A DNA stretch of 64,000 nucleotides from Haliclona indistincta. Lineage: Eukaryota; Porifera; Demospongiae; Haplosclerida; Chalinidae. A program made the translations under genes and the position numbers. The stretch is from positions 900,893 through 964,892 of the forward strand of contig OZ024783.1 of NCBI GenBank assembly GCA_964017065.1, in the 5' to 3' direction. Of the stretch, positions 1 to 64,000 are shown piece after piece; the stretch's first letter is position 1; each line of letters starts with the position of its first letter. The notes beneath the pieces were generated by a model. That model was given only the letters and a program-made list of their open reading frames with translations, was not told the DNA's origin and searched no databases.

Positions 1-2
1 AG

Positions 3-128
3 GCAATGCGTGCAAAATATGAGAGAGAGCATGAAGCAGAGAGTGCTGAGGAGAGAGCCAGACAGGAGGAGGCTGCTGAGAAGGACACTAAGGGCAAGAG
101 GAAGACCACCGGCAAGAAGAGGAAATGA
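3..128 (+). CDS. 3' end of an unidentified lysine-rich protein
   Basis: The frame is open from the window edge to a TGA at 126-128 and encodes 41 residues. The first part is Glu/Ala/Arg-rich and helix-like. The last dozen residues are almost all Lys, Arg, Gly and Thr, resembling a nuclear localisation tail. Such tails are common at the ends of nuclear or ribosome-associated proteins, but I cannot name the family. The composition is clearly unlike the non-coding DNA downstream, so I take it as a real terminal exon running off the left edge. It points toward TMEM135, which is on the other strand. Confidence 0.55.
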   Translation, partial: AMRAKYEREHEAESAEERARQEEAAEKDTKGKRKTTGKKRK

Positions 129-328
129 CAGACACACACACATACACTGGTTATTATCAACTAACAACTATACACAGGATTAGAGTATTGGAACAGTTCA
201 ATGTGCAATACTGTGTCTCCATGGTAACGGTTTACTGCTCAAATACATGTACAATAATTATGGTACGTTATCCACTACAGCGATACTGCCGATATACACA
301 GAACTGAGATTACAGTGATCTAGCTCCT

Positions 329-470
329 GCAATGATGAAGTGTAGAGTGTCACCTTCATGCACTAATGTGTTCAGTCTCTGATCATCCTCCATCGTGTGA
401 ATAAAGACTACAGAGACTGAACACATTAGTGCATGAAGGTGACACTCTACACTCTTCAATTCAGTGTTGC
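329..470. mobile_element. Palindromic MITE, copy 1
   Basis: A 142-bp element consists almost entirely of two inverted arms of about 55 bp around a short asymmetric core (roughly 383-410). Each arm carries the block AGTGTAGAGTGTCACC. The same element occurs at 2,771-2,920 and 5,188-5,335. No open reading frame is present, so it is a non-autonomous foldback or MITE element. This copy lies just downstream of the TMEM135 stop codon. Confidence 0.8.
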
Positions 471-604
471 TATGACTCGACTCACGAGTACGTTGTGATG
501 GTACAGTGCTTTAAAAGTACGTAAGAATTATTTCAGCTTAAAACAAAAAATGTTCAAATGATTGTTACAATATTATTCTGATCGGATATAAATAAAAATA
601 ATAG

Positions 605-3600
605 TTACTTCTGCTGCTGCTGTTGCCTGGTCCTTTGTTGTTCCTCTTCTACACGTCTCTGAGCTCTAGATAGACGTATCATGGTGGATGCCTCTGTACC
701 AAAGTGGTCAATGGCACTAGCATTGATCTCCGCTACTCTGTGATAGTGATAGTAGTGAGGGTGATAGTAGTGAGGGTGATAGTAGTGATGGTGATAGTAG
801 TGATGGTGATAGTAGTGATGGTGATAGTAGTGATGGTGATAGTAGTGATGGTGATAGTAGTGAGGGTGATAGTAGTGATGGTGATAGTAGTGAGGGTGAT
901 AGTAGTGAGGGTGATAGTAGTGATGGTGGTAGTAGTGATGGTGATAGTAGTGAGGGTGGTAGTAGTGATGGTGATAGTAGTGATGGTGATAGTAGTGAGG
1001 GTGATGTAGTGAGAGTGATAGTAGTGATGGTGATAGTAGTGATGGTGATAGTAGTGATGGTGATAGTAGTGAGGGTGATAGTAGGGAGAGTGAGGGTGAT
1101 AGTAGGGAGAGTGAGGGTGATGGTTACAGACCTTCCATGAGAAGCTTTTATAATAAATTTCCAGTAGCCTAGTCTCAGGTTGTGAGCTTCAAACATAGCC
1201 TGCAGGCAATACCATTACCTGATGGTACAATGGCTACAATACTCACAGCATGAAATACGATAGCGGTGAAGAAGGCATAAAGGATCACATCAGCATAGTA
1301 GTAGCTATGGCACCATCCCTTGTCGACTGCCTTGAAGAACAGCATCTGAGAGGAGAGAATGGAAGGACATAAGACAACAAGCCTGGTCAGCTAACACTCA
1401 AACAGTAGGTTTGAAATGCACTTATGTTGTAAGACAACGAGTGCATGGTAATCATTGATATTATTGTGTTATGATAACATAGATCAAAAGTAATGAACTG
1501 GCAGGAATTTAGTTCCAAATCTGGGTTGTGACATGTACGGGTCAAATAGAAACTGTAATGTGCAAAAAAATTGTAACCTAGGCTGAATCTAGGCTGGATC
1601 TAGGCTCAGTGATTATATGTGGTGCTGACCTCTAGTGCTTTAGCTCCCAGGTATAGAGTGATGGTGGTACTGCGTATGAATCCCATCGAGAGACCAGCCA
1701 CTAGGCCTAGTGATGGGTGGTCAGCAATAAGCAGAGGAACACCCACTTACACGCTCACTCACCCATCCACTCACTCACTCATCCACTCACTCACTCACTC
1801 ACTCACTCACTCACTCACTCACTCATCCACTCACTCACTCACTCACTCACTCACTCACTCACTCACTCACTCACTCACTCACTCACTCACTCACTCACTC
1901 ACTCACTCACTCACTCACTCACTCACTCACTCACTCACTCACTCACTCACTCACTCACTCACTCACTCACTCACTCACTCACTCACTCACTCACTCACTC
2001 ACTCACTCACTCACTCATCCACTCACTCACCCACCCACTCACTCACTCACTCGCTCCCTCCCTCGCTCACTCACCTGATAGGAGGAGTCTGGTTTTACGA
2101 GGCACTGATAACATGAACATTGCAGAGTTCGTCACCTGTACATGAGAAATGACAGCTCAAGCAGAACTAGAGACTATCCACACAAGTTCCCTTCAACTCA
2201 TATTTTGCTGTTAATACATTCTACCATCACACACATGACGCAATACAACAAGGAAGGGATTGAGAATATCACTCCACTTTGAACCCAGGACACAAACACT
2301 CTTCTTTCATGTGGAGCTAACTAATGAGATATACATATTGTCGTCATGTTCTTGTCACTGTCTATATCCTGCCGTCCTGCTGTTGTTGCTGTTCCCGAGG
2401 TTAAGATTTAGGAGCAGTTGTGTGTAAGACAACAGGACAGCATGATGGTGACTTGTACAACAACCTTCACCTAGCATTCCATATGGCTTTGTCTCTTTGA
2501 CTATGTCCCACACACATCCTGTTGCACACACACAACAACAGTACTAGGAATTAAGGAGCATACAAAGGATAGGTGGATTAGGTGCCCCCTCAACTATTTG
2601 GAACTACTAGAGCATTTCTGCTGCCTCAGATGGAAGCAAGACAAAGCACGATATATGGAGTCCTTCGGTGAGAGTGATGAAGCTTTGTAGAGACTTCAAA
2701 ATGCAAAATTATACTCACAACAGCGGACTTGTGTTTCAAATATTACCACACGGTACTACTAAACTGTATTGCAATGATGAAGTGTAGAGTGTCACCTTCA
2801 TGCACTAATGTGTTCAGTCTCTGTAGTCACTGTTGTCTTTATTCACACGATGGAGGATGATCAGAGACTGAACACATTAGTGCATGAAGGTGACACTCTA
2901 CACTTTCACTTCAGCATTGCAAGAAGACAGAAAATACTTTACCTTCATACACGACATCTCTTAGTAGGGTTGTTACTGAGACAATAATATTTTCGACAAA
3001 GAAGATGCGTCTTACCTTGAACAACCCGGTCAGTGCAGCGAGAAACATTCCGAATCGTTTGTTGTACTTGTTAGTCAAAGCTTGTTTGAGTCTTCCTGTG
3101 AAGAACAGAGCGATGACAGAGAAAGCATCATGTGCTAACAACAGGATATTGTAGAACCATTGTCATTTTGTCAACACACTCCTTTGAAGTTAACTTATAG
3201 AAAATGATGATAATTCGGGAGTTTGTGCATGCATGTACTGAATGAATGCAATGCACAATTTTGGAAAGATTTTTATCATATTTGTGAGATAATGTCTTCC
3301 TTGTAATAACAATCACAAGGAAGATATGACAAGTTTGCTACTTTGGGAAAATTACCATACCTACTATCGTCTAGAATGAATGATTAGGGAGTGAATCATC
3401 TTACAAGTTGGTTATTGGGTACATGGTTTGAAATAACTTCAGCAAAATATGTGCTTAACAAGTGACCATGTGCTGACGAGGGTCATGATAGCAACCATTG
3501 TCAGCAAACCCCAGCATCACTATCAGCCCACACTGAATCTCATTTAGTGTAAGAGCTTGTACCACCACCTAGGATGATGTCATTCTATAAATAGTAACAA

Positions 3601-4586
3601 CCCTTTAAATCAGGACACCTCTGTTATCAGGACACCTTATGTAATGCAGAGGTTTAGTGCACGATTTTTGAAAATTTGCATGAAATTTTTCATGCAAGCA
3701 CGAACATTTTTACCAGGAAAAAAATTTGAGGCAAATAAAATTTAGATTCTGTAAATCAGATGTGATGTAGCCCATACTGTCTGACTGACCTGAAGGATTG
3801 CGTAATATACTTTTCCCTAAGTTCATAACATTGAGAGCAGTCTGTAGTAGATAGCCTAGTAGAAAGCTCCATAAACAAATCTAGTGAGATGAGGAAAAGT
3901 TATCGATTATCATCCGATAAAGGATTAATAAGTCATACCGCAGCTGTTCTGCTGATGAAATGAGCCAGCCCTGTTGTCCCATGTAGTGATGTGAGTCTGT
4001 GTGAGGGAGAGTGTGGGTGTGTGAGGGGGCGGAGCTTGTGTGAGGCATCACTCACCTTTGTTCGGCAGTACTCGCCAACAACCACTTCACTGGTAACTTT
4101 GGATTGAATAAAAACCTGAAAAAACAAAACAGAATCAGAGGAACTAGGAAACGATTGTCTTGTCATTGTATGCACCCGATCATAACCCACAACTTGAAGC
4201 TAAAACAATAGCTAGAAATTGTTATCTGTCAACTACTGATGTGACATCATGAAAACGATGCTTTCAGCACTTTATTCTGCTGATAAAGAGTAGGATAGTG
4301 TTTGGAGAGCTAAAAGATACTTTCACAAGTAATACCAAGACATGACAAAGCATGTAAATTTTCCGGGAATTAAAACATAGGCAATAATAATTAATGATTA
4401 TTGAATATTGTCTGCTGTCATTGATTAAAGTGAGCAATTTAGTGGGAAAAATAGGTGAATTGTTCTTTCAACTCAAAGTTGTTATTATAATACATGATGG
4501 TGAGATGTCAGCCGCCAAGTTTGATTCTTTAACCCCACACGCACTACATCGAGTACTGTACAAACACAAGCTGTGTGAGATCATGT

Positions 4587-4620
<34 letters not shown>

Positions 4621-5978
4621 TCACTTGTATATAGCTCCAACTATGTTTGGTAAACCACCAGATCTGTACACACAGAGAAAGAGACATTATTCAACAGAAC
4701 TGAAGCAAGCTATGGTGAGCAGCTGTCCCTCTCACCTGAATGTATACAGGAGCACACTGCTAGCCAGACTGAATAACATCACCTACAAAGATAATAATTG
4801 AAGTTGTAATAAAAACAAGCGAACCTCGAACAGAAAGCATTTACAATAAATTTAAAAATTATTATTTACGAGTTTTGTCAAGTTTTAAATTTGTGGGAAA
4901 CTCTTTCATTGTTACAAAATAATAAATCGAGAGAATATTTATGTGTGATTACAAAACTTGATAAGGATTAAATTTCGCACTTTGAGGGGAACGTGAAAAT
5001 TAATTTTTTATGTGTGAAATTTTTAACCCACTAAGCATAACCATAGCACATGCAGTGAAAGGCACTCACATCTCCGCCTGGGACTGGCTGGATCATGCCG
5101 CGACTCTTTGCCATTCTGTACAATGTCTCAACCGCCTGTGAAGAAGATGACAATAATGGAGAGAGACGGAGATTTATTGTCTTCTCCCAATGCTGAAGTG
5201 AAAAGTGTAGAGTGTCACCTTCATGCACTAATGTGTTCAGTCTCTGATCATCCTCCATCGTGTGAATAAAGACAACAGTGACTACAGACATTAGTGCATG
5301 AAGGTGACACTCTACACTTTTCACTTCAGCATTGCGAGAAGACAGTAATTCACTGAAACACTCACCACAGTGCCGACATAACCCATGAGCATTCCACGTC
5401 TGCAGACACAGCAACAAGTAATAAAATTTCATTTTTGTAATTTTCAATCATTCTTTTCATGGACTTACCTTCCTTTTCGTTCGACTATTATTGCACATAA
5501 GGAAGCCAGCACAGCAGGCAAGTATCCAGCAGAAAATAAATAAAATCTACCAAACAGTCTCCTGCAATGAGAGGGAGATGCAGCTAACACTAGGTACATG
5601 GTTATGTAATGGAGTGTAACAGCAGTGAGGGCCCCACCTTATCAAGCAGATGAATGCCACAAACCCACTGCCATTGATCGCTAGAAAGAGAGAGGACCGC
5701 AGCACCTGCGGGATGCCCTTCAGTAGCATTTCACGCGGTGATCTGCGCCGAAGCACGTCCACTACCTGAAGAAAACCAGTTGAAATGCTAGCAAAATGTA
5801 AATCTGTCTGTGTGACCAGGTAGAGCGGTAGGTAGATCTTAAATCCCTCGTAGAACACGATACAGAAGAGCTCAGCAAACGAGTAGAGGCAGGATGGATG
5901 CCATGTGTGCCCCACCTCATGGCAGGTGCCCTCGTGGTAGAGCCAGGTGGACGGCCGAGAGAACTGCACCAACCCCAT
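605..5978 (-). CDS. TMEM135: Transmembrane protein 135 (TMEM135), 15 coding exons
   Basis: TMEM135 is a multipass membrane protein linked to peroxisomes, mitochondrial dynamics and lipid handling. I rebuilt the exons on the minus strand: 5978-5817, 5765-5638, 5561-5469, 5399-5366, 5135-5070, 4782-4736, 4115-4056, 3996-3939, 3880-3790, 3095-3016, 2135-2075, 1706-1630, 1345-1247, 1199-1132, 737-605. All phases agree and total 1,257 bp, giving 418 residues (vertebrate forms about 458). The family signature EVGHTWHPSC lies near the N-terminus. Other matches include VERKGR, VETLYRM, LLGYLLQTALN, RSTTITLYLG and the C-terminal YWKF segment. I chose the ATG at 5978 because the distance to the signature best fits the family; an in-frame ATG at 6026 is possible. 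The first donor (GTCACA) is weak. Introns hold MITEs and microsatellites. The C-terminus ends in a Gln-rich charged tail. Confidence 0.93.
741..1125. repeat. 15-bp minisatellite in TMEM135 intron 14
   Basis: About 25 copies of a GTGATAGTAGTGATG-type unit, with T/G variation at one position, fill nearly the whole last intron (738-1131). The long open frames across it are products of the repeat, not genes. Confidence 0.95.
1752..2068. repeat. (ACTC)n tetranucleotide array in TMEM135 intron 11
   Basis: About 300 bp of nearly perfect ACTC repeat, which is GTGA/GAGT on the gene strand. It starts right after the 5' splice site of intron 11 (exon ends at 2075), so the gene strand shows overlapping GTGAGT motifs. 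The open frames across it are repeat artefacts. Confidence 0.97.
2771..2920. mobile_element. Palindromic MITE, copy 2 (opposite orientation)
   Basis: A 150-bp copy of the palindromic element in TMEM135 intron 10. The arms match copies 1 and 3, but the asymmetric core reads as its reverse complement, so this copy inserted in the other direction. The core is also about 10 bp longer than in copy 1. Confidence 0.8.
4585..4619. repeat. (GT)n microsatellite in TMEM135 intron 6
   Basis: A run of about 17 GT dinucleotides with one interruption, inside the intron between the exons at 4782-4736 and 4115-4056. Confidence 0.9.
5188..5335. mobile_element. Palindromic MITE, copy 3
   Basis: A 148-bp copy in TMEM135 intron 4, between the exons ending at 5366 and beginning at 5135. 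It has the longest visible terminal arms, starting CAATGCTGAAGTGAAAAG. The right arm lacks a few inner bases compared with copy 1. Confidence 0.8.
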
Positions 5979-6154
5979 GGCTGGGGTCGAAGGTTGCTTT
6001 GATCGTGCCGACCACGCCCACACCACGATTGAAACATAATCCGCGGTAAATACTCGCGGGTGCAGTCGAGTACTAGTCTATTATACACTGATCTTGTGGT
6101 GCAGTAATCACTTCTCGCTCCCTTGCTAGTCGCTACTACTCTTTACCTACCGCC
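5979..6154. promoter_or_regulatory. Bidirectional promoter between TMEM135 and Frizzled
   Basis: Only 176 bp separate the chosen TMEM135 start (minus strand) from the Frizzled start (plus strand). The Frizzled ATG has a good eukaryotic context (ACCGCCATG). No clear TATA box is seen on either side. A shared promoter is inferred from the geometry alone. Confidence 0.55.
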
Positions 6155-8007
6155 ATGTTCAATCAAGCAGTACTACTCGCTCTCTGCTGTCTCCCTCTAG
6201 TCACGATCGGGCAGCAATGCGAGACATTTATATTCGACGCTGAGTGCAGCTACAACTTAACTACTTTCAACTCGTCTCTCGACACTCCACACAGCACTGT
6301 CAGTCAAGCTACATCTGGATTCTCGAATTTCCTGGGACTCTCCTGCGTCCTAGCCACCGCTGAAAACAGCAATGAACGCCTCACTTTCAACATGTTCGCT
6401 TGCGCCGCTTTCTTTCCTCGCTGTGACGAGCCGAAAGCACCCTGCCGCTCGTTCTGTGAACGTCTGCGGGCTAACTGCACCAACATACAGCTCTTGCCGG
6501 AGTTCCATTGCGACAGGTGAGTGCTGAATGCTCTGGAATGCAACTAGCTAGCCGATAATTGAAAATCAAATTCTCTGTACACAATTTGCATGATGACCTA
6601 AATGCTTTGTCGGTACATTGTCTCATTTTCACATCATAATTCTTTGTCTACAGGTATCCAACGAGTGATTGCATCACTGATATAGTTCCCTCTCCCACGC
6701 CAAGCATCTCCTTGACTCCAACTGCTACTGCTACACCTACTCCTGATTCAACTGCTTCTAACCAGACCTGCCCACCAAGCAACATCTCCTTCTTTACCGA
6801 CGATGCTAAGCGATTTGCCCTCGGTTGGACAATAACCTGGTCCATCCTCTGCTTCTGCTCAACTCTCGTGACTATCTTCACCTTCTGTATCAGCACCAAG
6901 AGATTCGAGTACCCATGGCGGCCGATCATCTTCCTTGCTATCTGTTTCAACCTCCATTCTGCGACCTATTTCTTAGCCCTTGTCCTCGGCTCCTCAATTG
7001 TGACTTGCCCGGGAAATGAATACTTCACCTCATCAGTGGTGTGGGCCTGGAAACACGTTCCATGTATTCTAATATTTGCTCTTCTTTACTACACCATGAT
7101 GGCTGCTTTCTTGTGGTGGCTGGTACTAACAGTCGGGTGGTTCCTTGCAGCAGGCCTCAAGTGGAGCAGTGAGGGTATCGGCCGCCTCTCTCCTCTCTTC
7201 CACATCATATCATGGATCGTTCCACTCGGTATGACAGTAGCTCTGACTGCTGGACAAGTCATTCTCGCTGATGAATTGACTGGAGTCTGTTTTGTCGTGA
7301 GAGACTCGAACGAGAGATCTTTCTACGGTCTGTTGATTGGCGTGATTCTTCCACTAATAGCATTCATAGTCACTGGGCTGGTGTTCCTAGTAATCGGATT
7401 GGTCAGTGTGTGCCGAGTGAGGTCGTTCTTGAGACACAAGGGAAAGGATAGGGAGACTGTTGTGCTTGAAAAACTGATACTTCGAATCGGGATATTTGCC
7501 GGGGTGTACATCTTACCAGCCGCTGTTCTGATTGGTTGCTTCATATATGAGTTACAATCCCGCCCACTCTGGCGACCAGTTGACGAACCTTGCTCTGACT
7601 GTATCAAGGCGAACCCAATCGTCTTCATTGTTCGAATTTTCATGTTTCTAATTATCGGTATACTAACTGGTATGTGGATATGGTCCAAGAAGACGCTGAC
7701 AGCTTGGCAGAGATTCCTGCGACGATGCCTCTGTTGCTGGAGACAGGAAACCGGCAGACCAGAGAAGGCAGAAGAAGCTCAAGAGAATCCAGAGTACGGA
7801 GCAGAATTTCAAACGGACCCTAGCGTGCAGAATCTAGGTACCATTACATACCCTCCAGTGGACCCTAGTACGCAGCAGCAATACATGTATCCTGACCCTA
7901 GCGTGCAGCAGCAGTACATGTATCCAGGCTCTTATGGAGAGCCCAGTATGCAGCATTTAGGTTACCAGGCCCCTCAACAAGGGTCTTTATCTACAATGAC
8001 ATCATAG
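6155..8007 (+). CDS. Frizzled-family Wnt receptor, two exons
   Basis: The CDS joins 6155-6516 and 6654-8007. A clean GT-AG intron keeps the frame and gives 571 residues. Residues 1-19 are a signal peptide. A cysteine-rich domain follows (about 20-127) with the FPRC...PCRSFC...C spacing of Wnt-binding Frizzled domains, interrupted by the intron. A Thr/Pro-rich linker leads to seven hydrophobic segments that include the family-typical YPWRPIIFLA motif after the first. KTLTAW at about 467-472, just after the seventh segment, fits the Dishevelled-binding KTxxxW motif. The cytoplasmic tail has Gln/Tyr/Pro-rich near-repeats. It would act at the plasma membrane in Wnt signalling. Subtype cannot be assigned from the sequence, so I give no symbol. 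Confidence 0.93.
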
Positions 8008-9599
8008 TATAACCATCATACTATACACTAGTACTATACACTAGACCTTGTAGAGATATTGTAAGGTAACATGATTTATTATTCTCATTTGCTTGAAAGA
8101 CATTTCACATACCAGCTGTCAACTATACACTTGCCCCAATTATCCCACCACTCTTTGAAGTCAGTTTGGTTAGTGTAACATGACCCACACAAAGCAAAAC
8201 TACTCTCTTAGCACAGCTCTTTGATCTAGACCAGTACAAAGTTGAGGATGTTTATACAATCCTATAGTGTTTGGTCAAACAATCCACAGTCAATAGACAC
8301 ATAGCAACATCAAGGTATATGACACACCAGTGTACTGGCACTATCAACAGTGTACCTTTGGAGTCACCTGCATGAACCATGACCCCACTTCAAAGCAGAA
8401 CAGATAGGAATACATATTCTATTACTAGCATAGGAAATTACCTAACTCATGCACTGAATCCTGTCTGCATGGTTCTATGAAGGAAGGAAATGGACTATAC
8501 TGCTGTGCTGTACAGCTATACATTATACATTCAATTAATCCATGCACTATTGTTGGAAGATTATATACATAAGGCATTGCATGCATGGTGGTATAGTGTG
8601 GTTGGTATGACTCGAAAACTATTTTGCATGATATCACCATTATACGCTATTATACAGGAGCATTCCTATACCATGCATGCATACAGCTAAAATCGTGACC
8701 ATGTATGAAGGCTGCACTGAGTAGTAGCAATGTCATATTATTATTGATTTTTAGGCATCCATGATACACTGATCTCATGATGCAACAGGAACTATAGAGC
8801 AGCTGATCTTAACATGGTGCATTGTCTTGTGCATGCAGGAAACTTAGTTTGTTTATACTCTGAGTAACCATGGTTACGCATTCCATAGTCAGCACAGCAA
8901 CCATGCCGTTGCTATGTGCATGTGTGTGTGTAATAATGATGCTTGTTATGAGCAGAACAAATGGTTTGAACAAGCTATAAACAGCTTTAAAATCAGAGCT
9001 GTGAAGATACCAAGTACAAGGTGTGACTGCATGAGGCTATGTAGCAGATGGTAAGTGTATCATACTGTATCAACACATGATTGCTATGATCATACCATGA
9101 GTGCAATGGAGTCAACACATCTTAGAGTATGGCAGACCATGAGTAGTGATGATGATGTTGAAGTGTAAGTCAGTGCAATAAGACAGCACATGCAGCCCAA
9201 TGCAACCTATAATAGCCGTACCCCACCTGGACCAACTACTACCCCACACATATCACTGAAACCAGCTGAAGTATACTAGTTTAAATTTGAATTGATCTGG
9301 CTGAGTCTACAGCAGCTCCGCCTATCTGTGTACAAGGATGATGCTAACCGGCTGCAAGCTACTACAGTCTCCAAAGGAGACAGTCAAGTGTATTGTGCAT
9401 GCTGCCGGGCCCTCCTCAAGATATGGTGGATGAAATATGTCATAACTTTATTGCACTTCACACTCTTTGTATATTACAGGTCATGCCCTTCTCAACATCA
9501 TCAAGTACCTTACCAGAGAAAAATGCTCGTTTGAAATAGTATTGCTGGACACCACTATACATAGTGATAGTATAATGTCATCAGAGAGCAACACGGTGC
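8008..9599. other. Intergenic stretch, no gene recognised
   Basis: AT-rich DNA between Frizzled and the Penelope-like fragment. Short open frames look random in composition. I see no RNA gene, TIR or tandem repeat here. Confidence 0.5.
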
Positions 9600-10745
9600 A
9601 ATGGTGAGCACTACTTATATACTCGACCTGTCAACCGAATCTTCCGCCACAGCAACATGACACCTTGTTATAAATACCTCAATATACAACATCCAAAGAT
9701 AAAATTCACAAGGGAGGAGGAACATAATAATCAAATCAGTTTTCTTGATGTCCTAGTAACAAGAAGAGGAAATAAATTTACAACATCGGTTTACAGAAAA
9801 CCTACCAACACGAACAGATATACACCATTCTTTTCACACCATCATCCACGTGTAAAATCCGGAACTATACGGTGTTTAGCGGAAAGAGCAAGGAAGATTT
9901 GTGACCAAGAAGTGATACAAGAAGAAATGAAGCATCTTAACAACGCGTTCAGAATGAATGGATATCCGCAACATCTGATCACACGTAATCTGAGAGAGAA
10001 GAAACAAACAAGGAAAAGACGTCAGGAAGACAAACCACCTACCCTTTTCCTACCCTATGTGAAGGGTATCTCCGAAAAGATCGAGGTTACATGCACAAAA
10101 CTAGGAGTAAGAGCAGTGTTCAAGTCAAAAGGTACCTTAAGACAGACTTTAACGAGGGTAAAGTCCAGGACATCAGCTTTGAAGAAGAAGGGTGTTGTGT
10201 ACAAGATTCCATGTTCATGATTGTGAAGTTAGCTATATAGGAGAAACTAAGAGAACACTAGAGAAGAGAATACAAGAACACAAGTATGCTGTTAGAGTAT
10301 GTGATAGAAATAACGGAATTGCAGTACATACATGGGACACGGAACACAGACCAGATTGGGAAGCAGCTGAAATCTTAGAAGTTGAACAGAATTATAACAA
10401 GAGAAGAGTTTTAGAAACTATTTGGATTAAAAATACACCTCAAACATGCAATTTAGATTGTGGTCTGCTACTTAGTGACGCTTGGACAAAACACACCTAG
10501 TAGTTTTATCTCATGGTTTTCTCATGGCTTTAAATTTTCCTCTTATTCTCTAAAAATTTTCTTTTCTTTCTTAAAATTTTTCCTTTAATTTTTCTTTTCT
10601 TATCTACACTGTACATGTGTTTGAGTATTCTGAAGAAGGCCCATGTGGCCGAAACGTCAAGTGTTTTGTGTTTGCTAACGTTTTTGCTATGATGAAGCTA
10701 TGAACACGACATTCGACATGACACCTTGTTCCCAGGAATTTACAG
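9600..10745 (+). mobile_element. Penelope-like retroelement, 5'-truncated, with GIY-YIG domain
   Basis: The first frame (to about 10215) encodes the C-terminal part of a Penelope-type reverse transcriptase, with the SFLDVLV...VYRKPTNTNRY block and the thumb region that follows. The second frame (to 10500) encodes a GIY-YIG endonuclease: SYIGETKRTLEKRIQEH and a downstream VLETIWI segment. In Penelope elements these are one protein. Here a frameshift at about 10,216, just before the cysteine pair that precedes GIY-YIG, separates them. The catalytic YxDD part of the reverse transcriptase would lie upstream and is absent, so the copy is 5'-truncated and dead. The 3' part (10,500-10,745) is T-rich, then carries a CTGAAGA...GAAAC motif typical of these elements. 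Confidence 0.85.
10630..10658 (+). ncRNA. Possible degenerate hammerhead-ribozyme core
   Basis: CTGAAGA is followed by a GGCC/GGCC hairpin, then GAAAC and GTC. This is the order of a minimal hammerhead core (CUGANGA, stem II, GAAA, cleavage triplet). Hammerhead motifs are reported in Penelope-like elements. One extra A lies before stem II and the outer stems are not obvious, so it may be inactive or only similar. Confidence 0.35.
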
Positions 10746-11153
10746 CAGTGACGTCAGAGCGGTCACCTCAGCATGTTCATCAATGAACACGGCATTATAA
10801 GAACTAGCAGACACACCTCTAGTAACAGCCGATTAGACAATAATTTCACATTTTGATAACTATGACAATTTTCTCATTCCTTCTACAAAAATTTAAAACT
10901 AGGTAAGCAATTTTAGAGGCCTACATCACCATCTGGAGACAGTATTGTAGATAGCATACTATTGTCAGTCACTTGATAACATGGTTTGAATGAAGCCTCA
11001 AATAACTGGACTAGGACAGAGAGGTTGCAATGAGTGGAATACAGACAACTTTCAGTGCTCCACCCACTTCTATTAATAGTAACAGGTACCGATTACAAAT
11101 TTATTTTTTGAAACTTGATAAATTATTGTCAAAAGCTAAAACATTCCTCTCTT
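10746..11153. other. Spacer and 3' UTR-like region of the duplicated block
   Basis: No coding signal. From about 11,050 the sequence matches the region at 16,255-16,400, so this is where the two copies of the duplicated block begin. The match lies just downstream of the minus-strand AGBL2/3-like stop codon and is probably its 3' UTR. Confidence 0.5.
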
Positions 11154-11758
11154 CTATTTAGAGTGGTAACTGGTATGTAGTGGGTGTAGTTTGTGCTGAG
11201 AGGGTGGGCGTGAGCTGGACAGCATCAGTGAAACTGTAGTCACACCTACAGGAGGAGTCACACTATCACACTCACTTATCACACCCTCACCTTCTTCGTT
11301 GGGTGGTTTAATCCCGTATCGTGAAGCTGTTCTACTGGACACTACACGGCAAGGAGGGGCTGATGGTGAACTACTGCTCTCTATCAGGTCTTCTCTACTG
11401 CAAGCAAACGTTAATGATCCAAGAGCTCCAGTTGAGTAAAGAGTAGCTTTCTATTGCTATTCTCATTATTTTTGTGACTGTGACCATGTAAATCACAGAA
11501 TAGTACCACTTCTCTATCCTCTGCCAACCTGAAGAAATAGCAAGAAACCATCACACTGTGACAATACTCGATTTGGTTCTTCTTCACTTATTGACTAGTT
11601 GCTTGGTGTGCCAGACTGTAGGATAGGCCTCTTTGATCTTGGTACGATAGTTTCTGTTGAGGTCTCTCCCAGCTAGTGAGCAGCGATAGTTAACAACAAT
11701 GACACCATCAGGATTTAACATAGGGACCACCTTGAAGACTAATACATCACGAAGCAAC

Positions 11759-11833
<75 letters not shown>

Positions 11834-11846
11834 AGGGAGAGGGAGG

Positions 11847-11883
<37 letters not shown>

Positions 11884-11928
11884 AGGGAGGGAGGGAGGGA
11901 GGGAGGGAGAGAGAGAGAGGGGGGTAGG

Positions 11929-11988
<60 letters not shown>

Positions 11989-12046
11989 GAGGGAGGGAGG
12001 GAGGGAGGGAGGGAGAGAGAGAGAGAGAGAGGGGGGGGAGGGAGGG

Positions 12047-12092
<46 letters not shown>

Positions 12093-12604
12093 AGGGAGAG
12101 AGAGGGAGGGAGAGAGGGAGGTTTGATGAATGCTTGGATGGATGGATGGATGGATGGATGAGAGTATCATGCCTCCTTGAGAGGAGTCACTTTTTACCTG
12201 GTCAAGGTTTGCCTCTTTGATAATTTCCAGTTGAAGGATGCGTATGTTGCATGTCAACACTCCTCAGTGCTATTGCTGGTCTGTCACTGTATGTGACAAT
12301 GCTACCATGACCACTCTTAATAGACGGATTAGACGCCCACACGCTTCGTGCATTGGGACGTCTATAAATTGGTTCACGGCGTTCTCCTGTAGTTACCTCG
12401 ATTCATCGTCTAACCTACATATGACCACAAGAGGCTATGAGTGAATGAGTGAGTGTGTGTGTGACTCACCTAGCTTCAGTCATCTCTATTCCATGATGAT
12501 AGTATCACTGTCTGTACACAATATTGACTCACAGTACTAGCAGTGACACACTCACATCACTCACCTTCTATCAGGTGTGCTCGAGCAGCAGTGGAGAAAT
12601 CAAG
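11154..12604 (-). pseudogene. AGBL2/3-like cytosolic carboxypeptidase, deleted copy A
   Basis: Cytosolic carboxypeptidases of the M14 family trim glutamates from tubulin. The exon at 11757-11588 encodes [12 protein letters not shown]...[15 protein letters not shown], the substrate-binding block of CCP2/CCP3. The next, from 11531, encodes REVVLFCDLHGHS, which holds a zinc-ligand His. The upstream exon with the HPGE zinc-binding motif is not found. After the CDLHGHS exon the rest of the catalytic domain is missing, and a terminal exon (from about 11,400, then 11,199-11,154) with a Ser-rich stretch and GIKPPNEE follows directly. Small possible exons further upstream (for example 12,604-12,572) also occur in copy B. 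Loss of both ends of the catalytic domain makes this a pseudogene. It stands head-to-head with the ANK-Roc-COR-Death gene. Confidence 0.75.
11761..12120. repeat. (GA)n/(GGGA)n microsatellite abutting a splice acceptor
   Basis: About 360 bp of GA and GGGA repeats. On the AGBL strand this is a CT tract ending in CCAG exactly at the 3' splice site of the exon that starts at 11757. Confidence 0.95.
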
Positions 12605-12835
12605 CTGAGAGAAGCAAGTCAGTAGTATTGCAGTGGTAGTAACAGGCAAGGTCCTAACGAAGTGATCACTATACTGTTCTTCGAGCTGAACCATCACTAG
12701 ATGGCTCGCTTCTTTTTTGGCGGCATGGCTGGTAAGCATCACGTGATTTAATTTAATTTTGCTGCTGTGGGAGTGGGAAATTCGAAACCACTGAAAAGCC
12801 GACAAAAGCATTCTCTCAAAGCCACACGCAGAGCA
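12605..12835. promoter_or_regulatory. Head-to-head spacer between AGBL pseudogene and ANK gene 1
   Basis: About 230 bp separate the AGBL-side exons from the conserved ATG of the ANK-Roc-COR-Death gene. Part of it, including GGCGGCATGGC and CATCACGTGATTTAATTT, recurs upstream of gene 3, where it is split by an inserted element. This copy therefore shows the uninterrupted site. An E-box-like CACGTG lies at about 12,740. Promoter function is inferred. Confidence 0.4.
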
Positions 12836-15800
12836 ATGGCTGAAGGACGACGAGAAGAACAACACATCGCGTTTAAGAACGGGAACAAGCTTAAGGCGGA
12901 GCAGCTGCTACCCAGCATACCACGACCAGCTACCATCACGACAACGTTCAAGTCCACACTGTATCCTATTGAGTTATCATTGGTCTCTCTGCTCCACCTA
13001 GCTGCGTACTGGGGCTGGAGGAATGTCGTCACTTCGCTAGTATCAGTGTATAATTGTGCCGCCAACTGCAAGGACGAGAAGGGACACATTCCACTGCATT
13101 ATGCCGCCAGCAATGGACACCTCGAGGTGGTGAAATATTTCATAGTTGAACTACATTGTGACCCTATGGACAAGAACCAGTTTGGCCATACACCACTTCA
13201 CTATGCTTGTCGCTATGGTTACCACAACATTGCTCGGTATCTCATCAGAGAGGAACACTGTAACCCATCATGTGAGGACAATGATGGCGAGACATCACTT
13301 CACTGTGCTTGTCGCTATGGTCACCTCAACATTGCTCAGTATCTCATCAGAGAGGAACACTGTAACCCATCATGTGAGAACAAGTATGGCAAGACACCAC
13401 TTCACGATGCTTGTATTAATGGTCACCTCAACATTGCTCAGTATCTCATCAGAGAGGAACACTGTAATCCATCATGCGAGAACAAGTATGGCGAGACACC
13501 AATTCACTTTGCTTGTCGCTGTGATCATCTCAACATTGCTCAGTATCTCATCAGAGAGGAACACTGTAACCCATCATGTGAGAACAATGATGGCATGACA
13601 CCACTTCACTTTGCTTGTCGCTGTGATCATCTCAACATTGCTCAGTATCTCATCAGAGAGGAACACTGTAACCCATCATGTGAGAACAATGAAGGCTGGA
13701 CACCACTTCACTGGGCTTGTCTAAATGACCACACCCGCATTGTACAATATCTGTTATCAACTGGACGAGTGAATCCACTGACTGAGGACAAGTCTGGCCG
13801 CACTGCATTGTACTGGGCTAGTGGCAAGTATGATCTCATTAAACTATTTGAACCATTCGAAGAGTGCAGGACAACCTTCCCAGTGCACACGTTCACTAAA
13901 CTGATACTCACAGGAGACAGTGGAGCTGGTAAGACTACCATAACTGAACTCATCGTCTGCCTAGCTAGTTCTACAGCTGTAGAGTGTCTCGCTGATGTTC
14001 AACGCTACACAGCAGGGATCGTTCCACACCACATCCAGAGTGAGCAGCTGGGCAACTTTGTCGTGTATGACTTTGCTGGACAGCAAGAATACTACTCGAG
14101 TCATAACGCCGTCCTCGAGCAAGTGATGCGAAGGTCAGCAGCCATGTTTCTCTGTGTGGTAGACCTGAGTGAGAGCAAGGAGAAGATCTGTGAGTCGCTC
14201 CACTACTGGCTAAGCTTTATCGACAATGCCTGCAGCACAGCAGAGGGACGATCGCACGTGGTGATCATTGGTAGCCATGCCGACCAGGTCATGTCGTCGG
14301 TGGAGGAGAAGAGCTCGCTGCTGCAGACCATCATAGCTACCAGAAGAGTAAGGCGCCAGTTGTACGTAGAGTGCATTGCTATGGACTGTCGCAGAACCAA
14401 CACTGACGCTTCACGTCGTTTGATCGCCACACTCACCAACAGCCAGAAAGCTATCACTGCCAGTCAGCCCGTCATCCACTACTATTCTCATGTTGTCTAC
14501 GCATTCCTTCGTACCAAGCTGAACGTGGTAGGCTGTACACTACATGATCTTGTCTCTGCAATCGCTAAGGAAAACGATTCTTCTCTCCCTAGTGACCAGT
14601 CTGTCCTCACAGAGATCCTCACCACTCTCAGTGATAAAGGTCTCATCCTCTTTATACGCCATCATCAATCCAGCTGGATCGTAGTGAAGACAGAAGCCTT
14701 GTTAAACGAAATCAACGGGACACTGTTTGCCCCACGTCAATTCAAAGAGCATCGTGATCTTGCCAGCAACACTGGCATAGTACCTGTCTCTAACCTTCAC
14801 AAAGTGTTTCCCGACTACAAGTCAGACATGCTCGTCGGATTTCTCACTTCATTAGATTTCTGTCGACCAGTGGACTCATCAGTGCTGCAGTATACCAACC
14901 TCCAGACCACACCCTCTCACTCCACAGCTGATCTCCTCTTCTTCCCCGGTCTCGTTCAGTCAGAGCGACCAGACAGCCTCGTCCAGCAGCTAGGAGCACT
15001 AGAGTTTGGCTGGTGTCTGAGGTGTATGGATCCACACGAATTCTTGAGCTCTCGTTTTCTTCATCTTCTCTTACTTTCCGTTGCCTATGAATTTCCTCTA
15101 GCCAGTCGATTTAACCCTTACTCTTCCGTCAGTGGTCTCCAGCGCAAGTGTACAATATGGAGGAATGGCATCTTCTGGAGGGACGACAACAACACTTGTA
15201 CTGTGATAGAGCTCCTTGACAACAACCGATGTGTGATGGTGGCTATGTCGTACACCAGTACAGTAGAGTATGCCAAGCTCCGTGGTTCTCTTATAGCACT
15301 AATCCGTCGCCTCCTGCACAAGCATTCTCCAGCTCCAGAGGTGTGTGAGTTCCTCATCTCTCCCGATCTTGTCCGCCAGTACCCTATTGATACCTTCCCT
15401 GACACTGACCTGTTCGACATGTGTGACGTTGCTCGATCCATCCTACAATGCAAGCCAGTTATCCTCAGCTATGGAGATGGGCGTGGTCACTTCAAAACAC
15501 AGTCACTTCCCTTTGAGCCTTACCATCTCCTTGCTCCCTCTTATGTCTCTCAACTGTTCAATCCTAACATGGCTGACCAGCCAGTTCCTGGTCTTCTCCT
15601 CCAGGAGGTAAGGCAGCTCTGTCATGACACTAAGATCAAGCCACAAGTGTACAAGGAACTGAGAGAGCATCTGGACAAGCTGAGTCTATTCTCTGGCAGG
15701 GATCCTCTGGTGAGCAGTGTGGCTGTACTGTAGCATGTGATGGTAGTAATGTTTCTCTGGTGTGTACAGGAGGTGGCTGGCTTGAAGGAGCAGGACCTAC

Positions 15801-16160
15801 CAAGTGATCCACCCACAGCTGCTGGTAGCTCCAGTACCCTCAGTGAGTCACACATGTACACAAGTTGTGACAGTGGTACTCCTCTATACAGGTATTGCTG
15901 ATTTGGCTAGTGTGAAGAAGTTCGTAAAAAGCGTGGTTGACTGGCAGTCTCTTGGACTGGAGCTAGGTCTCTTGTATCCTACACTAAAGAGGATTAAAAA
16001 GGAGCAACATGGAGACATTAATGACTGCATTATGGAGATGCTTGTAGCATGGCTACAGCAACAAGATAATGTCAGAGAGAAAGGCGTCCCATCATGGTCT
16101 GTGCTGAGAAACGCTCTTAAAGAAGTAGGAGTAGCCACTAGCAGTGATCTCATCACATGA
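12836..16160 (+). CDS. ANK-Roc-COR-Death protein 1 (DAPK1-like, no kinase)
   Basis: The CDS joins 12836-15709, 15770-15842 and 15892-16160 and gives 1,071 residues. Order: N-terminal helical cap; about nine ankyrin repeats (about 45-335), six of them near-identical 34-residue units; a Roc GTPase with P-loop GDSGAGKT (about 360), DFAGQQ as switch II, and SHAD in the G4 position; a COR domain (about 590-900) with the LFFPGLV segment; a short linker; and a C-terminal Death domain. This is the order of DAPK1 without its kinase and calmodulin-binding region. It is probably a cytosolic GTPase scaffold that recruits Death-domain partners. I start at the ATG conserved in all three copies; an in-frame ATG at 12767 would add 23 residues. 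The two short introns (60 and 49 bp) are conserved in copy 3. Confidence 0.92.
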
Positions 16161-16440
16161 TGGTGAGTTAGAGCTGCTAGTGTACTGGACTGGTACTGTG
16201 TCAGTTGTCTCTCATACAGGACTAGGAGGAACTAGAGCTAGCAGTGATGCCAAAAATAAAATTTGGACTGGAAACTCATGGCTCCACTTCTATTAATAGT
16301 AACATGAACCAGATTTAAATTTTTATTTTGAAACTTGAATAAAACAGGATTTCAGCTATTATTGTCAAAAGTTAAAACATTCCTCTCTAGTAGTAACGGT
16401 TATGTAGTGGGCGTGGTTTGTGCTGAGAGTGTGGATGTGA
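16161..16440. other. Spacer between ANK gene 1 and block copy B
   Basis: The first part (to about 16,200) matches the sequence after gene 3 at 63,967-64,000. From about 16,255 it matches 11,050-11,200, marking the start of the second duplicated block. No gene is seen. Confidence 0.6.
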
Positions 16441-16692
16441 TTAATGTGAGCAGGACAGCATCAGCGAAGTAGTAGCCACACCTACAGGAGGAGTCACACA
16501 AATCACATGCTCTCTTATCACACCCTCACCTTCTTCGTTGGGTGGTTTAATCCCGTATCGTGAAGCTGTTCTACTGGACACTACACGGCAAGGAGTGGCT
16601 GATGGTGAACTACTGCTCTCCATCAGGTCTTCTCTACTGCTTGCTGTAGGTCCAGTGTCTCCTTGATCTCCTTGTATCGGATAATTTTGCTA

Positions 16693-18518
16693 AGTAAAAG
16701 TAAATAGAGAATAAAGTAGATGTGTAATGTCTGTACAGTGACTCACATAACTGGACTTCATTGCTGTGTAATAGTTCATCTCTGTTCAGTGATGGCTCTG
16801 TCCGCAGTGCCTTGCGACCATTGTATGTGATAGTCAGAGAAGAGGTGGGACGACAGATAGGCTTAAGAGGGGCGGGGTCACCTGTGGGTGTGGTCAAGTC
16901 ACTATTGTAAGAGGTGCGGACGTTGTGAAGAGCGTCTCGATTGGTTGACGTCAGTTTGTTAGTGAGTGAGGGACAGGGATGGAATGATTGAGAGGGAACG
17001 ACAGGTGAGAGAGGGAGAGAGACTCGGGAGAGGAGAGGAGCAATGAGAGGATGGAGAAGACTTGGTTGGAGTAGGGAAATCAGGAGGAGAGATGGATCGA
17101 GGGGTTACACAGCGAGTGAGCTGAGGTCACGTGATAAAGAACCAGACGATGGAGAGTCGAGGAATAAGTGAGATGATCGTTGCTGTAGTCGGCGCCGCAA
17201 GTGAGTGTGTCTATCTTCCTCAAGTTGCTGACTACCAGTGTGTTCGACCTGTTTACCATCTTGCTCAACTTGTTGACGATCTTGTACAGTTTGTTTATCT
17301 TCTTGTAGTCTTTGTTTACTATCTCGTTCTTGGTATTGTTGTGCTGTCCATCAAACCTGACGTACTCTAGTGCAGTGTGTTGAGGTGAAGGATCCTTCTT
17401 TGTAGAGGTTGGTAGTTGCTGTCGACTGGATGACTGCTGCTGCTGCATGATGTAGGGACGAAGCTGCTTGAAGAGATGAGACAAGCTGACTAGATTATGG
17501 GTACTACTGCGAGACTGACTCCCCTGCAGCAGACCTGCTGTCCGTGAGTTAGTGGGGACGATATCTAGAGTGGGAGAAGAAAGATAAAGCTTCTCACAAA
17601 ATATAATATTTCTGATTTAGACATTGATAAAAGATGACTTTGAATTATACATGTGAGTTGATCAAGTAAGAATACTTCACATGTAACATGTGTCAGTCTG
17701 TCAGCAGCTATAATGAAGCACCATGATCACTCTATAGAATGGATGGTCGCCATTGTCACACTGCTCGTGTGTACTGTAGTGAATATGATAATATATCTCG
17801 TTCTATCGTCTATTGTAACTTATCGATTCATTCGTCTCTTTGCTAGTAACCATTACCAATCCATGAGGTACAGCATCATCTGATCATGTACATTGTGACA
17901 TGCTAATGTCAGTGTCAGCTGTATTGAGATAGTTTGTATTGTTTACTCATCAATCATGTGACAATCATGTGACAAGTTGAGCTGACGAGTCGTTCCTCTC
18001 TTCGTTTATGTGACCGCTCTCAATGCTCATCCAATTCTCATTGGTGTGAATTAGCAGGTATGTGGATTGAATGTACATTAAAACACATCTCCATGTGAAC
18101 AGGTCTTAAGGATCATTATAAGATGATGTCATCAGTAGTTGACAAGTGGACTATCAGAGTTTGAAGGTGTTGATAAAATAAATGTTCTTTTCTAGATAAT
18201 GACCACCAAATGTCCCTATTCATGACATGCCCCTGACATGCCCTCATAATAATATTTCTCCCCTCCCCTCCCTCTCTCTCTCCCTGTACAGTACCTTGTT
18301 CCTGATGTTGTGGTGCTAGGTCTTGTAGATGAGACACCATGTACTGTGAGGTGAAGGGACCAACACCTGCTCCACCTGATGATAGAGGAGGGATAGAGGA
18401 TGCTGGAGGAGAGAGGAACGAGATGAAGACAGCTTAGACTGAGACACTGGTAGGATAGTCATGGGACCATCCATGAGGTTGAATGAGCCGAGAGATCCAC
18501 ATGAACCAAGACGATGAT

Positions 18519-18612
<94 letters not shown>

Positions 18613-19075
18613 GTGACTGTCGTGACATGGATGTGAGGCAACACTAAATGCTCATTGCTGACAAACATGTCAGTGAGAGAGTAATGATGTCTGCTCTTAT
18701 GGGTTGAGCAGTCAACCAGTTGGTAATGTCAGTACTACTCGTACATTTTAAACTGACCTCTGTTTGATTCCAAAGCAAAAGTGCTGCCATCAAATGTTTG
18801 AGTCTGTGAATGAAAAGAAAATGATGGTGATGAAGAGATTCTGTTTGAGTGTGAGCTCACATGCATTGGATAGTGCAGAGAAGAGTCACTGCAACGCTGT
18901 ACCATGAGAGAGAATGAAGTTGTAGGATGTGAGCAGTATAGATGCTTGCTAACCTGTGATATCACTCTTGCACTCTCTCTCTAGTGTGTGTTGGGATACC
19001 ACCAGTGATAGATGTAGATGATAGAGAGGCGGGGAGAGTGGGAGGGGCTGTAACCATGGTAACTACTTCAGGTAA
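16693..19075. repeat. Segmental duplication, copy 1 of 2
   Basis: About 2.38 kb that recurs at 32,073-34,445 in the same orientation with only scattered substitutions and small indels. It covers the coiled-coil part of the minus-strand gene. Confidence 0.9.
18519..18608. repeat. (GA)n microsatellite
   Basis: About 90 bp of pure GA repeat within an intron of the minus-strand gene; the duplicate at 33,916-33,978 is shorter. Confidence 0.97.
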
Positions 19076-19266
19076 CACCTACACAATGACAATTACAGGT
19101 GTGTATGGAATAATTACCAAGCTTACCTGGTCGGTTTGTTCACAGTCGATGGTTCAGTTGTCACTGACTGAGGAGGTACATGGATAGGAGGAGGAGGTAG
19201 AGAGGGAGCCCCTGAGATAATAAGAGATGATGAAAGGGGAGGCATGGATTATCTATAGTAGCTCAG

Positions 19267-19398
19267 CATTCACTTACTCACTCACTCACTCACTCACTCA
19301 CTCTCCCACTCACTCACTCACTCACTCACTCACTCACTCACTCACTCACTCACTCACTCACTCACTCACTCACTCACTCACTCACTCACTCACTCACT
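19267..19398. repeat. (ACTC)n array that replaced an AGBL exon
   Basis: About 130 bp of ACTC repeat. On the gene strand it follows directly after CTTCAG and GTTGGCA, the acceptor and first 7 bases of the zinc-ligand exon intact in copy A at 11,531. Confidence 0.93.
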
Positions 19399-19635
19399 GC
19401 CAACCTGAAGAAAATAGCAAAAATCCATCACATCGTGACAATACTCGTTTTGGTTCTTCTTCACTTTTTGACTAGTTGCTTGGTGTGCCAGACTGTAGGA
19501 TAGGCCTCTTTGATCTTGGTACGATAGTTTCTGTTCAGGTCTCTCCCAGCTAGTGAGCAGCGATAGTTACCAACAATGACACCATCAGGATTTAACATAG
19601 GGACCACCTTGAAGACAATTACATCACAAAGCAAC

Positions 19636-19637
<2 letters not shown>

Positions 19638-19729
<92 letters not shown>
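19638..19729. repeat. (GA)n microsatellite abutting the AGBL copy B acceptor
   Basis: About 92 bp of GA repeat, again forming the pyrimidine tract of the acceptor for the exon starting at 19634, as in copy A. Confidence 0.95.
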
Positions 19730-19731
<2 letters not shown>

Positions 19732-20415
19732 GGAGGGAGAAGGTTTGATGGATGGATGGATGAGAGTATCATGCCTCCTTGAGAGGAGGCATGGACAGTT
19801 ACTTTTTTGCCTGGTCGAGTTTTGCCTCTTTAAAATTTCCAGTTGATGTTGCATGTGGCGTTCTAAATCCTGTAGTTACCTCGATTCATCGTCTAACCTA
19901 CATATGACCACAAGAGGCTATGAGTGAATGAGAGGGTGAGCTAGTGTGTGTGTGTGAGTGTGTGACTCACCTAGCTTCAGTCATCTCTATTCCATGATGA
20001 TAGTATCACTGTCTGTACACAATATTGACTCACAGTACTAGCAGTGACACACTCACATCACTCACCTTCTATCAGGTGTGCTCGAGCAGCAGTGGAGAAA
20101 TCAAGCTGAGAGAAGCAAGTCAGTAGTATTGCAGTGGTAGTAACAGGCTCTCTCTCTGAGCTAGCTGCTGTGAGTCTCCATAATAACCTAACCAGCACAG
20201 GAGGAGGGCAGTAGGTGAGTTAGGACACACACAGTCACGCTTCTCTACACTGATTGATGAGGGTACTAACGATATGATCGCTACTGTTCTTCTGTAAAGA
20301 GCATCACTCACTATCACGCACTAGAAGGAGAGGCCTTGCACGTGACGTCACAACACGTCATTAACCGGAAGCCGCCATCTTTGGGGGAAGCCGCGCAGGC
20401 GCAAGAGTGTTAACT

Positions 20416-22821
20416 ATGGTTAAAAGCTGTTCCGTAGTTCACTGTACAAATCGTCAAGGCCGCGATGAAGGGGTCTCCTTTCACAGTATTCCAGCGATTA
20501 TAGAGCACCAGGGAGAAAAAACTAAAGAGCTATCAGTGAGGAAACGCCAAGCGTGGCTCTCTGCGATCAACAGGAAGGATTGGATACCTTCGCAATCGTC
20601 TCGTGTATGCTCTGTGCACTTTTGTTCTGGTAAAGCTGCTGTAATAGAATCCATTTAAGCATGCATATCATCAAGAGTATATTATGAACAGAGAGTATCG
20701 AACGCCAATAGCCCCATACAAACACTGTCTGCGAAGTAACGTGACACGCACGTGAGAAAGTTTACGTGTTGTGACGTAGCGCATTTCAATGCAACTGCCA
20801 CGACGTCACTCAGTCAGCGATAACTGTTTCTCAATGCTGCATGCTTCGTGATGGCTAAAAGATCAGGTAGCTCACTCGACGGATCGCTCCCCGCTACCAA
20901 AAGAACGTCGCTTCATGACGATCTTGCCGCGTGTCCACCGCTAAGTCTGACAAGACTTGCAAAATATACCACGATCTTTATAAAGACGAAGGTGGGTCTC
21001 TTTGGAGACAACGTCGATAACAGCTGTCGAAATGGTGGTTGTATCAGCCGCTAACTTTCCTAGCATCACGATCAATGCATCTCTCTCGTCTTTTTTGAGC
21101 AGTTTACTAGGCTTCTTTTTCTTCTTTGCGGGAGGAATAACGTCTCCATCGTCTGTGCTTAGTTCTACTTCTGCACCAATCTGAGTTTCTTCCTCAAGCA
21201 TGCCTTCTTCATAATCTAGGACTAGGTCCATGATGATCGCCAGCCGTATCCACGCGTACAAGAGGCGTGCCTACTGCATGCCTTACTTAGCTATGCGTCA
21301 CAACTAGGCGGGCCGTTGTCCGTTTGCGTCATTGTCGCACGTGCGTGTCACGTTACTTCGCAGACAGTGTTTGTATGGGGCAATACGGCGTTCGATACTC
21401 TCTTCGTATTATGTACTCTTGATATCATGTATGAATTATTTTTTGTATAGGAAAGCCAGCTCAGTTGTATGACTGCAACAATCCTGACTGGGTACCTAGT
21501 TTGAAGTTGGGCTATGAGCGGAGCCAAGCCCCAGATCAGGAACGTTACACTAGACTGCAGGTACGAAACAAAAGGAGAAAAGTCAGCACAGTGGATTGCA
21601 CTACTACCGTAGAAGATGAAGACACAGAGACAGGCATTGCCTGTCAGACTGATACAGTAGATTCGATTGACGTTGCTTGTCAAACAGATGTTGATGCTTT
21701 TGAATTAGCCAGAATGCATGCAGAGTTACAGCAACTGAGAGAAGACAATCAGTGCCTACGAACCGAAACATCAAAGGCCAAGCAGCAAGTTGAAAGAGCA
21801 TCTTTTAGTGTCGAATCGCTAAAGAACGATGAGCAGAAACTCAAGTTTTACACTGGTAAATCTTAATTGTTATAATAATAAATTATTTTATTATTTTTGT
21901 TATTTTTTTCTCACATAACAGGAATACCAGAGTGGTGTGTCTTCACTGCTCTCTTCAACCTGATCGTGCCAGCACTTAATGAAAGTCGTAAACTATCAAA
22001 GATGTCCATGCTATTAATGTTCTTCCTAAAGATCCGCCTTAATTTGTTCGATGAAGACATAGCATATCGATTTGGAGTTCATCCATCTACTGTTTCAAGA
22101 AATTTTCATCGAGTATTGGATGTTGCTTTTGCCAAGACAGCCCATTTGATAAAGTGGCCTGATAGAGAGACCCTGCGTCTTACAATGCCTATGTCATTTC
22201 GCAAATTTTTTAAACGGTGTTGTGTTATTATAGATTGTACTGAGATCTTTATAGAGCGTCCATCCGACTTGCTTGCTCGTGCTCAAGTTTGGAGCAACTA
22301 CAAGCACCACTCAACTGTCAAATTTTTGATCGGAATAACACCACAAGGCACAATATCATATAATATCGAATTGCGTTGGTGGACGGATGTCTGATAAAGA
22401 AATAGTTGAGCAGTCATCTCTCCTAAAACATCTTCTTCCTGGTAAGTAGTTTAAACATGCATGCATAGTGCTAAACAACTCTTGTTTTATGTGTATAGGA
22501 GACATCATCTTAGCTGACAGGGGATTCACTTGTGATGAATATGCTAGAATGGCAATGGCTGAAATAAAAACACCACCATTTACCAAAGGCAAGAAGCAAC
22601 TACAAAGAGTTGAAGTTGATTGGAGTAGAGAGTTATCAATGGTACGAATTCATGTCGAACGTGTCATTGGAGTGCTGAAGCAAAAGTATACTATCCTTCA
22701 AAGTATTCTCCCTATTGCTTTAATACCAGACAGTAAAGACAATCTAGCTACTGTTGATAAGATGGTCAAGGTCTGTTGTGCATTTGTAAACCTCTGTCCG
22801 TCTGTTGTTACACAAGAATAG
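20416..22821 (+). pseudogene. THAP-domain DDE_Tnp_4 transposase (one frameshift)
   Basis: Four exons: 20416-20629, 21451-21855, 21922-22441 and 22499-22821, all with GT-AG borders. Exon 1 encodes a THAP DNA-binding zinc finger (C-x4-C near the start, then W, then CSVHF). Exon 2 encodes a region with two CQTD motifs and a coiled coil. Exons 3-4 encode the transposase core with acidic residues in VIIDCTE, ILADRGF and HVERVIG, so the DDE triad is complete. Exon 3 has one base too many near 22,360, which breaks the frame between the GITPQG and VGGRMSDK segments. Everything else is in phase, so the copy died recently or the extra base is a sequence error. The function would be excision and integration of this element. 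Confidence 0.85.
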
Positions 22822-22906
22822 TATATGCTCAACTTCTTTATTTACAATGACTATTATACAATCATGCATTATTATAGTTAATATTCATTAACTTTATTGA
22901 TGAAAA

Positions 22907-25076
22907 TCACTTCTTTTTACAAAACTTAGGTAGCTTACGACATGAAGGGCAATACCACTTCCCTTTGGGAGGGCACCTGATACGCAAACAATCAAAGTGA
23001 AACCATACGATAGTACATGCACTTATCGTTGTCACAGTGTATCATTTCGCCATAGCTTGGTTCATTACAGTAGCACCAAAGCTTTGACATGTCTTCATCG
23101 CCATTAGTGCCTTGTTCTGCAGAACTTGAATCTGTAGTAGTCGGAATTTGAACTATGCCATCAGAATCAGCAATCGACTTTCTTGTATACCATTTTCCGA
23201 TAATTTCAGGCAAGATTCCATAAACAAAGAAATGCTGTGCTGTATCTACTACACCTTCGAAAAAGTCCTTGTCAGCAACTATCCTTTCCACAGTAAAATC
23301 TTTTGCGGTCCATACTACGAAATCACAATAGTGTAGTTGACATACTTGTAGTTGCAGTTGAATCTGATAGTAGTATGCATGGTCTCGCTTCAATGTCCAA
23401 CGATCATCCTGTCTTGTCATGAAGAAGTCAGGTTTGTCAAGATTCTCTGGTAGGCCTTCTTTAATGCTAAATGGACATTTGATTTCCAGAACTCCCTTGC
23501 CACAACATACACAACTTATAATGCCATCAGGTGAAGCCCCAAGAAATGGTCTTTCATTGTCCACAAACAGTCCTGCTTCCAATACCCGAAATCCATTGTG
23601 ATTTGTGCCTATACTGATGTATGACTGAGTGGCATCCTTCTCGTGCTTGCATCCCCAACTGTTAATAACCCAATAATTTTAATAATAAGAATTACTATTA
23701 TACTCACCTAGTGGCTGCTGTCGTGAATTTAAAAGATTCAGGATAACAAATCCGTTTAATCAAACTCTGCGATGGCATACACGAGTTAGTAACGACAACT
23801 GATTTGAAATTGGATGCAGTTATTCGCCCAGCTCTATGCAAAAACCACGACTTATTTGAAGACTGGCCTCTTGTTTCTGCCTCCAATTTTTCGACTTGCT
23901 CAGGCATCACCTACACATCATGCATAATAATCATCAGGAAGATACTTAGCTATCAAAAAATAGTACATGTATGCACTGCATAATTACATTACCTTTATAG
24001 AATCAAAAACCTTCTCACATTCTTTGAGAAGGTCAGGATACTTCATGCTCAATGCTGCTGGATTGTATAACTCAGTAATGAGCATAGGAAACACTGATCG
24101 GCTGAGCTTAGGGATGAATGCCTCAGCATAAGGTTGCGTAATCTTGAGCACTGCAGGTTTTTTCTTGGCCTCATTAATCGCCTTATAAAAGGCATCTAGC
24201 TCAGTGGTGGATGGCAAAGACACCCTTTTTGTCACTGCCTTGTCTGTGTCCTCTGCAGCCTTTCGCTTGGAAACTGATGGTCGTACAAACTTTATCTCAT
24301 GAACAGGAGCAGGGGTAACCTATTCAAACTATCAACCAGTTACATAATGTACGTGTATTACTGACATTACGAGCAGGAGGTAGCCAGGAGCATTCTTTAG
24401 AAGTACAGGAATCTGTACCAAATTGTTTTCGTATCTCTGCTGCTCTAACCAAGCACGAGACAATTGCTGCAATGTGAGAGCAAGCTTCGCCCAATCTACC
24501 AAAATTGATTTGTATTAAAGATCATGAAATCTTTAACCTACGTACCCTGCCATGCAGGTACAGTGAGCTGCTAGTATTTCTCCCTTTTCCTCAGTAACTA
24601 CCCAAGGCAGCAGTGGTGTGGCCGCCGCCCTCTGAGAATGTTTGACCTATTTGAAAGATTATAGATTCACTAAATTTATTATGCATTGTGTACCTTTCCC
24701 ATGATCAAAAATCTTACACCGCTAGTAATGGAGAACTGGTGAAGTCTCAAGTTGTGGACCCATCCTGCCTTTAGAAAGCTATCGCCGTCAAGCATTCCCT
24801 TCCAAGCCTACATTCAGCGTCGAATTTAACAAATAATCGGTTGCATATTCTTACTTTGATCTCTTCACGGGTATAGGGACTAGGAGTAGCTATCATATAG
24901 ATCATCATATCGCTCCACTGCACAGCAGGAACAGCGGCTGGCGCTTCTGTCCACTGGCTGTCGTCGATCGCATAAGGATCAATGTTGAGGCCACTAGAAA
25001 TCACTTTTGATTCATATCTTCTCTGAGAATCAACAGCGAGGTTAGCGAAGTACTCTGATTTTCGTTGCATATTCAT
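22907..25076 (-). pseudogene. SWIM/YqaJ/PHD nuclease of the ISL2EU element
   Basis: Several exons run leftward from about 25,076. In order they encode an N-terminal region, a SWIM zinc finger (HCTCMAG, with GEACSH in the next exon, about 24,600-24,480), a segment at 24,235-23,984, a YqaJ-type exonuclease (GASPDGI and EIKCPF, about 23,560-23,470, holding the acidic and lysine residues of the PD-(D/E)XK core), and a PHD finger (WCYCNEPS...CPPKGKWYC, about 23,070-22,940). The PHD finger is split by a frameshift near 23,005: the frame ends after the CDNDKC part, while WFHFDC continues in another frame. The protein probably processes DNA ends during transposition. The ATG at 25,076 is a guess. Confidence 0.75.
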
Positions 25077-25213
25077 ATGCACTAGCTCTAACAAACCGCG
25101 GCTTGCCGTCAAAGATGGCGGATAGCAACCGTTGCTATAGACACACCTCTAAATTTACTTCCGGTGCAAGGCCTCTATTCTCTCAAAGCCACACAAGCCT
25201 CAAGCTTAGCTAT

Positions 25214-26148
25214 TAAGGTAACTCGGGGTATTTTGGAATACCGGGTAATTCGGAATGATTCCGGTATTGACCCCAGCTACTGCAAAACTACAGATCGCCT
25301 GGATAAACAATTTCACCACGAGGTAGGTGCATCTGTTGGCTCTGCAACGAGCACTCGCTTGGCTGCAGTACGCAGTCATTCGCGGTGTAAGAATGGAAAG
25401 TAGTGACACGACTAGCCACGCCTCCATGCTAGCTACCAAGTGAAACTTTGCTGTGTACTGGGGTCACTGGTATCTCTTGAAGTTAGACAAGGATCAAAGT
25501 GTGCACCAGGTAGCAGAGACTCTACAACGGCGATTTGATGAAATTCTGTTTGCTAGATTATTAGAAAATAATGCATTATCACAAATATTTAATGCAGAAA
25601 CCATATAACACTTGTAAACAAAGGCGTGTGGGGAGTTGAAATTCGTATTTATAACAATCCAAAAAGCAAAGCAGACAATACTGCAGCTTGAAACAGCTGT
25701 CAAGATATTCAAGGAGTGGCAAAATATCCTCTGCAAGATGTACAACATCCCAGCAACCATTCTACACGGGAAGTGAATTATGGAGCAACCTAGGACAGAA
25801 AGAAACGCACAAATCACAGATCCATCATCATGCAAACATGCACAATACCTGAAATCATGCTGAACACAGTCACAGCTGAAGTCACATCACTCGTGGCTGC
25901 ACTAAAACCAGGTTACACGGGAAATACACGGACTATTCCGAATTACCCTAAATAACCTATTTTCTAGTAGCACTTGCTCTGACCGCTCTGGAGAACGACA
26001 GCAAGAACGGATAGCTACCAAATTCAGTAAGCACATAGTCCGAAGGTGGCTGAAGCTTGCTGTGTAGTTAAAGTTTCCGAAACATTACACAGCATATTTA
26101 CCAGCGAAGAATTCCAAAGAGTATTCCAAAATACCCCGAGTTACCTTA
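25214..26148. mobile_element. TIR element W (935 bp, non-autonomous)
   Basis: Terminal inverted repeats of about 28 bp start TAAGGTAACTCGGGG and end in the reverse complement, CCCCGAGTTACCTTA. No transposase is encoded. It lies between the ISL2EU element and element X1. Confidence 0.85.
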
Positions 26149-26156
26149 TAGGGCGG

Positions 26157-27079
26157 TGTAACGGAGATATGTGTTCCCCCTGATTTTCTGTTCCCCCCGA
26201 ACAGATATCTCTAGCCACGCCCTCGGAGATATGTGTTCCCCGTGATGAATTAAAACGCAGTGTTATCTGTTCCCAGCAAATCGGAGTAGCACACGCGCGC
26301 GAATTGCTCGTCTCACAAACAATCTGGTATGCTATTTTATCAGGACAAGTGTAGTTCTCTTCCTCCATCGATATGGCCATTGCACTGAGGAATTGCAAGT
26401 ATACCTAGTCTGAATAATAAATTTTATAGCCAGATGAGATCAATCTACACGTGACTACTTGTCAACTCTGCACTGCGCAGTCAAGGGTGACGTCACTTGT
26501 CTGCACATTTGCTACTGCTACTACTACTGCAAGAGACAACGAAATAAGACTTGCATTATAGCTATGTTTATTTTAAAACTTTAACTGAATTTATTATGAC
26601 TATATTTTTTAATAGGCACCTTGATCATCAGAGCATACACCTCCATGATTAGAGATATCTATACTGCTTGAAACAGCCGCTCTGCATGCCTTAATAAACT
26701 AATTGAGGTAATACATGCACAAGATCGATCAGCAGTCACTAGTGCAAGTGAGACACTGTCAGAGGGCATCACAAAGCTACCATTGAAAGCCAAAATGCTC
26801 TAGATCACTATACTATAGTTTAGAGCAGTCATTCGCCGTGCAATCGAAGTCTCTCCTGTGTGTAGTCTACGATGAGCTAGTAGTCACGCATGAATACGCG
26901 CGCGAGCGAGTGGGAAACACATATCATCGGGGAAACACATATCCGCGTGAGGGGGAACAGATATCACTGCTAGTTCATCAGGGGGAACACATATCTCCGA
27001 GGGCGTGGCTGGAGATATCTGTACGTTCGGGGCGGTTCGGGGGAACAGAAAATCAGGGGGAACACATATCTCCGTTACA
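26157..27079. mobile_element. TIR element X, copy 1 (923 bp, non-autonomous)
   Basis: Long inverted ends start TGTAACGGAGATATGTG and hold repeated GGAGATATGTGTTCCCC blocks. A short GCGG-like direct repeat may flank it. The same element lies at 59,775-60,682 in reverse orientation. No protein of its own is recognisable. It ends 53 bp before the start codon of ANK gene 2. Confidence 0.88.
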
Positions 27080-27132
27080 GCGGACCGGACCTACTTTATT
27101 TAAGAGGAGCACTTGACCGTGGACGCAGAGCA

Positions 27133-30100
27133 ATGGCTGAAGGACCACGAGAAGAACAATACATAATCGCGTTTAAGAACGGGAACAAGCTTATGGCGGA
27201 GCAGCTGCTACCCAGCATACCACAACCAGCTACCATCACGACAACGTTCAAGTCCAGACTGTCTCTTTATGAGTTATCATTGGTCTCTCTGCTCCACCTA
27301 GCTGCGTACTGGGGCTGGAGGAATGTCGTCACTGCGCTAGTATCAGTGTATAATTGTGCCGCCAACTGCAGGGACAAGAGGGGACACATTCCACTGCATT
27401 ATGCCGCCAGCAATGGAAACCTCGAGGTGGTGAAATATTTCATAGTTGAACTACATTGTGACCCTATGGACAAGAACCAGTATGGCGAGACACCATTTCA
27501 CGATGCTTGTCGCCATGGTCATCTCAACATTGCTCAGTATCTCATCAGAGAGGAACACTGTAACACATCATGTGAAAACAATGATGGCAGGACACCACTT
27601 CACTATGCTTGTAGTAATGGTCACCTCAACATTGCTCAGTATCTCATCAGAGAGGAACACTGTAACCCATCATGTGAGAACAATGATGGCGATACACCAC
27701 TTCACTATGCTTGTATTAATGGTCATCTCAACATTGCTCAGTATCTCATCAGAGAGGAACACTGTAACCCATCATGTGAGAGCAATATTGGCAATACACC
27801 ACTTCACTGGGCTTGTATTTATGGTCACCTCAACATTGCTCAGTATCTCATCAGAGAGGAACACTGTAACCCATTATGTGAGGACAATGATGGCTATACA
27901 CCACTTCAGTATGCTTGTACGCATGACCATGCCCACATTGTACAATATCTGTTATCGACTGGTCGAGTCAATCCACTGACTAAGGACAAGTATGGCGACA
28001 CTGCATTGTCCTGGGCTAGTGGCAAGTATGATATCATTAAACTATTTGAACCATTCGAAGAGTGCAGGACAGCCTTCCCAGTGCACACGTTCACTAAACT
28101 GATACTCACAGGAGACAGTGGAGCTGGTAAGACTACCATAACTGAACTCATCGTCCACATAGCTAGTTCTACAGCTGTAGAGTGTGTCGCTGATGTTCAA
28201 AGCTACACAGCAGGGATCGTTCCACACCACATCCAGAGTGAGCAGCTGGGCAACTTTGTCGTGTATGACTTTGCTGGACAGCAAGAATACTACTCGAGTC
28301 ATGATGCCGTGCTCGAGCAAGTGATGCGAAGGTCAGCAGCCATGTTTCTCTGTGTGGTAGACCTGAGTGAGAGCAAGGAGAAGATCTGTGAGTCGCTCCA
28401 CTACTGGCTAAGCTTTATCGACAATGCCTGCAGCACAGCAGAGGGACGATCGCACGTGGTGATCATTGGTAGCCATGCCGACCAGGTGATGTCGTCGGTG
28501 GAGGAGAAGAGCTCGCTGCTGCAGACCATCATAGCTACCAGAAGAGTAAGACGCCAGGAGTATGTGGAGTGCATTGCTATGGACTGTCGCAGAACCAACA
28601 CTGACGCTTCACGTCGTTTGATCGCCACACTCACCAACAGCCAGAAAGCTATCACTGCCAGTCAGCCCGTCATCCACTACTGTTCTCATGTTGTCTACGC
28701 ATTCCTTCGTACCAAGCTGAACGTGGTAGGCTGTACACTACATGATCTTGTCTCTGCAATCGCTAAGGAAAGCGATTCTTCTCTCCCTAGCGACCAGTCT
28801 GTCCTCACAGAGATCCTCACCACTCTCAGTGATAAAGGTCTCATCCTTTTTATACGCCATCATCAATCCAGCTGGATCGTAGTGAAGACAGAAGCCTTGT
28901 TAAACGAAATCAATGGAACACTGTTTGCCCCTCGTCAATTCAAAGAGCATCGTGATCTTGCCAGCAACACTGGCATAGTACCTGTCTCTAACCTTCACAA
29001 AGTGTTTCCCGACTACAACTCAGACATGCTCGTCGGATTTCTCACTTCATTAGATTTCTGTCGACCATTGGACCCATCAGTGCTGCAGTATACCAACCTC
29101 CAGACCACCCTCTCACTCCACAGCTGATCTCCTCTTCTTCCCTGGTCTCGTTCTGTCAGAGCGACCAGACAGCCTCGTCCAGCAGCTAGGAGCACTAGAG
29201 TTTGGCTGGTGTCTGAGGAGCATGGATCCACACGAATTCTTGAGCTCTCGTTTTCTTCATCTTCTCCTACTTTCCGTTGCCTATGAATTTCCTCTAGCCA
29301 GTCGATTTAATCCTTACTCTTCCGTCAGTGGTCTCCAGCGCAAGTGTACAATATGGAGGAATGGCATCTTCTGGAGGGACGACAACAACACTTGTACTGT
29401 GATAGAGCTCCTTGACAACAACCGATGTGTGAGGGTGGCTATGTCGTACACCAGTACAGTAGAGTATGCCAAGCTCCGTGGTTCTCTTATAGCACTAATC
29501 TGTCGCCTCCTGCACAAGCATTCTCCAGTTCCAGAGGTGTGTGAGTTCCTCATCTCTCCCGATCTTGTCCACCAGTACCCTATTGATACCTTCCCTGACA
29601 CTGACCTGTTCGACATGTGTGACGTTGCTCAATCCATCCTACAACGCAAGCCAGTTATCCTCAGCCATGGAGATGGGCGTGGTCACCTCAAAACACAGTC
29701 ACTTTCCTTTGAGCCTTACCACCTCCTTGCTCCCTCTTATGTCTCTCAAGTGTTCAATCCTAACATGGCTGACCAGCCAGTTCCCGGTCCTCTCCTCCAG
29801 GAGGTAAGGCAGCTCTGTCATGACACTAAGATCAAGCCACAAGTGTACAAGGAACTGAGAGAGCATCTGGACAAGCTGAGTCTATTCTCTGGCAAGAACC
29901 CTCTGGTGAGCAGTGTGGCTGTACTGTAGGATGTGATGGTAGTATGTTTCTCTGGTGTGTACAGGAGGTGGCTGGCTTGAAGGAGCAGGACCTACCAAGT
30001 GATCCACCCACAGCTGCTGGTAGCTCCAGTACCCTCAGTGAGTCACACATGTACACAAGTTGTGACAGTATTGTTATTGTATGTTCATGCAGGCTCAGTT

Positions 30101-30480
30101 AGTCAGACTCCTCCCAGTACTCACTCTGATCCACCAGTACCCAGTGTAGACCTGTCCAATATACCTGATGATGGTACACTAGGTGAGTCAAGATCAAACG
30201 CATTTTCAGTTTTCCATTATTTTGTATCATTGTAGATGTCCGGTCTCATCTTGCTGTACTGCTTGTAGTCCTGAGAAGCACTGTGTGTCAATGGTTTGAG
30301 CTAGGACTACAGCTTGGACTGGATTACTTTAAACTGAAGGAAATTAAGAAGAATAACAGTGAAGTGCAAGAGTGCATGATAGAGATGCTGGCTGTATGGC
30401 TGAAGGGTCAGGGAGGAGAGTGTACTAAACACACTCTCAGAACAGCACTGTTGAACATTGACTGCAGGATATATGATTGA
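27133..30480 (+). pseudogene. ANK-Roc-COR-Death gene 2, frameshifted, with a different Death domain
   Basis: Exons would be 27133-29905, 29965-30037, 30093-30182 and 30236-30480. The first encodes the ankyrin region (five 34-residue units plus flanking repeats), Roc (GDSGAGKT at residue about 327) and COR, very similar to genes 1 and 3. A 2-bp deletion near 29,106 creates a stop at 29,125; the correct frame resumes at once and stays open to the donor. After the shared 73-bp exon, this copy has an extra Ser/Thr/Pro exon (30093-30182) and then a Death-type helical domain (CQWFELGLQLGL...MIEMLAVWL) clearly different from that of genes 1 and 3. Apart from the deletion all phases fit. Either the protein ends within COR or the deletion is a sequence error. 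Confidence 0.85.
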
Positions 30481-30657
30481 ATATAATTTGGTTAATTTTC
30501 GAAATACGTTTCAGTGTCTCTTCATGTGCAATGTCACTTCATTATGAACCAACTTTGTTATGTCTGCAGCTAGTTAGTAAAGAGGGAGGAGCTAGTTATT
30601 ATACAACACACTGTACACACTGATGGTGATAAATTTGTTAATAAGTGATCATCTTGT
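30481..30657. other. Convergent 3' spacer
   Basis: A short spacer between ANK gene 2 (plus) and NAGPA (minus), both ending here. No further feature is seen. Confidence 0.5.
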
Positions 30658-31911
30658 TCAATGATGTGATATAATACAAGTGATAGAGGAGACAGGTCTC
30701 TCACAGATACTGCTAGTGTCAGTACAGGTGGGACGATTAACATAATGACCGTTATACACTGATGTACTGCTACCACCACCATCTAGATTCTGAGATGAGA
30801 GGGAGAGAGATCGAGGGAGGGAGGGAGGAAGAGAGAGAGAGAAAGGGAGAGGGAGGGAGAGACCGTGAGTATCATAATAGATGAATTGTATTTCTTACAA
30901 AAATCAGGTGCCTCTTATTTATGGCACCTTCTCACTAAAAATATGTGCAGACGCTTAAAATTTTGGCAAGCACTTTAGTCATAGTCAGCCAATAATCCAG
31001 TCCAAACACGTGTTTGTTGCACCACACCTCCAATCGCTGTGCTTATAGGACTTCTACCACATTGTGGCCAATAGTGGGCATGCATGGAAATCCGAAATTA
31101 TTAATTTGTACCAAAAAATTAATTAATCGATACTTTCATTGTGTGATTCAGATTGAACACGATTTACGCTCTACGCGTGCAAGATGTAATAAAACCGCTG
31201 TATCATCACAGACAATACTAACAAACTCATTGTGTACATGTACAGCTGATCAATGTGTGAGAGGTGCTTACCACTGCCTGCCAGCATCCTACTGATTGGA
31301 GTATCTTAGAGAACTCCATTAAATCAATACCTTTCTTGATGTCCTCCTCACCATCAACCTGTAGTGATGAAGAACAGCACATCGTTCTATTGACCCCGCC
31401 CACTCACCCGGAGGAGGATCAGAGTACCGTTCTTAGCAGCACATATCGCGGTGCGAGGAGCCTTCTCAGTGACAAACTTATCAGAGATGTTCTCCAGCTT
31501 AGCGCTAGTCTCAATCCAGACCTCACCACTGTAGCAATGATATGAAGTGACATACAGCTAGCAGGGTCTCACTCACTCTCTCACTAGCCAGCCAGCTCCT
31601 GTGATTAGCTGACGGAACTTGTACTTTGATCCCAGGAGTGTGGCGTTGCTAAGGTAACCAACAACATAGGTGGAGTCTAACAGACCAAAATTAACCTTGG
31701 AACCACCTGATATCTGTAGAAAATCACACCACATTAAAATTTTTATTGTCAGTAAGACTAAATTTTTGTACTCACCTGTTGTACAGAGCTGTTTATAATG
31801 AGGCTACCAATACAACCACCGAATGGCTCATGAAAGTATCCAGCATTAGTGGAGTATGTGCAGCCATGCTGCTTAGAGGTATAGCTGAGGTGACTGACAG
31901 ATTGTGACAAC
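30658..31911 (-). pseudogene. NAGPA: NAGPA (uncovering enzyme), 5'-truncated
   Basis: NAGPA removes N-acetylglucosamine from the mannose-6-phosphate tag of lysosomal enzymes in the Golgi. Five exons on the minus strand are in phase: 31911-31776, 31713-31577, 31528-31408, 31358-31272 and 30789-30658, about 204 residues. They encode the C-terminal half of the catalytic (DUF2233) domain: NAGYFHEPFGGCIG, NFGLLDSTYVVGYLS, APRTAICAAKNG, and the family signature NLDGGGS with a stop 38 residues later. The signal peptide, first half of the domain, and the EGF-like and membrane parts are missing. The first exon begins in mid-codon, and about 160 bp upstream the segmental duplication begins. The gene therefore appears beheaded by that rearrangement, unless further exons lie beyond it. 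Confidence 0.85.
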
Positions 31912-32072
31912 CTAGGATGGTAAAGAGTAAAAACATAACATGTATTGATACATGATGGCACTGATTTACTGAAAAAAGAACTTTTTTCAGAATTTCAGAA
32001 TATAAAATACACGAAAGTAGATGTGTATTTTAAAAGTTAATACAAGTATATTCACGGATAATAATTATTGAT

Positions 32073-33912
32073 AAGTAAAAGTAAATAGAGAATAAAGAGA
32101 AAAAGTAGATGAGTAATATCTGCATGTACAGTGACTCACATAACTGGACTTCATTGCTGTGTAATAGTTCTCATCTTCATCTCTGCTCAGTGATGGCTCT
32201 GTCCGCAGTGCCTTGCGACCATTGTATGTGATAGTCAGAGAAGAGAGATAGGCTTAAGAGGGGCGGGGTCACCTGTGGGTGTGGTCAAGTCACCATTGTA
32301 AGAGGTGCGGACGTTGTGAAGAGCGTCTCGATCGGTCGACGTCAGCTTGTTAGTGAGTGAGGGATAGGGATGGAATGATTGAGAGGGAACGACAGGTGAG
32401 AGAGGGAGAGAGGGTGAGAGACTCGGGAGAGGAGAGGAGCAATGAGAGGATGGAGACGACTTGGTTGGAGTAGGGAAATCAGGAGGAGAGATGGATCGAG
32501 GGGTTACACAGCGAGTGAGGTGAGAGCTGAGGTCACGTGATAAAGAACCAGACGATGGAGAGTCGAGGAATAAGTGAGATGATCGTTGCTGTAGTCGGCG
32601 CCGCAAGTGAGTGCGTCTATCTTCCTCAAGTTGCTGACTACCAGTGTGTTCGACCTGTTTACCATGTTGACGATCTTGTACAGTTTGTATATCTTCTTGT
32701 AGTCTTTGTTTACTATCTCGTTCTTGGTATTGTTGTGCTGTCCATCAAACCTGACGTACTCTAGTGCAGTGTGTTGAGGTGAAGGGTCCTTCTTTGTAGT
32801 GGTTGGTAGTTGCTGTCGACTGGATGACTGCTGCTGCTGCTGCATGATGTAGGGACGAAGCTGCTTGAAGAGATGAGACAAGCCGACTAGATTATGGGTA
32901 CTACTGCGAGACTGACTCCCCTGCAGCAGACCTGCTGTCCGTGAGTTAGTGGGGACGTTATCTAGAGTGGGAGAAGAAAGATAAAGCATCTCACAAAATA
33001 TAATATTTCTGATTTGGGCATTGATAAAAGATGACTTTGAATTATACATGTGAGTTGATAAAGTAAGAATACTTGTCATGTAATGTGAGTCTGTCTGTCA
33101 GCAGCTATAATGAAGCACCATGATCCCTCTATAGAATGGATGGTCGCCATTGTCACACTGCTCGTGTGTACTGAAGTGAACATGATAATATTTCTCGTTC
33201 TATCGTCTATTGTAACTTATCGATTCATTCGTCTCTTTGCTAGTAACCATTACCAATCCATGAGGTACAGTATCATCTGATCAGCTCATGTACATTGTGA
33301 CATGCTAATGTCTGTATCAGCTGCATTGAGATAGGTTGTATTGTTTACTCATCAATCATGTGACAATCATGTGACAAGTTGAGCTGACGAGTCGTTCCTC
33401 TCTTTGTTCATGTGACCGCTCTCAATGCTCATTCAATTCTCATTGGTGTGAATTAGCAGGTATGTGGATTGAAGGTACATTAATACACATCTCCATGGGA
33501 ACAGGTCTTAAGGATCATTATAAGATGATGTCATCAGTAGTTGACAAGTGGACTATCAGAGTTTGAAGGTGTTGATAAAATATTCTATCAACTGCAAAAA
33601 TGTACTTTTCTAGATAATGACCACCATATTTCCCTATTCATGACATGCCCTCATAATAATATTTCTCCACTCCCCTCCCTCTCTCCCTGTACAGTACCTT
33701 GTTCCTGATGTTGTGGTGCTAGGTCTTGTAGATGAGACACCATGTACTGTGAGGTGAAGGGACCAACACCTGCTCCACATGATGATAGAGGAGGAGGGAT
33801 AGAGGATGCTGGAGGAGAGAGGAACGAGATGAAGACAGCTTATAGACTGAGACACTGGTAGGATAGTCATGGGACCATCCATGAGGTTGAATGAGCCGAG
33901 AGATCCACATGA

Positions 33913-33982
<70 letters not shown>

Positions 33983-34445
33983 GTGACTGTCGTTACATGG
34001 ATGTGAGGCAACACTAAATGCTCATTGCTGACAAACATGTCAGTGAGAGAATAATGATGTCCACTCTTATGGGTTGAGCAGTCAACCAGTTGGTAATGTC
34101 AGTACTACTCATACATTTTAAACTGACCTCTGTTTGATTCCAAAGCAAAAGTGCTGCCATCAAATGTTTCAGTCTGTGAATGAAAAGAAAATGATGGTGA
34201 TGAAGAGATTCTGTTTGAGTGTGAGCTCACATGCATTGGATAGTGCAGAGAAGAGTCACTGCAACGCTGTACCATGAGAGAGAATGAAGTTGTGGGATGT
34301 GAGCAGTATAGATGCTTGCTAACCCAGCGATATCGCTCTTGCACTCTCTCTAGTGTGTGTTGGGATACCACCAGTGACAGATGTAGATGATAGAGAGGCG
34401 GGGATAGTGGGAGGGGCTGTAACCATGGTAACTTCTTCAGGCAAC
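32073..34445 (-). pseudogene. Coiled-coil Ser/Pro-rich gene, copy C (segmental duplication copy 2)
   Basis: This is the second copy of the block at 16,693-19,075. On the minus strand it holds the Ser-rich exon (34,371-34,105) and a coiled-coil exon (about 32,760-32,560, with QERDSKQRLQEDIQTVQDRQ) that continues in frame into a Ser/Pro-rich tract (to about 32,250) and an exon with ITYNGRKALRTEPSLSRDE (32,240-32,140). Here the frame is continuous across both places where copy B lost 8 bp, so this is the better guide to the ancestral protein. It lacks the carboxypeptidase exons upstream and the GIKPPNEE exon downstream, so it is a fragment at both ends. I do not recognise the coiled-coil protein itself. 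Confidence 0.6.
33916..33978. repeat. (GA)n microsatellite
   Basis: About 62 bp of GA repeat, shorter than its duplicate at 18,519-18,608. Confidence 0.95.
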
Positions 34446-34449
34446 AGAG

Positions 34450-34609
34450 CCGGTGTCACGGTGATATGTGACCCCGGTGATGAGTGACCCCCGGTCACAT
34501 ATCACCGGTGATTTGTGACTCACGCCGCGCACGGCGGGTCACATATCACCGGAGCTAGCAGCAAGTCCCGCGGTGATGTGTGACTCCGCGGTGATATGTG
34601 ACCCCTCTG
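34450..34609. repeat. Y-element end, copy 1
   Basis: A GC-rich repeat starts CCGGTGTCACGGTGATATG and holds several GGTGATATGTGACC blocks in both directions. About 105 bp of it recurs at 40,326-40,430 in the same orientation. It starts exactly where the segmental duplication stops, so it probably inserted there. Confidence 0.75.
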
Positions 34610-35010
34610 GCAAAAACGCCGCGCATATCATGGCAAGTATTTGCAATGTTCCTATTTGCAATGGCAAGTGCAATGGCATTTGCAATGGCAAGTATTTGCA
34701 ATGTTCCGTGATACTCAGAGTGTTTAGTTCGACCAGCGAATATTAAATCATCACTGAATAATGACAGCACAGACTTAAATAAGAATCAGAACAATGATAA
34801 TGTAAATGAATACAGACAGTCTGCCAGGCTGTCACATGAACTTGTATACTTGTTAGTGCTATTAGAACATGTTATGATGTGTAATAGTAACACATGTAGT
34901 TGTGCTAGTTTAACACACTTGCAAAATAACACATGTGTAATGTGTTGTTTTTGGAGACATCAATACAACACAGCAAATTGTGCTAAAATAACACACTTGT
35001 TTTCTCTGTG
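34610..35010. other. AT-rich interior next to Y copy 1
   Basis: No gene. Short TTTGCAATG-type repeats lie at 34,630-34,705 and repeated ACACATG/AACACACTTG motifs at 34,880-35,000. I read this as the left part of the interior of the Y element. Confidence 0.4.
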
Positions 35011-38000
35011 AAAAGACAAAGGAGCAGATGGTATTGCAGAGTTCTTGTATAAGTGCTTCACGATCCACGGATGCTGCCGCATCAAGATTTCTGATCAAGG
35101 AAGAGAGTTTGTCAATCAGGTACATCAAAAAATAACACTAATACTAATAATTATTTCAAATAATAGGTGAATGATGCATGAGCTTTGCCGGCTAATGGGT
35201 GTCAGGAGCCATTTAACAAGTGCTTATCATCCTCAAAGCAATGGATTGGATGAACGCTTTAATCAAACACTCCAACGACAACTTTTGAAGTTTGTGGAAG
35301 AGGAGCAAACAGATTGGGATTTGTACATTGATTCGATTCTTTTTTCCTACCGAATTTCTCGTCAAGACTCAACTAAGCAGTCACCTTTTGTACTTGTATT
35401 CGGAAGACAGGCAAGGTTACCTATAGAGTTTAACCTAGGTGCAGATCTTGGTGAGAACGATTCTCATTACTCTGATTTCAACAATGACTCCACCCTCAGT
35501 AGTGAACAAACTGCAGCTCCGACTAATGCTTCTCTCTCTGACTCCGCCCACAACAGTAGTGACCCAACTACAGCTCCTACTAATGCTTCTCTCGCCTGCA
35601 GCAGTAGTGATCAAACTGCAGCTCCTACTAATGCTTCTCTCGCCTGCAACAGTAGTGATCAAACTGTAGTTCCTACTAATGCTTCTCTCGCCTGCAACAG
35701 TAGTGATCAAACTGCAGCTCCTACTAATGCTTCTCTCGCCTGCAACAGTAGTGACCAAACTACAGCTCCTACTAATGCTTCTCTCGCCTGCAACAGTAGT
35801 GATCAAACTGCAGCTCCTACTAATGCTTCTCTCGCCTGCAACAGTAGTGATCAAACTGCAGCTCCTACTAATGCTTCTCTCGCCTGCAACAGTAGTGATC
35901 AAACTGCAGCTCCTACTAATGCTTCTCTCGCCTGCAACAGTAGTGATCAAACTGCAGCTCCTACTAATGCTTCTCTCGCCTGCAACAGTAGTGATCAAAC
36001 TGCAGCTCCTACTAATGCTTCTCTCGCCTGCAACAGTAGTGATCAAACTGCAGCTCCTACTAATGCTTCTCTCGCCTGCAACAGTAGTGACCCAACTGCA
36101 GCTCCTACTAATGCTTCTCTCGCCTGCAGCAGTAGTGACCAAACTACAGCTCCTACTAATGCTTCTCTCGCCTGCAACAGTAGTGACCCAACTACAGCTC
36201 CTACTAATGCTTCTCTCGCCTGCAACAGTAGTGACCCAACTACAGCTCCTACTAATGCTTCTCTCGCCTGCAGCAGTAGTGATCAAACTGCAGCTCCTAC
36301 TAATGCTTCTCTCGCCTGCAACAGTAGTGACCCAACTACAGCTCCTACTAATGCTTCTCTCGCCTGCAACAGTAGTGACCCAACTACAGCTCCTACTAAT
36401 GCTTCTCTCGCCTGCAACAGTAGTGACCCAACTACAGCTCCTACTAATGCTTCTCTCGCCTGCAACAGTAGTGATCAAACTGCAGCTCCTACTAATGCTT
36501 CTCTCGCCTGCAACAGTAGTGACCCAACTACAGCTCCTACTAATGCTTCTCTCGCCTGCAACAGTAGTGATCAAACTGCAGCTCCTACTAATGCTTCTCT
36601 CGCCTGCAACAGTAGTGACCCAACTACAGCTCCTACTAATGCTTCTCTCGCCTGCAACAGTAGTGACCAAACTACAGCTCCTACTAATGCTTCTCTCGCC
36701 TGCAACAGTAGTGATCAAACTGCAGCTCCTATATACTAATGCTTCTCTCGCCTGCAACAGTAGTGACCCAACTACAGCTCCTACTAATGCTTCTCTCGCC
36801 TGCAACAGTAGTGACCCAACTACAGCTCCTACTAATGCTTCTCTCGCCTGCAACAGTAGTGACCAAACTACAGCTCCTACTAATGCTTCTCTCGCCTGCA
36901 ACAGTAGTGATCAAACTGCAGCTCCTACTAATGCTTCTCTCTCTGACTCCGCCCACAACAGTAGTGATCAAACTGCTGCTCCTATATACTAATGCTTCTC
37001 TCGCCTGCAACAGTAGTGACCCAACTACAGCTCCTACTAATGCTTCTCTCGCCTGCAGCAGTAGTGACCAAACTACAGCTCCTACTAATGCTTCTCTCGC
37101 CTGCAGCAGTAGTGATCAAACTGCAGCTCCTACTAATGCTTCTCTCGCCTGCAGCAGTAGTGACCAAACTACAGCTCCTACTAATGCTTCTCTCGCCTGC
37201 AGCAGTAGTGATCAAACTACAGCTCCTACTAATGCTTCTCTCGCCTGCAGCAGTAGTGATCAAACTGCAGCTCCTATATACTAATGCTTCTCTCGCCTGC
37301 AACAGTAGTGACCAAACTACAGCTCCTACTAATGCTTCTCTCGCCTGCAGCAGTAGTGATCAAACTACAGCTCCTACTAATGCTTCTCTCTCTGACTCCG
37401 CCCACAACAGTAGTTCATCAGCACATGACCTCCAAGTTCTTTGCACACCCAGTAGTGCTCCTCTATCATCTAGCAACTTTAATCTCAACACCCCTAGTTC
37501 TACTGCTTCAGCTCCAGGTAATGACTCAGACTTCTCTTCAGACGACTTGCTGGATTTCGATACGTCTCTTGAAAGATTAGTCAGGATTCGGAAAAAAGCT
37601 CTTAAAAACATCAAGTCTGCTCAGAGTCGACAGAAGAAGTACTATGACGCAAAGCACTGTAAAGACATTGTTCGGTATACTGTTGGATCTCTTGTGTTGT
37701 TAATGAACAGCAAAAAGCATTCCAAGAAAGGAATGAAACTAGCTCCCAACTGGACTGGCCCGTATGTAATTCATGAAGTGCTTCCAAAGGGTACTTACAG
37801 ACTACGTGACCAAGGTAATCCATCGAAAGTATTATCACAGAAGGTAAACACTTCCCGTCTGAAGCAGTTTTTCCAGCGCTCTCCTCAATTGCCTTCCACC
37901 TCAGCAACTGCTTGTGATTCCTCATCTCGAGTACCTTCCACTTTGACTACAGGTCTTTGCCTTCCTTCTACTAGTTCAGCTAATAGCTCTTTCACAGCTG

Positions 38001-38062
38001 TTAATACACTCACTTCCAATTTCATGACTCTATCTGATCAGAAAGAGGTAAGTGATTTCTAA
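35011..38062 (+). pseudogene. Integrase gene, 3' half (DDE core, 48-bp repeat region, C-terminus)
   Basis: From 35,015 the frame enters the integrase core in mid-domain. ISDQGREF carries the second catalytic Asp and QSNGLDERFN the Glu. A 48-bp intron (35,119-35,166) interrupts it, and the frame is off by one base just after that intron. A hugely expanded 16-residue repeat follows (35,515-37,395), then the C-terminal domain with WTGPYVIHEVLPKGTYRL, typical of Gypsy/Ginger/KRBA2-type integrases. Three repeat units carry a 4-bp insertion (near 36,731, 36,984 and 37,275), each giving a stop in frame. Since three times four is twelve, the frame after the third insertion equals the frame before the first. 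The HHCC zinc finger and first Asp are absent here; they lie at 41,459-42,112 on the other strand. Confidence 0.85.
35515..37395. repeat. 48-bp coding minisatellite (about 39 units)
   Basis: Tandem units of 48 bp encode NSSDQTAAPTNASLAC-type 16-mers, with Q/P and A/T alternatives. The region is Ser/Thr/Asn-rich with one Cys per unit. A few units hold the variant SLSDSAHNSS. The open frames on the opposite strand are mirror images of the repeat. Confidence 0.97.
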
Positions 38063-38666
38063 AATTAAAACTAGGAGTTACGAATACGCATGAATGCCTC
38101 GCGCTGAGTTTATTAAGTAGTTATAATTGACCAGCTAAACTTTGGGGGTGGGCTCGACAGCAGACGGCCGGCAGGTACAGATACAGCGAGCTAGCTTCCT
38201 GTTTTCGGCCTCGTGGACTCGTGTCAGACGACCTAAGAGTCAATCCCGGTTCCGTGTATTGCTAGTAGTACTGCTGATGGCGTGCCTTGCTTCTTTTGTG
38301 GCTTTAGACTCAGGCCGCTGCTCTCTGTTTTCTCCGGCTTCCTGAGCTGAGCTAGCCACTTGGCTCTGTCAGGAGTAGACTCTGAGATCTGATCCGCCAT
38401 GGTCTCAGCCCACAAGTTCTTATCTCATACGCAACCGGGTTCAGCGACCCCGTGACCCCGCAGTATAATACGTAGTATGAGCCCTCGCCGTAACCCTGAT
38501 TAGCATTCCTAAGCGTGACATCGATCTAAATATACATACATATTAACATTGCTGAGAAAACGCACGACGCTCCAGTCCCCCGCACACCGTCACGATTATT
38601 TGCCTCGCGCTAAGGCGCTCGGCAATAATTACAACAATAATTTAATGCAATTATTAGAGCTTGCAG
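38063..38666. other. Spacer upstream of the CXXC gene
   Basis: GC-richer DNA with many CpGs at about 38,140-38,600, fitting a promoter for the CXXC gene. A minus-strand frame starting at an ATG in good context (38,400) encodes about 55 residues (MADQISESTPDR at its start). I cannot link it to other exons. Confidence 0.4.
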
Positions 38667-39842
38667 ATGTTGGAAAACCAATTGTACAGCAGCTCTTTGT
38701 ACCGGAGGTGGACAACTGGCAGTAAAGAATATGCTTTCAATTCTAATGATGATGATGATGTAAACGTAAGTCATGTTATAGTACCTACTAAACTCATTAA
38801 CACTTTTGTGTAGATGGAACCTCATTTGGACAAAACTAGGGGTGAATTTGGTCTAAACATCGACTTAGATGTACTTCTTTGGGAGGAAAGTCGTGTATAT
38901 TATCAGCAAGTACCGATAAAGAGCTATCGTGACTTTCTGATCATGGATAATTGTCTGATGGAGGAATTTGATACCTTTAAGAAAAACAACATTCCGCTGG
39001 GATCCTCTGTCATTAAGTGCAATACTCTTCTAAATCTTTGGATTCTTACTCAACACGACATTTGCCAGTATTCTCTTTTTGGTGCCGATCATGTGACTCT
39101 CACACAAGAACAAGTAGACAATCTCTGTGAGTGGGTCATAGATTTGAGAGAAAGAGTTACACAAGGTGGAATAAAAGTCCTAGAAGAGCTAACTCAGCAT
39201 CTTCATTCGGTAAACATGCAATTACTTAAGCTGTATGAATTATCACCTTGTACATGTACTTCACACAGAGTATCACAAACAAGCAAACATCAACACCAAG
39301 TCACCCTTATACAGTACGTTGAAAATTATTATAATAGCCATTCCAATTAAGGAGCATACGTCTGTGGAAAAACAGAAAATAAACGGGCACACTGTATGTT
39401 CATGCTTGACTGTGCAGCTGTAATGTACAAAATTTTATAGAAGGAAGTTTTTGAAACATGCTGAGCGGCGGAAATATATTTACTACTGCACTTATTTGAT
39501 AGGATGATAAACTCCTGACAATACTTGCAGTTGTATTATTGACCTCCTATGCAGGCCCCATCTCAAGCAACTGCTCATAAGACTTCAAGAAAACGAAGAA
39601 AACGTTGTGGTAGTTGTGCTGAGTGCACTAGGAAAGATTGCGGGCAGTGTAAAAACTGCAAAGATATGGTCAAGTTTGTGGATCGTCTTATCAAACATGT
39701 TAGTGGTTAAAATTGCACAAAAACAAAATGAAGTTGCTAATTTTTGATTATCGCCTATTAATATTTTCTTTAGGACAGAGTATTGATCCAAGCAGAAGAC
39801 CATACAATCTCTGTCAATCCAGACTACCATGATGAGCAATGA
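38667..39842 (+). CDS. CXXC zinc-finger protein with novel N-terminal domain
   Basis: Four exons, 38667-38765, 38814-39209, 39555-39698 and 39774-39842, all joined in phase 0 by GT-AG introns, give 235 residues. Residues 33-165 form an acidic and hydrophobic domain (VLLWEESRVYYQQVP; CEWVIDLRERV) that I do not recognise. Residues about 180-205 are a CXXC zinc finger: RKRRKRCGSCAECTRKDCGQCKNCKDM, cut at the KF position where the KFGG loop and last cysteines would normally follow. CXXC fingers bind unmethylated CpG DNA. The tail is short and acidic. The gene lies about 600 bp downstream of the integrase half on the same strand, and both appear to belong to one mobile element. The loss of the last cysteines may make the finger unstable, or a partner may complete it. 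Confidence 0.72.
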
Positions 39843-40185
39843 GATAAATAATCTTTACTGTTGACGTCAAACTGTTTGCTGTAATAATTGTTTTTCTTTT
39901 GTTTTCATTACCTGTATCACTTATTAATCATTAACACTTGACTATTTATCGTTGTGTTCTGTTTCTGTTGACAATAATTATACACGCCCCATGATTCAAA
40001 TCAAGCTATATAGCTAGGCGCTGGATATTTTCTAGCTCCATGTGGAACTGCTAAGTTGTTAGTATAGTTGTTACACTGAGTGCATGAGTTGGTCTAGTTA
40101 GGCTATGTAGCACAGCAGATGTAGAGATCATTCCGTGGCGTTTCTACCTATTCGCCGTTTCGTGACCTGCGTACCGGCGATTGCT
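39843..40185. other. 3' region after the CXXC gene
   Basis: AT-rich, with no gene. Probably the 3' UTR and the inner flank of the transposon end. Confidence 0.45.
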
Positions 40186-40189
40186 ATAG

Positions 40190-40325
40190 GCTATAGCGGC
40201 ACGATTTCCTAAACGCAGCTGTATTTCCTAGGAAACTTTGCCTCTGAGCCGACACGCCGCTACCAAATTTCCTAGGAAAAATTGTCGCAGCGGCAAAATT
40301 TCCTAGCGGCCAGATTTCCTGTGAC
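40190..40325. repeat. Integrase-CXXC element, 3' terminal repeat
   Basis: Two TTTCCTAGGAAA palindromes and the block ATTTCCTAAACGC. The same block, with the same 6-base spacing to TTTCCTAGGAAA and a later CCAAATTTCC, occurs at 42,190-42,252 beside the integrase 5' half. I read these as the two ends of one element. Confidence 0.65.
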
Positions 40326-40430
40326 ACCGGTGTCACGGTGATATGTGACCCCCGGTGATGAGTGACCCCCGGTCACATATCACCGGTGATTTGTGACTCA
40401 CGCCGCGCACGGTGGGTCACATATCACCGC
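40326..40430. repeat. Y-element end, copy 2
   Basis: About 105 bp, almost identical to 34,450-34,553 and in the same orientation. With the preceding bases it makes a perfect 16-bp palindrome, GTGACACCGGTGTCAC (40,321-40,336). It directly abuts the integrase-CXXC element end. Confidence 0.75.
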
Positions 40431-41454
40431 GCAGTGCATGATCGGATGGATCGCCGGAATAGCCTCGTTCTCGGTTCTGGTGTCACTTTTTGTACTGAGC
40501 TGCAGCTAGCCGGCTGCTTGCACTGGAGGCGCTGCCACCACAGTGAACGTCTGTGATCATGAAAATATCGAGACTGTTATACTGAACGTCTGTGATCAGG
40601 TGAACTTCAGTTACGATCTGGAACTAGATGGTAGTGTGGCTGCAGTCTGGATCTGGATGGAGAAGATCCTGTTGTGATGGTGAAATCAGTGAATATCTAT
40701 CAAAAAAACTAGCAGACCCTTAAATAGAACCAAAGTGTTGGTTAGATGGCAGGGTTTGTGTCTTGGATACATGCAGCTGGTTGTGGCAGAGTGTGATAAG
40801 GTATTAGCTCAAACTGGCATCAATACTTGTGATGTACACAGACTGATGTGCACGTATAAAGGTTCTTAGCTCGAGACTGTTTACATATTACCAGCAGAGT
40901 GATTAGTCTAGCATCACCAAATGGTTTAACCCTTTAGGGCCTATAGCGGATTTAGCCGTCATAATTGACTCCACCTACTGTAGACGTCATAAATAGTGTG
41001 AAAAGTGCTCTAGAAAGGTCAAATAAAGTTTAATTGCAAAAGCTAACTTTACCTGAAAAAACCCACTGTTTTTCGCCGCGCCCTCCCCACTAAAATATAT
41101 AGAACGGGGGATTTTTAAAGGGGGGTGTCCCCCCTTTAACCCGGGGTTTGAAGGGGCGGAGCCCCTCGCCGCTTTCGGCATTTTTGGGGCTTCAGGATGC
41201 CCGTAAATGCATACTTGGGCATAGAATATGGTCTAAACTATGCTGTTTGCTCACCTGGACACCACCAGGTTTTTGTATCAGTCACCAGGGCTAAACGAAG
41301 ACCAATATTGGCTGAAAAATGACGAGGCTGCAGCACTTAAGCGGCTTCAGTTCCGAATTGGGAGTGGCCAACTCAGAGTTTAGTACATGGTCGTAAACTT
41401 TGACATGCCAGGAAAAAACAGTGCTAGTTTGGAACAGCTAGCGTACTGCATGCA
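40431..41454. other. Interior beside Y copy 2, no gene recognised
   Basis: No convincing coding region. A GC-rich patch at 41,060-41,190 has runs of G and C that can fold (around GGGGGGTGTCCCCCC). I read the stretch as the other part of the Y-element interior, now separated by the inversion. Confidence 0.4.
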
Positions 41455-42112
41455 TTTTAACGCTGTTGCCTCAGGCCATTTGGAAAAGAGGCAGCTGACA
41501 GTCATTATGTACTTGTTGCCTCTGGGTGTCTCAGGAAGAGGTCCAATCAGGTCAATTCCCACAGTGTCCCATACTTCTGCCTTTACAGGAAGCTCAGCTG
41601 TTGTTTTGTCAAATTTCCTAACGTGTAAGCACAATAATTATTTTACACATGAATTGTGTCGATATCATGTACCTGTTTGCTCTTTGGCACTTTTCACATG
41701 TACGGCAAAAATTCTTAACATCCTCGACAATTCCCTGCCAGTAAAATCGTTCTGTAATCTTAGCAAGAGTCTTGTCCCTTCCAAAATGCCCTCCTCCTAG
41801 CACACTCGAATGACACTCCTCCAGCACTTGTGATTTTGACAGGACTTCACTACCTACACCAGTGATGATTTAGCAGATAAACTAACAAGTTGTCAATATA
41901 ATATAGTAACTAGCTCATGCACCCACAGTTACTCTCTATACACTGACCTGCAAATCTACTTGGCTCTTCTTCTCCCTGTGATACAGCAAACCGTTTTTGA
42001 TTAAAAAGCTCTTCCCTTTCCTTCTCAAACGGTCTTTCTCTGCCTTGCTGAATTCTGAAGGGAATGTACCGCTGCAACAAAGATTGTACAGTCTGTCGTA
42101 CAATTCGGGCTC
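41455..42112 (-). pseudogene. Integrase gene, 5' half (HHCC finger and start of DDE core)
   Basis: Three exons on the minus strand. The first (about 42,112-41,950) starts MEPELYDRLYNL. The second (about 41,863-41,680) encodes the HHCC zinc finger with GGGHFGRDKTLAKI and CRTCEKCQRAN. The third (about 41,625-41,455) encodes the start of the integrase core: WDTVGIDLIGPLP holds the first catalytic Asp, then FSKWPEA. The coding match stops at 41,455-41,458, exactly where the half at 35,011 on the plus strand would continue in frame. The four bases at the two break sites are identical (AAAA on the gene strand). No other copy of either half is in the window. Confidence 0.85.
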
Positions 42113-42184
42113 CATTTTATACTGCAGCTGCAGACGGTACACGCGTAGCAGGTGTGAATCAAAACAGCGGCACTAGTGCGCGGT

Positions 42185-42255
42185 AAGCTGCAGAATTTCC
42201 TAAACGCGACCATTTTTCCTAGGAAATAGTGCCGCTGATGCTGCCAAATTTCCCA
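42185..42255. repeat. Integrase-CXXC element, 5' terminal repeat
   Basis: ATTTCCTAAACGC, then TTTCCTAGGAAA, then CCAAATTTCC, with spacing like that at 40,190-40,325. It lies about 75 bp upstream of the integrase start codon. Confidence 0.6.
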
Positions 42256-42259
42256 TATG

Positions 42260-42375
42260 GACTTGTCATCCGGCTCCACGCACAGGCCGGAAATACCTCC
42301 ACTCACAGGCCGGAAATAGGCAGACCTTGTCATCCGCCTACTCCACGCACAGGCCGGAAATCTCAATCACAGGCC
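42260..42375. repeat. Short repeats of CACAGGCCGGAAAT
   Basis: Four copies of CACAGGCCGGAAAT or a one-base variant, with two CTTGTCATCCG blocks, in a tandem-like patch just outside the element end. Confidence 0.8.
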
Positions 42376-42591
42376 GGAAGTTTCCATAAAGCTCCACCAA
42401 AGGTAGCACCAGAGATAATATATACTACGTAACCGGGATAAGAAACTCTATTTAAGCGAATGAAACAACCCGCGTTATAAACGTGATACGTCACTTGACG
42501 TCTCAAAATGTCTACTTCATGTAAGCAGACGTACATCATCAGCTATTGCTGGACCTAGACGAGCTGGAAAGTGACACTGCCTGTACGTGGA

Positions 42592-42673
42592 AGCCATTCG
42601 ACAACTTCTTTGTCTGGACAAAGAAGTTGTCGAATGGCTAATACGTTCGACGGCAGAAGCTAGTCGAACGTAT
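42592..42673. repeat. Two adjacent strong hairpins
   Basis: A perfect 23-bp inverted repeat with a 2-base loop (arms 42,592-42,614 and 42,617-42,639) is followed at once by a second inverted repeat (TACGTTCGAC and its complement, 42,643-42,673). No coding context is seen. Confidence 0.75.
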
Positions 42674-43775
42674 GAGGCGATCGTATGATTGAGCAGATGC
42701 TAGACTCCGTCAAGCGACTTAGGCGATCTGTAACTTCCAAGCTGGATAAGCCTTACCACGAGTTCTCTGTTGGCAAAGGCTTTGAAACATGCATGTGCTA
42801 GCTTGACTTTAAAATTGCTACATTATAATAATTAATTATTGTAAATATATTATATATTATTATTGCTTTGAAATTGCTATACTACTGAGTCACTGGGAGG
42901 GATAGACTGTGATGGAGCTGGCTTCTGCTGAACATGTGACTTCCTTTTGAGCCCAAGTTTGCCTTTACTTCTTCCTTCCAAGACTTGCCACGCCTACAAA
43001 ATGGGAGAACAATACAAATTACATGATACTTTCAGTGGGTATAGCTCTTTTAGATACTATTGCAGTTCAAATTTTACGAAGTATAACAACATTCCAACAT
43101 ACACTCTACTTACCTACAGCCATATGCATACTCATACTGTAAGCTTGTAAGAGAAAACGTGTCAAAACTATATGCACCATATGACACGAGAGACAGAAAC
43201 AATTTGCTTTTTGCTCGCCGTAAACGGCGAATAGGAACATAAAACCGTGACTAAACAACACACCGACACATTCACATTGAATAAGTACTGGCGCTAGCCA
43301 AGCAAACCCAAACACTTCGAAGTAAACGTGTCTAAAAGTGTACAGGCAATACAAACAGGCTTACCTCTGTTGAAGATCCGTTTCACAATCGTGTATTTCC
43401 ATTGCTACTGCCAGTAAACACCGACATCGTGAAAGAATAACCCTTGAGAAGTAGGAAGGAAGTCGGTTTACAGAAAAGACGAGACGCGGAAAGTTGCTAC
43501 AGAGCGAGTTTCTCTGTCAAGTGTGAGTCGCCGAGCAGTTAATGAGCATAACGCGGGCTGTTTCAGACTGATGACGTCACGTAATACATTTTGATATGGT
43601 ACCGTAAATGAGTTTCTTATCCCTGTATATATTATCTCTGGTAGCACTATCTGGAGATTGCTTGGAAGCGAGGGTGAAAGCTAACAGTCGTGCTGTTGAC
43701 GATGCTATCGAAAATAGTCTGCCGCGATTCAAGCATAGATCGCTTAAACCAGCGCAGTGTGATGCAATTCGTGCG
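42674..43775. other. Intergenic stretch, no gene recognised
   Basis: AT-rich, with no TIR, tandem repeat or coding signal that I can support. Confidence 0.45.
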
Positions 43776-44715
43776 GTAAGGTAAAGTGGCCTAATTTCGG
43801 TCACCGCCTATTTCCGGTCACTTTGCAGAAAACCCATCGCCCTGGAAAGAAGGGGCTTTCACTCCAGCAGCCAATATGCTGCCTTCGTAGTGGCAACATC
43901 CCTCTACCACCACAGCCAGACTGAGGCTGACTGACTACTTCCTGTTGGTATAATCGGCGCCACTCTGAACCTTTGTATGCTCGACGAAGCTGAAGTAAAA
44001 AAGAGAAACTTTGCCTTATGAATTTTAATTCTTAAAAGAAGATGTAACTCGTTAGCAAACTAAGCTTAAACTAAAGACTGAACATTAATGAAAATGCAGA
44101 CTTAGTAGTATCCTGCTATCTTCAGCGATTTCGAGCTGGCAGATGCCTGTATCATGGTAGGTGGAGCTCATTTTAAGCTCTACGTGGGCGGTGACATTGC
44201 AAAACAGCTTTTACAAATTTCTCCGCCGCGAAAACAAATAAAATTATGCAGACAGCTTTGAAAGCGGCAGGAGACGACCAAAGCTGATCGTAGCGATGCA
44301 CACAATTTCGGAAATCTCTACAGCACTTAGCATTTAGACCAACTATAGCTGTACCAAGAATCCGTGCCATAAACATCTGCTAAATCCAATCACTATACAA
44401 AAGTACTGCTTACTGAGAATAATCTAGCAAAAACAGCCGCCAAACTCTCGTCGTTAGTATAGAAAGTCGTTTTTCAAAGTGACCGGAATTACCCAATTTA
44501 ACCCCGATTTTCGCTGTTTATGGTTACTAGTTTTTATTAATTTCTGCTGCCAAGAAGCATCGAATGTTCAACGCCAACTTCCTCTTGCTGAAAGAGTATA
44601 CCCAGTAGTATCAGTGACTGCCGTGCAAGAGCTCGTGGCTCGTTCGTCTTGGCGCTCGATGCGTGCAAACCTGAACGAGCCAAACAGTGGCCGGAAATAG
44701 GCCACTTTACCTTAC
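43776..44715. mobile_element. TIR element Z (940 bp, non-autonomous)
   Basis: Terminal inverted repeats start GTAAGGTAAAGTGGCC and end in the reverse complement. Subterminal GGTCAC and CCGGAAATAGG blocks occur at both ends. No protein is recognised. Confidence 0.82.
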
Positions 44716-44993
44716 AATGGCATCGAGGAATCCCCGCCTATCATTATGCCTCGGTGGGCGGAGCCACGGGGCATACAGTAGATGTACTTTCCTGTCGGTT
44801 GACACAGAATTAGACAGGAAATATGCTCCCGAATATTGTAGGATAATTGCATGCATGGTGCATGCGTGGGTGTTGGTATATAAGGTGTACAGGTATGATT
44901 GTTAATCATTCCTAGGCAACGTGCAGCCACTCAGTTTGTACAACTAGAACTTGTCTATTCTACTATATTCTACTATACCCGCTATCAGTAGTC

Positions 44994-45991
44994 ATGTCGT
45001 CGGCTAGCACTACTGGTACGACGACTATTACTGCCAGTAGTCATCCGCCTTCCTCCAGTGGCACTACTATTACAACCGCGACTGGAGCAAGCGCGAGCAT
45101 TCTGCCACCTGGCCCACCTCCTATATCACTGGCGACCAGTTCGCTAAGTTGATGGACGCCATTCAGGCGTCCCAGGTCAGGATGGATACTAAGTTGGCGG
45201 AATTCCAGAATCAGGTCTGCCGCAGTCAGGACGAAGCTGCTGCTAAAGCCGTCAAAAAATCCAGGTCTGCAGAGGCACCCTACCAGTATAAGAAGAAAGG
45301 GAACGAAGCCCAGGCAAAGTTCAACGCTGAAGTGGAGGATGCAGTTCAGGAGGCCATGGACGAGCTCGAGGGAGAGAGTCGCCCTTCGCAGGCGGTGGAA
45401 CGAGCTAAAGCTGCCCTTGAAAAAGGTGCGAAGAAAATTGCCGAAAGGCAAAAACTGATAAAATTGGCGGACAGGTCCGACTTTGGTTGGGCGGTCGTCA
45501 CGGAGTACACCGCGGACGAGCTTGCCGACAATTCGGAGGACGAAAAGAGAATCGAAAAGGCCGAGAAAGCGGCAGAGAAGAAGTCGGTAAAGCGAAGGAA
45601 GGTTGCAGGCAGACCAACTCCTGCAAAGCAACCCCGCAGTGTAGCCACTCCCAGTTTGAGTGTCAGCAGTGCTACCCAGGTGCCCAGACGTCCTGGATTG
45701 ATCCCGGCAGTGGCCAAGAGTCGCCCGTTGGGCCCATGTTTTACGTGTGGCGAGATGGGACATCTCCACAGCTTTTGTCCCAGAAGAGAAGGACAAGCCC
45801 TGAGCGGCAAGAAGTGGTATCCTTCACGTAGTGTTATGTGTGTGTCTAGTTCTATCAATGCATGTAGTGGTGATGGTAGCTCCATTGATTCTGAGTGTGT
45901 TGTTGATGAGCTAGTAGATGATATTGATGAGCCTCATGTAGATAGACGAACATGGGAGGCTGAGGCTGTAAGCCCATGCAGACTGTTGTGA
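44994..45991 (+). pseudogene. Gag-like protein with zinc knuckle
   Basis: An ATG at 44994 opens a Ser/Thr-rich segment that stops at 45,150. The continuing protein is in another frame (ITGDQFAKLMDAIQASQ, from about 45,130 to 45,991), so one frameshift lies between them. The main part is Lys/Glu/Ala-rich with ADRSDFGWAVVTEYTADELA, a segment common in DIRS/Ngaro gag proteins, and ends with a CCHC zinc knuckle CFTCGEMGHLHSFC. Gag would package the element RNA. Confidence 0.8.
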
Positions 45992-45992
45992 T

Positions 45993-47889
45993 ATGTCTGT
46001 TCAGGGTAGACTGAAAGAGAAAATCCAATTCTGGAGGGATGTGTTGAAGGCTCCCAGCACAGTCTTGAATACAATTGAATCAGGTTATGTGCTTCCATTG
46101 AAGAGTGAGCCAACCCCTAACATACAATGTAATCAGCAATCTGCAATTGTTAATGCTGACTTTGTTCAGCAGAGTGTGTCAGAGCTTATGATGAACAGGT
46201 GTGTAAAACAAGTATTGGAAGTACCGTACATTTGTAGTCCATTGTCTGTGGTTGAAAGTAGCAGTGGGAAGAAGCGTTTAGTAATCAATCTTCGTCACCT
46301 GAATAGATTTTTGTGGAAGCAAAGATTTAAGTATGAAGATTTAAGAGTTGCAATGTTGTTGTTTGAAAAGGGTGATTTCCTGTTTTCGTTTGATTTAAAG
46401 TCCGGTTACCACCATGTTGATATCGCCACAATACACCAAAAGTACCTTGGTTTTTCGTGGCAGGGAGCTTACTATGTATTTACTGTCTTACCATTTGGTT
46501 TGTCCACTGCTTGTATACATGTTTACTAAACTCCTTCGTCCTCTAGTCAGTTACTGGCGAGGACAGGGTATTAGGATTGTGGTGTATCTTGATGATGGTC
46601 TAGGTGCCGCCGTAGGAGAAGCAAATGCAAGCAGAGCCAGCGGAATAGTTTGTGCTACATTAGAACAGGCTGGCTTTCAAGCAAATTTTAAAAAATCAGT
46701 CTGGCAGCCTACGCAGCGTCTGCAATGGTTGGGTTTTGTACTTGATTTAGCACAAGGTCAAGTAGAGGTTCCACAGGAAAAAATAGTTAAGCTATTAGAC
46801 ATGCTTCGACAAGCAGTACTAAAGCCCAGCCTGTCAGCCAGATTCCTTGCTAGTATTGTGGGTAGAATAATATCAATGGGCCTCGCTGTAGGTCCAGTGA
46901 GTCGTTTTATGACTCGTAGTTTATATGCAGTCCTCGAATCTAGACAAATGTGGTGTGGTATGCTCACACTATCGGAAGAGGCAAGAAGCGAGCTTGAATT
47001 CTGGTCAGCTAGCCTTGCTGACTACAAAGCTCAACCAATATGGCACTCTCCTTCAGCAGTAAGGGTAGTATATTCAGATGCCAGTGATACTGGCTATGGA
47101 GGGTATATAGTGGAGCATGGTCACTATGTAGCCTATGGTCAATGGAGCCTCGATGAAAGTCAACAGAGCTCTACATGGCGCGAGCTAACTGCGGTTTGGC
47201 GAGTGCTACAGTCACTCGAAAAGAAATTGGCTAATTTGTGCATTCGATGGTTTTCGGATAACCAGAATGTAGTTCGCATTTTGCAAGTTGGCAGTCGCCA
47301 ACCACATCTCCAAGCAATTGCCCTAAAGATTTTTGCTTTATCAATAAACTCTCACATTCACCTGCAACCCGAATGGGTTCCCAGAGAACTGAACGAACAA
47401 GCTGATTATCTCAGCCGAATTGTTGATTTAGATGATTGGATGTTGAATCCACAAGTTTTTGAACAGCTAGATGCATTGTGGGGTCCATATACTGTGGATA
47501 GATTCGCCAGCTGTGATAATACACAACTGCCTCGATTCAATAGTCGCTGTTGGAACCCTGGATCAGAAGCTGTAGATGCTTTTACGGTTAATTGGCAAGG
47601 TGAAAACAATTGGTGGTGTCCGCCAATTGTACTGATCCCTAGAGTCATTCGACATGCACAAATATGTGGCGCTCAGGGTACTTTAATTGTTCCTCACTGG
47701 TCATCTGCTCCATTCTGGCCCATCATTTGCCCATCTGGTGGTCAATTTGAGAAGTATGTTACATATGTAATGGAGTTACCCTTAATAGAAGGCTTGTTTG
47801 TTCCTGGGCGTTCAGGTGCTGTGTTATTTAACAATAAGGTGCCAAATACCAAAGTGTTAGCTTTGTGTTGTGATTTTTCAATGTGTTGA
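45993..47889 (+). pseudogene. Reverse transcriptase / RNase H (one frameshift)
   Basis: The frame from 45993 encodes the fingers and palm of the reverse transcriptase (KRLVINLRHLN, FSFDLKSGYHH, VLPFGLSTA). At about 46,515 the frame shifts by one base and continues to 47889 with VVYLDDG (the catalytic YxDD), the thumb, and an RNase H domain (VVYSDASDTGYGGY, then FSDNQNVV). Without the shift, these would form one polyprotein. Confidence 0.88.
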
Positions 47890-47948
47890 GTGTAATTGTT
47901 AGCAATATGTCACTCAGTGGAGCTGGACAGTTTGTTGCCCATTTGGGT

Positions 47949-48217
47949 TATGTACACTCATGTGCCCAGTTGGGCGACTGTACACTCATGTGCCCAGTTG
48001 GGTGATTGTACACTCATGTGCCCAGTTGGGCGATTGTACACACATGTGCCCAGTTGGGCGATTGTACACACATGTGCCCAGTTGGGCGATTGTACACACA
48101 TGTGCCCAGTTGGGCGATTGTACACTCATGTGCCCAGTTGGGCGATTGTACACACATGTGCCCAGTTGGGCGATTGTACACTCTTGTGCCCAGTTGGGCA
48201 ATGGTACACATGTGCTC
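47949..48217. repeat. 28-bp tandem array with a palindromic core
   Basis: About nine units of 28 bp, each with the near-palindrome GCCCAGTTGGGC and TGTACAC. It lies between the RNase H and recombinase frames. Because 28 is not a multiple of 3, it is open in several frames, so the open frames here do not indicate genes. Confidence 0.95.
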
Positions 48218-48381
48218 AGTATAATGCTCATGTCCAGTTGGATTATAGCTCTGACCCATTTGGGATACTGTCAAGAATTAAGATGGTGCATAAAGCTAGA
48301 GATAATAGGAGTGACCAAGCCTACAGCTGCTATGCTGGTGTTGTCTACATAGACTGTCTGCCGCTGGTCTAGAAAATTGTA

Positions 48382-49353
48382 ATGTTATCTCTGTTGTACA
48401 TTTTACAGATGTCCTGTCTAAGGGTGTGTGGCAGACTATTGAGAGTTTACAGGACCCAGACCTCAAACGGCTGGCGACTTAATTGTTTACCCCATACCTT
48501 ACTCCAAGGCAAGGCCAACAGCACAACAACAAAGTATGTGAGGGGATTTATGAAATGGAAAGCTTGGGCAGGGCCACGAATTGAGGTCAAAATTTTCCCA
48601 GTAGACGAGGTCCATTTTGCACTTTATCTGCAACATGTGGCTAATACCACTAACTCCAGAGCATCCGTTGAAGAGGCAGTTAATGCAATCAGCTGGGCCC
48701 ACCAGCTTGCTGGCCTTCCACCGATTAGCTCCTCAGCATTCGTTCGGGCAACTCTGGCTGGCTTACAACGCAAACTAGCTAAGCCAAAGGTCAAAAAAGA
48801 ACCTATTACTGCTAGTATGCTAACCACCTTGGTCGAAAGCCTTGGTACTTCCCCGACTCTATCTGATGTTCGTTTAGCAGCTGGTGCGTTGCTCTCATTT
48901 GCTGCATTCTTGCGATACAATGAGTTATCTGGTTTGCGTTGCTGTGATATACGGTTTACCGAGCAACACATGACGGTCCATATTACTTCCAGTAAGACAG
49001 ACCAATACCGGCAGGGTGACTCAGTGGTAGTAGCTAGGACCCGCACGATCACCTGTCCTGTGGCCATGATGGAGCGGTATATGCTCATGGCTGGAATCTC
49101 TACAGCGTCATCGGCAAGGTTGTTCCGTGCCATTGTCCGCACCAAAAAAGGGGAAAAGTTGCGCTGTTCTGGTACACTCAGCTACACCCGGATGAGGGAG
49201 GTGTTTCTAGCCAAGCTAAAGTCACTCGGTTTTGACGCCAATCAATTTGGGTTACATAGTCTTCGGGCAGGGGGAGCCACAGCAGTTGCCAACGCAGGCA
49301 TACCAGATAGGCTCTTTAAGAGACATGGTAGGTGGCACCTAGGTGTCATGTGA
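48382..49353 (+). pseudogene. Tyrosine recombinase lacking the catalytic Tyr region
   Basis: The 323-residue frame matches DIRS/Ngaro recombinases, with a SAM-like N-terminal helical domain and a catalytic domain. The first catalytic Arg is in FLRYNEL (48,914), HxxR is HSLRAGG (49,256), and the late His/Trp site is HGRW (49,324). The next residues (LGVM, then stop) do not match the family, and the tyrosine nucleophile expected about 10-15 residues later is missing. The element appears cut at about 49,333. A GT at 49,328 could be a splice donor, but I see no continuing exon. Confidence 0.85.
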
Positions 49354-50013
49354 CATAAGAAAATGTTTGTGGCGTGCACAGCAGGCCTTAACCAAATGTG
49401 TGGTGTTATGGTGCATGCAAGTGGGTGCATGTTCGGGAGTCGTGGTGCACTGCACCCGGTTCGGAAACCCTGCCCATCTATTTAGATAAAAAACGTTTCT
49501 AGTTTTGCCGTCTCGTGAGAGGGCTAGGGTTTCAATAGTTCAACGATAATAAAACCTTAGAGGGGAGGATCTAATGCAAACGAGCCTACGCCTACTTTAT
49601 AGTAAAGATGGCTGCTGTTTACATTAACCTAAATCCACTGAAGAGGAGTCATTTCAGGCTGCTGTCTGGCATTCTATTCTACTACGAGCCAAGTGGACAA
49701 GCCTTTTAAACTTCTTTGTGACAATGAAAAGGCGTTGCAACGAGAAGAAATCTCAGCTAGAACCGGCTGAATGTCATAGCTTGTTTGTGAATTCAAGGTC
49801 CTGAACACCTACATGATCAGTAGAACTGGTGAGTCTACCAATAGGTAGAAATGGTCAGATTGTATTATAGGAGCATCACTGTTGTTGGTTTTCCTGTAAA
49901 TAGACCGCCCCTAGCTGCTAGCTATATAGCTCTCTGTAGCTAGTACGCATTCAGCTGCTTTATTTCACAGATAATTTGTTTCATGCTTGTCTTGTTAACG
50001 TATCTGAGGCTAA

Positions 50014-50426
50014 CAGTAGTCAGGCGTGGCATGACTATTCGCGTTCACGGAATAGTCAAAGGACATCAGAATACTGTACGGTACCTGTACCTCTGCAACT
50101 ATATTTGTAGAACCAATTAGATTGCAGAGCGGTTACGAAGAATGTAGTGATGATTATAATGTAGTAGCTATGGCATCTGGCGATTTATGGTGAGTCTCTC
50201 GAGTGGCTGAGCTTCTCTTTGTCAGTACTCTACAGCCAAGGCAGACCACTTCCTTTGCTTCTGATTAGGAACATACAGGCGCAGCCAGCGCCATCGCGTA
50301 ACACGTGGGTTAGTCACGCCCACGAAAAGTACATCTGCGTTGGCGTAGTCAAATTCCTAAGGTACAGTTTTCTAATGTCCCCTGACTATTCTGTGAACGT
50401 GAACAGTCAGGCCATGCCTGACTAGG
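50014..50426. mobile_element. Small TIR element (about 412 bp)
   Basis: About 48-bp inverted ends starting TAGTCAGGC(G/A)TGGC, with a conserved inner ACTATTC(G/T) block. No coding capacity, so it is MITE-like. Confidence 0.7.
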
Positions 50427-51497
50427 CTAGCTGCATGAACAGCACACTTGTAATCACAAACTGAAAAGAACGTTGTCTTGTACAAAAAGTACCGAGCACT
50501 TTACCTAGTACCAATGAGCACACACGTCTAGCCTCTGTTGCACAATAGTTAAAATTAGGCTATTGATACATGAAATTAAAAATTATTGTGGAGGATGAAT
50601 GCAGCGAAATGGGTAGAAAATAATTTGCGCAAAAATTAATGTGTCTTCCTCTTAACGACACACGTAGCTCACGGGATTCTGAAGAACCGCCCAGTCTCCT
50701 GAAAGGTCCACTTTTCTTAACAAGAGGTCCACTTCCTTAGCCAAAATTGAGGCAGCTTGTTTTCAGTGAAAATAGCACATCTATAGGTAGTCCTACGCGA
50801 CTGTTCATGAGAATTAGCACAAAAAAATCAATTCACACGGCCATCCCATGATTTTTAGTAAGACAAACTTTTTGCGGCACAAGAAAAAGAGGCCTTTCCG
50901 TAAATTCCTGGCTATGGCCTTGTATAATGAGGGTTTTGTATAATCTGCTAATGATAATGATAGGCATAAAAATAGGCTTATTATTGACTGTTGTCTGGTG
51001 TGTAGCCCTAGATTTAAGGTTATCGAAATTAATTATTTCTCTCTCTCTCAGACTATTAATTTTGTGAAATCAGACAGGGTTATTACTAAACTCCTATTTT
51101 GTTCTAGGAGAATGAACATCAGGTTTGTCATAATGAGTGACAACGTGCTGCTTGATTTGATGGTGTTATGTCCACAGGTGCAACTGAAAAAGTGATGGTC
51201 TAGCAAGTCGTAACAAAACAGATTATAGCTAAGTAGTTACTAGTCCAAGTCATTCAATATGTATGAACTCTTGGTATTTCGTATCACAATGATTATTTTT
51301 ATTGTAACAATGAACACACTAGAAGTTCGTAACACACATGGTCTAATTGTAGTACAATGGTTTGTTACAATGAATCGTACCATCCACTAAAATAGTCCTG
51401 AGACAAACAGTTGCAAAATTCTTCCAGTGACCTAGATGAAGTGTAGCTTGACTGTAGGAGTAGTTTAATAGTGCTTTTAAGAGAAAATGCCGTCTCA

Positions 51498-51722
51498 TAG
51501 TGATCTTGAGACTAAGTTGCATACTAATCTGGTGGACTTGATGGGTAAGAATACTGTGAAAGCAATGAAATGAAGAAAATGACAATTCATAGTGTTCTTG
51601 AGACTAAAGTGCAGTAAGTTGCATACTAATCTGATGGACTTGATGGGTAAGAATACAGTGAAAGTACAAAAATGAAGAAAATGACAATTCATAGTGTTCT
51701 TGAGACTAAAGTGAGACTAAAG
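51498..51722. repeat. Tandem repeat of about 105 bp (2+ units)
   Basis: The block from CTTGAGACTAAG through GGTAAGAATAC to AATGAAG occurs twice, with a partial third unit at the right end. Confidence 0.88.
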
Positions 51723-53065
51723 TGTCACCTGGTTCGGTTTTGTACCGCGCGCTGAAAGTTAAGCCATGAAACTAGCAATGCAAGTAGAACACGGTAATAT
51801 CTCGCTTTCGATCATGTGAAATCTTTATACGAAGCTTAGTTCGTGAGTTATGGCGCAATTTGCTCACTCGCGATTGATCATGGCTGTGAGCTGGCGATCT
51901 GGAGTTCTACAAAGGCAAAGCAATCCACAGTTGACTGCCTAGAAGTAGAATTTCACTACAGGATATCAGCGCAGGTCCCGAGAAATTGTGTAAGCAAGCT
52001 ATGGAAGCTATCTCGCGCTCGTGTTCAGTATGCATGGGCTGTACTGAACATTGTAGACACGCCCAGTTGAATTATGATCACTGAGCACTGATTGGCTTCT
52101 GATTGCATAACTAAAGCACTGCATTGTGACTGCTGTACAGAAATCCTGTATACATGCATCTGCAGTTGCTGTGTTTGTGGAATTGCTGTACAGGAATTGA
52201 GCTGTTGCTTAATTGTATAGTTTATTGTCGGTTGTCCCTCTGTGTGCTCCACCGAGGCATCAGCACCTTTGGTGCCTAGTTTTTCTGGTAATGCCGCTGA
52301 ATAGAGCCGATCGAAAACTTTGACGCAGAAAAAGTCCACCAGTACCGAGTCTGTCGAGCTTGTGCTTGTGTAAAGGCTCGAAATGGATCAATTGGAAAGA
52401 ACGGCACCTCGTTAATTACCCGTGCGCAGTATGCGCTAGGGTTATGCGTTTGTGTCCGTCTATATGTGTGTGTGTGTGTGTTTGTGTGTGGACAAAAAAC
52501 ACGCTTGTTTACGTCTCACCGCTCGAAATTCGCCACACAAGTGCACTTTGCAGCTTCTTCACTGAATCTATAGTCCTATGAAGACGTTTTCTGTGCTGGC
52601 AAGCCTTGCTCGAGCGGCTAATCCATGGCTTTCTAAAGCTACGTGTCCTTGTAAGAGCATTTTACGGTATTGTGGGTGTGTCACCCTACCTCCTATCCAT
52701 ATCGATGTCCTCACTCAGTCTCACATGTATACCGTACGCCAGAGTCACTTCTTGCCAATCACCTGTTAGTGCAAGTATGGTAGCTATGCTATCATCAATA
52801 TTTACTGTCTGGAACTGTCTATGGACTAGCTGTAACGCAGCCAGTGTTGCACACGGTAATGCTGGAGTAGTCGTGTTCAGCTCTTATAGCTCAGAACACG
52901 GTTAGTGCATTATGGTAGCTTTGCAATCATCAATATTTATCTGGAGCTGTCTATGGACTAGCTGTAACGTGAGTGTTGTAGTAATGCTGGAATAGTCGAG
53001 TTTAGTTCTTAGCTCAGCGCACGGGTATGTGTTCATTAGAACTCTAGTTATGTGCGCAATTGACG

Positions 53066-53217
53066 CTTAGCAAGGGCCGAAGGCCCGGGTTAGGACGACC
53101 TTCCCGACGATCCTTAGGCTTACCAAGGGCCGAAGGCCCGGGTTAGGACACCCTCCCGACTTTGCACAGTTAGCGGCGAAGGTTTTAGGGTCTTGGGTTT
53201 GGGTTTAGGGTTTAGTA
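53066..53217. repeat. Duplicated GC block and telomere-like motif
   Basis: CAAGGGCCGAAGGCCCGGGT occurs twice about 52 bp apart. At 53,183-53,217 follow a few degenerate GGGTTTA units resembling short interstitial telomere-type sequence. Confidence 0.7.
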
Positions 53218-53257
53218 GTTCTTTGCGAAACCACGCCTACTCGATTGCGTACATAAT

Positions 53258-54871
53258 AGGCCTTTTCCAAAAATACGTCATACTAAATTAATTGTCATAG
53301 CAACGTTGTGCCGCCATTTTGATTGGGGCCACGTGTGATGCTAAGCGTTGGTGAATACAGAAACTAAAGCATTCCTGGCGCTTCCCTCGGCAATCGCGAG
53401 CCAAGATCGTGGAGCTGCGATGTTGGTTGCAGTGTAGAGGCGCACGCGGGCTGTCAAAGTTAAAGACTGAGGCAGACTACAGTGAGACGAGTTGTTATGC
53501 CAGGGAAAGCGTTGGTTACGGCCACGGAACGTCTTTTGCAGGGTCAAAGCTTGCATTTCCAACGGCTGAGATATAACCATCGTTGATCCTGACCCGCATA
53601 AGAAGTACACTGCTTAGAAAGGCTGTCTCAGTAGTCAGTACAGGCATCAGTAGCTCAGTGTGATCAGTAAGGATATATAGTAACAGAAGCAGCAGTGACA
53701 ACACATTCCGCTAATAGTGGACATGATGCAGATGGCTGGCCCAAAAGCAAAAGGTCCTTATACACAACAAATCGAGGGAGTATTACCAGCTATTCTCACT
53801 GATGACATTATAACTAATAATTATTAAAATGTACCATTATACGCATCGTTCTGTCCCGGAGGCTGCAGCTCAAAACAACTCTTTGCCAGTGTTGTTGATG
53901 GTACAGTTGTGTTGAAATGGGCACGTCGATAAAGTACTGTACTACTATCAAGTGCAGGGTACGGCTTTAACAGGTGTTTCTTAGTGTGACTTTATGATAT
54001 AATTATACATTCAAGAACTTCACGATTGAATGGATTCGATTTGATGCGGAGTTCTGGGAGAGCATGCAGACTCAGTACATTCTCCCAGCAGCACTGAGCC
54101 TCATCTGACTGTGCAAATGTGCACTGATATAATCATTGGACTTCTGTTCAAATTAACTTAGTTTCCTCCAAAATTAATAACAACAAATGCGTACAGTAAA
54201 ATTAAACTATTAAGTTTATGCTATAATGTTAGCATGATGTAATGACACAAAAGTAACGGACAACACAATGTGATACAGAATGTTAGCAAGAAATAAGAGG
54301 AGATTGAACATTAATTTTGTAAGAAGAGCACATACTGTCCATATTTGATTAGCAGAACCAGCAAGTGTTGCAGGGATAATACATCTACCACTGAGAATAT
54401 CAAATTCTTTTACACGACGTATTGCACGTTCTGGTCTATGTGTATTCGAAGGGAAGCTAATGATTTGCAACTTGATCTGCATCCATCTGTGAACGATGAC
54501 CAAGTTTAGGTCAAGTCAGTGTTCAAGCTTACACCAAGTGGGGCCAATAGCTACCCCAGACATTGTAGAAATCGGTCTCTTTAAAGTGCAGCGAACATAT
54601 TTTCGTCCACTTGCCTGGCTTACTTGCCGACGTCCCTTGTTCTGATGGCACGGATCCACAGCATGCTTCCTTTTGGAGCGATTGCTCTCTGGCCGGAAGT
54701 TGTGGTAAGTCCCCTTAGCTTGCCTGCCAGCAATGGTCACCGTTCGATAGCCCTTCTTCCAGCACAGCGGAACACAGCAATTGTGTAGCATTGATACGCG
54801 TTGATAGTAGCCCCAATCAAAATGGCGGCCAAGGGAATTCCCCGTTGTGGGCGTGGTTTTGGAAAAGGCCT
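53258..54871. mobile_element. Deleted ISL2EU-like transposon (1.6 kb)
   Basis: Terminal inverted repeats AGGCCTTTTCCAAAA at both ends, each with a subterminal GCCGCCATTTTGATTGGGG, and a 2-bp AT flanking duplication (53,256-53,257 and 54,872-54,873). Inside, the minus strand keeps a THAP-like start and the end of a DDE transposase with the middle deleted. Confidence 0.75.
54216..54791 (-). pseudogene. THAP / DDE_Tnp_4 transposase remnant
   Basis: The frame from 54,791 begins MLHNCCVPLCWKKGY, a THAP-type cysteine arrangement, and keeps part of that finger. The frame from 54,503 encodes RPERAIRRVKEF and IPATLAGSANQIWTVCALL, the last helix block of DDE_Tnp_4 transposases with its HxER-like Glu. 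The central catalytic part is missing, so this is an internal-deletion derivative mobilised, if at all, by an intact relative. Confidence 0.65.
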
Positions 54872-55466
54872 ATTAACGAGGTGCCGTTCTTTCCAATTGA
54901 TCCCTGGAAATAGCTGTTCCAATTGTCTCCCAGGAAAAAACGGTCATTGCGTCAACAGCTCCGCTTTCGGCGCCATTAACACAGCTGCAAGTTCTAGTAA
55001 CTGTACAGTCAATGCTACTCTGATTAACTCTGTTGTCGTCCAAGCTACCCCAACTTCTCACACTTGCCCCGACTCCTCTCCCTCTAATACTACCAGTTCG
55101 CCCGGCGTTGCTCCGTTCTCATCCAGCACACCTGTACTTGATCAGCGACAACCACTATAGCGTTAGCTCCACCCGCGATTCTCCACAACCAACTCCCGTA
55201 CTCTATGACTCCACCTCTGGTACTTCTCCCTTGACTAGTTGTTCCACTCTACCCTGTGACGCTTCTAGTCCTCCTATAGCTGCTGTCTCCAGTGTTGCAC
55301 CTGCCGACTCCTCATCACGCTCAACTAGTGTCACTACGCATCCTAATTCCTCTCAGTCTCTCTCCTGGCCTCTCCATGATCAACAGCCTCGTAATTTTCA
55401 TTGGGGTTCTCTTTCTGGTGACCAATGTCTTGATCAAATAAATGCCATCCATGAAGAAGTGATCCA

Positions 55467-57479
55467 TTGGAAGCCAAACCTCTTTCTTGTACCTTTGGTA
55501 CTGCAGGCACTGCTTTTGTCAATGAAATTGCTCGCCTTTTTCAAGCATTTGCAGATGGATCCAGTCTAGAATGTGTCAGCATGAAGGCCATCACTTTGTT
55601 ACAGACACTCCTACTACAAAAACCCAGTAAAAAGAGCAAGACAAAAGATCACATCGCCCTTCTCAAACGAAGACTAGATCTTTGGAAAGATGGTGACTTT
55701 CAGCAACTCGCTGATGAGAGTCGCACTATACAAAAGAGACTGTTGTCAAGAACGGCTCCCAGTCAAAGTAGTGTTGATGGTTACATCTTTAACTCTCTGA
55801 TGTCACAAGGCAAGGTACAGAGTGCCTTAAGATACCTTTCCCGAGATCAAAACAACGGTGTGTTTGGTCTTGATGATATAATTCCAGAATCCAATGGTTT
55901 GACTACACGTGACGTCCTCAGACAAAAACATCCTAATGGCACACCTGCCTCACCTGAGTCTTTACTAGATGGAATACCAGAGCCAGTAAACCCAATTACT
56001 TACTTTAGCTTAGACTCAGCTTGCATACTAAGTGCTGCCCTGCATACCCACGGTGCTGCAGGTCTTTCAGGTCTTGATGCCTATGCTTGGAGGAGACTGT
56101 GCTCATCTTTTAGAACAGCGTCAGAATACCTCTGCTCCGCACTTGCTGCAACAGGACGACGTCTCTGCTCTTCTCACATTCACCCTGAAAATCTCAGTGC
56201 CTTTACTGCATGCCGCCTTATTCCACTAAATAAATGTCCTGGTGTGAGACCAATCGGTATTGGAGAGGTCCCAAGACGCATAATTGCCAAGGCAGTTCTT
56301 AGTATCCTAAGCAATGAAATTCAGGATGCCGCAGGTCCACTTCAAGTTTGTGCTGGACAGGAAGGTGGATGTGAGGCAGCAGTCCATGTAATGCGCCAAT
56401 TTTTCTCTGAAAAAGATGTTGAGGGTGTGCTTTTGGTTGATGCAACAAATGCTTTTAATTCTATCAACAGAAATGCCTCTCTACACAATATTCAACTGAT
56501 CTGTCCATCTTTTTCACAGATCCTAGTTAACACATACCAGGCACCAATCCGATGCATCATCAGTGGCGAAGGTGAAATAACTTCATCCGAGGGGACAACC
56601 CAAGGCGACCCATTGGCAATGGCTATGTACGCTCTAGCCGTCAATCCCTTGATTAACAAACTACAATCTGATACCCCTGAAACAAAGCAAGTTTGGTATG
56701 CTGACGATGCAACTGGTGCTGGCAACATTCAAAACTTAAGATCTTTCTGGGATAGCCTCCTTCAGCATGGTGTTACTTATGGGTATCACCCAAATGCTAT
56801 GAAGACACACCTTGTTGTTAAGCCAGAGCATGAAGCTAAGGCCCGAGAAGTATTTGCTGAAACCGGAGTTAACATCACCTCTGATGGCAAAAGACACCTC
56901 GGTGCTGCAATCGGCTCAAAAACATTCACTGCCAAATATGTGTCTGACAAAGTCAAATCCTGGTGTCAACAAATCGACCATCTTGCCCATGTTGCCCAGA
57001 GTCAGCCTCAATCTGCCTATGCTGCATATATACATGGCCTCTCTAACCAGTGGACTTACCTTATCCGAACAATTCCAAACATCGATGACCTGCTTCAACC
57101 CCTTGAAAATGCGATACAAAGCACCCTGATTCCCGCAATCACCGGCAGACCACCTTGCTCGCAACAAGAGAGAGAACTACTAGCCCTCCCTATTAGGTTT
57201 GGTGGTTTGGGCCTCACCAATCCTGTTTCTCAAGCAGCTGTATCTTATGATGCGTCAGTAAAATTGACAGCCCCTCTTGTTCAAGCTATATCTCAAGTTC
57301 AAACCTTTGACAAGAGCCTTGTAAAACAAATAAAGTCCTCCATCCATCAATCAAATCGCAATCATCAAAAATTGCTTGCCGATACTGTGTATTGCGATCT
57401 TCCTCCTATACAATGCAACGTCTTGTCGATCTGGCAAAACAAAAAGGCTCTTCCTCCTGGCTATCTGTTCTTCCTCTAA
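55467..57479 (+). pseudogene. RLE-type non-LTR reverse transcriptase
   Basis: The 670-residue frame encodes a reverse transcriptase with GVRPIGIGEVPRRI, VLLVDATNAFNSINR, EGTTQGDPLAMAMYALA and the catalytic VWYADDA (56,695-56,715), plus a thumb region to about residue 640. At about 57,410 the correct frame moves by one base (AKQKGSSSWLSVLPL), and this frame ends with unrelated residues. The upstream part of the protein, from 55,033, is in a different frame, indicating another shift near 55,480. Confidence 0.88.
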
Positions 57480-58221
57480 AAGACCACGGCTTCTCACTCC
57501 ACAAAGGTGATTTTAGAGATGCCCTCTGTCTACGTTATGGCTGGAAACCACCTCACACTGCCCCTAAATGCAACTATGTGGCTGCACTTTTTCTGTAGAT
57601 CATGCAATGATTTGTCCAATGGGTGGCTTTCCAACAATTAGGCATAATGAGCTGAGAGATTTCACAGCTACTCTTTTGACAGAAGTCTGTCACAATGTTG
57701 CTAAAGAACCTCACCTCCAACCCCTCACTGGCGAACAGATGACCTTACGCTCCTCCATAACGACAGACGCCGCTCGTGTTGACATCCGCGCAAGTGGTTT
57801 CTGGACGGCTGCTCAAGATGCTTATTTCGATGTAAGGGTGTTTCACCCCAATGCTCCGAGCAACCACTCTGGATCCCTCTCTTCTTCCTACAAAAAGCAC
57901 GAAGATCTCAAAAAGCGTGCGTATGGCCAGAGAATTCGTGATGTTGAACATGGTACATTCACACCTCTCGTCTTCTCAACCACCGGTGGAATGGGCCGAG
58001 AAGCGTCAACTTTCTATAAGAGACTGGCAGACATGCTTGCAGCAAAGAGAAGCCATCCATATTCCACCACAATGGCATGGCTTAGATGCAAACTGTCTTT
58101 TGCTGCTGTCCGCTCAGCAATTAGATGCATCAGAGGAAGCCGCTCCTCGCTTCATCGGCCAGTGACTGACTCTAACATCACCCTGGCATCCTCTGAGAGC
58201 CGCCTTCCTCTTAACTTCTAA
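57395..58221 (+). pseudogene. C-terminal zinc finger and restriction-like endonuclease of the same element
   Basis: A short frame (57,395-57,598) and a second frame (from 57,568) continue the protein. The second has FSVDHAMICPMGGFPTIRHNE, the CCHC-type finger of this group, then RVDIRASG...DAYFDVRVFHP, which carries the acidic residues of the PD-(D/E)XK-like nuclease, and a C-terminal helical block. A 2-base insertion near 57,575 explains the shift between the two frames. This domain would nick the target DNA. Confidence 0.78.
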
Positions 58222-58407
58222 CTATAATAGTATAGCAACAATACTTATTATTATTATCATTATATCTAACATTAATTTTATTAATAATAGTTTAGTGTTA
58301 GTCTAATTTTTTTTAGTTATTGTACTACTGTGTGCATTTATAAATAAAGCCTTGTTTATAGCAAAAAAAAGTACATACATGCGAGGCCGCCCACAGAGGC
58401 CACATGA

Positions 58408-58531
58408 TGATATTCATAGGCTGAAGGACGACAAGAAGAACAATACATCGATTTTAAGAACGGGAACAAGCTTATGGCGGAGCAGCTGCTACCCAGCATA
58501 CCACAACCAGCTACATGTACCATCACGACTA
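58408..58531 (+). pseudogene. Fragment of ANK-Roc-COR-Death gene, first exon
   Basis: The start region of the ANK gene family is readable (GNKLMAEQLLPSIPQPAT, from 58,459), with small changes and an 8-base loss near the original start. It breaks off at 58,531, where a TIR element begins. No ankyrin repeats remain, so this is a relic of a fourth copy. Confidence 0.85.
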
Positions 58532-59727
58532 AGTCTCGTCCCCAGACCACACCCTCGCCTATCGCGAGAGAGTGTCTGGTGACTTTAGTCGATTTTCTTG
58601 GGCCAGGAAGTAATATCTTCCCCGGAATGTCTGGGAAAGAATCTGATTGGTCAGAAGGCCAACTGTTACGTAATACTAACCACATCGATAGAATGTTGGC
58701 GTTGAAGATACCTAGATATGACTGTAGTCCAGTTTTGCCTGACGTTCTTGACCGTACAATCAGAGCTGCATTTGTCAGCATCGGTTATGAAAGTCTGACA
58801 GACAATCAGCGTCTTGCTATTACTGAGTTTGTCAAGGGGAAAGACGGTTTCGTCTGCCTCCCGACTAGGGAAGGCAAGAGTCTATGTTTTGCTACTCGGC
58901 CTGCTGTCTAGACGTTTTCGCCTTCGTAGATTGTCTCCCTCGTCTAACATTAATAGCGAGATTAAGATGCACGTCTTTCACTCAGTACGTGTAACGCGTA
59001 ACGTGTAAATGATCACGTGAGCGCTACAAGTCAGGTACAATTTGCTGGCTACCCGTTGATTTTACCCGTTACGTACGTCTAGACCCCCTTCCACAGGTTG
59101 GCTGTTTCCCTGAACATTTTGCAGCTCTGAGTTTCATCAGATCCACGTTTGCTTTAAACTAAACTGTTGCTTGATGCCTGCTCTACACACTCGACTTGTT
59201 GAAACGCTTGTACGTGCTGTCCTTCGCCCAGGCGAGTCGTCAGAACAGGAGCGACCATAGTTTCATCGAGCGTATGATATTCAATCAAGCCTCTGCACTG
59301 CTCGGCTCGAAGTGCTATAGTTCGCGCATAGCTACCGACTTGTGTAGCTGTTATTCATGACGTTTTGCTTACCTTTCGATCCACTCTGAATGCAAAAGCT
59401 AAAATTTTGACAGCTAGTCGTCTTCCTGCTTATCCAGTCGCTCGAGCGCTCAGCACAGGTAAACGCGAATCTTAATTGCCATTGGAAAGCTACCTGTAAC
59501 GTCTAACGTGAATTACAGGTTCTGCGTACACGTTAAGTTTCAGGTGACGTGCATCTTAATCTCTATTACCCCAGACACTTGTGTGTAGCAGGTGCAAATT
59601 CCAATTAAGACTTATAAGGATTCATTAGTGTTACGTAACTTTATTACACGAAAAGCCCAAGAAAGTGCAACTAAAGTCACCAGACCCTCTCTCGCGATAG
59701 GCGAGGGTGTGGTCTGGGGACGAGACT
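58532..59727. mobile_element. TIR element V (1.2 kb) carrying a RecQ-like fragment
   Basis: Inverted ends of about 70 bp, starting AGTCTCGTCCCCAGACC at 58,532 and ending in the complement at 59,727. The interior has a helicase fragment and otherwise non-coding DNA. It sits inside the ANK fragment. Confidence 0.82.
58640..58911 (+). pseudogene. RecQ-like helicase N-terminal fragment
   Basis: About 90 residues resemble the start of a RecQ helicase core: a helical lead, GYESLTDNQRLAITEFV (the Q-motif region) and VCLPTREGKSLC, in place of the Walker A motif PTGxGKS. The usual Gly is Arg and the frame ends soon after. It is a fragment, either captured by the element or left from a helicase-encoding transposon. 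Confidence 0.7.
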
Positions 59728-59774
59728 AGCAGGCCTGCTACATGTAGAAGGCGCTTCTTTTGGCGGCATGGCGG

Positions 59775-60682
59775 TGTGACGGAGATATGTGTTCCCCTGA
59801 TTTGAACAGATATCTCCAGCCACGCCCTCGGAGATATGTGTTCCCCCTGATGAACTAGCAGTGATATCTGTTCCCCCTCACGCGGATATGTGTTTCCCCG
59901 ATGATATGTGTTTCCCACTCGCTCGCGCGCGTATTCATGCGTGAGCACTAGCTCATCGTAGACTACACACAGGAGAGACTTCGATTGCACGGCGAATGAC
60001 TGCTCTAAACTTACTATAGTATAGTGATCTAGAGCATTTTGGCTTTCAATGGTGGCTTTGTGATGCCCTCTGACAGTGTCTCACTTGCACTAGTGACTGC
60101 TGATCGATCTTGTGCATGTACTACCTCAATTAGTTTATTAATGCATGCAGAGCGGCTGTTTCAAGCAGTATAGATATCTCTAATCATGGAGGTGTATGCT
60201 CTGATGATCAAGCTAGGTAATCATTGCCTATTAAGAAATATAGTCATAATAAATTCAGTTAAAGTTTTAAAAATTATAATGCAAATCTTATTTCGTTGCA
60301 GAGAATGTCTCTTGCAGTAGTAGTAGTAGTAGCAGTAGCAAATGTGCTGACAAGTGACATCACCCTTGACTGCGTATTTGCAGAGTTGACAAGTAGTCAT
60401 GTGTAGATTGATCTCATCTGGCTATAAAATTTATTATTCAGACTAGGTATACTTGCAATTCCTCAGTGTAATGGCCATATCGATGGAGGACGAGAACTAC
60501 ACTTGTCCTGATAAAATAGCATACCAGATTGTTTGTGAGACGAGCAATTCGCGCGCGTGTGCTAATTTGCTGGGAACAGATAACACTGCGTTTTAATTCA
60601 TCAGGGGGAACACATATCTCCGAGGGCGTGGCTGGAGATATCTGTTCGGGGGAACAGAAATCAGGGGAACACATATCTCCGT
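59775..60682. mobile_element. TIR element X, copy 2 (908 bp, reversed)
   Basis: The reverse complement of the element at 26,157-27,079, with small indels and an eroded right end. It splits the promoter sequence that is continuous at 12,720-12,745 (GGCGGCATGGC ... AAGCATCACGTGATTT), so the insertion point can be read directly by comparing the copies. Confidence 0.88.
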
Positions 60683-60740
60683 AAGCATCACGTGATTTAA
60701 TTTAATTATTTTGCTGCTGATTTAATTTTGCTGCTGAACA

Positions 60741-63700
60741 ATGGCTGAAGGACGACGAGAAGAACAATGCATAATCGCGTTTAAAAACGGGAACAAGCTT
60801 ATGGCGGAGCAGCTGCTACCCAGCATACCACAACCAGCTACCATCACGACAACGTTCAAGTCCAGACTGTGGTTTACTGAGTTATCATTGGTCTCTCTGC
60901 TCCACCTTGCTGCGTATTGGGGCTGGAGGAATATCGTCACTGCGCTAGTATCAGTGTATAATTGTGCCGCCAACTGCAAGGACGAGGAGGGACACATTCC
61001 ACTGCATTATGCCGCCAGCAATGGACACCTCGAGGTGGCGAAATATTTCATAATTGAACTACATTGTGACCCTATGGACAAGAACCAGTATGGCTGGACA
61101 CCACTTCACTATGCTTGTACTAATGGTGACCTCAACATTGCTCAGTATCTCATCAGAGAGGAACACTGTAACCCATCATGTGAGACTAATATTGGCTGGA
61201 CACCACTTCACTTTGCTTGTACTGATGGTCATCTCAACATTGCTCAGTATCTCATCAGAGAGGAACACTGTAACCCATCATGTGAGAGCAATATTGGCAA
61301 TACACCACTTCACTATGCTTGTATTAATGGTAACCTCAACATTGCTCAGTATCTCATCAGAGAGGAACACTGTAACCCATCATGTGAGAGCAATGTTGGC
61401 AATACACCACTTCACTATGCTTGTATTAATGGTTACCTCAACATTGCTCAGTATCTCATCAGAGAGGAACACTGTAACCCATCATGTGAGAACAATGTTG
61501 GAAATACACCACTTCTCTGTGCTTGTTTTAATGGTAACCTCGACATTGTACAATATCTATTATCAACTGGTCGAGTCAATCCACTGACTAAGAACAAGTC
61601 TGGCTACACCGCATTGTCCTATGCTAGTGACAAGTATGATATCATTAAACTATTTGAACCATTCGAAGTGTGCAGGACAGCCTTCCCAGTGCACACGTTC
61701 ACTAAACTGATACTCACAGGAGACAGTGGAGCTGGTAAGACTACCATAACTGAACTCATCGTCCGCCTAGCTAGTTCTACAGCTGTAGAGTGTGTCGCTG
61801 ATGTTCAACGCTACACAGCAGGGATCGTTCCACACCACATCCAGAGTGAGCAGCTGGGCAACTTTGTCGTGTATGACTTTGCTGGACAGCAAGAATACTA
61901 CTCGAGTCATGATGCCGTGCTCGAGCAAGTGATGCGAAGGTCAGCAGCCATGTTTCTCTGTGTGGTAGACCTGAGTGAGAGCAAGGAGAAGATCTGTGAG
62001 TCACTCCACTACTGGCTAAGCTTTATCGACAATGCCTGCAGCACAGCAGAGGGACGATCGCACGTGGTGATCATTGGTAGCCATGCCGACCAGGTCATGT
62101 CGTCGGTGGAGGAGAAGAGCTCGCTGCTGCAGACCATCATAGCTACCAGAAGAGTAAGACGCCAGGACTATGTAGAGTGCATTGCTATGGACTGTCGCAG
62201 AACCAACACTGACGCTTCACGTCGTTTGATCGCCACACTTACCAACAGCCAGAAAGCTATCACTGCCAGTCAGCCCGTCATCCACTACCATTCTCATGTT
62301 GTCTACGCATTCCTTCGTACCAAGCTGAACGTGGTAGGCTGTACACTACATGATCTTGTCTCTGAAATCGCTAAGGAAAACGACTCTTTTCTCCCCAATG
62401 ACCAGTCTGTCCTCACAGAGATCCTCACCACTCTCAGTGATAAAGGTCTCATCCTCTTTATACGCCATCATCAATCCAGCTGGATCGTAGTGAAGACAGA
62501 AGCCTTGTTAAACGAAATCAATGGAACACTGTTTGCTCCTGACCACTTCAAGGAGCATCGTGATCTTGCTAGCAACACTGGCATAGTACCCGTCTCTAAC
62601 CTTCACAAAGTGTTTCCCAACTACAACTCAGACATGCTCGTCGGATTTCTCACTTCATTAGATTTCTGTCGACCAGTGGACCCATCAGTGCTGCAGTATA
62701 CCAACCTCCAGACCACACCCTCTCACTCCACAGCTGATCTCCTCTTCTTCCCTGGTCTCGTTCAGTCAGAGCGACCAGACAGCCTCGTCCAGCAGCTAGG
62801 AGCACTAGAGTTTGGCTGGTGTCTGAGGAGCATGGATTCACACGAATTCTTGAGCTCTCGTTTTCTTCATCTTCTCCTACTTTCTGTTGCCTATGAATTT
62901 CCTCTAGCCAGTCGATTTAACCCTTACTCTTCCGTCAGTGGTCTCCAGCGCAAGTGTACAATATGGAGGAATGGCATCTTCTGGAGGAACGACAACAACA
63001 CTTGTACTGTGATAGAGCTCCTTGACAACAACCGATGTGTGATGGTGGCTATGTCGTACACCAGTACAGTAGAGTATGCCAAGCTCCGTGGTTCTCTTAT
63101 AGCACTAATCCGTCGCCTCCTGCACAAGCATTCTCCAGCTCCAGAGGTGTGTGAGTTCCTCATCACTCCCGATCTTGTCCGCCAGTGCCCTATTGATACC
63201 TTCCCTGACACTGACCTGTTCGACATGTGTGACGTTGCTCGATCCATCCTACTACGCAAGCCAGTTATCCTCAGCCATGGAGATGGGCGTGGTCACCTCA
63301 AAACACAGTCACTTCCCTTTGAGCCTTACCACCTCCTTGCTCCCTCTTATGTCTCTCAACTGTTCAATCCTAACATGGCTGACCAGCCAGTTCCTGGTCC
63401 TCTCCTCCAGGAGGTAAGGCAGCTCTGTCATGACACTAAGATCAAGCCACAAGTGTACAAGGAACTGAGAGAGCATCTGGACCAGCTGAGTCTATTCGCT
63501 GGTAGGGATCCTCTGGTGAGCAGTGTGGCTGTACTGTAGCATGTGATGGTAGTAATGTTTCTCTGGTGTGTACAGGAGGTGGCTGGCTTGAAGGAGCAGG
63601 ACCTACCAAGTGATCCACCCACAGCTGCTGGTAGCTCCAGTACCCTCAGTGAGTCACAAATGTACACAAGTTGTGACAGTGGTACTCTTCTATACAGGTA

Positions 63701-63966
63701 TTGATGATTTGGCTAGTGTGAAGAAGTTCGTAAAAAGCGTGGTTGACTGGCAGTCTCTTGGACTGGAGCTAGGTCTTTTGTATCCTACACTAAAGAGGAT
63801 TAAAAAGGAGCAACATGGAGACATTAATGACTGCATTATGGAGATGCTTGTAGCATGGCTACAGCAACAAGATAATGTCAGAGAGAAAGGCGTCCCATCA
63901 TGGTCTGTGCTGAGAAACGCTCTTAAAGAAATAGGAGTAGCCACTAGTAGTGATCTCATCACATGA
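60741..63966 (+). CDS. ANK-Roc-COR-Death protein 3 (DAPK1-like, no kinase)
   Basis: The CDS joins 60741-63515, 63576-63648 and 63698-63966 and gives 1,038 residues, with the same splice sites as gene 1. It has five 34-residue ankyrin units between more divergent flanking repeats, one unit fewer than gene 1. Roc (GDSGAGKT at about 327, DFAGQQ, SHAD), COR and Death domains follow and differ from gene 1 at few positions. The units share the second-helix sequence LNIAQYLIREEHCNPSC almost unchanged, while residues around GxTPLHxAC differ. Element X copy 2 ends 58 bp before the start codon. No stop or shift interrupts the gene. It probably works as an intracellular scaffold or receptor through its Death domain, an inference from architecture. 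Confidence 0.92.
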
Positions 63967-64000
63967 TGGTGAGTTAGAGCTGCTAGTGTACTGGACTGGT

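Follow-up and report, generated by a model that had tools for sequence, protein, structure and literature searches.

Ginger1 transposons carry accessory domains beside their integrase. In the excerpts of the 2010 description by Bao, Kapitonov and Jurka considered here (PMC2836005), the only accessory domains in Table 1 are OTU, Ulp1 and PHD; OTU or Ulp1, called additional domains, is C-terminal in all but one of the families for which that table states it, and elements without CXXC also prefer CCGG. A literature search, outside which lay Repbase and most subscription papers, found no published transposon that joins a Ginger-type or other integrase, or a MULE/SWIM transposase, to a CXXC domain. 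Likewise, no transposon with CXXC appears in the excerpts of PMC12460157, PMC11292947, PMC10045372 and PMC12863088, the last two of which do not contain the word CXXC.

Here we analysed a stretch of 64,000 nucleotides from the genome of the sponge Haliclona indistincta (the window) together with three sister copies of a transposon from the same genome (L032, L033 and L034). The copy in the window is dead. By its sequence, the integrase half is of a known kind, Ginger1, and not a new one, because most of the features given for Ginger1 in the excerpts of PMC2836005 are present: a Gypsy-like integrase, an H2C2 finger, a DDE core, GPY/F, introns, a C-terminal accessory domain, TGTNR ends, inverted repeats within 40–270 bp, a length within 2.6–7 kb and 4-bp CCGG or CCGT target copies. 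By contrast, the C terminus, an undescribed domain followed by a DNMT1-like CXXC finger, appears to be new for Ginger1. A preliminary description knew of no published transposon that pairs an integrase with a CXXC protein; such a pairing is likewise absent from the 2010 Ginger1 set as excerpted.

CXXC fingers in host proteins bind unmethylated CpG DNA, and known integrase targeting modules recognize histone marks or partner proteins (chromodomains, LEDGF). We consider it fairly probable that the window holds a dead Ginger1-type copy of a family whose CXXC finger holds the transposase on unmethylated CpG-rich DNA.

An inversion splits the window copy

L032 and L034 both align to the window from 42253 to 41455 and then directly onward from 35008. 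Because they are continuous across both window breaks, this alignment indicates that the window copy is one transposon split by an inversion over 35,011–41,458, and the overlap of the aligned blocks at 5903–5909 of L032 means that nothing is missing at the integrase join. L033 is colinear across the break too, but with a small deletion there. The integrase halves thus meet in frame without loss, as had been predicted from the window alone, and the break sites have the predicted four bases in common (Table 1; TTTT at 5903–5906 of L032). The end-repeat block would form terminal inverted repeats once turned back, as it does in L032 and L033.

The Y repeats beside the transposon belong to a second repeat family, one being its long arm and the other its short arm. 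Judged by strong matches, these arms are opposed in all 11 other loci that have both within ~5.2 kb, and the window is the one locus where they point the same way, which bears out the view that they are direct now and were previously the inverted ends of an adjoining element. Relatives therefore strongly support the original proposal of one transposon cut by an inversion with a second element alongside. Y, a related element, lies beside the Ginger copy on a common CCGG. The inverted segment, 6.4 kb long, takes in the inner portion of Y together with most of the Ginger copy, and was presumably turned round by end joining at the four-base match. The window is a clear case of a rearranged element resolved by comparison with sister copies.

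Nearly all other Y copies have CCGG outside their arms. CXXC was not seen in Y when its longest copy was read through, an absence that is not firm because it concerns one copy, which has lost its integrase core and contains a nested hAT-like gene (named by eye).

Table 1 Features of the transposon copy and its surroundings in the window
Feature	Position	Strand	Basis or sequence
Element Y left part: CCGG target copy 34450–34453, then 156-bp arm	34450..35014	+	other Y copies
Inversion break site 1	35011..35014	no strand	AAAA
Transposase exon 3, second part	35011..35119	+	comparison with L032 exons
Transposase exon 4: second half of integrase core, 16-residue repeat linker, GPY/F region	35167..38047	+	
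48-bp repeat array, 37.9 copies, within exon 4	35551..37390	+	
553-bp repeat element in intron 3' of exon 4	38071..38623	no strand	
Transposase exon 5	38658..38765	+	comparison with L032
Transposase exon 6, undescribed 'MEPHL' domain	38814..39209	+	
Exon 7 with CXXC finger, second half lost	39555..39678	+	comparison with L032
Right terminal inverted repeat, CCGG target copy 40327–40330 common to element Y	40195..40330	+	
Element Y other arm (102-bp arm 40327–40429), now in direct orientation	40327..40932	+	other Y copies
Inversion break site 2	41455..41458	no strand	TTTT
Transposase exon 3, first part	41455..41617	-	comparison with L032
Transposase exon 2, H2C2 zinc finger, 1 bp shorter than the L032 exon	41673..41853	-	comparison with L032
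Transposase exon 1, start codon 42115–42113	41948..42115	-	comparison with L032 exons
Left terminal inverted repeat remnant, outer tip missing	42185..42253	-	
156-bp end of a different repeat element (probable transposon) in place of left-repeat outer tip	42254..42409	+	

The window copy has also been damaged by the 553-bp repeat, by the loss of ~420 bp and by a further repeat element. The 553-bp repeat is missing from the three sister copies and has at least 40 matches in the genome. The window CXXC is truncated because 415–420 bp present in L033 and L032 are deleted; its Pfam match (39585–39698) continues beyond the deletion point. The frame of exon 4 is broken at its start. The left repeat ends at 42253, and its outer tip was found nowhere else in the window apart from the right-hand repeat.

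Sister copies and element ends

The two sisters that retain both ends are only 4,682 bp (L032) and 4,868 bp (L033) long, well short of the ~6.1 kb first given for the restored element; that figure exceeds the sisters because the window copy has the 553-bp insert and a longer 48-bp array (37.9 copies, against 10.8 in L032, 7.2 in L033 and 17.9 in L034). Terminal inverted repeats align over 136 bases in L032 and 145 in L033, target copies included; those of L032 are 79% identical over this alignment and start with TGTCA. In 144 Mb, the end-repeat block pattern was found 15 times and a reversed-pattern control 0 times. CCGG, CCGT or ACGG lies outside 15 of 28 ends, with other sequences, including three CCAG and four CAGG, at the remaining 13. 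Among the six two-ended elements listed, target copies are identical in three (L032, CCGG/CCGG; C5:377097-378184, CCGG/CCGG; C8:9193031-9194431, ACGG/ACGG), differ by one base in one and do not match in two. A search for full-length copies, suggested in the preliminary description, thus yielded L032, with both ends, integrase, CXXC and CCGG target copies.

Exons 1, 3, 5 and 6 are identical between L032 and L034, exon 2 has one difference and exon 4 with its array is 97–98% alike; given this near-identity, the family was probably mobile recently. Synonymous changes are not in excess among the differences that separate the copies, and the synonymous and non-synonymous counts look like neutral decay after insertion, which argues neither for nor against function.

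A probable single spliced transposase gene

In L032, eight GT–AG exons, with borders chosen by the analyst, give 2958 bases and one 985-residue frame with no stop before its end. CXXC is therefore probably part of the transposase, near the end of a single spliced gene that also encodes the integrase. The integrase and CXXC had been taken for two co-oriented genes; they do lie in the same element, and one spliced gene is likelier than two.

Pfam matches in the L032 protein are PF17921 (E 9.7e-21), rve (E 3.6e-6, under Pfam's cut-off) and CXXC (E 9.8e-15). The core is of DD35E type, with 35 residues between the last D and E (residues picked by eye), and a GPY/F motif, NWTGPYVI, is recognizable by eye, with a weak SH3_Tf2-1 match (E 0.006). 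Upstream of the zinc finger, the Ginger family has FP...F...LYH and family Y has YP...F...LYY, compared by eye with YPYY as described. With Pfam, no reverse transcriptase or RNase H was found in four pieces of the protein, and no OTU or Ulp1 domain from GPY/F to its end.

The donor used ahead of the CXXC exon is weak and is not among the donors that score 6 of 9 or more. Exon 6 may alternatively terminate at a stop codon of its own, and a possible start codon lies in the region of the CXXC exon. A consensus splice survey gave an alternative phase-0 donor within exon 6 in both L032 and L033; family Y similarity stops near this site, but a stop codon follows. The 'MEPHL' domain of exon 6 has a best Pfam match of only E 0.065 and a poor AlphaFold2 model (five sequences; mean pLDDT 50.2, pTM 0.37). 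The Ephydatia protein P0021 joins an integrase to a domain weakly related to 'MEPHL' (30% over 50 residues; E 5e-4 in a single comparison).

CXXC is complete in L032 and L033, where the eight cysteines, KFGG and KQ are all kept; the L034 match stops before it. Together with the truncated window copy, these two support the proposed pairing of integrase and CXXC in one transposon. Eight zinc-binding cysteines with KFGG and KQ are the defining set of the CXXC type that binds unmethylated CpG, and the best-scoring solved relatives are DNMT1 CXXC domains.

Relatives of the integrase

In a tree without a named Ginger1 reference, with 10 of 18 inner branches open and with long branches and two unnamed proteins on the gypsy side, the integrase groups with Ephydatia muelleri proteins (100/99) on the GIN1-like side and is split (99/99) from four integrases of host long open frames. 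Two of these four have the YLDD motif of reverse transcriptase nearby. The integrases of the Ephydatia muelleri proteins (P0004, P0005, P0006, P0009, P0010 and P0012, two assigned by 'Em' identifier only) are 61–74% identical over the matched part, and their GPY/F regions are 65% identical in P0005 and P0006 and 50–56% in P0009 and P0012. By eye, the tails of P0005, P0009 and P0010 resemble a Ulp1-type protease, with no Pfam match at E up to 1.

The CXXC pattern was not seen in these relatives, in a search covering proteins of up to ~520 residues, so that a full-length fusion could not appear. The integrase search gave 756 proteins; among the best 120 of these and P0001–P0003, only P0002 and P0003 have the pattern, both from the CXXC search.

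CpG context of insertion sites

Host DNA is depleted in CpG, with observed/expected ratios of 0.56 in the window and 0.61 at random sites. Flanks of Ginger insertions have a mean ratio of 0.92 (n = 15), from a set from which 8 of 28 ends, with a lower mean of 0.81 (range 0.51–1.07), were dropped. This is higher than in 15 random 500-bp pieces pooled (0.61; one-sided P 0.0009) and than at 37 control CCGG sites, all from the one 64-kb window (0.63; one-sided P 1e-5). The pooled flank ratio is 1.12 in the nearest 100 bp and has dropped to 0.67 at distances over 1 kb. Insertions of Y average 0.81 (n = 10), above random sites (one-sided P 0.04) and no different from the Ginger family (P 0.33), and the outer flank that survives in the window, next to Y, has a ratio of only 0.26. 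Because Y trends likewise and the window flank is CpG-poor, CXXC is not proven as the cause; with CXXC not seen in Y, the site bias may stem from the integrase or from open chromatin.

Alternative explanations

The inversion was read from assembled sequence, and an assembly error might have produced it. We consider this very improbable, as the breaks lie at a four-base match, whereas a misassembly would be expected to fall in the long inverted repeats, and a single inversion consistently explains the rearrangement of both neighbouring elements. Scarcely credible is an origin of the integrase as a fragment of a Ty3/Gypsy retrotransposon: although Gypsy integrases belong to the same protein family and the genome has at least 151 integrase matches, the L032 pieces lack reverse transcriptase and RNase H, the element has inverted terminal repeats and CCGG target copies, and the tree sets it apart from integrases in host long open frames.

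Doubts about the finger itself weigh more. The CXXC exon, with its possible start codon and open frame, could be a separate small gene or a passenger (a captured host or MULE fragment) that has no role in transposition, especially as exon 6 can stop earlier and CXXC domains commonly lie beside SWIM domains in this genome. We regard this as unlikely: the joins between exons 5 to 8 of L032 are in phase 0 and the frame takes in a complete CXXC before its final stop, the CXXC and last-exon frames are open in L033 too, and the accessory domains of described Ginger1 elements are C-terminal parts of the transposase (excerpts of PMC2836005). Somewhat less doubtful, if still improbable, is that CXXC binds the element's own ends or promoter and not the target, so that only unmethylated copies are mobilized or expressed. 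The inverted repeats of L032 and L033 are CpG-replete (observed/expected 1.06–1.22) and the bodies depleted (0.50–0.54), and Y, without a CXXC that was seen, has a similar target-site bias; against this, the ends of Y are CpG-rich too (1.04 and 1.07), and enrichment local to insertion sites would require another cause. We prefer a finger that holds the transposase on unmethylated CpG-rich target DNA.

Proposed function and comparison with known systems

The transposase would bind the inverted repeats, insert into CCGG and duplicate four bases; catalysis is predicted from membership of the integrase family, and the ends and target copies are observed. By recognizing unmethylated CpG, the CXXC finger would keep the transposase at CpG-rich DNA that holds CCGG targets, and possibly also retain it on the CpG-rich inverted repeats. 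The transposon may read host DNA methylation. We advance more tentatively, and at less than even weight, the general proposal that a eukaryotic DNA transposon reads the host methylome, with a transposase CXXC that directs insertion into CpG-rich, unmethylated DNA or gates mobilization by end methylation, and that at least two unrelated superfamilies in this one genome (Ginger1 and SWIM/MULE) each recruited such a finger. If true, a transposase able to read unmethylated CpG by itself would tie host methylation directly, at the molecular level, to landing sites, and could explain how elements locate unmethylated regions within a methylated animal genome.

From Ginger1 as excerpted in PMC2836005, the sponge family differs in its accessory part (the undescribed domain and CXXC), in having seven introns as opposed to 0–4 in Table 1, and in the 16-residue repeat linker between the core and the GPY/F region. 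Its finger resembles the DNMT1 CXXC domain in the eight cysteines, CKDMVKFGG and the KQ motif; however, it follows an integrase, whereas that of DNMT1 precedes the methyltransferase. In the host genome, a match to the DNMT1 RFD is followed ~1 kb downstream by a CXXC match. All 23 SWIM matches listed in the genome, which are probably MULE transposons, lie upstream of a CXXC. Like the Ginger family, the SWIM/MULE-like genes L076 and L003 (one with OTU too) are of transposase type and have a CXXC exon on their downstream side, but in place of an integrase they have a SWIM finger, which passes Pfam's cut-off, and a weak match to MULE, which does not. CXXC identity to the Ginger family is 48–58% in L001–L005 and 36% over a longer stretch in L076. 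If the proposal is true, CXXC would join OTU and Ulp1 among the accessory modules common to Ginger1 and other transposon superfamilies.

An inversion in the window copy

The window element is inverted between its two break sites. With the 3′ part of its integrase as a query, the 144-Mb genome, which contains the window, yielded four places of at least 96% identity, three of them outside the window; identity drops to 47–48% in the match that ranks after these. Two sister copies, L032 and L034, run unbroken through both break sites, and another, L033, is colinear with these two apart from a small deletion there. The integrase halves on opposite strands are, as the preliminary description had proposed, one split protein, the order of which is read from the colinear L032 and L034. 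That description also placed a CXXC-type protein between the halves and noted repeat blocks that re-inversion of the intervening piece would make into inverted ends. The four bases common to both breaks form a single stretch in L032, so nothing is missing at the join. The inversion explains the second pair of repeats as well: this pair belongs to a neighbouring element family, Y, the long and short arms of which are opposite-facing in all 11 other loci that have both within ~5.2 kb (strong matches) and share an orientation only in the window. One inversion therefore accounts for both elements, and the earlier proposal of one transposon broken by a 6.4-kb inversion is borne out by the order of the sister copies and by the Y arms.

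Locations of the features discussed (C, contig of the same genome)
Feature	Location	Remark
Unbroken run in L032 and L034	window 42253–41455, then 35008 onward
Bases common to both breaks	window 41455–41458 (TTTT) and 35011–35014 (AAAA)	L032 5903–5906
48-bp array in transposase exon	window 35551–37390	copies: window 37.9, L032 10.8, L033 7.2, L034 17.9
Intronic 553-bp repeat	window 38071–38623
Limit of L034 match	window 39338
End of another repeat element	window from 42254
156-bp repeat-element end and second repeat	window 42254–42560	second repeat from ~42408
Example pair of the 156-bp end	C10:1686561 and C10:1692923
Open frames	window 45041–46529
Second double end	C5:2901681–2901696
L075, longest Y copy	C1:15531400–15536720
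L076, SWIM/CXXC locus	C1:13873000–13877500
L082–L085, MEPHL-like loci	C6:11007224, C1:6620008, C5:698616, C7:9627282
RFD match of host DNMT1-type gene	C2:3553196

Transposase gene, ends and relatives

With exon borders chosen by us, L032 has eight exons, all GT–AG and with matching phases, and 2,958 coding bases uninterrupted by a premature stop. The transposase contains an H2C2 finger (Pfam PF17921, E 9.7e-21), an integrase core (rve, E 3.6e-6, under Pfam’s own cut-off), a GPY/F motif read by eye and, in exon 4, a 16-residue repeat linker (the 48-bp array) between the core and the GPY/F region. Exon 6 encodes a domain that we name MEPHL from its first residues and for which no Pfam family is known; exon 7 encodes a complete CXXC finger (PF02008, E 9.8e-15) with KFGG and KQ intact, the best solved-structure matches of which are DNMT1 CXXC domains. 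An integrase is fused to a weak MEPHL relative in the Ephydatia gene model P0021, a fusion that favours MEPHL being a transposase domain. Short stretches with a distant version of the second half of MEPHL (35–42% identical) occur at four further loci, L082–L085; neither integrase nor CXXC was seen in these 3-kb loci.

For the fusion of CXXC to the transposase, the evidence is the reading frame. Exon 7 is preceded by a weak donor and an alternative phase-0 donor exists; exon 6 has its own stop available, and the CXXC exon region holds a possible start codon. We consider it quite likely that integrase and CXXC form a single gene, in place of the separate CXXC gene envisaged in the preliminary description. 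The pairing of the two stands, and the integrase transposon is of Ginger1 type rather than of an unknown kind.

Between target copies, the element measures 4,682 bp in L032 and 4,868 bp in L033. Its inverted-repeat ends start TGTCACAGGAAAT and, in alignments that include the target copies and span 136 and 145 bases, are 78–79% identical. The target copies are CCGG on both sides of L032, and CCAG and CCGG for L033, a mismatch of the kind expected from decay of methylated CpG. Over 28 end-sequence matches, the four outer bases were CCGG (13), ACGG or CCGT (2), CCAG (3), CAGG (4) or other (6); six elements have both ends among these matches, with target copies identical in three, one base different in one and not matching in two.

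A tree built from 21 integrases places the family with Ephydatia muelleri proteins at 100/99 (70% identity over 298 residues for the best of these); the same side holds proteins from Hydra and sea cucumber that carry the name gypsy integrase-like protein 1. A 99/99 split separates the family from four integrases of the host’s long open frames; a YLDD reverse-transcriptase motif lies near two of these, and gypsy nature is not established for the other two. The support given by the tree extends little beyond this split, since long branches meet on the side of the host integrases and, of 18 inner branches, 10 are open. Judged by the nearest integrase relatives, the host is probably a sponge.

Copies and decay

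Four coding copies are known. The CXXC is complete in L032 and L033 and truncated in the window, and L034 matches the window only to a point before the CXXC; part of exon 3 is lost in L033. The family probably moved recently, because L032 and L034 are identical in exons 1, 3, 5 and 6, with one difference in exon 2, and are 97–98% alike in exon 4, which includes the variable repeat array. In the other copies, differences resemble neutral decay. Several defects leave the window copy dead: the element has been inverted; exon 4 starts out of frame; the copy lacks 415–420 bp found in L033 and L032, and with them the second half of the CXXC; one intron holds a 553-bp repeat with at least 40 genome matches (the others 88–98% identical); and the left inverted repeat lacks the outer tip, giving way to the end of another repeat element.

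At that edge, a 156-bp repeat-element end is joined to a second repeat; elsewhere this end occurs in opposite-facing pairs ~6 kb apart. Farther along, a CCHC-type finger and a stretch like reverse transcriptase, both recognized by eye, occur in open frames that are probably a retroelement.

Two elements on one target

Two sites in the genome, the window and contig C5, have the 16-base double end GTGACACCGGTGTCAC, in which one CCGG lies between the ends of two elements. Both junctions join an end of window-family type to Y, with a different Y arm in each, and on C5 the related element and Y share a single CCGG. Because a CCGG is left at the edge of every insertion, that edge offers a fresh target. 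In the longest Y copy, L075, a MEPHL domain 46% identical over 78 residues to that of the window family is encoded together with a YPYY-like motif, which makes Y a related family. No CXXC was seen in L075, a copy that has lost its integrase core. A hAT-like gene, named by eye, is nested inside L075.

CXXC in other transposons

Each of the 23 SWIM matches in the genome listing has a CXXC match 304–1255 bp downstream on the same strand, in a comparison that used 51 of 97 CXXC matches (28 of the 51 are without such a SWIM). SWIM, CXXC and an OTU protease domain exceed Pfam cut-offs in L076, with a MULE match under its cut-off, and Pfam finds SWIM and CXXC in another locus, L003. Scores and frame lengths coincide among several of the SWIM-associated CXXC matches, the pattern expected of transposon copies. 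On this evidence, CXXC seems to be a regular component of the SWIM-bearing elements of this genome, which are probably MULE transposons.

CpG at insertion sites

The host has a DNMT1-type gene (an RFD match with a CXXC match ~1 kb downstream), and its CpG depletion (0.56 in the window; 0.61 pooled over 15 random 500-bp pieces) is similar to that of methylated genomes. From 28 ends we kept 20, of 15 insertions, mostly non-coding relatives with near-identical ends; the 8 dropped (the window, ends abutting another element and degenerate ends) had values of 0.51–1.07 (mean 0.81). Mean CpG observed/expected in the kept 500-bp flanks was 0.92. The random pieces gave 0.61 (one-sided P 0.0009 for the difference), and 37 other CCGG sites of the window gave 0.63 (one-sided P 1e-5). 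Pooled by distance, the value was 1.12 within 100 bp, 0.84–0.90 out to 600 bp, 0.72 out to 1 kb and 0.67 farther away, with 0.57–0.69 around the control sites; for the coding family and its closest relatives, six ends gave 0.85–1.02. By these flank values, insertions tend to sit in locally CpG-replete, presumably unmethylated DNA.

Whether the CXXC steers this tendency is put in question by family Y, the flanks of which (0.81 at 10 loci, a set without the window and without the Y that adjoins a related element; P 0.04 versus random, one-sided) do not differ from those of the window family (P 0.33); the similar bias counts against a special role of CXXC. The window’s own site does not fit, as its outer flank, next to Y, has a CpG of 0.26. 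A possible alternative is that the CXXC acts on the element’s own ends, and the inverted repeats have a CpG of 1.06–1.22 versus 0.50–0.54 in the element body. That the transposon reads the host methylome through its CXXC, by steering or by gating through its own ends, seems to us possible but rather doubtful. Our best explanation as a whole is fairly likely. Both estimates are slightly reduced by the CpG-poor flank of the window and by the lower CpG among the ends left out. Methylation-guided transposition is a testable idea raised by a Ginger1-type element with a CXXC.

Comparison with known systems

Ginger1 elements are described as having CCGG or CCGT target copies, TGTNR ends, 40–270-bp inverted repeats and the same kind of integrase (Bao and co-workers, PMC2836005), and the window family resembles that description. 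The accessory domains in Table 1 of that 2010 account are OTU, Ulp1 and PHD, whereas the window family has CXXC in their place; a CXXC at this position in a Ginger1-type element was not found in print in literature searches. The element is a Ginger1-type transposon with a new accessory domain. According to the same authors, the vertebrate Gin genes derived from Ginger1, and Ulp1 and OTU are common to Ginger1, Mutator and Helitron elements (PMC2836005). Besides the Ulp1 and OTU named there, CXXC looks like a further module common to Ginger1 and other transposons.
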